A DNA stretch of 34,001 nt, taken from positions 1-34,001 of the IMG/VR virus record IMGVR_UViG_3300031841_001540; one strand, written 5' to 3'. Positions within the stretch are counted from its first letter, which is position 1; the number at the start of each line of letters is the position of its first letter. Position numbers and translations under genes: made by a program. Of the stretch, positions 1-34,001 are shown one piece after another. The notes beneath the pieces are model-generated. The model was not told the origin of the DNA. It did not search any database and was given only the letters and a program-made list of their open reading frames with translations. Origin of the DNA: a virus.

Positions 1-50
1 GTGTAGTCCTTAACATCGTCACCTTTTTGTATGGTTATGACATATTTCAT
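1..50 (-). CDS. Hypothetical protein, N-terminal fragment (runs off window)
   Basis: An ATG at base 50 opens a frame that continues past base 1 and reads MKYVITIQKGDDVKDY. The ATG overlaps the TAA stop of the preceding gene as TAATG, the junction used throughout this phage, which supports it as a real start. Only 16 residues are visible, so no family or function can be given. It is probably the next member of the small-gene string that begins at base 1304. Confidence 0.5.
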   Translation of the reverse strand, partial: MKYVITIQKGDDVKDY

Positions 51-307
51 TACGCTACTCCCTGTGCATATTTAATAGTTTGATAGATATTTTGTGCTTC
101 TTGGTCGTCAAATGTTTTGAAAGGTATTTTCTTTTCAAAGCGACCTGCAAAACCTTCTACCAATTTGATATCGTCACCTATACCATCTTCAAACTTTCTT
201 ATGATAAGTCTTTTACCTTCTTTGCTCTTGGTAAAGTAGATAGTAGTCAATTTACATTTTTTACCTAAATACTTTACATCTTTGGTTGTTGTTTTTACTG
301 CTTCCAT
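50..307 (-). CDS. Small hypothetical protein (85 aa)
   Basis: An 85-residue, lysine-rich soluble protein with no recognised motif, signal peptide or membrane segment. The ATG is preceded by a clear AGGAG Shine-Dalgarno sequence about 7 bases upstream. The gene follows the 104-residue unknown gene with a 24-base gap and overlaps the next start as TAATG. It lies downstream of the strong promoter near 678-705, so it probably belongs to an early or regulatory transcript separate from the virion genes. Function unknown. Confidence 0.75.
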   Translation of the reverse strand: MEAVKTTTKDVKYLGKKCKLTTIYFTKSKEGKRLIIRKFEDGIGDDIKLVEGFAGRFEKKIPFKTFDDQEAQNIYQTIKYAQGVA

Positions 308-331
308 ATTTTTCTCCTATTTATATTTATA

Positions 332-646
332 TTAACCACCAATGCAGTTCCAATATCCACTTGCATGTGCTACCACTCTTTTATGAGATATTTTTTCTAT
401 AACCTCTAAAGGGCTACCACATACAAATCCAACAGCATCTGCAAATTTGTTGAAGTCTTTTGGATTTATGACTGCAACCAACTCGTCTTTCCAATGCAAG
501 TCTTCTTTGTTTTTGACACCGATTTGTCTTAAGTGGTGCATTTTGTTTGCAAGTTTATAGAACTCTGCAAAGTTATCTCTTTTTTGCTCACTTGTGTATT
601 CAACGCTTTTAGCGAATTTTGGGTTTTTTACTAATGTTAATGTCAT
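332..646 (-). CDS. Small hypothetical protein (104 aa)
   Basis: A 104-residue protein without a recognised domain. It has a basic N-terminal half and a C-terminal stretch with VVAHASGYWNCIGG at its end. The ATG has an AGGAG Shine-Dalgarno sequence with a 7-base spacer. It is the first gene after the best-matching sigma-70-type promoter of the window (TTGATA, 16 bases, TATAAT at 678-705), so it likely heads its own transcript together with the 85-residue gene. Function unknown. Confidence 0.75.
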   Translation of the reverse strand: MTLTLVKNPKFAKSVEYTSEQKRDNFAEFYKLANKMHHLRQIGVKNKEDLHWKDELVAVINPKDFNKFADAVGFVCGSPLEVIEKISHKRVVAHASGYWNCIGG

Positions 647-677
647 ATCATTTCTCCTATTTATTTGATATACCTCT

Positions 678-705
678 ATTATACACAGCTAACATTTATT
701 ATCAA
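678..705 (-). promoter_or_regulatory. Sigma-70-type promoter
   Basis: On the minus strand TTGATA (700-705) and TATAAT (678-683) are separated by 16 bases, in the 88-base gap upstream of the 104-residue gene. The -35 box lies inside a tandem 10-base repeat (702-721). A second minus-strand promoter at 30909-30936 has an almost identical -35 context at the same distance from its TATAAT. Confidence 0.7.
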
Positions 706-721
706 CACTTTTCAACACTTT
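702..721 (-). repeat. Perfect tandem 10-base repeat, candidate operator
   Basis: Minus strand AAAGTGTTGA occurs twice in direct tandem (702-711 and 712-721), overlapping the -35 box of the promoter at 678-705. Direct repeats about one helical turn apart are typical binding sites for ribbon-helix-helix dimers, and a ribbon-helix-helix gene lies about 650 bases away. Operator function is inferred. The repeat itself is seen directly. Confidence 0.5.
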
Positions 722-734
722 ATTTACATTATTT

Positions 735-1304
735 TTATGGCAGTATTTCATACACATAACCTCTTACCGACCTAGGTTTCTTTAATACTATCTCATGCAA
801 ATTGCCTTTTACTTTTTTGGTAAAGTCCCAGAATGTATCTCTGCCCGGGTCTGCAATAAGTATTGGACACTTGGCTTGTTTGACTAACTTCTTTATGTTG
901 CCAACGTGTTGCTCCCAATAACAAATGTCACAACCAATAATTAAATCTATCTTGCCAAAGGCAGCTTCAGGTAAGTCTTTGTAATCCATGTATAAGACTT
1001 CAACGCTTGTCTTGTTGTATTTATTCACCACATCAACAAAAGGTTTGGTGTTTACATCTATATCTATGCCACCACAATCAATGCCTTGTTTTTGTAAATA
1101 AGCCAAGACCACACCCCAACCACAACCAATGTCGACTGCTGTCTTTACTTTAGATAAGTTATACCGTGATAAAAAATCTATGATAGTAATAGAAGAGTTC
1201 CAGACTTTGTTACCATGACTGATTGGTTTTTTGGTTTGTCGCTTAATCTTCTTGATATCTCTATCAGTAGATAATGGAATTTTTATGTTGTGAATTGATT
1301 TCAT
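735..1304 (-). CDS. Class I SAM-dependent methyltransferase, protein-lysine MTase-like
   Basis: A 189-residue Rossmann-type methyltransferase. Motif I is VDIGCGWG (residues 57-64), followed by an acidic loop GIDID (79-83) that should bind the SAM ribose. The segment LIIGCDICYWEQ (121-132) and then ILIADPGR (148-155) resemble the METTL21/ETFB-lysine methyltransferase group, where DPGR is characteristic, so a protein substrate is more likely than DNA or a small molecule. This is a family-level inference. A promoter (TTGCTG, 17 bases, TAATAT) ends so close to the ATG, which lacks a Shine-Dalgarno sequence, that the mRNA may be leaderless. It is divergent from the ribbon-helix-helix gene. Confidence 0.75.
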   Translation of the reverse strand: MKSIHNIKIPLSTDRDIKKIKRQTKKPISHGNKVWNSSITIIDFLSRYNLSKVKTAVDIGCGWGVVLAYLQKQGIDCGGIDIDVNTKPFVDVVNKYNKTSVEVLYMDYKDLPEAAFGKIDLIIGCDICYWEQHVGNIKKLVKQAKCPILIADPGRDTFWDFTKKVKGNLHEIVLKKPRSVRGYVYEILP

Positions 1305-1306
1305 GG

Positions 1307-1335
1307 TGTTAAAATATATTACATTAAGTTATAAT
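1307..1335 (+). promoter_or_regulatory. Plus-strand promoter of the ribbon-helix-helix gene
   Basis: Plus-strand TATAAT (1330-1335) has a weak -35 region TGTTAA (1307-1312) 17 bases upstream. It overlaps the oppositely oriented methyltransferase promoter, so the two should exclude each other. The GTGTTA context is similar to, but one base closer than, the GTGTTGA element of the other phage promoters. Confidence 0.5.
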
Positions 1336-1344
1336 TAACAGCAA
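1316..1344 (-). promoter_or_regulatory. Minus-strand promoter of the SAM methyltransferase
   Basis: On the minus strand TTGCTG (1339-1344) and TAATAT (1316-1321) are 17 bases apart. The predicted start of transcription falls within a few bases of the ATG at 1304, giving a leaderless or near-leaderless mRNA. The site is interleaved with the divergent plus-strand promoter. Confidence 0.5.
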
Positions 1345-1362
1345 CCAATTACGGAGTTTTAC

Positions 1363-1521
1363 ATGGGTGATTACAATAAGGGTTACAGAACGCTTACAGT
1401 TGACTTAGAAACATACAAAATGCTTGAAGAAATATGCAACTCAGAAAGAAGAAAAAAGATTGACCAAATACGATTAATGGTTGAGAACAACCACAAAGAA
1501 GTTATAAAAGAAGAAGACTAA
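1363..1521 (+). CDS. Ribbon-helix-helix (Arc/MetJ-like) DNA-binding protein, 52 aa
   Basis: This is the only plus-strand gene in the window. It encodes 52 residues: a short N-terminus, a strand with alternating polar/hydrophobic residues (YRTLTVDL), a helix (ETYKMLEEICNSE), a turn, a second helix (KIDQIRLMVENN) and a charged tail. This is the ribbon-helix-helix layout of small phage repressors such as Arc. The ATG has a GGAG Shine-Dalgarno sequence 6-7 bases upstream and a TATAAT box at 1330-1335. The stop overlaps the end of the convergent 765-residue virion gene by 4 bases. It is the best candidate for a regulator of the divergent promoter and possibly of the tandem repeat at 702-721. The fold is assigned by pattern only. 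Confidence 0.7.
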   Translation: MGDYNKGYRTLTVDLETYKMLEEICNSERRKKIDQIRLMVENNHKEVIKEED

Positions 1522-3815
1522 CCTAAACCACCAATCCCACTTTTATTCATCAACCTTTCAGCTAACTCTCTATCTTTAGGGTTAGGCAATATAGTTTCTG
1601 AAATCATAGACTCAGGTGTTACCGCAGTTGCAGGCGGCACCAAAGGTATGTCTGACGGTGTAAAAGTGTTTAGTGCGTTATCAATTTGTGTAGAGAGATT
1701 TTCTTTTTCTGCATCCCTTCTCTCCATTTCTCTCTCTAGTGCTTGACCCTCGTATGGTCTTTGTGACTCTTCAGTGATTGCTTCTACACCTTCACCGATA
1801 GCCCTAGCACCTGCTTGCTTTCCAAAATACTCAAGACCAGATAAATAATTATAAGCCTCATCTATAGATTTACTTGCATCAGGGTCAAACAATATGTCAG
1901 CTAAAGCTTTATAGTATGCCTCAGACTGTTTAATGGCTATGTTTCTTACAACCTCATCTCCAACTTGACCTGACAAAATTCTACCCGGCAATCTTATGAT
2001 TGTTAATATTCCCTTCAAGGCATTGGCACTTAGACTACCTGTTTCACTCATAAGCTCTTTTTCTAATGCAGAAAGTGGTTGAGTATCTGAGCTACCTTTC
2101 TTAATAGAAAAGGCTCTGCCTACTAAATCCATTAGTTTATTTAGCTGTGCTGTTTCTTCTGGCTCAAGTAATGCATTGACCATCTTTTGAGCATTAGGTG
2201 TTTTAAAAAAGTTTTGAAACCTTGGCAGTCCTTCGTCTACCGTTGCTTTCGTAAAATCATCTAATGTTTGTAAAAAGTATTCTTTTTTAATTTCTTGAAA
2301 TGCAAGTGGGTCAACATTTTGTAATTGTGTTTTAGCTGTACGCAAAGCTGACTCTGAAGCTCTTGGGTTAAACAATATTTTTAAAGCTCTAGCCGATTGC
2401 TCGTCTTTAACAAGCTTAGCCATAGAAGATATGATGCCCCTTTCGTATGCTAAAATGTTTGGCTGAGTTGGGTCGTATACCTTACGAGCCATAGCATAAA
2501 CGCCGTCTGATGCCTCGTCCATATTTTTAGTCATTTCTATCTTGATATCGTTTAGAACCTTTTTGGTATAAGGACTAGCGTTTTGTATTAAGTTACCAAT
2601 AGAGCCTGAACGTCTTTGGTGCATGTCCATTAAGTCTGTTATCAACTTATCATCAGCATCAAACATTAACGCCTTGTATTGCTCAAGTCCTGCTTTAACA
2701 TCAGGGTCTAATCTTTTATTAGCCAACTTGCTGTCTATCATCTTTACAATACTATCTGCATCAAACTGTATGCGTTCAGGTGCATTTTCTAAACTATCGT
2801 ATATGACCTTGGCCCTTGCCTTCCTAGCAGCATGAATATCGTCTAAAGCCTTTTGTGATACCTCTTGTATGACCCTACCAATATCATCGGTTGCTTTTAC
2901 GTTACCAAGACCGTCTGCAAAATTAGTTATAGCTTCTCTAATTCTAGCGTTTCTATTGTTGTAAAAGTTAAATATCTTTTCTGTATCAGCCTGCCTATTG
3001 AGAAAAAATTGAATACTTCTAGCCTTGGTTCCAATAGCCGAAGCTTCTGCAGGCGTAAGTTCAAAGCCAAGCTTTCTTGCTTCATCTATAATTTCTGACT
3101 CACCTTTTCTTAAATTTAGTAAATAATTAAGAGTATCTTCTTTGCCTGTAAATTTATTGATGATTTGTCTTGTTGGCCCGGCACCAAAAGGTATGGATGA
3201 GAAGCCACTAGATATCAATAAATCTTTATGTGCAGCCGATACTTCTTCAGGTGGTAAATTGTAAAAACCCTCTATGCCTAGCTCTCTAATAGTTCTAGCA
3301 CCACCACCTGCTAGGTAATTACCACCAAAACCGCCTACAGCAGTTGCACCCAATACTGTCAAACCAGCTGTTAATGGATTTTTTGTGTAAGGAAGTGGAC
3401 CTGCAACTAATTTTAATCCTTGTTTAAATCCTTCTTTAGCACCCTTTAGTCCACCATATAAATCAGCAGCAAAAGTACCTGCTGGTACTATATTAGGGTA
3501 TATGTATTTATTACTAAAGTTACCTAGAATACCTGCATCTGTTGGTAGCTCAAATTCTTTTGAGTATCTAACACCGTTTTTCTTAAAATCACCTTTAGGG
3601 TCTTCGTAATACAAATCGTTATCTATGTAAATATATCGGTAAGGAGCCAATGGGTCGTTAGGAAATCTTTGGCTTGCTAAGTAATCTATTTCAGAATCTT
3701 CGTCAAAAAAAAGACTAGACTTAATAGTTTTAGAAATATAACCAGAATTTATTTCCTGATTCTTTTCTTCTTCCTGCTTTAAGGCGGCTAATCTTTCCTC
3801 GTATGACTGTGCCAT
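1518..3815 (-). CDS. Large internal virion / ejection-type protein (765 aa)
   Basis: A 765-residue, largely helical protein. A Gly/Ala-rich hydrophobic stretch around residues 130-170 (TAGLTVLGATAVGGFGG) could insert in a membrane; the rest is charged helix, and the C-terminus is proline-rich with a final LAERLMNKSGIGGLG. It is the last of four large genes after the tail genes, the place where short-tailed phages encode internal proteins that are ejected into the cell. No enzymatic motif is seen. The ATG follows the preceding stop directly. Alternative: a large structural protein of other function. Confidence 0.65.
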   Translation of the reverse strand: MAQSYEERLAALKQEEEKNQEINSGYISKTIKSSLFFDEDSEIDYLASQRFPNDPLAPYRYIYIDNDLYYEDPKGDFKKNGVRYSKEFELPTDAGILGNFSNKYIYPNIVPAGTFAADLYGGLKGAKEGFKQGLKLVAGPLPYTKNPLTAGLTVLGATAVGGFGGNYLAGGGARTIRELGIEGFYNLPPEEVSAAHKDLLISSGFSSIPFGAGPTRQIINKFTGKEDTLNYLLNLRKGESEIIDEARKLGFELTPAEASAIGTKARSIQFFLNRQADTEKIFNFYNNRNARIREAITNFADGLGNVKATDDIGRVIQEVSQKALDDIHAARKARAKVIYDSLENAPERIQFDADSIVKMIDSKLANKRLDPDVKAGLEQYKALMFDADDKLITDLMDMHQRRSGSIGNLIQNASPYTKKVLNDIKIEMTKNMDEASDGVYAMARKVYDPTQPNILAYERGIISSMAKLVKDEQSARALKILFNPRASESALRTAKTQLQNVDPLAFQEIKKEYFLQTLDDFTKATVDEGLPRFQNFFKTPNAQKMVNALLEPEETAQLNKLMDLVGRAFSIKKGSSDTQPLSALEKELMSETGSLSANALKGILTIIRLPGRILSGQVGDEVVRNIAIKQSEAYYKALADILFDPDASKSIDEAYNYLSGLEYFGKQAGARAIGEGVEAITEESQRPYEGQALEREMERRDAEKENLSTQIDNALNTFTPSDIPLVPPATAVTPESMISETILPNPKDRELAERLMNKSGIGGLG

Positions 3816-5177
3816 CTATTCACCCATCTGGTCTAAAAGATTTTGTAATTCTTTTTTTCTTTCGGCTGTAGTATTAGCGTCTGCCATTTCTGTCATTATG
3901 TCAGTTCTAAGCTTAGCCATTGAATCTTGTTGTTGTTGGTCTTGCACCTGTCTTTGTATACGCAGATAGTTACTGTTTACTTGATTATAAGTATCTTTGT
4001 CAGCAATGCTTTCAAGTTGTTGCCTTTCAGCATCTGTCTGAAATAATTTGTTTTCAGGTTTTTGTTTAAACTCTCTTTTAAATTTAGCAAACTCAGCGTT
4101 TATTTCAGATATAGTTTTATTTTCTAATTCTAATTGTTTTGCCTGCCATTCTTCGTTATATTTTTCAGTTAATTCTGCAATTCTATCCATGTAATTCAAC
4201 ATGTTCATGTAACCGCCATAAGTGGTTGCTAATGTCGGTGAGGCTGCAAAGAATATGTCCATTTCTCTGTTAGATATAGCACCCTTGGTTTTACCAACTA
4301 AAGCCATAACAAAGCCAATACTATTCTGTTGTAGTTCTTCTTGTCTTTCTATAATCTTTTTATCTACAAGGCCTTCAAATCCTAAATCTAAAATAAACTT
4401 CTTAAGACCTAAAGTAGCTGCATCAACAGTACCAAAATTTCTTTCACCAAGCTCTTCTGCAATCCCACGAGCTATACTTATTTGGTCACGCAATGCAGTT
4501 GCTGCATCAGCCTCTTCTTGCCACTTAGCTTCAGCGTCTGCGATGTTTGCAGCACGTCTTTTATCAAGCTCGTTGCCGCCCTGTTGATTAATGGTAACTC
4601 CTGCTCTATCTTTTGCCACAGCACCTAAACCTAATAGCTCACTTACATAAGGGTCGTTTGCTTTTAGTGTTGTTTCATCTCTAAACGCTACCCCAGTTTG
4701 TGTATTGAGCAAAGGCTCACCATCCGGGCCGACAGCACCTACTAACATTGACGTATCAAGAGTAATAGTCTTAATGTCTTTGTTAGCCATATCAATCATC
4801 TTCAAGGCATAGTCATTAAGATATTTTTCTGCTTGCCTTTCATCGGTAATAGCTAATTCCATAGCTTTCATTGCTACAGCTTCTTCTTCTTTACGTTTTT
4901 GTTCTCTTCTTTTAGCTATCTCTTCACTTAATGATTGAAAGCCAAGACCTAGGCCACGACCTATGGATGGGAATTTTTCTGCTTGTTGTGCTAATAATCC
5001 AGCACCAAGTTTACTTGCTACATCATAGAAACTTACAGGTTGTGATGGTGTTCTTAATGCAGATAGTCTGCTTTGATACTTGTCAAAACTTGTATCAAAC
5101 GTATCTTTTTTTGCATCAGCATCACCGCCATCTTTGTAGCCCATTAACGAAGATATGCCCATTCTGCTTATTGTCAT
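3816..5177 (-). CDS. Putative internal virion protein, coiled-coil rich (453 aa)
   Basis: A 453-residue protein with strongly charged predicted helices, especially SEEIAKRREQKRKEEE near residue 90 and a Gln-rich coil in the last 80 residues. Residues 290-330 (VGKTKGAISNREMDIFFAASP) form a segment I recall from internal or minor virion proteins of marine phages; that is memory, not a search. The start is fused to the upstream stop as TAATG, indicating translational coupling. No signal peptide, membrane segment or enzyme motif is visible. Confidence 0.6.
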   Translation of the reverse strand: MTISRMGISSLMGYKDGGDADAKKDTFDTSFDKYQSRLSALRTPSQPVSFYDVASKLGAGLLAQQAEKFPSIGRGLGLGFQSLSEEIAKRREQKRKEEEAVAMKAMELAITDERQAEKYLNDYALKMIDMANKDIKTITLDTSMLVGAVGPDGEPLLNTQTGVAFRDETTLKANDPYVSELLGLGAVAKDRAGVTINQQGGNELDKRRAANIADAEAKWQEEADAATALRDQISIARGIAEELGERNFGTVDAATLGLKKFILDLGFEGLVDKKIIERQEELQQNSIGFVMALVGKTKGAISNREMDIFFAASPTLATTYGGYMNMLNYMDRIAELTEKYNEEWQAKQLELENKTISEINAEFAKFKREFKQKPENKLFQTDAERQQLESIADKDTYNQVNSNYLRIQRQVQDQQQQDSMAKLRTDIMTEMADANTTAERKKELQNLLDQMGE

Positions 5178-6580
5178 TATGTACCTGTTGGTTGTGCATA
5201 GTAATTAGTCTGTGGTGGATTAAAGAAACTTCCCAAGCCACCTAAAGCACTTAATCCTGCACCTAAGCCTGTTTGTAAAGCTGAAGGTGGTACGCCAAAT
5301 GTTGTAGCTGTTTGACTAAATCCTGCAGGAACCGATTGTACAAATGGTAGTAACGACTGCATTTGTTGCATCGGAGCCATTTGATACTGTAAAGCGTTAG
5401 CTCTAGCGGCGTCTAGCTGTGCTTGTCTTTGTCCTTGTGTTAATCCACCTATTCCTAATGACCTTTGTATATCAGCCTGTGCAGCTTGTTGTGCTTGTGT
5501 CCCTAGTCCCTGCATAGCAGAACCTGCTCCAAACTGTGCTTGTTGTCTTTGTTGTGCTATCTGGGCTTCTGTACCACCAAGCTGTCCAAATTGACCTGCA
5601 AGTGCTTGTTGACCTGCTAAAGCTTGTTGTCCTGCTTGTGATAATGCCTGTTGTCCTGCTTGACCATAACCTGCAAGCGTAGAACCAAGTCCTCTCATGC
5701 CTGCTGCTCTTTGTCCGGCTACATTGGCTAAACTACCACCAAGCCCGGTTAAAGCTTGTTGCTGTCTGCCAAATTCACCCATCGCAGCCTGTTGTGCTTG
5801 TTGGAAACCTCTGCTTCTTATACCGCCTAGGGCTTCACCTAAGCCTCTTCCTAAGGCTTCTTGTCTTTCTGTGGCTCCAAGCCTTGCTCGCGAACCAAAA
5901 GCTGATTCACCGCCTCTACCAATATCGGAAGCTCTAGCTGCAATATCTTCTTTTGCACCAGCTTCCATAATGTCTTTTCTTGTTTGGTCAACAACAGCTT
6001 GTTCGTATGGGTCATAGAATTGTTGAGTCATGCTTGGGTCAAATCTACCTGTGCCACCTCTTCTTAAAAAGTCACTAGCTTCGCCTAAACCTCTACCAAA
6101 CTCTCTCTCAGCTCCTCTAGCGATACCTGAAGCTTCACCTAAGCCACCGAATAGAGATTCTAAACCTTGTTCTCTAAAGCCCTGTGCTTGTCCTACACCA
6201 CCTGCAACAGCACCTAAAGCTTCTCTACCAAGCCCTCTCGCTGTGTCTGTGCCACTAAAAAGGTCTTGTAGTCCTGCTCTATAGGCACCACCTGCTTCTT
6301 CTAAATACGGAGTCTGTATGCCTGTGGCTTCTCTTGATAGCTGTATAGCTCTTTGTTGGTCAGGAGATAATCCTGCAACTTGTTGTGCTGCAACGATTGG
6401 ATTACCTTCCGCATCAAAAAATGCTCTGTTACTAGCCTGAAATGCTTGTTGTAAAAAGCCGGGTCTATAGGATGCTGTACCCGGTATACCAGAGCCATAG
6501 AATAGTTCTCTAGTAGCAGGGTCTAGCGTTCTAAACTGCTGCTGAACGTCTAAAGCAATAGGTCCTTGTTCTTCAGCCAT
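5177..6580 (-). CDS. Ala/Gln/Gly-rich repetitive virion protein (467 aa)
   Basis: A 467-residue low-complexity protein. The N-terminal 90 residues are ordinary, with TGIQTPYLEEAGGAYRAGLQ at their end. Residues 100-260 are rich in Gly-Leu-Gly-Glu-Ala motifs, and residues 270-400 hold irregular QAGQQALAGQQ-like repeats. Such composition suggests long helices, fitting an internal or ejection protein in the same block as its neighbours. Start and stop both use TAATG junctions. The repeats are in protein sequence and imperfect at DNA level. Large opposite-strand frames here are shadows of the biased codons. Confidence 0.65.
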   Translation of the reverse strand: MAEEQGPIALDVQQQFRTLDPATRELFYGSGIPGTASYRPGFLQQAFQASNRAFFDAEGNPIVAAQQVAGLSPDQQRAIQLSREATGIQTPYLEEAGGAYRAGLQDLFSGTDTARGLGREALGAVAGGVGQAQGFREQGLESLFGGLGEASGIARGAEREFGRGLGEASDFLRRGGTGRFDPSMTQQFYDPYEQAVVDQTRKDIMEAGAKEDIAARASDIGRGGESAFGSRARLGATERQEALGRGLGEALGGIRSRGFQQAQQAAMGEFGRQQQALTGLGGSLANVAGQRAAGMRGLGSTLAGYGQAGQQALSQAGQQALAGQQALAGQFGQLGGTEAQIAQQRQQAQFGAGSAMQGLGTQAQQAAQADIQRSLGIGGLTQGQRQAQLDAARANALQYQMAPMQQMQSLLPFVQSVPAGFSQTATTFGVPPSALQTGLGAGLSALGGLGSFFNPPQTNYYAQPTGT

Positions 6581-8160
6581 TATGCCATGCTCCCAAAGTG
6601 TTCCATTAATTTATACATTACTCTTGTACCACCGTCACGACTTGGGTCGCCGTTAGGCGTTAAAGTAACGATACCGTTGTTTGTGTTCATATCAAACGAA
6701 CCAGCACCTTTTACAGCCTTAGCTGTCATTACGAACTCACCGTCAGATAACATTGCAGGTATATCATCCGATGTTTCTGTTCCCGGGCCGTCTATTTGTC
6801 CGTTCATTGGTGGAAAGTCTGCAGGATTAATTGGTGGCTCTCCACCGTTTTTCATCTCTACAACACCGCCTTCTGCAAAAGCCATAATACCGTTGTGGTC
6901 GCCGTCTGCTTGGTTGTAGATTGCACCACCCATTGCTGCTTGTCTTGGCTTACCGCCTTCTAATACAGGCATACCTTCACCTGTTAAACCGTATTCAACT
7001 CTACTAGGCATTTCTTCGCCTTTTTGTCTTGCAATCTCAGCAGCTATGTTATATCTGCCTAATTGGTCCATAGTCGTAAGTGGTGTCAATGGTACGCCTT
7101 TATTTCTTTTGGCTTCTTCATAAGCTAATTTACCAACTAAGCCTGCCAGTCCTGCAACGCCTAAGTTACCTAAACCACCGCCTGAACCACCTGAGCCACC
7201 GCCAAATATACCGCCTTCTCTTACAGGGTCGCTTGATTTACCTTTTAAAAAGTCTTCGATAAGACCGATTCTGCTTTGTCCGGGTGTGCCTCCACCAAGT
7301 ATGCCTCTTAAAAAGTTTCCTAAACCACCGCTACTTGTTTGTGATTGTGTACCTCTAATTTGTTGTAATACTTGGTCAGGTGTAAAAAGATTACCGTCTT
7401 TATCTGCAAGCATGCCTGACTCACCTTTGATAGTGTAGTTTTTACTTATAAAGTCCATTTCATCAGGACTTGGCATATCGCTTGAACTTGGTTGATAGCT
7501 AACATCCATCATGCCTTCGCCACCCATATAGTCTACAGGTTGCTCACCACCACTAAACATACCGAAATAACCTTGCTTTTGGTCGTCTGCGTATTGTTTC
7601 GCCATTCTTTGCCCATATTCAAGTGGCTTGAACTTACCGTCTATACTGCCAATACCTGTAAAGGCTTTTTTAAATCCGCCTCCAATATCTTTAAAACTTC
7701 CTGATTTTATAGATTGCAAAGCACCGTCTTTACCAAATACTTTTTGACTACCGCCTGCAAAGACAGTCATTAAATCACCAATACCACCTTCGCCCTTAGC
7801 AAGTTTTAAGGCAGCACTACCTTTTTGATAGACAGCAGCAAAAGGTTGCCACGGTCCGGGTATAATCGCTGCAACAGGTGCTATCTTTTTAACTACCTTT
7901 TTGAGGCTTTTTGCAACTTTTTTAAAGAAACCAAATTCAGGATTACCTGTAATTGGATTAATTGACATCTCGCCGCCGACAGTATATTCATCAGGGTCTA
8001 AGCCCACCTGCATCATTTCTCTTTCTAGTCTTTGTCTAGTTTCAGGCGTAATTACAGGTGGAACCACCATTTCGCCTGCCGCAACGTGTGCTAAATAGTT
8101 ATCTTCATCTCTGCCTAGTCTTGCTATTCCTTGGCCGCTATTGTCAATTCTATTCATCAT
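6580..8160 (-). CDS. Large virion protein with paired GEM-VPP / DGEFVM motifs (526 aa)
   Basis: A 526-residue protein. The N-terminus has LAHVAAGEMVVPP (about residues 23-36) and the C-terminal third has DDIPAMLSDGEFVMTAKAV (about 466-484). Both belong to a short motif class (GE-V-V-P/A) common in phage tail-tip and tape-measure-associated proteins. A basic, hydrophobic segment (FKKVAKSLKKVVKKIAPVAAIIPG, within residues 79-103) could interact with membrane, and residues 300-335 are Gly/Ser-rich. It follows the oxygenase gene and starts the block of large ejection-type genes. Exact role unknown. Confidence 0.65.
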   Translation of the reverse strand: MMNRIDNSGQGIARLGRDEDNYLAHVAAGEMVVPPVITPETRQRLEREMMQVGLDPDEYTVGGEMSINPITGNPEFGFFKKVAKSLKKVVKKIAPVAAIIPGPWQPFAAVYQKGSAALKLAKGEGGIGDLMTVFAGGSQKVFGKDGALQSIKSGSFKDIGGGFKKAFTGIGSIDGKFKPLEYGQRMAKQYADDQKQGYFGMFSGGEQPVDYMGGEGMMDVSYQPSSSDMPSPDEMDFISKNYTIKGESGMLADKDGNLFTPDQVLQQIRGTQSQTSSGGLGNFLRGILGGGTPGQSRIGLIEDFLKGKSSDPVREGGIFGGGSGGSGGGLGNLGVAGLAGLVGKLAYEEAKRNKGVPLTPLTTMDQLGRYNIAAEIARQKGEEMPSRVEYGLTGEGMPVLEGGKPRQAAMGGAIYNQADGDHNGIMAFAEGGVVEMKNGGEPPINPADFPPMNGQIDGPGTETSDDIPAMLSDGEFVMTAKAVKGAGSFDMNTNNGIVTLTPNGDPSRDGGTRVMYKLMEHFGSMA

Positions 8161-8201
8161 TTCAAAATTTTACCCTATTTTCTGTAGGTTTTACCAACTC
8201 T

Positions 8202-8936
8202 TTACATAAATTCTTTCATATAATCTCTTGTCTCGTCTTTACATACAAGCCAAAAAACTAGTAAATACCTGTCTCCACTTTTAACAGGCAGTCCTCTATG
8301 CATGTGAGTTAGGCTTGGAAATATTAAAGCATTGCCTGTAGGCAAAGGCTCAACAATCCCTTTACGCATAAACTCAGTACCACCGCCTTCATAATCTCCT
8401 GTATTCAGGGGTACTACTATACTTATATCGGAACTAGCATCGTGATGCCATGCTCCTTGTTTTTTATCTCTTAAATTGTAATTAGCTATCTGTATGTTAC
8501 CACCTGTAACACATCTATTCCAAATACTGAGTAATATTGGATTGATAACCCTGTCAACCACTTGCATAAGCGAATGATATAGCTGTGGACACTTTTCATA
8601 CAAAACAATCTCTGGTATTTGTCTTAACTCGTCTTCCTCTTGATTTGGCTCAAAAGCAAATTGTTTGGTCATGTTGTGCATTTCATCAATCAACAAGGTA
8701 CAAAACTCTTGTGAAAATAAAGGTACTGTATGCACATCCTTTAATGGTTCTTTGATGATGTCATTTAAAGGAAGGTTATCTAGTGAATCTAGCTGTTCAT
8801 TATAAAAGTCACCTAAGATAGGTAATGTTTCTTTAGTTTTAGCTAGTGTTTTTTTTTCTACAAACCAATCTGAAGCAAAGCCAAGTAAAAGATTTTTAAG
8901 CTCATACTCTTGCTTAGCCTTGGTTTGTGCCAACAT
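8202..8936 (-). CDS. 2-oxoglutarate/Fe(II)-dependent oxygenase (prolyl hydroxylase-like)
   Basis: A 244-residue protein whose C-terminal half is a double-stranded beta-helix oxygenase. The iron ligands are visible as H164-x-D166 in AWHHDASSD and distal H213 in HMHRGLPV, and R223 in SGDRYLLVFW is the expected 2-oxoglutarate anchor. GGGTEF (184-189) between them is typical of the prolyl 4-hydroxylase-like group. All four cofactor residues are intact, so it should be active. The gene sits inside the tail/virion block, so a virion protein or host surface/translation protein could be the substrate; this is inference. The N-terminal 70 residues are not recognised. Confidence 0.85.
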   Translation of the reverse strand: MLAQTKAKQEYELKNLLLGFASDWFVEKKTLAKTKETLPILGDFYNEQLDSLDNLPLNDIIKEPLKDVHTVPLFSQEFCTLLIDEMHNMTKQFAFEPNQEEDELRQIPEIVLYEKCPQLYHSLMQVVDRVINPILLSIWNRCVTGGNIQIANYNLRDKKQGAWHHDASSDISIVVPLNTGDYEGGGTEFMRKGIVEPLPTGNALIFPSLTHMHRGLPVKSGDRYLLVFWLVCKDETRDYMKEFM

Positions 8937-8940
8937 GGGT

Positions 8941-9537
8941 TTATTGTGGTGCTACTAATGAAACCGCCATCATAAAGTCATCCATATCAAAGTCAGGCTC
9001 TTGACTTAATACCTGTATTAATCTCTCTACAGCTTGCCTTGATATCTCTGAATCAAGTGGGTTGTTTAATATAGCCATAACCTCTGCTTCAAATCCTGCC
9101 TCAACCAATGGCATAAATATCTCTTGCATGGCTTGTTCTTTAGACATTTGTATTTCAGCCATGCCTTCTTGTTGAGACATTTGTGCAATACCACCTTCTT
9201 GAAATGTAGGTATGCTACCTATAGCACGCATAGCATCACCTCTTGCACCTTGTATCTTAATTTTTTCTTGTTGCAGTCGGTCAATCATATCTGCTACTTT
9301 TTGTGCTTGTGCAAACTCCTTGTTTCTAACAAGCATATCGTATTGCTCCATCATGTTTTCTATTTCCGCATCTATTGCAAAACTTCTGCTTGCAGGCGAC
9401 CTTTCATTAAACCTAGGTTCATTATCCATCATACCTCGTAAACCACTTTGCACAGCAACTTTTGTTTCAGCACCTGCAGTCGCACCCTTTGAAACCTGTT
9501 GCATTAAATTATTTATCCTTTCTCTTAAATCTGCCAT
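8941..9537 (-). CDS. Hypothetical helical protein in tail block (198 aa)
   Basis: A 198-residue, Met/Gln/Glu-rich helical protein with likely coiled coil at residues 60-100 (MEQYDMLVRNKEFAQAQKVA region) and a short Gly motif FQEGGIAQM. It carries no signal peptide or enzyme motif. It lies between the 109-residue tail-associated gene and the oxygenase with gaps of 8 and 4 bases, so it is transcribed with the virion genes. Its role could be structural or as an assembly factor. Confidence 0.65.
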   Translation of the reverse strand: MADLRERINNLMQQVSKGATAGAETKVAVQSGLRGMMDNEPRFNERSPASRSFAIDAEIENMMEQYDMLVRNKEFAQAQKVADMIDRLQQEKIKIQGARGDAMRAIGSIPTFQEGGIAQMSQQEGMAEIQMSKEQAMQEIFMPLVEAGFEAEVMAILNNPLDSEISRQAVERLIQVLSQEPDFDMDDFMMAVSLVAPQ

Positions 9538-9545
9538 TTTGCTTC

Positions 9546-9875
9546 CTATGTTATGTTTATAGTTATGTCGCCACCTGTAATCACTGAAACAGTGCCTAAG
9601 CTTGTGGTAGCTTCATAACCTGCAGTATTTGGATTATCTGTTAAATCTATCCAATTATTGCCACTATATACCTGTAATACGTTTAGTGTTGTATTCCATA
9701 TTACATCACCTTGTAAAAAATTCAATTCAGCCACTTCTGTAGCGTTGAATCTAGGCGTTCTATTTGGGTCAAACTGACCTAAATTAATTTCTAAAACTCT
9801 TACAAGCCTGTTAAAAACTTCAGGGCTTACCTCTTGCATTGCTAAAGGCAGCCTACTTGGTAAAAGCTTAGCCAT
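9546..9875 (-). CDS. Small tail-associated structural protein (109 aa)
   Basis: A 109-residue protein. Its middle, GDVIWNTTLNVLQVYSGNNW, followed by IDL, is a short beta motif that recurs in phage tail and fibre proteins. The N-terminal half is helical (SPEVFNRLVRVLEINL). The start overlaps the stop of the large tail gene as TAATG, so the two are coupled. It is probably a small virion component attached to the tail. This is based on motif style and position only. Confidence 0.6.
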   Translation of the reverse strand: MAKLLPSRLPLAMQEVSPEVFNRLVRVLEINLGQFDPNRTPRFNATEVAELNFLQGDVIWNTTLNVLQVYSGNNWIDLTDNPNTAGYEATTSLGTVSVITGGDITINIT

Positions 9876-11737
9876 TATCTTCTACCGTCAGGGTTTATGT
9901 CTAACCTTGTATATCCAAGTCTCCACTTGTAACCTGTTCTGTTATCAACAGCAGCATCATCATCACTTTGTAATCTAAGTACAGCTTGTCTACCTCTTGC
10001 TCTTACATGTACTTGGTCTGTGTTATTTGATATATCTGTAGTTGCTCTAGTTGTTAATGAATCGCTTGGTGCATTTCTCGTTTTAAGCAACATGTTTATT
10101 TGTGGTACTCCAGACTCAACATTGGTGCCGTAAAACTTAACATCAGGTATCATCCTTCTTACAAAAGTAAAGCTGTTACCCTCTTGTAAATCAAAGTCTG
10201 AACTTTCAATAAAAACACCATCCATAGGTGAGCCGTCAGCATCGTCACCGTCTTCTTGGTTAAATATGTAATTGTTTGCTGTAGCTAATGGCTTGCCGAA
10301 CACGTTTTGGTCAATCCAAGCAGTTCTTACTAATTGACCGATAGACCATACGCCTTCTAAATAGTTATAAATTACATACCTTGATATTTCTTCTGTGCCA
10401 TCGCTTTCAGCCGGGTAGAACCACCAGACTTCGTTGTATTCTTTGTTTAATACCGCAAACACCTTAAAGGCTTGCCCTAGGTCTAAATCTTCTTGTACAT
10501 AACTTAGAACGCTGCAGGGCAGTTTTTGTACTGAACCTGTATAAGAGTAAAAACCATCGTCACCCATCCAAAATACGCCACTAGGTGCGTTGATAGCCGC
10601 ATTAGGTCCAATCATACCTGTGCCTTCATTAATCAAATTAACTGCAAATGTAAGCGGTGGCCCAACAAACTGCATACTATACATAGATGTGTCAGTCCAA
10701 ATAAGTATTTCTTGTCTTGCTCTTAAACCACCTCGTATCTCACTACCTGCAGATAATCTAACAGAACCTGCTGTGTTTGTAGTTTGTGGTTCCCATTCAG
10801 TAATAGTTTCTTGGTCTGAAAAAGCAACAAGCATTGGGTCAGAACTGCCTGACCTAGCACCACCTACTATTGGGTCAGCACCTAATACGATAACGTGCCT
10901 ATCAATATCACTCACTATGGTTTGTAATCCTACGGTTGGTGCTAAGTTAGCACCTGATAAAGATGTAATGTTTACAGCTCTTGTAGTCGTACCGTTCGAT
11001 TCATCCCAATAAAATATACCACCACCCCTAGGGTGCAGTATTAAATCTTCACCAAAGTTGTCAGATGACCATAGTCTTAATTGGTTTGTAAATGAAATGC
11101 TTGTAGATGCACCGTAAGCACCTTGACCCCAATTACCAGAGCCAAAACCTGTTGATTGTACAAAGAAATCTAAGCCAATATTAAGTTGATAAGCTGCATC
11201 TGTGGCACTACCGCCGTTACCTGTATCGCTACCATTAGCAGTAGCAGTAGCTGTGAAGGTATAAGTATTAGCGGTTGGCACAGAGGTAATCTCATACTCT
11301 TGGTTTAAAACTGCTGCTGTTATATTTCCACCTAGCGATACTGCTGAACTAAAAGTAACAAAGTCACCTATTACAGCACCATGAGCTGAGTCAGTTGCTG
11401 TTATGGTTGCAGAGCCATTAGTTGCTGCAAAGGTTACGCTATTAGTGGTGTTTTTTCTGATAGGCGTAATATCATTGATACCGTTGCCTTCTACAACATA
11501 AGCTTTCTTATGGGTGCCAACAAAAAGATATTTGTTTCCTTCTAAAGATATCCATGGAAATAAATTACGAGCTGTGCCAACAAAAGTAGATGATATGAAC
11601 TTTGTCCATCCACCTATTTTTTCTACAAAACCTTTACGAAATCTAACAAGAGAACCGTCGAACCAACCTCCAGCATTGGTGTAGCTTGTTCCCTCTCTAT
11701 CTATTCCTGCTTTAAATTGAAACTTTGCAAACGGCAT
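9875..11737 (-). CDS. P22 gp10-like tail hub / DNA-stabilisation protein (620 aa)
   Basis: A 620-residue, beta-rich protein. The N-terminus FKAGIDREGTSYTNAGGWFDGS and repeated aromatic-rich strands (for example NLFPWISLEGNKYLFVGTHK and GVFWMGDDGFYSYTG) suggest a propeller-like fold, as in the P22 gp10 packaged-DNA stabilisation family, which plugs the tail below the gp4 adaptor. A Thr/Ala-rich insert at residues 95-175 may be an added Ig-like or decoration domain. A gp4-like gene is present upstream, which supports the pairing. The family match is from pattern and should be confirmed by profile search. Confidence 0.7.
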   Translation of the reverse strand: MPFAKFQFKAGIDREGTSYTNAGGWFDGSLVRFRKGFVEKIGGWTKFISSTFVGTARNLFPWISLEGNKYLFVGTHKKAYVVEGNGINDITPIRKNTTNSVTFAATNGSATITATDSAHGAVIGDFVTFSSAVSLGGNITAAVLNQEYEITSVPTANTYTFTATATANGSDTGNGGSATDAAYQLNIGLDFFVQSTGFGSGNWGQGAYGASTSISFTNQLRLWSSDNFGEDLILHPRGGGIFYWDESNGTTTRAVNITSLSGANLAPTVGLQTIVSDIDRHVIVLGADPIVGGARSGSSDPMLVAFSDQETITEWEPQTTNTAGSVRLSAGSEIRGGLRARQEILIWTDTSMYSMQFVGPPLTFAVNLINEGTGMIGPNAAINAPSGVFWMGDDGFYSYTGSVQKLPCSVLSYVQEDLDLGQAFKVFAVLNKEYNEVWWFYPAESDGTEEISRYVIYNYLEGVWSIGQLVRTAWIDQNVFGKPLATANNYIFNQEDGDDADGSPMDGVFIESSDFDLQEGNSFTFVRRMIPDVKFYGTNVESGVPQINMLLKTRNAPSDSLTTRATTDISNNTDQVHVRARGRQAVLRLQSDDDAAVDNRTGYKWRLGYTRLDINPDGRR

Positions 11738-11747
11738 GTTTCATCTT

Positions 11748-12176
11748 CTAAGCTATTCTAATTATAGCTGTTGAAGCCGCTTTTGCTGGAAATACTATTG
11801 TAAAGTCACCTGCTGTGGATGTTTTGTCTCCACCAAAGTCAATTGTTGCTACAGATTTATTAGAATCACTTGAGTTATATATCATACAACCTCTAGCTGT
11901 AATTGTAGCTGTACTAAAAGTTAAGTCACTAAAATCAGTTACAGCAGTTGTACCTGTAGATGACGGAGTTACGTTAGTAAGGTTTGAACCGCCTGAGGTA
12001 TAGTTTGTGCCACTAGCTTGACCTGTAGTAGTAAAAGCTGTTGTTGTAGCACCTAGGGTAGCTGAACTTGTATACAAAGCTAACTTAAAGGTGTCTCCAC
12101 TAGAATTAGTAAAGTTGTGTGTTCCTGTCAAAAGCTCTACTTTAAAGCTTGTTGTAAGAGTAGATGTTATTGCCAT
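11748..12176 (-). CDS. Ser/Thr-rich virion structural (decoration-like) protein (142 aa)
   Basis: A 142-residue beta-rich protein, with about a third of residues Ser/Thr/Ala. The segment FKLALYTSSATLGATTTAF is one I recognise as recurrent in small structural proteins of marine and other phages. It has no signal peptide, so it is a virion rather than a secreted protein. It lies directly upstream of the large tail gene. It probably decorates the capsid or tail. Confidence 0.65.
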   Translation of the reverse strand: MAITSTLTTSFKVELLTGTHNFTNSSGDTFKLALYTSSATLGATTTAFTTTGQASGTNYTSGGSNLTNVTPSSTGTTAVTDFSDLTFSTATITARGCMIYNSSDSNKSVATIDFGGDKTSTAGDFTIVFPAKAASTAIIRIA

Positions 12177-12177
12177 A

Positions 12178-12477
12178 TTAAATACCTTTTATTATTTTTG
12201 CTAAATCCTCACTACCTCCTGCAGACAAATCCTGAATTAAGGTAGCTTTATAAGATTTTATAGCATTTTTAATATATATCAAACATACTTCGTAAATTAA
12301 ATCTCTATAGGCTCTAGCCTGTGCCTTTACATGTTCTGGCTTATCATCCGATACACCCACTATTTTATCCGTTAATTGTTCTGCCCAAAACTCAGGCGGA
12401 TGACCGCCAAACTTAGTAGTAGCAACCTCAACCATGCCAAGCTCAGGCACTCCGTCAGGTGTTATTTTTATTACCAT
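12178..12477 (-). CDS. Small hypothetical protein (99 aa)
   Basis: A 99-residue helical protein with a compact N-terminal strand region (PDGVPELGMVEVAT) and a helix with aromatic residues (YRDLIYEVCLIYIKNAIKSY). It overlaps the upstream Rossmann-like gene by 7 bases and ends one base before the start of the decoration-like gene, indicating tight coupling. No family recognised. Confidence 0.65.
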   Translation of the reverse strand: MVIKITPDGVPELGMVEVATTKFGGHPPEFWAEQLTDKIVGVSDDKPEHVKAQARAYRDLIYEVCLIYIKNAIKSYKATLIQDLSAGGSEDLAKIIKGI

Positions 12478-13202
12478 TTTTCAGGCTCCGGTGGTTGTAA
12501 ATGACTATCATACCTGTCTGCCATTTGTGGCAGTATTTGTTTTTTCTGTACTTTGAGTTCACTCATTTTCTTTACTTGCATGCCATCTTTACCTGCTACA
12601 GGTATGTATGGGTCTGCAAGCCTGTGGTAGCCATACAGTCTTTGTTGTCCGGGTATATTGGTATCTAGTAAAGAACTACTTGATGCTACCTCTACTTGTA
12701 TACCTTTTTCCATACACTTAACTAGCCAAAACTCTACACAAGCTCTTCCTGCTTCTGCAAAATACAAATTGTTTTTATAGGTGAAATCTATACCAAATAG
12801 CTTTATGTTTGACACATCGTTCCAATACGCAAAGGCTACAGCATAAGCCACAGTATTGTTTAGATAATGACAATTGGTTGCTTTTACTATCTCTTCTATT
12901 GGGTATTCAACAAGGTTTTTACATCTTGCATCGTTTTCACAGGTATATATTGGTTTGTCATGATTTGTCAGCAGCTCTTTCATGCAATCGGTTTGACCGC
13001 CTGCATCTTGTGTATCTAAGAACCTGCTTGGTGGGTCCATCATAAATACTCTGTCATGAAATATTACAGAAGCCACTGCGTTTATAGCCCACACCTCATC
13101 AAAATGTACGCTATGCGATTTAGCCATATTATAGTCAAACCAGCTTTTACCTAGTCCAACAATGGCAACGGTCTTACCGTTAAGTTTTTTTATTGGTTTC
13201 AT
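12471..13202 (-). CDS. Rossmann-like protein resembling MptE/DUF115 or sialyltransferase-fold enzymes
   Basis: A 243-residue protein. It opens with a nucleotide-binding type strand-loop, KTVAIVGLGKSWFD (residues 9-22), then DEVWAINAVA (35-44) and, later, IKLFGIDFTYK after an Asn-Thr-Val-Ala-Tyr-Ala helix. This order (GxG, A-I-N, N-x-x-A, L-x-G-x-D) is shared by the MptE-like/DUF115 group and by GT42-type sialyltransferase folds. An enzyme acting on nucleotide-sugars or pterins is possible, but phages also carry such genes with unknown role. It sits inside the tail block and overlaps the next gene. Family call tentative. Confidence 0.5.
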   Translation of the reverse strand: MKPIKKLNGKTVAIVGLGKSWFDYNMAKSHSVHFDEVWAINAVASVIFHDRVFMMDPPSRFLDTQDAGGQTDCMKELLTNHDKPIYTCENDARCKNLVEYPIEEIVKATNCHYLNNTVAYAVAFAYWNDVSNIKLFGIDFTYKNNLYFAEAGRACVEFWLVKCMEKGIQVEVASSSSLLDTNIPGQQRLYGYHRLADPYIPVAGKDGMQVKKMSELKVQKKQILPQMADRYDSHLQPPEPEKW

Positions 13203-13224
13203 TTTCTCTCTCTCTATTTGAAAC

Positions 13225-13872
13225 TTATGTTACGTTTGTTCTTAGTGAATCATACCTCATCTCATCCCTAGTATCTCGTCCTTCTCCTAGGTTCTTAAGT
13301 CGTAATAACCCTTCTTTAAATCTAGCTTCGTATAAGCCAATATCTGCTGGGTCTAGTTTTAAAAATATTGCACCTTCTAATAAACAACCGTATAACAAGG
13401 TGTCAGGTGCTTCTGTTGATAAATATGTTGTACCTGAGTCACCACCTGCAGTTAAAGATACAGGTTTAGCCAAGTAATGTAGCTCCATAGAATAGTTTGC
13501 GTCAGGAACAGGAGCTATCTCAAATGTTGTTTGGTCAAATATAGCGTAATATCTTGGTTTGCCTCTTGTTGTTGTATCAGAAACAAACTCTTTAATAAAA
13601 GAGTTATGCTTTAAATCTAAGTAATCATAGTTGTTAGAACTTATAACAGCCAAAGAAAAGGGTGCTAGAAAGTCCGATGGTGTGCTTAAAAATCTATTAT
13701 CTTGCGAAACATTACCAGACACATTCTTTCTTTGGTCAGGTATTTGTACCGCTTTAAGTATTCTTTCTTCTGCTTGTTCAATAAAAGTATTTAGATTATT
13801 AACGAATGTTGTTTCATCTGTTTCTAAATAGTCTTGTATCGCAGTCTTTAATGTAGCTAATGTAAAACTCAT
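13225..13872 (-). CDS. Tail adaptor, T7 gp11 / tail tubular A-like (215 aa)
   Basis: A 215-residue protein with the typical start of this adaptor family: a helix with DYLETDETTFVNNLNTFIEQ and EERILKAVQIPDQRK (residues 13-48), then beta segments with LSTPSDFLAPFSLAV and PVPDANYSMELHYLAKP, and a C-terminal helical hairpin. In short-tailed phages it forms a ring linking portal or gp4 adaptor to the tail. It follows the gp4-like and zinc-motif genes, consistent with a connector role. Start ATG overlaps the preceding stop. Confidence 0.7.
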   Translation of the reverse strand: MSFTLATLKTAIQDYLETDETTFVNNLNTFIEQAEERILKAVQIPDQRKNVSGNVSQDNRFLSTPSDFLAPFSLAVISSNNYDYLDLKHNSFIKEFVSDTTTRGKPRYYAIFDQTTFEIAPVPDANYSMELHYLAKPVSLTAGGDSGTTYLSTEAPDTLLYGCLLEGAIFLKLDPADIGLYEARFKEGLLRLKNLGEGRDTRDEMRYDSLRTNVT

Positions 13873-14186
13873 GATGTTGTTATTGTAACTGTACCTAAAG
13901 CACTTGTCATGCTATCAGGTATTGTTAGCTTTGTACCTATAATACCTAAGTCATAATTAGTATATACAATGAAACTCGTTGGCGAAACACTTATATCAGG
14001 TCTTGGCTCTCTTACTGCTTGTGGGTCTGCTACGTTAGTAACAGGTTCTAGCTGTGGATGTTTGGTTTCATAGCACTCAGGACAGGTTTTTAAACCGTTC
14101 CATTCTTTACGGAGTTCTCTTAAGCCGTATCTAAAACCACACCTATCGCAAATACCATAAGCGTTTTTGTTAGAAGCAAAAGCCAT
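13869..14186 (-). CDS. Small virion-associated protein with CxxC zinc motif pair (105 aa)
   Basis: A 105-residue protein. The N-terminal half carries two CxxC pairs, CDRC (13-16) and CPEC (35-38), the pattern of a zinc ribbon, around RELRKEWNGLKT. The C-terminal half is beta-rich (Thr/Ser/Ile) and resembles a decoration domain. The gene is coupled on both sides by overlaps between two tail-adaptor genes. I recall the same CDRCGF-RELRKEW-CPEC block in many marine phages. A structural connector role is likely but not shown. Confidence 0.7.
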   Translation of the reverse strand: MAFASNKNAYGICDRCGFRYGLRELRKEWNGLKTCPECYETKHPQLEPVTNVADPQAVREPRPDISVSPTSFIVYTNYDLGIIGTKLTIPDSMTSALGTVTITTS

Positions 14187-14881
14187 TATGCAATATTGTA
14201 ATTTGAAATATCAGGCGTGATTCTTAATGATGCCCTATCTTCATCAGCATCTAAAGCTCTTTGGAACTCTTCTTCGTATATTTGTTTTAGTAAGCCTGTT
14301 CTTTCAGGGTTTTTCTTTATTGATATGTAGTATGCAAGACCTGCAGCCAAACAAGGATAAAACCTAAACGGCATTTGCAAAGTGTTTGTTGCTGCATCTA
14401 CGTCATCCATTCTTGTCAATACGTTTAAATGTATTGTGTATTTGCTTGTTTCATCAGGTGTAGGGTACACGCTGATTGTTGGTGATATTTGTTTATCTAC
14501 AAAAAATTGTAGTGGCTGTCCTTGTGTAGATTTATTCGGTATAGCAGAGTATTCACTTCTTGATAGCCTTGTCATTTGTATGTCTGAGTTTTCAGAGTTT
14601 ACAGTTTGTCTAACAAAAGCATCTAGCACATCAATAGCTGCTGTGCTTACAGAAGAGTCTACATTATAAGATGTTGTGCCTTCTACCATAGCAATAGTCT
14701 TTTCTTGTATGGTCCATTGGTTTAAGCCACGGTTTGCCCACTCAGCAAGTAATAAGTTAAGACTTCTCCTTGCAGTTCTTAAGTCGTAAGCCGTTCTAAG
14801 CTCTAAGCCACATCGTTCAAATGCTTCTTCAATGTAATCAGCTACATCTAATTCAAAGTCTTTTGAGCCTGAAACTGCCAT
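14186..14881 (-). CDS. Head-tail adaptor, P22 gp4-like (231 aa)
   Basis: A 231-residue protein with the hallmarks of the P22 gp4 tail accessory factor family: an N-terminal helix DYIEEAFERCGLELRTAYD, the helix SLNLLLAEWANRGLNQWTI, then beta strands around YPTPDETSKYTIHL and a C-terminal helix with the PFRFYPCLAAGLAYYIS core. In P22, gp4 binds beneath the portal ring and closes the packaged head. The presence of a gp10-like gene downstream and a portal upstream fits this. It supports a short-tailed particle. Confidence 0.75.
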   Translation of the reverse strand: MAVSGSKDFELDVADYIEEAFERCGLELRTAYDLRTARRSLNLLLAEWANRGLNQWTIQEKTIAMVEGTTSYNVDSSVSTAAIDVLDAFVRQTVNSENSDIQMTRLSRSEYSAIPNKSTQGQPLQFFVDKQISPTISVYPTPDETSKYTIHLNVLTRMDDVDAATNTLQMPFRFYPCLAAGLAYYISIKKNPERTGLLKQIYEEEFQRALDADEDRASLRITPDISNYNIA

Positions 14882-14884
14882 AAT

Positions 14885-15136
14885 TTACTTCTTAAGCTTT
14901 CCGCCTCTACCAAGCTTTTTAACGCCTGATTTACCTGACATACCGCCTCTACCAAACTTCTTAACGCCTGATTTAGCACCTCCACCCATCATGAATTTTT
15001 GTACACCTGACTTAGGTACAGCACCACCACCTGCCATTTTGACAGCGTTACTTTCTTTCATGGATTTGGCTATTTCAGCTTTGTCTTTTTTGGATAGACT
15101 GCCTACTAATTTTTTTAATCCTTTTAATTTAGCCAT
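14885..15136 (-). CDS. Very basic Gly/Lys repeat protein (83 aa)
   Basis: An 83-residue, strongly basic protein. Residues 42-80 contain three degenerate copies of a KSGVxKF/L-x-GGG/RGG unit (KSGVQKFMMGGG, KSGVKKFGRGG, KSGVKKLGRGG). The N-terminus is a Lys-rich helix. No fold is recognised. It may bind DNA or neutralise charge inside the capsid, as suggested by the neighbouring set of small basic genes; this is inference. Confidence 0.65.
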   Translation of the reverse strand: MAKLKGLKKLVGSLSKKDKAEIAKSMKESNAVKMAGGGAVPKSGVQKFMMGGGAKSGVKKFGRGGMSGKSGVKKLGRGGKLKK

Positions 15137-15630
15137 TATCTGCTCCTTCTATTTAAAATGTTCTGGTAATCATCACGATTCCAATTCTTATAATAACCTA
15201 TTTTTTCTAATCTTTCAGATGCTTTATTTAATTCATCTAATTTTTGCATAAAAACCATATTATAGCTATCTGCAAAATGTGGTTCAAAGTCCTCTTGTGG
15301 TACTACCGTCTTTTCTTCATGGTCTTGATGAAAACCCATAACCCATAAGTTATTGGGGTTTAAAAAGTTGTTAAGCAAAGATATTCTGCTGTCAAAGTTT
15401 GATGCATCAATATCCATGTTTAAGTCACAATATATGACCACATCTTTGTCTGTGGGAAAGCTTTGACTTATTTCTACAAAGTCAGACCAATACTCACACT
15501 GAGATAGTACAACACCAACTCTATCTGATTCCCATGTTTTTTTTGCGTATGGGCATATAGGGTCATCTGTTTCTAAAACTTCTTTTGACCAATCACGAAC
15601 CTCTTGTTCTACTAATTTTTGTGTTATCAC
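15136..15630 (-). CDS. Hypothetical protein with CPYAKKTW motif (164 aa)
   Basis: A 164-residue soluble protein that starts with GTG inside a GTGA overlap with the stop of the upstream gene. It contains ICPYAKKTWESDRVGVVL near residue 25, a conserved-looking cysteine-bearing motif, and the acidic segment VVIYCDLNMDIDASNFDS. The CP-F/Y-A motif is faintly similar to DUF1415-type proteins, but I would not assign it. It is not basic, unlike its neighbours, so it is probably an enzyme-like or assembly factor of unknown role. Confidence 0.65.
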   Translation of the reverse strand: MITQKLVEQEVRDWSKEVLETDDPICPYAKKTWESDRVGVVLSQCEYWSDFVEISQSFPTDKDVVIYCDLNMDIDASNFDSRISLLNNFLNPNNLWVMGFHQDHEEKTVVPQEDFEPHFADSYNMVFMQKLDELNKASERLEKIGYYKNWNRDDYQNILNRRSR

Positions 15631-15878
15631 TTCTTTTTTGTAAAGGTCTTTACATTAGTAGGTTTGCCGCCCACTCCTTGTTTTTTAGCTCTCTTTCTTG
15701 TTACAGCTGAACGCTTCTCACCTTTAGACATACGATTTGCAGTAGCCTTCGGTACACATTTAGGATATTTTCTTTTAGAACCCTTGGCTTTTTTTCTACC
15801 GCACTTTTCAAAGCCTCCACCCTTTTTAGGCGAGCCTATATCAACCCATTCTTCAGAAAACCACTTGCCTAAACCCAT
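15627..15878 (-). CDS. Small basic phage protein, DUF5872-like (83 aa)
   Basis: An 83-residue, Lys/Arg-rich protein. The pattern GKWFSEEWVDIGSPKKGGGF then CGRKKAKG, YPKCVP and a C-terminal GKPTNVKTFTKK is one I recognise from small basic proteins in many marine phages and some giant viruses (recalled as DUF5872, number not certain). Two cysteines (CGR, PKC) could bind metal. The function is unknown; virion or nucleic-acid binding is plausible. Confidence 0.7.
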   Translation of the reverse strand: MGLGKWFSEEWVDIGSPKKGGGFEKCGRKKAKGSKRKYPKCVPKATANRMSKGEKRSAVTRKRAKKQGVGGKPTNVKTFTKKK

Positions 15879-16150
15879 TATCTGCCACGCATTTTGGTTA
15901 CTTTTCTTCTAGGCTCCATTACAGCACCGCATCCTCTTGCTATAAAACCGCCATCACGCTTGTGAATAATACCGCCTGTGGCAGCTTTTTTTGCACCTTT
16001 ATATTTACCACCCATTTTTTTGTATTCTTTAACCATATAAGCATTTGCATAGGCTGAGGGATATACGTCAAACTTTGCTTTAGCCTTAGCCTTAGCTTTT
16101 GCATATAGGGATGGATTTGCTACATTGCTTGGTGTTGTTGACTTTGCCAT
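15878..16150 (-). CDS. Small basic phage protein with YAKAKAKAK and VYPSAYANAY motif (90 aa)
   Basis: A 90-residue basic protein. YAKAKAKAKAKFDVYPSAYA, continued by NAY and then EYKKMGGKYK, is a widely shared motif of short phage proteins. The C-terminus is Gly/Arg/Lys rich with one Cys. It is fused by TAATG to the next gene. Role unknown; the strong conservation of this motif among unrelated marine phages points to a basic virion or DNA-associated function. Confidence 0.7.
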   Translation of the reverse strand: MAKSTTPSNVANPSLYAKAKAKAKAKFDVYPSAYANAYMVKEYKKMGGKYKGAKKAATGGIIHKRDGGFIARGCGAVMEPRRKVTKMRGR

Positions 16151-16152
16151 AA

Positions 16153-16293
16153 TTACCTCGTTTTTTTTCTTCTTCTTTTTTTTGCTTTGCTTAAAGCTAT
16201 AGCAATAGCTTGATTTCTTGGCTTACCCTCTTTTCTAAGTATGCCGATGTTTTTGCTTATAGCTTTTTTACTTTTTCCTTTAGCTAATGGCAT
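16153..16293 (-). CDS. Tiny basic phage protein, DUF6496-like (46 aa)
   Basis: A 46-residue frame starting at ATG 16293, directly after the TAA of the upstream basic gene. It reads MPLAKGKSKKAISKNIGILR, then KEGKPRNQAIAIALSKAKK and a C-terminal run of Arg/Lys. This matches the small phage family with MPL-KGKSKK-I-KNI and GKP-Q-AIAIALS motifs (recalled as DUF6496). It is too short for usual gene callers but is supported by family similarity, tight spacing and composition shared with both neighbours. Function unknown. Confidence 0.75.
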   Translation of the reverse strand: MPLAKGKSKKAISKNIGILRKEGKPRNQAIAIALSKAKKRRRKKTR

Positions 16294-16602
16294 TTAACAC
16301 TTCCACCTTCTTCTTGCTTGCCTAATTCTTGAATTAGGGTCATTTCTTGTTTTAGCAGAGCTACGCTTTAGTTGTCCAAGTGACCTTGCACAATAAGACT
16401 TACGCCTTTTTGCAGCCTTACTACCTTTTTTAACTTTGCCTGTAACGGCTGTTTTGAGTTTTGACCCGGGATTAGCCTTTCTATATGCCTTGACACCCTT
16501 ACGAGTCATACCGGCACCAGACTTGGTAGGGCGATAATTACCGCCCTTGCCAGTCGTTCTTTTTATAGGTTTGGCTTTTTTCCTAGTTTTTTTAGCTGCC
16601 AT
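16294..16602 (-). CDS. Small basic phage protein, DUF6321-like (102 aa)
   Basis: A 102-residue, highly basic protein. The core TRKGVKAYRKANPGSKLKTA, then KKGSKAAKRRKSYCAR and C-terminal DPNSRIRQARRRWKC, is a recognisable block of a widespread phage family (recalled as DUF6321). Two cysteines flank the basic region. It is the first of five consecutive tiny genes in which four are strongly basic. A DNA- or RNA-binding or capsid-interior role is inferred from charge only. Confidence 0.75.
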   Translation of the reverse strand: MAAKKTRKKAKPIKRTTGKGGNYRPTKSGAGMTRKGVKAYRKANPGSKLKTAVTGKVKKGSKAAKRRKSYCARSLGQLKRSSAKTRNDPNSRIRQARRRWKC

Positions 16603-16605
16603 TCA

Positions 16606-17007
16606 TCAATAATTCTTATTCAAAACCAAAATGATTGAATAAGTATCACCGCTTGAGTGTCCTACAGTAGTGAAATCAATATCACCTGTTACACCGCTAC
16701 CTGCATTATTAGGTATGCCTGTGAACAAGTCATAGTATTCGTCACCTGTACTATCTGCAGGTAAACCAGTTAATAATACGTTAGATGTCGCATCAAATTC
16801 TATATTTACACCCATGCCTCTAGTAGCCCAATAAATACGAGCCACTGAGACAGAGGTGCATGCGTCACCTTTACTATTTGGTTCCAAAGCCGATACATCA
16901 ACCTTTTTAACAGCACTTTCACCTGTGCCGTCTGATACGTTTGTAAACTTCAGGATAGCTGTATTATTACCGTCCTGAATTGTTTGTGAGGTTACTGCGT
17001 CTGCCAT
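16606..17007 (-). CDS. Beta-rich virion structural protein (133 aa)
   Basis: A 133-residue beta-rich protein with few charged residues: NNTAILKFTNVSDGTGE, SVARIYWATRGMGVNIEFDA, and a final SGDTYSIILVLNKNY. This composition and position after the capsid genes are typical of small head or decoration proteins in marine phages. It lacks a signal peptide. It is separated from the next small structural gene by 10 bases. Confidence 0.65.
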   Translation of the reverse strand: MADAVTSQTIQDGNNTAILKFTNVSDGTGESAVKKVDVSALEPNSKGDACTSVSVARIYWATRGMGVNIEFDATSNVLLTGLPADSTGDEYYDLFTGIPNNAGSGVTGDIDFTTVGHSSGDTYSIILVLNKNY

Positions 17008-17017
17008 GATTTACTCC

Positions 17018-17527
17018 TTATGCGTCAGCAAATGGTGTTACTATTGTTCCTGAACCAATTAATAATGAATCGTGAACAAGATAAGTAGCTGCATCAATAG
17101 CTGTTACTTGAACAACACTACCAACGATACCACCTTTTGTAGAACCATTTAGTGTCATAACATCGTTAGAAGCACCCGGAACAAAAGCTTTCTTTGAACC
17201 ATCGTCTACAGCGACAATTACTGCACCTTTAAATTTGTCAGTTCCATCAGTTAAGATGTCTAAGTCTGTTGCTGCTGTTTCTATATAGAAATAGAAAGAA
17301 GCACCAATGTTATTAGCCTGATTAGGGTCTGTTGGGTCGCTTGGTGTTGTTGTAACAATTGAAGGTAAAGTAAATTTACCGTCTGCATCGTTACATAATA
17401 AAATTTTTCCTGCATGTGCATCAACGGTTAATGTTGTATCTGCTGTTAAGCTAACACTACTATTGACACCTGCTGTAATAAATCCTGCCAATGACTTGAC
17501 TGGACCTGAAAATGTCGATTTTGCCAT
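17018..17527 (-). CDS. Beta-rich head decoration-like protein (169 aa)
   Basis: A 169-residue protein, the first gene after the capsid terminator. It has an N-terminus MAKSTFSGPVKSLAGFI and beta strands rich in Thr/Ala/Asp (SLTADTTLTVDAHAGKILL). A strong AGGAGG Shine-Dalgarno sequence lies 5-6 bases before the ATG, stronger than for most genes here, which suggests high expression. Decoration or head-fibre role is likely from position and composition. No specific family recognised. Confidence 0.65.
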   Translation of the reverse strand: MAKSTFSGPVKSLAGFITAGVNSSVSLTADTTLTVDAHAGKILLCNDADGKFTLPSIVTTTPSDPTDPNQANNIGASFYFYIETAATDLDILTDGTDKFKGAVIVAVDDGSKKAFVPGASNDVMTLNGSTKGGIVGSVVQVTAIDAATYLVHDSLLIGSGTIVTPFADA

Positions 17528-17636
17528 AATTTCCTCCTAAGGAAATAAGTCTTACCATCTTGGCTTGTCTGCTAGGTCAGTTGGTAAAACAAGTTAATTA
17601 ATCCTAGTCTTTTGATTGTATATCAGTTTATCCAAT
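17528..17636. other. Non-coding gap between capsid terminator and decoration gene
   Basis: About 110 bases with no frame of note. It contains the strong Shine-Dalgarno sequence for the decoration gene. A promoter would be expected after the terminator, but I do not see a convincing -35/-10 pair. Read-through past the terminator is an alternative. Confidence 0.4.
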
Positions 17637-17662
17637 AAAAAAAGGGAGCTAATGCTCCCTTT
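17637..17662 (-). terminator. Intrinsic terminator after the major capsid gene
   Basis: A perfect 9-base stem (17641-17649 with 17654-17662) closes a TAAT loop. On the minus strand the hairpin runs into seven consecutive T (17637-17643), the classical rho-independent pattern. It lies 17 bases beyond the major capsid stop. It is the clearest terminator in the window and would raise or isolate capsid mRNA relative to tail genes. Confidence 0.9.
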
Positions 17663-17678
17663 ATTGGTTTGAAGAACC

Positions 17679-18596
17679 TTAAGCTCCTTGTGAGCCAAAA
17701 ACTCCACGCCAGTTAGATACACCAAATGAGTATCTTTCTCTAGCTCTATACCTGATGTTACCTGTTGAAAATTCAGGTTCCATAGAAGTTTCCATTCCTG
17801 TTCTGTTGAACATTTTTAGACCTTCTCCATCTGCATTAACCGATGTCATAATGAAATATGCATCTGGGTCATTTAGATAGTGGTTAACACTATAACCATT
17901 TGGTATAGAAGACTGATTTCTTATTGAGTTGATATCATTGTCTGCTGTTCCAACTCTACCCGGTGTATTTAATAATCTATCCGCAATAAATGATAATTGT
18001 GGTGGAATTATTAATTTGTCAGGTCTAACTGCAATAGTTAGGTTTCTGTCGTCAACAAATGTTGATATATCAATAATGTTGTCTTCTAATGAAGTTTCAT
18101 TTAGGTCAGCCATTGTTGTAGCTCTATTTCTAGCTGTTCCACCACCTGCTAATGGGTGTGCTGTGGAAATTAATTGCTGTCCGTCACCAATAGCAAAGTT
18201 TGCATCAAACGCATTGTTTAATACGTTAGCACCTTTTACTTCTTTGGTGTGTTGCATTGAACGTGCCAATGCTTTTGTGTATCTTCTACCGAGTTGGTCA
18301 TAGAGATTATCTTCAATAGCTTCTTCAGTTAATGAGAAAGCAAGTGCCACAGTTTCGTGTGTATATCTTGCTGTATATCCTTCTGAAGCGTTATCAAAGC
18401 TAACACCTGCACCTTCTTCCTTGACAGGAGCTGCACCAAATCCAACTACAAGGACTTCTTCTTCAAAAGCTCTATCTGAGTCTTCTATAGAATAAATCTC
18501 TTTGTATTCTTCATTGTTTTCGTCATATTCAAGTCCAAAAAGTGCATTTAGACCCGGTTCAAGTTCTTTCGCCAATTGGGCTCTACTTATCGCCAT
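17679..18596 (-). CDS. Major capsid protein (305 aa)
   Basis: A 305-residue protein with HK97-fold capsid features: an N-terminal helix (AQLAKELEPGLNALFG), an extended loop around EEGAGVSFDNASEGYTARY, a long helix region (LTEEAIEDNLYDQLGRRYTK), QLISTAHPLAGGG (residues about 140-152) and a domain core VRPDKLIIPPQLSFIADRLL. The length fits the family. It lies downstream of the scaffold-like gene and is followed by a strong terminator, as expected for the most abundant virion protein. The family call is by pattern and order. Confidence 0.85.
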   Translation of the reverse strand: MAISRAQLAKELEPGLNALFGLEYDENNEEYKEIYSIEDSDRAFEEEVLVVGFGAAPVKEEGAGVSFDNASEGYTARYTHETVALAFSLTEEAIEDNLYDQLGRRYTKALARSMQHTKEVKGANVLNNAFDANFAIGDGQQLISTAHPLAGGGTARNRATTMADLNETSLEDNIIDISTFVDDRNLTIAVRPDKLIIPPQLSFIADRLLNTPGRVGTADNDINSIRNQSSIPNGYSVNHYLNDPDAYFIMTSVNADGEGLKMFNRTGMETSMEPEFSTGNIRYRARERYSFGVSNWRGVFGSQGA

Positions 18597-18607
18597 CTAA
18601 TTACTCC

Positions 18608-19192
18608 TTATGCTAAGCCGGCACCTTTTACGCCGCTTATATGATTTTGAATAACAACTAAAACATTAGTATTTGCTGAAGCAACGTCTGAGTTATCAGG
18701 GTCTTGACTAATGTCAATAGCTTTCAGAGGCAAATTTGTTGAAGTTGCACCTGTTGTTACGTCTAATTCTGCTCCTGAAATACCTGTATAGGTGCTACCT
18801 GAGTTTGTGTAGACAATATCAAAATTACCAAACAAATCAGCCACTGGGAAAGTGTCGTCTGCTTGAATCTCGAAGACCGTATTAGGGTCATCATGTACAA
18901 AAGCAATTATGTCTGAAGCATTAGTGCTTGCAGGGTAATAATTACTAAATACTTGCTCTGATGTTGTTGGGTCTGTGTACATACAGCCATTGAATACGCC
19001 AACTATAGGAACTGTACCGCCATCTGCGTGAATTTCAACAGTACCACCAGTAACTTGCATTACTAGGTCGCCTTGAAAAATACTTGTTCCGTAGTTTGCA
19101 GCTATTCTATAACGGCTTTGTCCGCCTGAATAGGGTGAGCCACCCATCATTCTTACAGGCTTTAGACCAAATGAAGCGTCTTTATTCGCCAT
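18608..19192 (-). CDS. Head-associated structural protein (194 aa)
   Basis: A 194-residue beta-rich protein with the start DASFGLKPVRMMGGSPYSGG and a strand region YRIAANYGTSIFQGDLV. I recognise this opening from head proteins located next to the capsid gene in marine phages. It carries no signal peptide. It is encoded immediately before the major capsid gene with a small gap, so it is likely a head decoration or minor capsid protein. Confidence 0.7.
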   Translation of the reverse strand: MANKDASFGLKPVRMMGGSPYSGGQSRYRIAANYGTSIFQGDLVMQVTGGTVEIHADGGTVPIVGVFNGCMYTDPTTSEQVFSNYYPASTNASDIIAFVHDDPNTVFEIQADDTFPVADLFGNFDIVYTNSGSTYTGISGAELDVTTGATSTNLPLKAIDISQDPDNSDVASANTNVLVVIQNHISGVKGAGLA

Positions 19193-19200
19193 AATTTATC

Positions 19201-19677
19201 CTACCTTTTTTTTCCAAATGATACATTCGATTTTCTATTAGAATCATACTTCACATATCTATTGTTGCCTTGAACTTCGTTAAACATAGTATTGTCTAGT
19301 GCTTCGTTCTGTTGAACATTTTTTTGTTTGTAATGCTCGTTTCTTTCAGCAACAGTTTCTTGTGGTATTTTTGCTAATATCAAACCACCTACTGAAATGA
19401 CACCTGCATGTCTTCCATGCTCGATTGTAGGTAAAGGGAAATCAGGTATTTCGTCTTGTCTGACAAACTCCCATCCTTCTCTCATTCTAGCAGAAACATT
19501 GTTTCTATCTTCTACACCTACATACTCTGACCTAATCCATCGGTATTGATATCCCTCAGGGGCAGGCGGAGTTTCAAGCATCCTTGCCGGTTGCCATGGT
19601 TTTCTTCTAGCGTTTTTATCGTGTTGCTCGTCATCACGAGATTGGCGTGTTGTATTTTCAATTGCATCTATGTCCAT
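19201..19677 (-). CDS. Hypothetical head-region protein (158 aa)
   Basis: A 158-residue charged protein with PPAPEGYQYRWIRSEYVG (about 37-54), then SARMREGWEFVRQDEIPDF and GVISVGGLILAKIPQE. The Y-Q-Y-R-W-I-R and GLILAKIP blocks recur in proteins placed between scaffold and capsid genes in marine phages, from memory. The C-terminus is polar and probably disordered. It is coupled to the scaffold-like gene by a TAATG junction. Function unknown; a head-assembly role is likely. Confidence 0.65.
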   Translation of the reverse strand: MDIDAIENTTRQSRDDEQHDKNARRKPWQPARMLETPPAPEGYQYRWIRSEYVGVEDRNNVSARMREGWEFVRQDEIPDFPLPTIEHGRHAGVISVGGLILAKIPQETVAERNEHYKQKNVQQNEALDNTMFNEVQGNNRYVKYDSNRKSNVSFGKKR

Positions 19678-20603
19678 TATTTAGCTCCTTCAAGTTTAAC
19701 TATTTCTTTACCGACTCTTTTAAGCCACTCTTCTTGTGACATTCCGTAAGGTTTTAAGTTACTCTTTACGGAAGCGTGGTTAGAATTAATTTTAATACCG
19801 CTTTTCTTCCCTTGTGTTCCTTGGCGACTTCCAGAGGAAGCAGAAGCAACTCTTTGCACAGTTGAGTTGGTATCTTTTGATACGCCTTCAGGTTTATTCC
19901 TTATATCAGGATAAACCTTTGAAAGTCTTTTGTCTAATTCTTCATAATATTCATCATCATGACCGTCAAAACCTTCGTTTATTAAGTCCTCATGAATACC
20001 CATAGCAGTGTATGTTTTGACTCTATCCTTTTGGAACCAGTCATTATTTTTTTGCCATTCAACTGCTTTAGAATCAGGCTTAGGTCTATCATACACTTCT
20101 TGTTGCACATTTTGTACAGTTTGTGCTGAATTTGTGAATGTTTGTTGTTGTTGGTTTTCTAGCTGAACTTTAGCCAATCTAACTCTTTCTTCTTCTAAAG
20201 AAACTTTGTTAAGCAGCTCAACACTTTTAACCTCTAATTCAGGGTCATTAGTTTCTCTAGCTTTTCTATACAAGTCTTCGGCTTGTTGTCTTTGCGACCT
20301 AACACGATTCTCGTACTCTTCAGTATAACTTTTGTCTAAAACACTAGCTCTTTTTTTAACCGTGTTATATTCATTTGATAACTGCGTATACTTAGACTCA
20401 TACTCTGCAGCTCTTTGTTCTGCTTGTCGTATTTTGTCATTAAGTTTATTTATTCGTTTTGATACACCTTTGGTGTATTTATCAAGTTCATCGTCACCGC
20501 CTGAGTCGGTTTCAACAACAGGCTCTTCAGCTACAGGTGTATCTTCTACATCTACAACTATTTCTTCTGCTTCGACTTGATTTTCATTATTCATTTCGTT
20601 CAT
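19677..20603 (-). CDS. Scaffold-like protein (308 aa)
   Basis: A 308-residue acidic-then-basic protein. Residues 1-45 are rich in Glu/Val/Asp, residues 45-155 form a long predicted coiled coil (KRINKLNDKIRQAEQRAAEY region), and the C-terminus ends in a basic segment (SQEEWLKRVGKEIVKLEGAK). This layout and the position between portal and capsid match head scaffolding proteins. It has a strong AAGGAG Shine-Dalgarno sequence. No protease domain is seen, so scaffold removal is by exit rather than by a fused protease. Confidence 0.75.
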   Translation of the reverse strand: MNEMNNENQVEAEEIVVDVEDTPVAEEPVVETDSGGDDELDKYTKGVSKRINKLNDKIRQAEQRAAEYESKYTQLSNEYNTVKKRASVLDKSYTEEYENRVRSQRQQAEDLYRKARETNDPELEVKSVELLNKVSLEEERVRLAKVQLENQQQQTFTNSAQTVQNVQQEVYDRPKPDSKAVEWQKNNDWFQKDRVKTYTAMGIHEDLINEGFDGHDDEYYEELDKRLSKVYPDIRNKPEGVSKDTNSTVQRVASASSGSRQGTQGKKSGIKINSNHASVKSNLKPYGMSQEEWLKRVGKEIVKLEGAK

Positions 20604-20614
20604 ATATATTCTCC

Positions 20615-21058
20615 TTATACTGAAACAATGTCATCAGGGTCTAAAATTGTGGCTATGACTTCGTCATCATTAATAATTCTGACTTCGCTTTCATCAGCCA
20701 ACCTAAACCTAGAGCCTGCATATCTACCTATTAATATCCACTGTCCTTTTTCACACCAAGGCTTTACAAACCTTTTTGTGTCTTTATAACAATCAGGACC
20801 CATGGCTACTACATAAGCAACAACAGTCGCTAGGGTTTCTCTATCTATGGTTTCCTTAACCAATTGAATACCGCCTTCTGATACGCCTTTACCTTTATAA
20901 GGTAATACCAAAAGTCGCCACCCGGTAGGTTGAGGCATCCTTTCAAGAACACTTTTATCTAATAGGGTGGGGTCTAAAACTCTGTTGTCCTCTTCAACAA
21001 AAGCTTTATCAAGGTTAATAGTGTCTTCATTAACCTCAGTTTTTACATCACTACTCAT
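20615..21058 (-). CDS. GroES-like co-chaperonin-fold protein (147 aa)
   Basis: A 147-residue protein whose last 100 residues follow the Cpn10 pattern: QPTGWRLLVLPYKGKGVSEG then GIQLVKET, VVAMGPDCYKD, KGQWILIGRYAGSRF and EVRIINDDEVIATI. The mobile loop region (KGKGVSEGGIQL) and the conserved VxxxGP turn are recognisable. The N-terminal 40 residues are an added acidic leader. The start at 21058 is chosen because AAGGAG lies 6 bases before it; a longer form from 21076 is possible. By analogy with T4 gp31 it may cap host GroEL to fold the capsid protein. Location between portal and scaffold supports that. Confidence 0.75.
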   Translation of the reverse strand: MSSDVKTEVNEDTINLDKAFVEEDNRVLDPTLLDKSVLERMPQPTGWRLLVLPYKGKGVSEGGIQLVKETIDRETLATVVAYVVAMGPDCYKDTKRFVKPWCEKGQWILIGRYAGSRFRLADESEVRIINDDEVIATILDPDDIVSV

Positions 21059-21248
21059 CAAAATCTCCTTTTTCATGTAAGTGTTCTTTTATCTTATCAT
21101 GAATATAGGATAATGCAGATATTTCACCCATTAAAAATTGGTATTTCTCCATATCTTTGATGCCACCTGACATCAAGATATCCTTAATTTGCTCCTCTCT
21201 TTCGTTTAAACTTTTACGGAGAGCATGAATTAAATCATACTTATCCAT
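21051..21248 (-). CDS. Small helical hypothetical protein (65 aa)
   Basis: A 65-residue protein of two predicted helices (DLIHALRKSLNEREEQIKD and KYQFLMGEISALSYIHDKIK) joined by a Gly turn. It overlaps the GroES-like gene by 8 bases. The paired-helix shape resembles small phage assembly factors, but I do not recognise a specific family. It lies in the head cluster and is likely transcribed with it. Confidence 0.65.
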   Translation of the reverse strand: MDKYDLIHALRKSLNEREEQIKDILMSGGIKDMEKYQFLMGEISALSYIHDKIKEHLHEKGDFDE

Positions 21249-21253
21249 TTAAT

Positions 21254-21418
21254 TTAAAATACGCCGTTGAATTTGTTGCCTCGCAAAGCAGCTCCTTTAC
21301 CTCTGCTTACGCCTTTGCCATAACCCGGTTTGTGTGCTGTATCAACTTTCACCTTTTTTGGTTGTGACAGGGCAATGCTTCCTTGACCTTTAATCTTTAT
21401 GGAAGTTTTTGCTTTCAT
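21254..21418 (-). CDS. Tiny basic protein with GYGKGVSRG motif (54 aa)
   Basis: A 54-residue frame from ATG 21418. It starts MKAKTSIKIKGQGSIALS and ends with HKPGYGKGVSRGKGAALRG and NKFNGVF. The Gly/Lys/Arg-rich end GYGKGVSRG-GAALRG-KF is a motif I recall in small marine phage proteins. It fills an otherwise unexplained 180-base gap, and its spacing fits the dense head operon. Its function is unknown; basic charge suggests DNA or capsid-interior contact. Confidence 0.65.
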   Translation of the reverse strand: MKAKTSIKIKGQGSIALSQPKKVKVDTAHKPGYGKGVSRGKGAALRGNKFNGVF

Positions 21419-21427
21419 ACTTGCTCC

Positions 21428-21706
21428 TTATTTAGATTTTTTGACTGCTTTTTTCTTAGCAACCGTTTTTTTCTTTGCTACTGTTTTTTTCTTAGCAACA
21501 GCTTTTTTTGCTTTTTTCTTAGGTGCTTTACCACCTTCCCATGCTTCGTTTACGTCAGGTGTAGATAAGTCATCTGCTACATAATGACCTTTGTCATCTC
21601 TAGCTCTTTTTGGCTCTACTACCTGTTCTTGCATTTCAACTATTTTAGCTTCAGCTTTTTTCTGTTTAATCTGCTCTACTATCTTTTCGTTAATTGAACT
21701 TGTCAT
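21428..21706 (-). CDS. Protein with histone H1-like Lys/Ala tail (92 aa)
   Basis: A 92-residue protein. The N-terminal 65 residues are mixed and charged. The last 30 are repeats of AKKKTV/AKKKAV units, similar to eukaryotic histone H1 or bacterial Hc1-like tails. The tail may bind DNA in the capsid or at the portal. The gene overlaps the portal stop by 4 bases, so it is translated together with portal. Opposite-strand frames here are artefacts of the repeated Lys codons. Confidence 0.7.
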   Translation of the reverse strand: MTSSINEKIVEQIKQKKAEAKIVEMQEQVVEPKRARDDKGHYVADDLSTPDVNEAWEGGKAPKKKAKKAVAKKKTVAKKKTVAKKKAVKKSK

Positions 21707-24204
21707 TTATTCATCCTCGCTTGTAAATCTACTAATTTTAACTCTGCCTGTTGTTGCAATCTTTGTTTGGCAATTTCATTTTTCTCATTGCCAATCATAG
21801 CCTGTTGGTCAGCTTTTTGTTGTTGTAATTGTAACTCAGCACCTTTTTCCATGGCATCTTGTTCTTCTTTAGCCATAAACTGTTGGTTTTTCATTTCTAT
21901 TTCTTTATCACGCAAACCAAGTTCTTGTTGTCTTATTTGTACAAGTGGGTCATCTTGTTGCGGTGGTTGTACTGATTGTAAGAACTCAGCTGACAATTGT
22001 GCCAATATTGGTGAGCTATAACTTTCAATAATAGATTGTATTTGTTTTTGCAAGTCTGCTTGTACTTGTGGGTCAAGCTGTTGTGCCTGTTGCATTTGTT
22101 GTTGTATTTGTTGTTGCACTTCAGGCGGTAATTGTTGTTCTGCCATCTGATTAGCCATAAATTGTAAGTGTTGCATAACATGAGCAATAATTACCGACTG
22201 TAGTTGTGGGTTCATCATCACTGCTTGCGTTAAGAAAAGTGTTTTATGTGCTTCTACATGTGCCTCATGATTTTGTTCTGGGAAGGCTTGTTGTGGAATA
22301 CCTTGTAATAATCCACTATTCTCAATACCTGCATCTACCGGCTGAGGTGTCGTGTCAGCAGGTGGTACAAGTAAACTTTCTATATTATCTACACCTAAAG
22401 CTGCGTACATTCTTCTATAGGCTTCATATATGCCCTGTGGGCCATGCAGTTCTGGTGCTGATTGCACCATAGTAAGCAGTTCCTGAGCCATAATAACTCT
22501 TTGGCTCATTGAGAATATGTTTGGGTCAGAGACAGGTATTACATCAATTCTTTGGTCAAAGTCTTGTACTTTTACCTCTCTTGAACCGCTACCTGTTTCG
22601 TATGGATATACAGGTGGTAAAAACTCTTGGAATATTCTAGCTAAAATTTTAAATTCGTTCTTCTGTGCGTAATGTAATCTTTTATGAATAGCACTCATGA
22701 CTTTAGTGCCTTTTTCTAATAAAGCTACAGTTGTGCCTACAGGCATGGCTGCATTGGCATCACCGATATTCATATCAGCTATAGCTGCAAATCTTTTGCC
22801 TGAATCTACTAATAAGCCAAGTAGGCTAAACAATACGTTGCTTGGCTCTTTGTAGGGTAATGGCATTAAAGAGTCTCTTAATGCACCGCCCGGAGCATCA
22901 ACATCTCTAAATTCACCGGGTTGTAGTGGTGAGGCTTCGTCTCTAATTCTGATACCTCTTGCTTTAAATCCTGCAGGTAAGTTACTTAGAGTACCTGCAT
23001 CAATAAGCTGCCTTAGTATTGATGTAGAAGCTTTAGACAAACCACCAATCATGTGTGATAAGCCAAGCCCATAAAAACCTAGTCCCGGTAAGAACTTATA
23101 TTGGACAAAATAATTGATTTTGTTTCTTAATGGGTCTTCAGGGTTGTAGTTTCTTCTTATAGATAAAATTTGTTGTGTAGAGTCGTCTACAGTAATGATA
23201 TAAGGTAGTTTTAAACCTGTGGTTTCGCCCATTTCATCAATGTCTTCAAAGCCTTCAATATCTTCTACTGTATGTATTTCATAAAGTTTTCTTTGCTCGT
23301 CATCACTATAATCAGGTTCTACGCCTTGTATTTTGTCTATTTCTTTATCAATACTGTCACGAATAATTTGTTCACTATCGTTAAGTTCAATGTCTGCATA
23401 AAAGCCAGAAAGTTGCATTTTTCTTACTTCGTTATTACTCATAGAAACAACATGAGTAACTCTTTCTGCTGATAATAAGTCGGTTGCGTTATAAGGAACT
23501 AATAAATCTTCTGCAGGTATAAACTTAGATACAGGTCTGTTTTTGGCTGCATCGTAATAAACTTTCTTAAATGCACTACCTGAAAGTGGTAGATAAAACA
23601 ATAATTGGTCTAAATCAGGGTCATATTCAGGCATTTCGTTCATTATGTAGTAATTCATAAACTCACAAACTCTTTCAGCTTGCATTTCTGTATTCATGTC
23701 TCTTTGACCGACAACCTGTGTTTTGATTGGACCTTGTGCTGGTAATAATTCTTTATATGCTTGTGCTTGAAACTGTGTTACAGCTTCTGAAAGTATTGGA
23801 TGTATAACCCCACTAGAGCCTTCAAACGGTTGACTTCTTTGCTCGTCAAACCTCATTCCTAAATATTTCAGACCATCTGTATAGGTTTTTTCCCATTCTT
23901 TTCTTGATTCTTTGTCGTTCTCTACTGAATTTATTAATTTATTAGATAGTGAGCCAAGAATAGAATCGTCAAGATATTCAACCAAGTTTGCATCAAACGG
24001 TATATCTGCTTGCATTTCTTCCATTGGTTCATCAAAAGAAATTTCTTCATCACCTATGGTTATTTCCATAGCATCAATCATTGATTCTTCAAATGTTTGT
24101 TCAGGTGCATCTATAGATAATTCTTCTGCAGGCACATTTACAGACTTGCTTTGGTCTATTATGTCTGGATTATCTTCTGTTCCGAGTCTTCTTTCTGTAA
24201 CCAT
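21703..24204 (-). CDS. Portal protein (833 aa)
   Basis: An 833-residue protein, in the range of large portals of short-tailed phages. The middle contains typical portal core segments (MRFDEQRSQPFEGSSGVIHP near 117-136, then GLGFYGLGLSHMIGGLSKAS). The last 180 residues are Gln-rich and helical (PPEVQQQIQQQMQQAQQLD), as in the barrel or disordered tail of such portals. It lies downstream of the large terminase and upstream of the scaffold-like gene, the standard order. I see no fused protease or lysozyme domain. The ATG lacks a good Shine-Dalgarno sequence. Confidence 0.85.
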   Translation of the reverse strand: MVTERRLGTEDNPDIIDQSKSVNVPAEELSIDAPEQTFEESMIDAMEITIGDEEISFDEPMEEMQADIPFDANLVEYLDDSILGSLSNKLINSVENDKESRKEWEKTYTDGLKYLGMRFDEQRSQPFEGSSGVIHPILSEAVTQFQAQAYKELLPAQGPIKTQVVGQRDMNTEMQAERVCEFMNYYIMNEMPEYDPDLDQLLFYLPLSGSAFKKVYYDAAKNRPVSKFIPAEDLLVPYNATDLLSAERVTHVVSMSNNEVRKMQLSGFYADIELNDSEQIIRDSIDKEIDKIQGVEPDYSDDEQRKLYEIHTVEDIEGFEDIDEMGETTGLKLPYIITVDDSTQQILSIRRNYNPEDPLRNKINYFVQYKFLPGLGFYGLGLSHMIGGLSKASTSILRQLIDAGTLSNLPAGFKARGIRIRDEASPLQPGEFRDVDAPGGALRDSLMPLPYKEPSNVLFSLLGLLVDSGKRFAAIADMNIGDANAAMPVGTTVALLEKGTKVMSAIHKRLHYAQKNEFKILARIFQEFLPPVYPYETGSGSREVKVQDFDQRIDVIPVSDPNIFSMSQRVIMAQELLTMVQSAPELHGPQGIYEAYRRMYAALGVDNIESLLVPPADTTPQPVDAGIENSGLLQGIPQQAFPEQNHEAHVEAHKTLFLTQAVMMNPQLQSVIIAHVMQHLQFMANQMAEQQLPPEVQQQIQQQMQQAQQLDPQVQADLQKQIQSIIESYSSPILAQLSAEFLQSVQPPQQDDPLVQIRQQELGLRDKEIEMKNQQFMAKEEQDAMEKGAELQLQQQKADQQAMIGNEKNEIAKQRLQQQAELKLVDLQARMNK

Positions 24205-24208
24205 TTTT

Positions 24209-24541
24209 TTATTTTACACCTATAATTTGTTTATACATAATTTCCCTGTCTTTTTCTGCTTCAACAGGGTTTTTATAACTTAGTATTGCACCTGACTCTA
24301 TTAAGGGTCTATATTTATCTAGTATTACATTATTGTCAGTCAATACTTCGCCTGTTTGTGGGTCAAAAGCAGGTAAAAGATAATGCTTATCAGGTGCATC
24401 TCCAACAGAAACTATTTTCATTGTGACTGTATTTTTACCCTCTTTGCCTTGTTTACCTTTTTTTAACACGTCATTATGAAAGTTTTGTAGAAACATTTTG
24501 TTTTTGCTAAATCTTTCGTTTTTACCTTTATTCTCAATCAC
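24209..24541 (-). CDS. Small hypothetical protein between terminase and portal (110 aa)
   Basis: A 110-residue protein. The N-terminal third is very basic (Lys/Asn), followed by NTVTMKIVSVGDAPDKHYLL and PAFDPQTGEVLTDNN, a compact beta domain. The frame begins with GTG at 24541; an ATG at 24496 is an alternative, and neither has a good Shine-Dalgarno sequence. The place between terL and portal is one where other phages have small head or packaging factors. It is too unlike known small terminases to be called one. Confidence 0.6.
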   Translation of the reverse strand: MIENKGKNERFSKNKMFLQNFHNDVLKKGKQGKEGKNTVTMKIVSVGDAPDKHYLLPAFDPQTGEVLTDNNVILDKYRPLIESGAILSYKNPVEAEKDREIMYKQIIGVK

Positions 24542-24564
24542 AGTAAATTATTATATCCATAAAA

Positions 24565-26049
24565 TTAATAATATGTTAATGCCTTTCTATCTACAGACAT
24601 ATCATCTTGATAGTCGCTGTCTAGGTCTATTAAGCCACCTTGCCTTATTCTCATCATAGCCATAGTGGTTGAATCGCAAAAGTCGTCATTCTCACCAAAA
24701 GGAAAAGCAGCAAGCTCTTCTATAACTTCCTCTGCAAAAGCATCTTCTGTTGCATATACCATACCACTTTCAAACATAGGTGCAATAGAGTTCATTCTTG
24801 CAACTTTGTCTTGTCCTCTACTTGGTGAGTATGCTTGTACAGGTATACCAATTTTTCTTAATTCTTGTGTAAGTGGTGTACCACTAGCTTTTGCCTCAAT
24901 TAATACAATGTCAGGCTCCCAATATTTATATTCTTCAGATGCAATATGTTTTAATTCAGGAAAGTCTACTCTGTGTCTGCTTGCATCCAATAATATAATT
25001 GCACTTTCACTGCCGTCTTCAGGGTCAAAAATACCCCATGTGGTAATAGCAGAATAGTCAGCTGTTTCTTTTGCACTAAAAGCTGTATCGTAGCTTTGTA
25101 TAATACATTGACAGCTTGGTATGCCTTCTTTTTCCCAAGTATTCCACCATTCTCTTTTTACAATAGAACCACTTTCAGCTGTTGGATTCTGCATCCATTG
25201 TGCGTTCCATTTGCTTACAGGCAAAGAAGCTTTTACTGATAACAGCTCTTCTTTCTTCCAAAACTCTGACCATAAGGGTTCTTCAGAATCAGGCATAATT
25301 GCAGGAAACTCAACAACTTCCCATTGGTCAGCGTGTGTTTCTGATTGTCTTTTTAACAACCTACCTGCTAAGTCTTTGGTACTCCATCTTGTCATAACCA
25401 AGACTATAGTTCCTCCGGGCTGTAACCTTTGTCTAGGTCCAGAGGTATACCACTCCCATGCGGCATCCATAGCAGTAGGTGACATAGCATCTTGCTCTGA
25501 ATGTGGGTCGTCAATAATTAATAAATCAGCACCACGACCTGTAATAGCACCACCAACGCCTGAGTAGAAGGCCTCTCCACCATCGTCTGTAGTCCATCTT
25601 CCTGCTGATTTGTTGTCGCCTGATAAGTTTATATCAGGAAAAATAGTCTGATACTCTTCACTATCTATAATATTACGTACTCTTCTACCGAATCTAACTG
25701 CTAGTTCGGCTGTGTGAGTTGCTTGTATAATTTTTAAACTTGGATTCAACCCCATCATCCATGCAGGAAAATAGGTTGATGCAAATTCTGATTTTGAGTG
25801 CCTAGGCGGTAACATAACCATAAGTCGCTTACATTTGCCTTGTGCAATGCGGTTAAGCTTTTCTGCAAGAATCTTGTGATGCCTGCCCATAATAAAGCCT
25901 TCCCAATGAAATTTTACAAATTCTAAGAAATCATCTCTACATCTGTCTCTTGCGTTCAGGTTTTTCCATTTGTCAATAAGAGTAAGTGCTTCTACCTGCT
26001 CATCTCTTGATAAAGCGTCAAATGATTTTATGTTATCTAGGTTAAGCAT
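24565..26049 (-). CDS. terL: Terminase large subunit (494 aa)
   Basis: The motor that packages DNA into the head. With the ATG at 26049 as residue 1, the ATPase has Walker A MLPPRHSKSE (79-88) and Walker B LLIIDDPH (176-183), followed by a coupling motif LVMTRWST. The C-terminal RNase H-type nuclease has acidic residues in SYDTAF (D321), LIEAKASG (E385) and DDFCDSTT (about 455-459). The frame is open to a TTG at 26133, but residues before the ATG look like random translation of a hairpin-rich leader, so the ATG is chosen. No small terminase is visible nearby. Confidence 0.9.
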   Translation of the reverse strand: MLNLDNIKSFDALSRDEQVEALTLIDKWKNLNARDRCRDDFLEFVKFHWEGFIMGRHHKILAEKLNRIAQGKCKRLMVMLPPRHSKSEFASTYFPAWMMGLNPSLKIIQATHTAELAVRFGRRVRNIIDSEEYQTIFPDINLSGDNKSAGRWTTDDGGEAFYSGVGGAITGRGADLLIIDDPHSEQDAMSPTAMDAAWEWYTSGPRQRLQPGGTIVLVMTRWSTKDLAGRLLKRQSETHADQWEVVEFPAIMPDSEEPLWSEFWKKEELLSVKASLPVSKWNAQWMQNPTAESGSIVKREWWNTWEKEGIPSCQCIIQSYDTAFSAKETADYSAITTWGIFDPEDGSESAIILLDASRHRVDFPELKHIASEEYKYWEPDIVLIEAKASGTPLTQELRKIGIPVQAYSPSRGQDKVARMNSIAPMFESGMVYATEDAFAEEVIEELAAFPFGENDDFCDSTTMAMMRIRQGGLIDLDSDYQDDMSVDRKALTYY

Positions 26050-26054
26050 TAGGT

Positions 26055-26108
26055 GGAGAGCCAATATGTAAAGGACGCTTGACTCTCCTGACACGTTGCT
26101 CTGGAGAG
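26055..26108 (-). promoter_or_regulatory. terL leader with two competing hairpins
   Basis: The 97-base gap upstream of terL holds three alternating CTCTCC/GGAGAG elements (minus strand order: CTCTCC at 26103-26108, GGAGAG at 26083-26088, CTCTCC at 26055-26060). The middle element can pair with either side. The pairing 26055-26064 with 26079-26088 makes a 10-base stem (one G-T) whose 3' arm ends 5 bases before the terL ATG, so it would hide the start region. This looks like a translational switch or a packaging-site structure. Function inferred. Confidence 0.45.
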
Positions 26109-26146
26109 AGAGGAGATAAGTGAATATCCACAAACAACCATGTCAG

Positions 26147-26623
26147 TTAGACTTTACCCCATTCTTTACCTTCAAACAACAAAGCTTCAGCGTTTCTTCT
26201 TTTTATAAGCCCATCATTAGGCACACCACCAACCTTGTTCCAGCGTTTGATTTGGTTTGGTATATCATTCCACATTTTCATGTTAAGCCTTTTTAATAAA
26301 GTGCTTGCAGCTAGATTTGACGGGCCTAAATTAAACACCCATGATACCAATGCATCAAATTCGTTTTGTTTTAATTCTGGCTCGACCATGTCATTAATAT
26401 AGCCTTCATACTCATGTAGCTCGTGTGCTAATAAATCTTCAGCATCTTGTTTGCTTATCTTCATACCATCTTCTACAGGAGTTCCATCTATAAGTTTTAG
26501 GGAGCCATAGCCTATTGTGGCTTTATTTGCAGCACAACGATAACTTACTACGTTGCCGTCTGCATCTGTAGGACAGCCTTCAAAGTGTTTTATTAGTTTT
26601 ATGCCTTCATCAGATATTTTCAT
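26147..26623 (-). CDS. Endolysin, GH24 lysozyme (158 aa)
   Basis: A T4/P22-type muramidase that cuts peptidoglycan. Catalytic Glu15 lies in KHFEGC and Thr36 in ATIGYG; the core NEFDALVSWVFNLG (87-100) and C-terminal RRNAEALLFEG (142-152) are typical. The usual Asp of the Glu-8-Asp-5-Thr triad is replaced by Cys30 (YRC), a variation seen in many phage members, with a six-residue insertion before it. The start at 26623 has AGGAG with a 9-base spacer and follows the spanin stop by one base; a longer frame to 26689 would overlap the spanin gene. There is no signal peptide, so a holin is needed for release. Confidence 0.9.
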   Translation of the reverse strand: MKISDEGIKLIKHFEGCPTDADGNVVSYRCAANKATIGYGSLKLIDGTPVEDGMKISKQDAEDLLAHELHEYEGYINDMVEPELKQNEFDALVSWVFNLGPSNLAASTLLKRLNMKMWNDIPNQIKRWNKVGGVPNDGLIKRRNAEALLFEGKEWGKV

Positions 26624-26624
26624 T

Positions 26625-26999
26625 TTACTCGTCTCCTTTTTGTGGTTCTGTGACTTTTTTATAATACACAACAACTTCTTTAAGCTCATTTATATACCTC
26701 TTTAACTCTTGCATGTTATAAGCCATTAGTTCGTAATCAGGAACTGACATGGCAAAAAACACTACTTGTCCGTGTTCTTTTTCTACTCTTTGTAAAAATT
26801 CTTCTATGTTTTTTTCTGATACGACATACCAATATGGGTCTTTTAGGTCTATTTCCCTAGGCATTACAGGCTGCACTATGGTTCTCTCCATAGGCTTTGC
26901 TGTTACTTCTATTTGTTTAGTTGGTAGCAGACTGCAACTGCAAGCCATCATCAAGACTGTCAATGTTGCGGCTATCTTCTTCAATACTATCGAATACAT
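26625..26999 (-). CDS. Outer-membrane spanin candidate (lipoprotein, 124 aa)
   Basis: A 124-residue protein with a short basic N-terminus, a hydrophobic segment and LMMACSC (residues 16-22), a usable lipoprotein box with Cys20. A proline-rich stretch follows (PMERTIVQPVMPREIDLKDP), then YWYVVSEKNIEEFLQ and YELMAYNMQELKRYINELK. Its start lies inside the 3' end of the inner-membrane spanin gene in another frame (83-base overlap), the hallmark of Rz/Rz1 pairs. It would link the outer membrane to the coiled coil of its partner and fuse membranes at lysis. It is longer than classical Rz1. Confidence 0.65.
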   Translation of the reverse strand: MYSIVLKKIAATLTVLMMACSCSLLPTKQIEVTAKPMERTIVQPVMPREIDLKDPYWYVVSEKNIEEFLQRVEKEHGQVVFFAMSVPDYELMAYNMQELKRYINELKEVVVYYKKVTEPQKGDE

Positions 27000-27312
27000 C
27001 TTTCGTTCCTTTATTTACTCTTGGTTCTATCAAACCGGGCTTAGCTGCTGCTAGTTTGCTTAGATTGTGTCTTTTAAAAATATCAAGATACCTAGACATT
27101 TCTTTTTGTATTTCTTGGTTTCTGTTTTGTAATTCTAAAAGACTTGTGGTTTGTAGTTGAAAATCGTTTTGTAAACTTTGTATGGCTTCTTCTTGTGTTG
27201 CTACCGCACCTTCTAGTGCAAGATTGTTTGCTGTGAGGGTTTTATTTTGATTGTATAAAAATATTGTAATCAAAGACATTACAGCAATAATGCCTATTAG
27301 TATTTTGCTCAT
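26917..27312 (-). CDS. Inner-membrane spanin, Rz-like (131 aa)
   Basis: A 131-residue type II membrane protein: an N-terminal membrane segment (ILIGIIAVMSLITIFLY, residues 4-20) followed by a long coiled coil rich in Gln/Asn/Leu (residues 25-75). The block KAAAKPGLIEPRVNKGT-like, here KLAAAKPGLIEPRVNKGTKD, and VFDSIEEDSRN are typical of Rz-like proteins of marine phages. The 3' end encodes the start of the outer spanin in another frame. The start overlaps the holin stop as ATGA. It disrupts the outer membrane after peptidoglycan is cut. Confidence 0.8.
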   Translation of the reverse strand: MSKILIGIIAVMSLITIFLYNQNKTLTANNLALEGAVATQEEAIQSLQNDFQLQTTSLLELQNRNQEIQKEMSRYLDIFKRHNLSKLAAAKPGLIEPRVNKGTKDVFDSIEEDSRNIDSLDDGLQLQSATN

Positions 27313-27491
27313 ACAAACCTAGACAAAACCACAGAAAGCAAGATAAACGGATATACAGCCCATATCATGTTTTCAAGCTTATCAAAACGCTTTGAGCCGT
27401 CTTCAAGTCTTCTTTCAATGTTTTCATATCTAATCGTACACTCTCTTTCGTGTGCTTCTATTTTGGTTATTGCTTCTTTTGTTGTTGCCAT
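27309..27491 (-). CDS. Probable holin, single C-terminal membrane segment (60 aa)
   Basis: A 60-residue protein with a charged N-terminal helix (EAITKIEAHERECTIRYENI) and a single C-terminal hydrophobic segment (NMIWAVYPFILLSVVLSRFV). It lies between the cyclase and the spanins and overlaps the inner spanin start by 4 bases. Small phage proteins with this charged-helix-plus-one-membrane-span layout are often annotated holin-like. Size, position and membrane segment support this, but one span is also compatible with an antiholin or membrane anchor. Confidence 0.55.
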   Translation of the reverse strand: MATTKEAITKIEAHERECTIRYENIERRLEDGSKRFDKLENMIWAVYPFILLSVVLSRFV

Positions 27492-27496
27492 ATATT

Positions 27497-29263
27497 TTAT
27501 AAATGTTTTGTATAGATTTTTAATGGTTTTGCTTTTCCTTTAACCTTGATAGATTCTAACACTTTTAATTTGTAACCACAAAACTTTTCTGTTTCTTCGC
27601 CTATTAAAATATCTACATTTCTTTCTTTTGTAGCTGATTCTAGTCTTGCAGCTGTATTTACAGCATCGCCTATAGCAGAATAATCAAATCGTGTATCACT
27701 ACCCATGTTACCAACTATTGCATCTCCAGTATTTAATCCTAAGCCTATTGCTACAGGTGGCAAGCCTTCTGCTACCAATTCATCGCTTACTTTTTTAACA
27801 TTTTCTATAATTTCTAATGCACACTCGTATGCTATTTGTTCGTGATGTTTTACATCTAAAGGTGCGTTCCAGATGTACATGCCTGCATCACCGATAAATT
27901 TGTCAATGCAACCATTGTATTTTTGCACTGCTTCAACCTGTGCTGTTAGAACTCTATTCATAATATAAGTTACTTTTTCAGGCTCTACAGACTCACTCAA
28001 GGCTGTGAAGCCACGCAAGTCTGTAAACATAAAAGTGCATCTTCTTTTCTCTCCACCAAGTTTTAAGAGTTCAGGATTTTTTTGTAATTGTTTTACTTGT
28101 CTTGGGTCAAGGTAATGCTCAAACTGTTTTTTTATTTGTTGTCTTAGTTTGTATTGTTCTCTAAATCTAAGGTAAAAACCTATAGACCCGGTGATAAATT
28201 GTGATACTAAAGACCAAGTTACATCTATTAATATACCTGCTTGTATTGCGTAATAGCCACCTAAAGCCGTAGAAAGCATTATTGCTAATGCCAATGCAAC
28301 TCCTAGGGTTATACCAAAATATGCAATTACGAGCCATATAAGGGTTACTGATGTGATAAAAATTAACATTTCAGCAGCTATAGACCACTCAGGTATCATA
28401 GGAGAGTCTTGTATTAGTATTGATTCTGCTAACGCTGCTTGTATCTTATGTGGCTCTAACAAGCCTACAGGCGTGGCTACTTGTGGCATTACACCGTTTG
28501 CAGTGACACCAATAATTACAAACTTACCTGCTACGTTCATTTCGTCTAATGTTGTTGTAGGTGTATTAACCCAACTAATCCATTTGCGACCAAAGTTGTC
28601 TGTTTTTACAGGCGGTAAATGTCTTACTGCAATTTCCTGTATGCCGTTTGCATTGGTGGTAATTATGTACGACCTAGTGCCTGTAAGTGCTTTTAATATT
28701 TCTGTGCCAAAGCTAGGTGTCCAACCGTCAGGTGTTTTCATTAGTAAAGGTATGCGTCTTACTAGATTATCTACATCAACAGGTGCTGTGGCGATACCTT
28801 GAAAGCTTTTTTGTTTTAACACATCTATGTTTTCAACTACGCCTGCTGTTGGTATGCCACCAACCTCATCGCCTTTTATTACGGTGCCAACTGTTTTTGG
28901 ATATTGACCGTTAGGTGTTTCAAACATTGCTAGTACGCTTGGTAAATAACCAAGTGTTTGTGCAAAAGCATCATCGCCACCAAACCTATCAGCTTCTGAA
29001 AATGATAATGCCCACCCAATACCTATAGCACCTTCGTTAATAAGGTCTATTTGTATTTGTGCTAAATCTCTTCTAGGAAAGGGAAAACCACCGCGTTTCC
29101 TTACGTCTTCTTCTGTGATATTTAAAATAACAAAATTACCGCTTGGTTCTTGTTCTTTGACTAAAGCATCAAATGTTTTGAGTTTTAGTATTTCTGTAGG
29201 TACTGACTGAAACACTAACGGTAGAGCTAGTATTATCAGTATTAGTAATATTAACTTCTTCAT
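27497..29263 (-). CDS. CHASE2-domain class III adenylate/guanylate cyclase (588 aa)
   Basis: An inner-membrane signalling enzyme. Residues 5-20 form a membrane segment; 25-285 form a CHASE2 sensor domain facing the periplasm, with FVILNITEEDVRKRGGFPFP and FVIIGVTANG then PHKIQAALAESIL as marks; three membrane spans follow (about 293-365), then a charged linker and the catalytic domain (405-588). Metal-binding Asp415 (FTDLRGFT) and Asp459 (FIGDA), Lys455, and Asn536/Arg540 (VNTAARLE) are all present. Ser529 replaces the Asp/Thr that, with Lys455, reads adenine, so ATP preference is likely but not certain. The catalytic set looks active. The start overlaps the methyltransferase stop as ATGA. 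Confidence 0.92.
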   Translation of the reverse strand: MKKLILLILIILALPLVFQSVPTEILKLKTFDALVKEQEPSGNFVILNITEEDVRKRGGFPFPRRDLAQIQIDLINEGAIGIGWALSFSEADRFGGDDAFAQTLGYLPSVLAMFETPNGQYPKTVGTVIKGDEVGGIPTAGVVENIDVLKQKSFQGIATAPVDVDNLVRRIPLLMKTPDGWTPSFGTEILKALTGTRSYIITTNANGIQEIAVRHLPPVKTDNFGRKWISWVNTPTTTLDEMNVAGKFVIIGVTANGVMPQVATPVGLLEPHKIQAALAESILIQDSPMIPEWSIAAEMLIFITSVTLIWLVIAYFGITLGVALALAIMLSTALGGYYAIQAGILIDVTWSLVSQFITGSIGFYLRFREQYKLRQQIKKQFEHYLDPRQVKQLQKNPELLKLGGEKRRCTFMFTDLRGFTALSESVEPEKVTYIMNRVLTAQVEAVQKYNGCIDKFIGDAGMYIWNAPLDVKHHEQIAYECALEIIENVKKVSDELVAEGLPPVAIGLGLNTGDAIVGNMGSDTRFDYSAIGDAVNTAARLESATKERNVDILIGEETEKFCGYKLKVLESIKVKGKAKPLKIYTKHL

Positions 29264-30891
29264 TCCATGTTTTTAAATATATGGCATATAACATCTACCG
29301 TCCAACCATTGCCTAGCATTTTATATCTTTGTGTATTGGACACATGATTGGTGTAATTATCTGGAACTGTCTGTAGTCGTTCACATTCCAAGGGTGTAAG
29401 CTTACGCCATGTTAGGTCTTCGCTTGCAACAACACTATCTTTACCAACAGTAGTTATAGCGTTTGATTTATTGTCTTTTCGTAACTCAAGCATTTGTTTG
29501 GTTTTATTGGCTACAGAACTACCGTCTCTATCTATGCGTTTGCCGTCTTTATCATAAGCTCTGCCACGAAAAGCACCACCTGTCACAACCTTAGGCTCAT
29601 TGTTACCACCACTACAAGCTGTTACTGTAGGCGATTTGCCATCAGGACTATAGACTCGTTTGAGTATGTCATGTCCGTTTATATCAACAGCTATGCCTAC
29701 TTGTTTGGGTTTGGTTTCTATGTATTGGTCTTTATTAGATGCTGTTAACGTAGGTGACTTACCTTCTTCACTATATACTCTTTGTTTGCTTTCATACACA
29801 CCGTCACGATACTCAAACTCCATAATCTGTGCATCAAATATATCTGTGTTCAGACCTAAAACTTCTTTTAGCTTGAACCAAATATCATCACTTGGTATAG
29901 CAAAACTGTTGTCGTTTCTAAACCAATGCTCTACCTTGGTAACAGGCGTGTTGGTTTCTTCAGCTATTTGTTTGTTGGTTTTGCCACTGTTGGTTTTCAT
30001 GGTTCGTAAAAGCCATTTAAGGCTTTCAACATGAACTTCGTGTTTCCTTACCTTTACCTGTTCTACATTCATGCCAACTTTAATTGGTCTTGTAGCTACA
30101 TTTGTTCTATCAGCAAATGAAGCTGTAAGGCTGTGACTTTTGCCGTCCTCGTGAAAAACTCTATCTTGTATATATGGTTGTTTACCACTAGCTTTTTTAC
30201 TTGGGTTTACTTGTATAGGTTTGTTGACAGGAACCATAGTCCTTTGTCTTTTTTCTATACTGTTCCATGGCACAGCACCTGTATAACTTGCGGTCAAGCA
30301 ATGTGCTTTACCCTCTTTGCTTGTCATTTTATCCAAGTTGTTATCAACTTCTGTTTCTAGTATGTCTCGCAAGACTATACCTTTGTCTTCAGGTTGTTGT
30401 ATGTTTGGTATGTTAGTCCAATAATATCTTTGCCTTGATTGGGCTGAAAGAAGCGAACTGTTTATAAAAATGGGTTCAATACCAAAGGGTATTTCAGGAT
30501 AGCAGTCAGACACTTGTTCTGATATAACTTGCAAGAACTCTTTTTTCATTCTTACGTTTTCAAGCAAGAAATACTTTGGTTTTATTTCTTTGAGCAACCG
30601 AATAAACTCAAAAAACAAAGCACTTCTTGGGTCATCAAAAGCAAGTTGTTTGCCTGCAAAACTAAATCCCTGACATGGACTGCCTGCAAGCATGAGGTCT
30701 ACATCCATATAGTCTTTAGGGTCTAGGTCGCAAATATCACCGACCTGAATGATATCAGGATAATTTGCTTGGCTTACTTGAATAGCATATTTGTCTATCT
30801 CACTTGCATAATACTTTTCTACAGGTATGCCTAATCGGTCTAATGCAATACGACCACAACTCATACCATCAAATAAACTTAAAACTTTCAT
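29260..30891 (-). CDS. Orphan C5-cytosine DNA methyltransferase with inserted HTH domain (543 aa)
   Basis: Methylates cytosine in DNA. Motif I LFDGMSCG (6-13), catalytic Cys73 in GSPCQGFSFAG, ENV (111-113), QSRQRYY (151-157), a motif IX-like WRKLTPLECERLQTVP (495-510) and motif X MLGNGW (525-530) are all seen. The recognition region is long: five variants of a GKS-x-TLTAS unit (about 194, 250, 377, 418 and 475), and a helix-turn-helix insert at 286-350 (KTNKQIAEETNTPVTKVEHW). No restriction partner is encoded, so it probably protects phage DNA. A promoter and an AAGGAG sequence precede it, separating it from the FecR gene. Confidence 0.92.
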   Translation of the reverse strand: MKVLSLFDGMSCGRIALDRLGIPVEKYYASEIDKYAIQVSQANYPDIIQVGDICDLDPKDYMDVDLMLAGSPCQGFSFAGKQLAFDDPRSALFFEFIRLLKEIKPKYFLLENVRMKKEFLQVISEQVSDCYPEIPFGIEPIFINSSLLSAQSRQRYYWTNIPNIQQPEDKGIVLRDILETEVDNNLDKMTSKEGKAHCLTASYTGAVPWNSIEKRQRTMVPVNKPIQVNPSKKASGKQPYIQDRVFHEDGKSHSLTASFADRTNVATRPIKVGMNVEQVKVRKHEVHVESLKWLLRTMKTNSGKTNKQIAEETNTPVTKVEHWFRNDNSFAIPSDDIWFKLKEVLGLNTDIFDAQIMEFEYRDGVYESKQRVYSEEGKSPTLTASNKDQYIETKPKQVGIAVDINGHDILKRVYSPDGKSPTVTACSGGNNEPKVVTGGAFRGRAYDKDGKRIDRDGSSVANKTKQMLELRKDNKSNAITTVGKDSVVASEDLTWRKLTPLECERLQTVPDNYTNHVSNTQRYKMLGNGWTVDVICHIFKNME

Positions 30892-30908
30892 AACGACTCC
30901 TTTACGTC

Positions 30909-30936
30909 ATTATACTCATCATAGAATAGAAGTCGA
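30909..30936 (-). promoter_or_regulatory. Sigma-70-type promoter of the DNA methyltransferase
   Basis: On the minus strand TATAAT (30909-30914) lies 16 bases downstream of TCGACT (30931-30936). The -35 region lies in AAAGTGTCGA (30933-30942), nine of ten bases identical to the repeat at 702-721 and at the same distance from its TATAAT. The site is in the 58-base gap between the FecR and methyltransferase genes. Confidence 0.65.
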
Positions 30937-30949
30937 CACTTTTTTGCAC

Positions 30950-32047
30950 TTAATTGCTTTGCGTAATTCTAATAACACTGCCTTCTCCACCGTTTATAGT
31001 AACAACATTAGATATGCCGTCTTGTATAAATATAACTGTATAACTTGCTGCACCGTTTATATCTACCCTTGCTGTACTTTGCACACTTCTTAGCAGTGTT
31101 AAAACTTCACCTGTATAAAAAGAAGTAATTTGTGTATCTAAGTCTTGACCTAGCTTAGTACCTTTGATGTTTGTAGTAATTCCGTCTTGTGCTAGTGCAT
31201 CTTCTTCTTTAACAACCTCTAAAGCATCAATGACATCAAGCAAATCTTCTAAAAAATTTACATCAAGATAATTAATATCTAGTTCTGTAAATTCTAATTC
31301 ATCTTCTTTTAAAAAATCTTCTTCTAAATAATCTATATCCAAGTCGTCAAAGTCTAAGATATTTTTCTTCTGTGCAACAACTTCTTCGCTTTCAATTATT
31401 TCTTCATCAGGAGGGTTTACAATTAACATGTTGTCAATTAACTCTAAGGATAAATCCAAAATTACAGGTTTGCTTGGTGCCTTCTCAAAAACATCTACTG
31501 TAGTTGCTTGAAAAGGTTTGTTTAATAAAACGCTGCCTGTTGCTGTAATAACTTCTATTTCACCGCTTGATATGCCGTATTTGTCTGGTAGCAGTATGAC
31601 TAGTGTTCTACCGATTTCATCAATTGTGGTTGTAAAATCTGTGCCACGAATTGCTATGTTTGCGGTGGGTGTTTTAAGTTTTATATTTTGTTTATCTATC
31701 CTATTTAGGTTTCCGGTAATAAATCTTGCTGTACCAAGACTAAAGGTTAGAGCCATTTTTGATTTAGATGGGTCAGGGTCGTAGATATATTCGTCTATAA
31801 GAAGTTCTGAATGTTCAGTTAGTTTTACAGTTGAGTCGTCAAGAAAGGTAATAGCCATGCGGCCATTAGTTGTAACGGCTTCATCATTACTTTGTATGCC
31901 AAGATTTAACTCGGCTTGTAATGGTTCATCTCTTAATATTCGTGCAACACCATTTAGTTCTGATATATCACCTATATCAGCAACCTGTTGTTGTTCCCCC
32001 ATCATTTTGAGTGATACAAATATTAGAGTTAGAAGTAGTGCTTTCAA
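30950..32047 (-). CDS. Secreted FecR-domain protein with acidic repeats (365 aa)
   Basis: A likely periplasmic or exported protein. A short hydrophobic signal (residues 2-13) is followed by a FecR domain at 30-140: VARILRDEPLQAELNLG, NGRMAITFLDDSTVKLTEHS and NIKLKTPTANIAIRGTDFTT. Then come two 20-residue acidic repeats (231-250 and 251-270; LDFDDLDIDYLEED-type) and a beta-rich C-terminus (YTVIFIQDGISNVVTING). The first in-frame start is TTG at 32047, just after a stop codon, and it overlaps the curlin-like gene by 71 bases; internal ATGs would lose the signal. FecR normally relays outer signals to inner-membrane partners; a CHASE2 cyclase is encoded two genes on. Confidence 0.85.
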   Translation of the reverse strand: MKALLLTLIFVSLKMMGEQQQVADIGDISELNGVARILRDEPLQAELNLGIQSNDEAVTTNGRMAITFLDDSTVKLTEHSELLIDEYIYDPDPSKSKMALTFSLGTARFITGNLNRIDKQNIKLKTPTANIAIRGTDFTTTIDEIGRTLVILLPDKYGISSGEIEVITATGSVLLNKPFQATTVDVFEKAPSKPVILDLSLELIDNMLIVNPPDEEIIESEEVVAQKKNILDFDDLDIDYLEEDFLKEDELEFTELDINYLDVNFLEDLLDVIDALEVVKEEDALAQDGITTNIKGTKLGQDLDTQITSFYTGEVLTLLRSVQSTARVDINGAASYTVIFIQDGISNVVTINGGEGSVIRITQSN

Positions 32048-32702
32048 TTTTTAACCAATCCCTTGCAAGTGTTGATGATTGTATGATGTTAAATGTGTTA
32101 CTACTGCCATCTAAATCCATATAAAAATATGCTGAATCAGACGATGTAGTACCTGCATAACCACTTCCAGTAAAGTTTAACGTGTTAGAGCTGCCATTTA
32201 TATCTACAAAATTTATAGCATTAGCATAATCAATATCAATATCAAATACGTTAGAGCCACCTAAAATAGTGTAATCTAAATCAAGATAAGATGAGTCTGC
32301 ATCTTCAGCTATTTTAATGTCAAATTCGTTACTGCTACCTGTAACATCAATCATTAAATTCACATAATCTGCACTAATTAGTCCTGTGCTGTTTAGCAAA
32401 ATATCCATAATATTGCTATCACCATCAAACTCAAAAAATCCAGTAAAGTTATCGCCGTCAATAGCATCTGACCTAAATATGTTACTAGCACCTATTTGGT
32501 TTATATCAAGTGTCATTGAGACACCATCAAGGTCAAGTGCGGTCATAGTCCCAGATATTGCAGAGGTACCACCAATAAGGTTTGAGCTGCCCAGTTGTTC
32601 TATGTCTATAGATGCAGAATTACCGCTTTGGTCTACATAGATTTCGTTATCTGCTAATGCTAATACAGAAACAAACAAGGCTAGATTAATTATTTTCTTC
32701 AT
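31977..32702 (-). CDS. Secreted curlin-like repeat protein (241 aa)
   Basis: A probable substrate of the phage CsgG channel. A signal peptide (residues 1-17, ending ALA) is followed by IYVDQSGNSASIDIEQLGSS, continuing to Asn41, which matches the CsgA/CsgB repeat pattern with Gln, Gly and Asn at the right places, and LDINQIGASNIF. At least six further units of a looser hydrophobic-x-hydrophobic-x-GSSN-x-F-x-I type follow, spaced 22-33 residues (Asn at 41, 74, 97, 125, 151, 173, 202, 227). It is very acidic and ends in Cys. A beta-solenoid or amyloid fibre fold is expected. It overlaps csgG by 17 bases. Confidence 0.75.
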   Translation of the reverse strand: MKKIINLALFVSVLALADNEIYVDQSGNSASIDIEQLGSSNLIGGTSAISGTMTALDLDGVSMTLDINQIGASNIFRSDAIDGDNFTGFFEFDGDSNIMDILLNSTGLISADYVNLMIDVTGSSNEFDIKIAEDADSSYLDLDYTILGGSNVFDIDIDYANAINFVDINGSSNTLNFTGSGYAGTTSSDSAYFYMDLDGSSNTFNIIQSSTLARDWLKIESTTSNSNICITQNDGGTTTGC

Positions 32703-33504
32703 ATTTCCAATACCCTTTATCGTAACCGATAATAATAAGTTCTAATACAGCACCTTCTATAGCTTTCATTAAAGCTATTGTGGTGCTTTCGTTTCGTGAA
32801 ACACCAAATTCTACTTCTACCAACTCTGTTCCCATTTCTATAAATTTAAACAAGTCTTGAGACTGTCCGTAGCTTAGTATTGTTTTACTTGACAAAACTT
32901 CTACTAAAATTTCACCTGTGGCAACAGAAACCATCCTTAGGCTGACAGTAATTGTATCTTCACGATATTGTACGCTTGACCCAATGCCTAGGTATCTTGC
33001 ACCTGCACCACCTGTTATTAAGTTACTATCATACGACACAACAGCACCTTCGAGCAACACGCCTGCAAAGAGCAAGGGCATAATAGTTTTTTTATCTTCT
33101 AATTCTTCTCTAGTGCTACGAATTATCTGTCTTTCTTTTACAAGATTATCAAGACCGACCCTCTCAACCACTCTAAAAAAATTGCCGTTGCTTGCATGTT
33201 TTAAGGCTCGTATAAGTAAATTGCTTGGTGCTTGAGTAAGGGCTGTAGAGAACAAAGCAAACTCGCTATTACTTTTACGCTGCCCTGTTTGGTCTGTAAA
33301 TGCAGTAGGATAGACAGCTACTACAGGCATAGTTTTTGGAGGCGTAATATTTAGAAGCTCTTGCGATTGTAACGAATAAATACTAGGCTTGTCTTTGTTT
33401 TTGTGTTCGTATCTTATTTGTTTCGTGTCTTGTATGACACTATTGATAGAACAGCTAGAAAGTAAAAGAACCAATAGGTAAGGTAATTTCTGTAATATTG
33501 CCAT
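32686..33504 (-). CDS. csgG: CsgG, curli outer-membrane secretion channel
   Basis: A lipoprotein that should form the nonameric outer-membrane curli pore. Numbered from the first ATG at 33510 (ATG at 33504 is M3 and equally possible), the signal peptide ends in LLLSSC with Cys20 for lipidation. Conserved CsgG blocks are clear: DQTGQRK (73-79), FSTALTQ (87-93), FRVVERVGLDNLVKERQIIR (112-131), VVSYDSNLITGGAGARYLGI (157-176), SLRMVSVATGEIL (190-202) and SSKTILSY (207-214). Length (274) is close to E. coli CsgG (277). The constriction loop differs: Phe87 is kept but the neighbouring Asn and the Tyr appear replaced. It overlaps csgF. Confidence 0.95.
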   Translation of the reverse strand: MAILQKLPYLLVLLLSSCSINSVIQDTKQIRYEHKNKDKPSIYSLQSQELLNITPPKTMPVVAVYPTAFTDQTGQRKSNSEFALFSTALTQAPSNLLIRALKHASNGNFFRVVERVGLDNLVKERQIIRSTREELEDKKTIMPLLFAGVLLEGAVVSYDSNLITGGAGARYLGIGSSVQYREDTITVSLRMVSVATGEILVEVLSSKTILSYGQSQDLFKFIEMGTELVEVEFGVSRNESTTIALMKAIEGAVLELIIIGYDKGYWKYEENN

Positions 33505-33967
33505 CTGCATCAGTTATTTTAAGTGTAATAAATTGTCCATCAGATGTATATTCTATAGTATTACCTTCAAGTTCTATAGTGCCTTCGGTTTGTGGAGTTT
33601 CACCAAAAAGATTATCTACTAGCTGTCGCGATAGCTGTGCGTAAATTCTTGACTCTAAATTTTTAAGAAACCTTGCAAGTGTGGTATTTTCTTTATCTCT
33701 TTCTATTTGTTCCTGTAAAGCTTTTAATTCTTCTTTTATAGTCATCTTTCTTGTGTGCTGTTGGTTTTCAATAGTCAGATAATGTGAACTTGTATTGATA
33801 CCACTAAAAGATGGTGATTTGAATTTATGAACTATTTGGTCGGCTTTGATGTTTTGCACGAAAACACCAATAATTAAAATTATGCCAATGAGCATTATTG
33901 ACCATAGCAATTTATCTTTTTCAAGCTGTTCTTTTTCTAATTGTTTTTTAGTCTTTCCTTTGGTCAT
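33455..33967 (-). CDS. csgF: CsgF, curli assembly factor
   Basis: Partner of CsgG. Numbered from the ATG at 33967: a long charged N-region (Lys/Glu, residues 1-20), a hydrophobic segment (21-39) and likely cleavage after NIKA, giving mature DQIVHKFKSPSFSG. This matches the E. coli CsgF N-terminus that inserts in the CsgG pore (F-x-x-P-x-F-x-G). The C-terminal FLKNLESRIYAQLSRQLVDN and the beta domain with TIEYTSDGQFITLKITDADG also match. The track frame extends to a TTG at 33985 but the ATG is preferred. Residues 75-95 form a charged helical insert. It overlaps csgG by about 50 bases. Confidence 0.88.
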   Translation of the reverse strand: MTKGKTKKQLEKEQLEKDKLLWSIMLIGIILIIGVFVQNIKADQIVHKFKSPSFSGINTSSHYLTIENQQHTRKMTIKEELKALQEQIERDKENTTLARFLKNLESRIYAQLSRQLVDNLFGETPQTEGTIELEGNTIEYTSDGQFITLKITDADGNITEITLPIGSFTF

Positions 33968-34001
33968 CTCTATCCGCCTTAGCAATTTTATTGCTATCTA
34001 T
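33948..34001 (-). CDS. C-terminal end of an upstream gene (partial)
   Basis: The minus strand enters the window in an open frame that reads IDSNKIAKADRDDQRKD and stops at TAA 33948-33950, overlapping the start of csgF by 20 bases. The overlap fits the style of this cassette, so a real upstream gene is likely. Seventeen residues are too few to identify it; a CsgE or other curli gene cannot be tested from here. Confidence 0.4.
   Translation of the reverse strand: MDSNKIAKADRDDQRKD

Follow-up and report, generated by a model that had tools for sequence, protein, structure and literature searches.

Regulons in which one phage repressor reads operators dispersed over the genome are of a known kind, as with the P1 C1 operators and the stoperators of mycobacteriophage L5. 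The phages described here share with these systems short asymmetric sites that lie across the genome and would be read by one phage protein, for which we propose a candidate, P52. They differ in that each site takes the form of a direct tandem repeat anchored to the −35 region of a promoter, and in that the sites are few per genome and tied to exchangeable accessory genes. Ribbon–helix–helix (RHH) repressors such as MetJ, CopG, omega and Arc also act on tandem repeats over or near a promoter. The likeness extends to the very small size of P52, with an extended N-terminal stretch followed by a helix, and to side-by-side repeats about one turn apart that overlap the promoter; however, neither profiles nor structure prediction supported RHH membership of P52, and AAGTGT at a period of 10 was not matched to a known operator. 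Class II activators that bind direct repeats, such as lambda CII and PhoB, likewise use a pair of directly repeated half-sites, spaced by roughly one turn, around the −35 position, but here the TTG of the −35 hexamer and a consensus −10 are kept, and no homologue of CII or PhoB was found that would read the site. Finally, phage morons are additional genes that carry a promoter of their own and have been inserted between conserved ones, as seen here; unlike in morons, a single operator is common to the promoters at different insertion points, and the extra genes therefore appear to be co-regulated.

The window, which is the whole stretch of DNA analysed, comprises 34 001 bases and is the entire IMG/VR record. 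The group to which this phage belongs consists of uncultivated, curli-carrying marine bacteriophages. Its terminase is 55–59% identical to those of HTVC023P/HTVC027P-type phages, and an attempted host assignment from TerL matches in bacterial contigs gave a mixed marine result. The window encodes a curli-type module of CsgF, CsgG, a curlin-repeat-like protein and FecR (30950–33985, minus strand) together with a CHASE2 adenylate/guanylate cyclase (27497–29263, minus strand). The csgF–csgG–curlin–FecR–cyclase neighbourhood is already known from HTVC023P-type pelagiphages (PMC9599517), a paper whose main text makes no mention of promoters. While the gene neighbourhood is the same, the deposited members HTVC023P, HTVC027P, 023Pt_psg01 and DSL-LC04 have neither the operator site nor P52 in the 50 kb examined. 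When the modules were compared by blastn with 50 697 phage records, the only matches were weak and at chance level.

Two promoters in the window, both on the minus strand, carry the element. Promoter B matches 11 of 12 consensus positions, with a −35 hexamer TTGATA (700–705), a 16 bp spacer and a −10 hexamer TATAAT (678–683). The perfect tandem of AAAGTGTTGA that the preliminary description had placed over its −35 box is indeed present, although the repeat proper occupies 702–721 only, the remainder of promoter B accounting for 678–701. The upstream copy (712–721) has its AAGTGT core at −49 to −44 and is conserved in relatives; the core of the downstream copy (702–711) lies at −39 to −34 and overlaps the −35 hexamer. 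The same element occurs at the promoter of the DNA methyltransferase, as had been claimed: promoter A (30909–30936) consists of TCGACT (30931–30936), 16 bp and TATAAT (30909–30914), and is overlapped by AAAGTGTCGA (30933–30942). At both promoters AAGTGT stands exactly 21 bases ahead of TATAAT, which agrees with the equal distance reported previously (25 bases from the start of GTGT). Promoter A had been credited with a single copy, and in this respect the earlier account is incomplete; an imperfect second copy, AAGTGC (30946–30951, minus strand), which starts within the FecR stop codon and reads AAGTGT in relatives, lies 10 bp upstream of AAAGTGTCGA, so that A and B are both tandem sites. Both promoters are of the σ70 type, with near-consensus −35 and −10 hexamers, a spacing within 16–18 bp and a gene downstream; the median distance from site to start codon, taken over the sites, is 34 nt. 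The motif AAAGTGTYGA-N18-TATAAT is found twice in the window compared with zero times in 300 Markov-1 simulations, and the loose single motif (at most one mismatch) 13 times compared with a shuffle mean of 6.2. Chance occurrence in AT-rich DNA, a concern attached to the original observation, is ruled out by the simulations, the shuffles and the spacing preference in relatives.

This preference was measured in 167 loci (1.4 Mb), all fetched through protein similarity alone. Of the distinct AAGTGT-to-TATAAT pairs in them, nine are spaced by 21 nt and seven by 31 nt, and no other distance between 10 and 40 has more than one. Tandem sites pooled from a scan that had no −10 requirement and from the loci of an earlier scan gave the same phase: a −10-like hexamer (at most one mismatch) follows at N19 in 64 of 103, with other distances reaching at most 15, and exact TATAAT follows at N19 in 39 cases and elsewhere in one. 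An in-phase −10 is present at 97 of the 103 tandem loci with gene homology to the phage group (P52 or at least one homologous gene) versus seven of 55 without it, the former count being favoured by the TATAAT requirement of the first of the two scans. The full tandem with TATAAT was recovered from 79 stretches of viral contigs; in 257 Gb of bacterial and archaeal genome sequence it had no match. The same site was sought upstream of bacterial genes and no bacterial genome of an 84 980-species collection has the pattern; a host regulon is thus rejected. All 32 contigs searched have one or two sites, with zero in the reversed control. An unrelated phage group (loci L268, L282, L306 and L318) has AAGTGT-N4-AAGTGTTGAC and TANAAT in the same phase and lacks P52, which is probably a coincidence of one lineage.

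The operator–promoter sites sort into 20 promoter classes, and their conservation extends beyond the promoter hexamers. Across 12 P52-anchored spacer classes, the mean pairwise identity is 0.77 and 0.84 for the two repeats and 0.86 for the −10 hexamer versus 0.44 for the spacer and 0.38–0.41 for the flanks; since sites were admitted with up to four mismatches in 18 positions, the values for the conserved positions are somewhat inflated. Conserved positions outside the promoter elements, a fixed phase and several promoters per genome are thus combined, as in an operator. In nearly all classes TTG comes after the second repeat, though not after the first; the −35 element therefore looks to have been under selection apart from the operator, in keeping with a promoter that is self-sufficient and repressed. 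The preliminary description had offered two interpretations, a phage regulon or an extended −35 element read by a modified polymerase, and these fared differently. The regulon is supported by the −10 phasing, the conservation against diverged spacers, the clade specificity, the presence of several promoters per genome and the co-distribution with a conserved small phage protein. The modified polymerase is not supported: given the consensus −10 and the separately kept TTG, a normal σ70-type holoenzyme suffices, and this interpretation was set aside for an element that is clade-restricted and does not need it.

The genes behind the sites are exchanged. Behind the 89 distinct sites the first genes, most of them short, belong to 39 families, and different genes lie behind the same promoter module in different contigs. 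In the window the first gene behind promoter B is a 104-residue ORF (332–646, minus strand), followed by an 85-residue ORF (50–307, minus strand), a homologue of which takes the first place behind the same promoter in another contig (L240/L353). Slot A lies between the FecR-domain gene (30950–32047, minus strand) and the cyclase gene, the conserved genes before and after the cargo, and holds a C5-cytosine DNA methyltransferase (29260–30891, minus strand; DNA_methylase, 4.6e−51). This protein has a long mid-protein insert with a stretch that by eye resembles a helix–turn–helix (IAEETNTPVTKVEHWF). In the majority of other phages with FecR, the cyclase begins directly after the FecR stop, and slot A therefore looks like an insertion. 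Between FecR and cyclase in contig L446 (approximately 3391–3420) lies TAAAGTGTAGAAAGGTGTTACTATAGG, an apparent remnant, or scar, of a lost operator–promoter cassette. Slot B1 lies behind the gene for a class I SAM-dependent methyltransferase that closely precedes promoter B (735–1304, minus strand; Methyltransf_16, 6.7e−07), slot B2 behind an 83-residue gene, and a further position in genome G006 is near the capsid gene. A promoter common to all methyltransferase relatives was considered and rejected; among the upstream regions listed, only those of the closest few (L009–L015) have the site, because it is tied to the insertion slot rather than to the gene.

Cargo genes frequently terminate in GGAGGTGGCGTAATG; there the gene end holds the Shine–Dalgarno sequence, the stop codon and the start of the following gene (for example in L349–L386 and at G001:317, G002:2617 and G022:6552). 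Such junctions number 22 in the P52 loci and zero in both the reversed control and the terminase loci, and look like a standard joint for gene exchange. Some genomes also encode a 248-residue ORF that by eye resembles a serine recombinase (G001:45763–46506 and G015:11590–12333), is 93–95% conserved among relatives and is possibly linked to cassette exchange or lysogeny.

The protein that most likely controls these promoters, judged from sequence, is P52 (1363–1521, plus strand), the best candidate. Residues 1–15 of this 52-residue protein are invariant in 14 aligned members, and its identity is 87–100% between genomes in which neighbouring genes are often 67–82% identical. The site (at most one mismatch) is present in 36 of 41 loci fetched by P52 alone, compared with zero in the reversed control and 3 of 80 terminase-fetched loci, a co-occurrence that is partly synteny because promoter B lies near P52. 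Independent support for the link between P52 and the site rests on promoter A, which is approximately 30 kb away, and on joint absence in relatives: 24 FecR-bearing contigs, including ones of 58 and 63 kb, have neither, in a search whose control run detected nine P52-positive contigs. In clade 2 a tandem promoter lies about 100 bp from P52 in divergent orientation, and the P52 promoter has AAGTGT 27 nt before TATAAT, in the same −39 to −34 register, with a further GTGT 11 bp downstream. AAGTGT is found in this register in the P52 promoter of several relatives, in some of which it overlaps the start of the SAM-methyltransferase gene. The copy is degraded in the window, where the upstream region of P52 (1305–1362, plus strand) has only GGTGTT (1305–1310) before TATAAT (1330–1335).

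An RHH label for the 52-residue protein was not established. P52 has no Pfam, PHROG or PDB-sequence match above threshold and no significant match to an RHH profile; a match to TraY, an RHH-type family, was sub-threshold (0.028) and occurred in two of the 14 members, and hhalign found no match to TraY or RHH_1. AlphaFold2, given 14 close homologues or the single sequence, predicts a monomer with one continuous helix spanning residues 15–51, and a Foldseek search with P52 returned nothing.

On balance, we consider it probable that the repeats serve a phage regulon as operators, with σ70-type promoters repressed through tandem direct repeats over the −35 element, putatively by P52. Each such promoter consists of TTGNNN, 16 bp and TATAAT or TATTAT, together with two directly repeated AAGTGT half-sites spaced by one helical turn (−49 to −44 and −39 to −34), the second of which abuts and overlaps the −35 hexamer; promoter, leader and one or more small genes form an exchangeable unit that is found at several fixed places. 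P52 units may read the half-sites side by side on the same face of the DNA, covering approximately −50 to −33 and occluding the −35 hexamer from σ70. The host polymerase would then express the accessory genes, here including the DNA methyltransferase, early or by default, and P52 would shut them off later while limiting its own synthesis through the AAGTGT in its own promoter. The architecture, phasing, conservation, clade specificity, co-distribution and cargo exchange were demonstrated computationally; to these we add, by inference, P52 as the binder, repression as the sign and the timing.

The sign could be the opposite, with P52 or another phage protein acting as a class II activator that would recruit the host RNA polymerase to middle promoters while repressing its own gene. 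This is unlikely in our view, but it retains some weight because the operator centre, at −41.5, is the classical class II activator position. The direct repeats on the same face, the imperfect −35 of several classes (TCGACT, TTGTTT, TTGCAT) and the downstream shift of the repeats in the P52 promoter, to a repression-like position, also fit an activator. However, most classes have a consensus TATAAT and conserve TTG apart from the repeat, and several promoters (TTGACA/TTGACT-N16-TATAAT) should fire unaided; this apparent self-sufficiency of the promoters favours repression. The reader of the sites may instead be another trans-acting factor, either a different phage protein or a hijacked host regulator. 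P52 lacks a recognised DNA-binding fold and shares its restriction to the clade with other genes, but the absence of a host regulon of such architecture from the 84 980-species collection and the unusual conservation of P52, its position adjoining the operator in clade 2 and the half-site in its own promoter make this rather improbable.

Two further explanations were considered. AAGTGT-N4-AAGTGTTG may be an extended −35 or UP-like element of a strong promoter for the host polymerase, with no regulator involved, and the occurrence of AAAGTGTTGAC at promoter-like sites of unrelated phages (the seven of 55 with an in-phase −10) is consistent with this. Against it stand the strict clade restriction, the G-containing repeat at −49 to −44, for which no known polymerase contact accounts, and the related FecR-bearing phages that do without the element, and we regard it as quite improbable. 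Least probable, and only slightly credible, is recent copying alone, in which a cassette boundary or recombination sequence that moves with its cargo is conserved by descent. A leader, GGTATATYAAATAAA…AGGAG, is common to different places, cargo is swapped, and the recombinase-like ORF and the apparent scar in L446 agree with such movement; yet both repeats and the −10 hexamer are kept in 20 promoter classes whose spacers have diverged strongly, and a recombination site does not need phasing to a −10 hexamer. Copying can be compatible with the regulon reading.

The present regulon, the AAGTGT operator and P52 were not found described in the open-access text. For this group of uncultivated marine phages with curli genes, the analysis proposes a candidate transcriptional regulon, names a testable candidate regulator, P52, and yields a DNA signature for locating the fast-changing accessory genes of the group. 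It also suggests how new genes can come under shared control at once. A bolder reading, which we hold to be possible but doubtful, is that P52 founds a new minimal, 52-residue, non-RHH class of DNA-binding protein that reads AAGTGT repeats, with one portable operator–promoter serving as a standard socket. If this is true, any newly captured small gene would be placed under common control at several positions in the genome.

Follow-up and report, generated by a model that had tools for sequence, protein, structure and literature searches.

A candidate phage-borne curli (type VIII) module in an HTVC023P-like marine phage and its cellular relatives in Caulobacterales

A curli operon that includes curlin and sensor genes has been described in podophages of the HTVC023P type and in pelagimyophages (Wittmers et al. 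2022, PMC9599517). In that module a gene labelled as a histidine kinase precedes csgF, the gene order is CsgF-CsgG-CsgA/B-FecR-(second CsgA/B)-adenylate cyclase, and CsgE, CsgC and CsgD are absent. The Pelagibacter phage HTVC008M (KC465899) and the Methylophilales phage Melnitz (MZ577097), both T4-like myophages, carry the module between DNA-metabolism and tail genes and have a second curlin between fecR and the cyclase, which bears a PA14 domain in HTVC008M; the HTVC008M record labels its curlin gene curlin/CsgB. The two candidate roles of the phage genes, a fibre acting in aggregation or superinfection block and a CsgG pore acting in lysis, are also in print already.

The stretch of DNA analysed here (the window, 34,001 nucleotides) is a 34-kb fragment of a virus of small ocean bacteria, its candidate host group, and its terminase is 55–59% identical to that of the HTVC023P type, which makes the phage HTVC023P-like. 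Its minus strand encodes, in order, CsgF, CsgG, a secreted curlin-type protein, a FecR-domain protein, a cytosine methyltransferase and a CHASE2 adenylate cyclase, followed by spanin, endolysin and terminase genes. The order CsgF-CsgG-CsgA/B-FecR-adenylate cyclase within an HTVC023P-type phage, as well as the lack of CsgE, CsgC and CsgD, agrees with the module of Wittmers et al., whereas the window has a methyltransferase between fecR and the cyclase and lacks a second curlin. In HTVC008M and Melnitz each gene of the module has a homologue and the order is unchanged, the proteins being 30–48% identical. Compared with the csgBAC-csgDEFG system of Escherichia coli, the CsgG and CsgF families are common to both, as putatively are curlin-type repeats, but the window lacks CsgE, CsgC and CsgD and adds fecR and the cyclase. 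An initial annotation of the window had considered that a linked curlin and sensor genes would go beyond earlier reports; this novelty is lost, since Wittmers et al. had already reported these genes in this order and the operon is carried in the HTVC008M and Melnitz records. The two roles that the annotation proposed are the two already in print. The phage curli operon was published in 2022, and what is new here corrects or extends that picture in a few points: a cellular relative of the operon, the nature of its head gene, features of the FecR protein, PA14 domains on second curlins and the absence of CsgE from twelve genomes.

The csgF gene (33455..33967, minus strand; PF10614, E=2e-18) lies in an open reading frame that extends over 33455-33985 from a TTG at 33985, the ATG at 33967 being the likelier start, and its product has a hydrophobic N-terminal segment followed by an H-x-F-x-S-P-x-F-S-G motif and aligns at 43–45% with CsgF of HTVC008M and Melnitz. 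The adjoining csgG (32686..33510, minus strand; PF03783, E=5.7e-48) encodes the outer-membrane lipoprotein pore; Cys20 is unchanged across 25 relatives, and a profile of these matches the E. coli CsgG structures in the PDB with E=1.4e-95. Two parts of a type VIII (curli) secretion system are present, a CsgG-family pore lipoprotein and a CsgF adjoining it, and both identities proposed initially hold. So does the reported overlap of csgF with csgG (56 bp) and of csgG with the curlin gene (17 bp), the three genes running in the same direction as the lysis and virion genes. As first noted, CsgE, CsgC and CsgB are not seen in the window, and a search for CsgE at E≤1 that covered 12 genomes or records gave no match, with a positive E. 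coli control. CsgE is not universal in curli systems.

It had been suggested that CsgE might lie upstream, past base 34001. That site is instead occupied by a membrane/coiled-coil protein gene that heads the module, of which the window holds the C-terminal end (33948..34001, minus strand; last 17 codons, IDSNKIAKADRDDQRKD, then the stop), the remainder being outside it. A full-length homologue on contig L005 (1457-1807) has an end identical to the window's. The proteins of this family are 80–117 aa long and match phrog_18771, a family of unknown function, with E down to 7e-41; similarity to the holin family phrog_4898 is weak (1e-4 to 0.15). In contrast to the histidine kinase that precedes csgF in the module of Wittmers et al., no kinase domain occurs at this site among the relatives tested, and neither HATPase_c nor HisKA has a match in nine csg-bearing phage genomes. 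Because the comparison was made outside the nine genomes of Wittmers et al., the discrepancy may reflect labelling rather than a true difference.

The curlin-type protein (31977..32702, minus strand; 241 aa) is the candidate substrate of CsgG. It has a hydrophobic N-terminus resembling a Sec signal and six G-x-x-N turns between residues 38 and 170 that are invariant across 25 relatives; compared with the E. coli system, most of its turns do not have the flanking Gln that marks canonical repeats. By tblastn it is 37% identical (E=3e-14) to an HTVC008M gene annotated as 'curlin-associated protein'. The linkage of a curlin-like candidate substrate to csgFG had been read correctly. Its match to PF07012 (E=0.013) is below the curated Pfam cut-off, 15 of 27 relatives match this family (best 8.6e-6), and second curlins do so with E down to 5.2e-8. 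As to the beta-solenoid on which the initial substrate idea depended, the AlphaFold2 model of the protein is all-beta and the top BFVD match is 'Curlin associated' (E=5.9e-6), but nothing in the PDB matched with E below 0.001, no CsgA structure was recovered, and a recognised solenoid is accordingly not claimed. Two of the structure predictions were built from the window and IMG/VR sequences only. Among the 18 second curlins from loci of the myophage type, 4 carry a PA14 adhesin domain, which favours a fibre over a pore as the function of the module.

The sensor genes mentioned initially are present. The FecR-domain protein (30950..32047, minus strand; PF04773, E=5.7e-10; phrog_37870, E=5e-69) comprises an N-terminal hydrophobic segment, the FecR domain at about residues 24–175, an acidic region (178–290) predicted to be disordered and, by an AlphaFold2 model and fold search, a C-terminal beta domain whose last strand, IRITQSN, is curlin-like. 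This tail motif occurs in 90/90 podophage-type and 38/39 myophage-type proteins, counts that are not independent as the sequences are related; by eye it is found in both Caulobacteraceae tails discussed below and is absent from the Hyphomonas one. It is present in about 2% of shuffled tails and in 0/15 FecR proteins from an order-wide search that have no csg gene on the same short stretch. A true curlin repeat was considered and dropped: since the FecR-versus-curlin profile comparison gave a probability of 1.7% and no FecR member matched PF07012, only a short end motif is claimed. In contrast to the ferric-citrate regulator FecR, the protein shows no N-terminal cytoplasmic anti-sigma part, its FecR domain starting soon after the hydrophobic segment, and no FecI-type sigma factor was found, sigma-70 region 2 being absent from seven csg-bearing podophage contigs that are possibly incomplete. 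Two published labels, histidine kinase and iron regulator, are now open to question. The CHASE2-domain membrane adenylate cyclase (27497..29263, minus strand; PF05226, E=3.8e-28; PF00211, E=6e-18) has the residues expected of class III enzymes, that is, two metal-binding Asp, the Lys/Asp adenine pair and the Asn/Arg transition-state residues (D415, K455, D459, D533, N536 and R540), which are kept in 80–84 of 84 relatives; judged by these residues, it appears catalytically intact. Between the sensor genes, the C5-cytosine DNA methyltransferase (29260..30891, minus strand; PF00145, E=4.6e-51) is an interloper, found at the fecR-cyclase junction only in the window and contigs L005, L085 and L086. 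The near-identical arrangement on these separate contigs also excludes a chimeric origin, which would have undone the initial claim of a cassette.

Of 112 csgG-bearing sequences, 108 have csgF, 111 the curlin, 108 fecR and 101 the cyclase, losses being mostly contig ends, and the order is constant, as it is in 80 further myophage-type loci; where these leave room, curlin and fecR are found in 19/19 and the cyclase in 18/19. The repeat protein is thus co-conserved with csgFG, as the first reading of the locus required. Median dN/dS values are 0.13 for the curlin, 0.15 for csgG, 0.15 for fecR, 0.21 for csgF and 0.25 for the cyclase; these values show purifying selection on each of the five genes, with the curlin the most constrained. 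Given this co-occurrence, constant order and selection, csgF, csgG, the curlin, fecR and the CHASE2 cyclase form, as far as sequences tell, one real, co-conserved and co-directional unit, which is found in podophages and myophages that infect streamlined marine bacteria and also, as a chromosomal operon, in a few Caulobacterales.

These cellular operons, with the order csgF-csgG-curlin(s)-fecR-cyclase, lie on contigs of three genomes, two Caulobacteraceae MAGs (L114, L116) and a Hyphomonas MAG (L115, on a 705-kb contig), where metabolic and TonB-receptor genes are the neighbours, a non-phage context. They lack csgE, as the phage module does, and differ from it in lacking the head gene. The type is rare (1/299 and 1/200 sampled genomes of the orders searched), and in the literature on these modules we found no description of a Caulobacterales curli operon with fecR and a CHASE2 cyclase. 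Since these genomes share the operon, FecR and the cyclase are not phage additions, and a cellular counterpart of the complete operon, sensor genes included, makes its normal function testable in cells. In the CsgG tree the Caulobacterales copies group with the phage copies (100/98). Podophage, myophage and Caulobacterales copies form separate groups in the CsgG, FecR and cyclase trees, and podophage copies are never nested inside myophage copies, contrary to the published picture; the order in which the groups join is not fixed (cyclase p-AU 0.05; CsgG phages together 95/92).

We consider it reasonably probable that the window carries a phage-borne type VIII module for late export of a curlin fibre, with FecR and the cyclase as sensor or anchor, fibre export late in infection being the most likely role on sequence grounds. 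As the module adjoins lysis genes, its products would be made late; CsgG would insert as an outer-membrane pore, CsgF would occupy the outside of this pore, and the curlin, exported by Sec, would pass through CsgG and assemble at the surface of the infected cell into an adhesive fibre, in a process that would dispense with CsgE, as the Caulobacterales operons do. The FecR protein would act in the periplasm and, with the CHASE2 cyclase, serve the export system as sensor or anchor and not as a ferric-citrate regulator. Such a fibre could hold neighbouring host cells together or screen off competing phages, and a surface-fibre system given to a host lineage without one could alter aggregation, superinfection and gene exchange in very abundant ocean cells. 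Family matches, strict order and co-occurrence, purifying selection, intact cyclase residues and PA14 domains speak for fibre export, as do the Caulobacterales operons in a non-phage context, where a role in phage lysis makes no sense. Against it count the curlin being under the Pfam cut-off, its model having no significant PDB match, the absence of CsgE, a site beside lysis genes that leaves little time for fibre building, and the report that OM43 cells infected by Melnitz did not clump (Buchholz et al., PMC9004378).

The main rival, proposed by Buchholz et al. 2022 (PMC9004378), is that an ungated CsgG or CsgG-CsgF pore depolarises or weakens the envelope and so times or helps lysis. The podophage module does sit inside the lysis region, which in the window (26147..27491, minus strand, outside the module) consists of a 60-aa coiled-coil/TM protein (27309-27491), two Rz-like genes (26917-27312 and 26625-26999) and an endolysin (26147-26689), and in 52 of the 64 podophage loci with room Rz/endolysin genes follow the cyclase within 2.5 kb; the weak holin similarity of the small head protein and the lack of a CsgE gate gene would also fit. 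However, the curlin is conserved as strictly as csgG and has the lowest dN/dS of the five, the annotated lists around the HTVC008M and Melnitz modules contain no lysis genes, and Caulobacterales cells retain the operon without being lysed by it, so that we regard a lysis pore as unlikely. A pore for uptake of macromolecules, cofactors or siderophores by the infected, nutrient-poor cell (Zaragoza-Solas 2020; Wittmers 2022, PMC9599517) appears more improbable still: without CsgE it would be open, and Wittmers et al. interpret FecR as an iron regulator, but curlin conservation is left unexplained and neither the anti-sigma part nor, in the seven podophage contigs, a sigma-70 region 2 is present. 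That the genes are functionless cargo from a past transfer could be argued from the absence of curli genes in hosts such as Pelagibacter (PMC9599517), but is contradicted by the dN/dS values of 0.13–0.25, the intact cyclase site and an order kept in two phage types, and is barely credible.

Within the preferred reading of fibre export, a more specific arrangement can be envisaged, which with all its parts taken jointly we hold to be doubtful. The FecR domain would lie in the periplasm, the acidic disordered part of about 110 residues would thread the CsgG pore, the C-terminal beta domain would join the fibre through its curlin-like last strand, and the linked CHASE2 cyclase would turn fibre export or the state of the envelope into a cAMP signal. 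If true, this would be a fibre-coupled signalling device, kept as one unit in phages and some Caulobacterales. A viral scan queried with Caulobacteraceae CsgG returned no matches. The CsgG match in OR851715, an unverified Salmonella phage record of 1.5 kb, most likely stems from host DNA, given a CsgG sequence that is nearly that of E. coli.

The terminase encoded in the window is 55-59% identical to those of HTVC027P, HTVC023P and 023Pt_psg01, which identifies the sequence as a 34-kb fragment of an HTVC023P-like podophage. At its end, csgF (33455-33985, with the ATG at 33967 as the likely start; PF10614, 2e-18), csgG (32686-33510; PF03783, 5.7e-48) and a gene for a curlin-type secreted protein (31977-32702) overlap one another on the minus strand, and the CsgG profile recovers the E. 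coli CsgG structures (1.4e-95). These three genes, recognized in the initial annotation, are confirmed here as part of a larger unit, which continues with genes coding for a FecR-domain protein (30950-32047, minus strand), an inserted C5-cytosine DNA methyltransferase (543 aa; 29260-30891) and a CHASE2 adenylate cyclase (27497-29263). The minus strand opens with 54 bases from the end of a small transmembrane/coiled-coil gene that precedes csgF, here called the leader gene. Past the cyclase come genes for Rz-like spanins and an endolysin, and then the terminase and virion genes.

Across two IMG/VR scans (more than a hundred loci) and named phage records, 112 sequences contain csgG; csgF is present in 108 of them, the curlin-type gene in 111, fecR in 108 and the cyclase gene in 101. 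The gene order is invariable among the csgG-bearing sequences, most losses being located at contig ends, and is identical in 80 myophage-type loci, where a second curlin usually precedes the cyclase; among 18 of these additional curlins, four include a PA14 domain. Median dN/dS values are 0.13 for curlin, 0.15 for csgG and fecR, 0.21 for csgF and 0.25 for the cyclase, whose active-site residues are retained in 80-84 of 84 copies. In the Melnitz cyclase (L003:11583-13634), a Ser replaces the transition-state Asn (VSTAAR), and the activity of this copy may be lost or changed. The methyltransferase, in which a long middle region divides conserved N- and C-terminal blocks, is found between fecR and the cyclase gene only in the window and the related loci L005, L085 and L086.

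The window curlin is only grazed by Pfam's PF07012 repeat model (E=0.013), which matches 15 of its 27 relatives (best 8.6e-6). Its six G-x-x-N turns are invariant across 25 relatives, and its AlphaFold2 model is all-beta (pLDDT 76, pTM 0.74), with viral proteins named 'Curlin associated' as best viral matches (5.9e-6 and 9.3e-5) and only weak beta-helix matches among solved structures. Together, the Pfam matches, turns and model suggest a curlin-related protein and candidate fibre protein. In the FecR model, which is only moderate (pLDDT 64), the FecR domain is followed by a long stretch that is acidic and disordered and, at the C terminus, by a beta domain. Its fold matches are 4m0h, from the periplasmic portion of FecR-type regulators (E=1.2e-3), and 5ix9, a domain for cell-surface anchoring (E=0.014, 61 columns, rmsd 1.1). 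The protein shows no anti-sigma part, and no sigma-70 region 2 was found in seven podophage contigs. A curlin-strand pattern occupies the last FecR residues in 90/90 podophage-type and 38/39 myophage-type proteins and in 0/15 FecR proteins outside known curli loci; homology of this tail to curlin is unsupported by profile comparison.

This system is already in print. The HTVC008M record annotates CsgF, CsgG, a 'curlin-associated protein' and the cyclase in the window's order, the Melnitz record additionally a FecR protein, and Zaragoza-Solas et al. 2020 named the curli cluster and 'sibling capture'. Wittmers et al. 2022 (PMC9599517) described HK-CsgF-CsgG-CsgA/B-FecR-(CsgA/B)-AC in HTVC023P-type podophages and myophages, expressed in metatranscriptomes. 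The csgF-csgG-curlin linkage proposed in the initial annotation stands and its interpretation is partly supported, but its main claim to novelty, that a linked curlin plus sensor genes would go beyond earlier work, had thus been published before. The present analysis adds modest corrections and extensions: a cellular operon, a leader gene in which no kinase domain was found, FecR without an anti-sigma part, PA14 and no CsgE. The leader gene (phrog_18771, 80-117 aa), whose product has a coiled coil and a single hydrophobic stretch at its N terminus, occurs at 91 viral loci and is duplicated in 26. From position and copy number, it appears to be the gene called HK by Wittmers; searches of nine phage genomes that carry csg genes, including those of HTVC008M and Melnitz, revealed neither a HATPase_c nor a HisKA domain.

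A scan of species genomes from bacteria and archaea, ~85,000 in all, identified complete csgF-csgG-curlin(s)-fecR-CHASE2 cyclase operons on contigs from three MAGs, two of Caulobacteraceae and one of Hyphomonas (L114:7504-13524, L115:7399-13422 and L116:7417-13474), flanked by metabolic genes. Each is a curli operon with sensor genes built in, and the leader gene is not found in them. The arrangement is rare (1/299 and 1/200 genomes in the orders sampled), and the CsgG proteins of phages and these genomes form a single group (100/98). CsgE is absent from twelve genomes or records, Caulobacterales included. FecR-cyclase pairs at L196, L198 and L206 have no csg match within their stretches of only ~3.5 kb. 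L128 and L117, binned as Pelagibacter and Planctomycetaceae, have curli genes grouping with phage copies or the phage-only leader gene, and are probably misbinned phage contigs.

Gene identities, linkage, constraint and the intact cyclase site are firm at the sequence level. We hypothesize that CsgG/CsgF would form an outer-membrane pore in infected cells, through which curlin would be exported and assembled into a sticky fibre, with FecR and the cyclase sensing export or envelope state. Alternatively, the CsgG pore could itself serve lysis, a role proposed by Buchholz et al. 2022 (PMC9004378), who did not see clumping. This alternative stays alive because the module lies within the podophage lysis region at 52/64 loci, although the annotated lysis genes of HTVC008M and Melnitz do not adjoin it. 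The fibre is favoured because of the constraint on curlin, the PA14 domain and the same operon in non-lysing cells.

Elsewhere in the window, a 60-aa protein directly after the cyclase (27309-27491), which combines a coiled coil with a hydrophobic segment at its C terminus, resembles XhlA-type holin partners by eye, without a Pfam match. A GroES-like co-chaperonin (20615-21076; phrog_3188, E=5e-15) lies among the virion head genes, and a 2OG-Fe(II) oxygenase-like protein (8202-8936; phrog_61) and a small class I methyltransferase (735-1304) are encoded among the structural genes.
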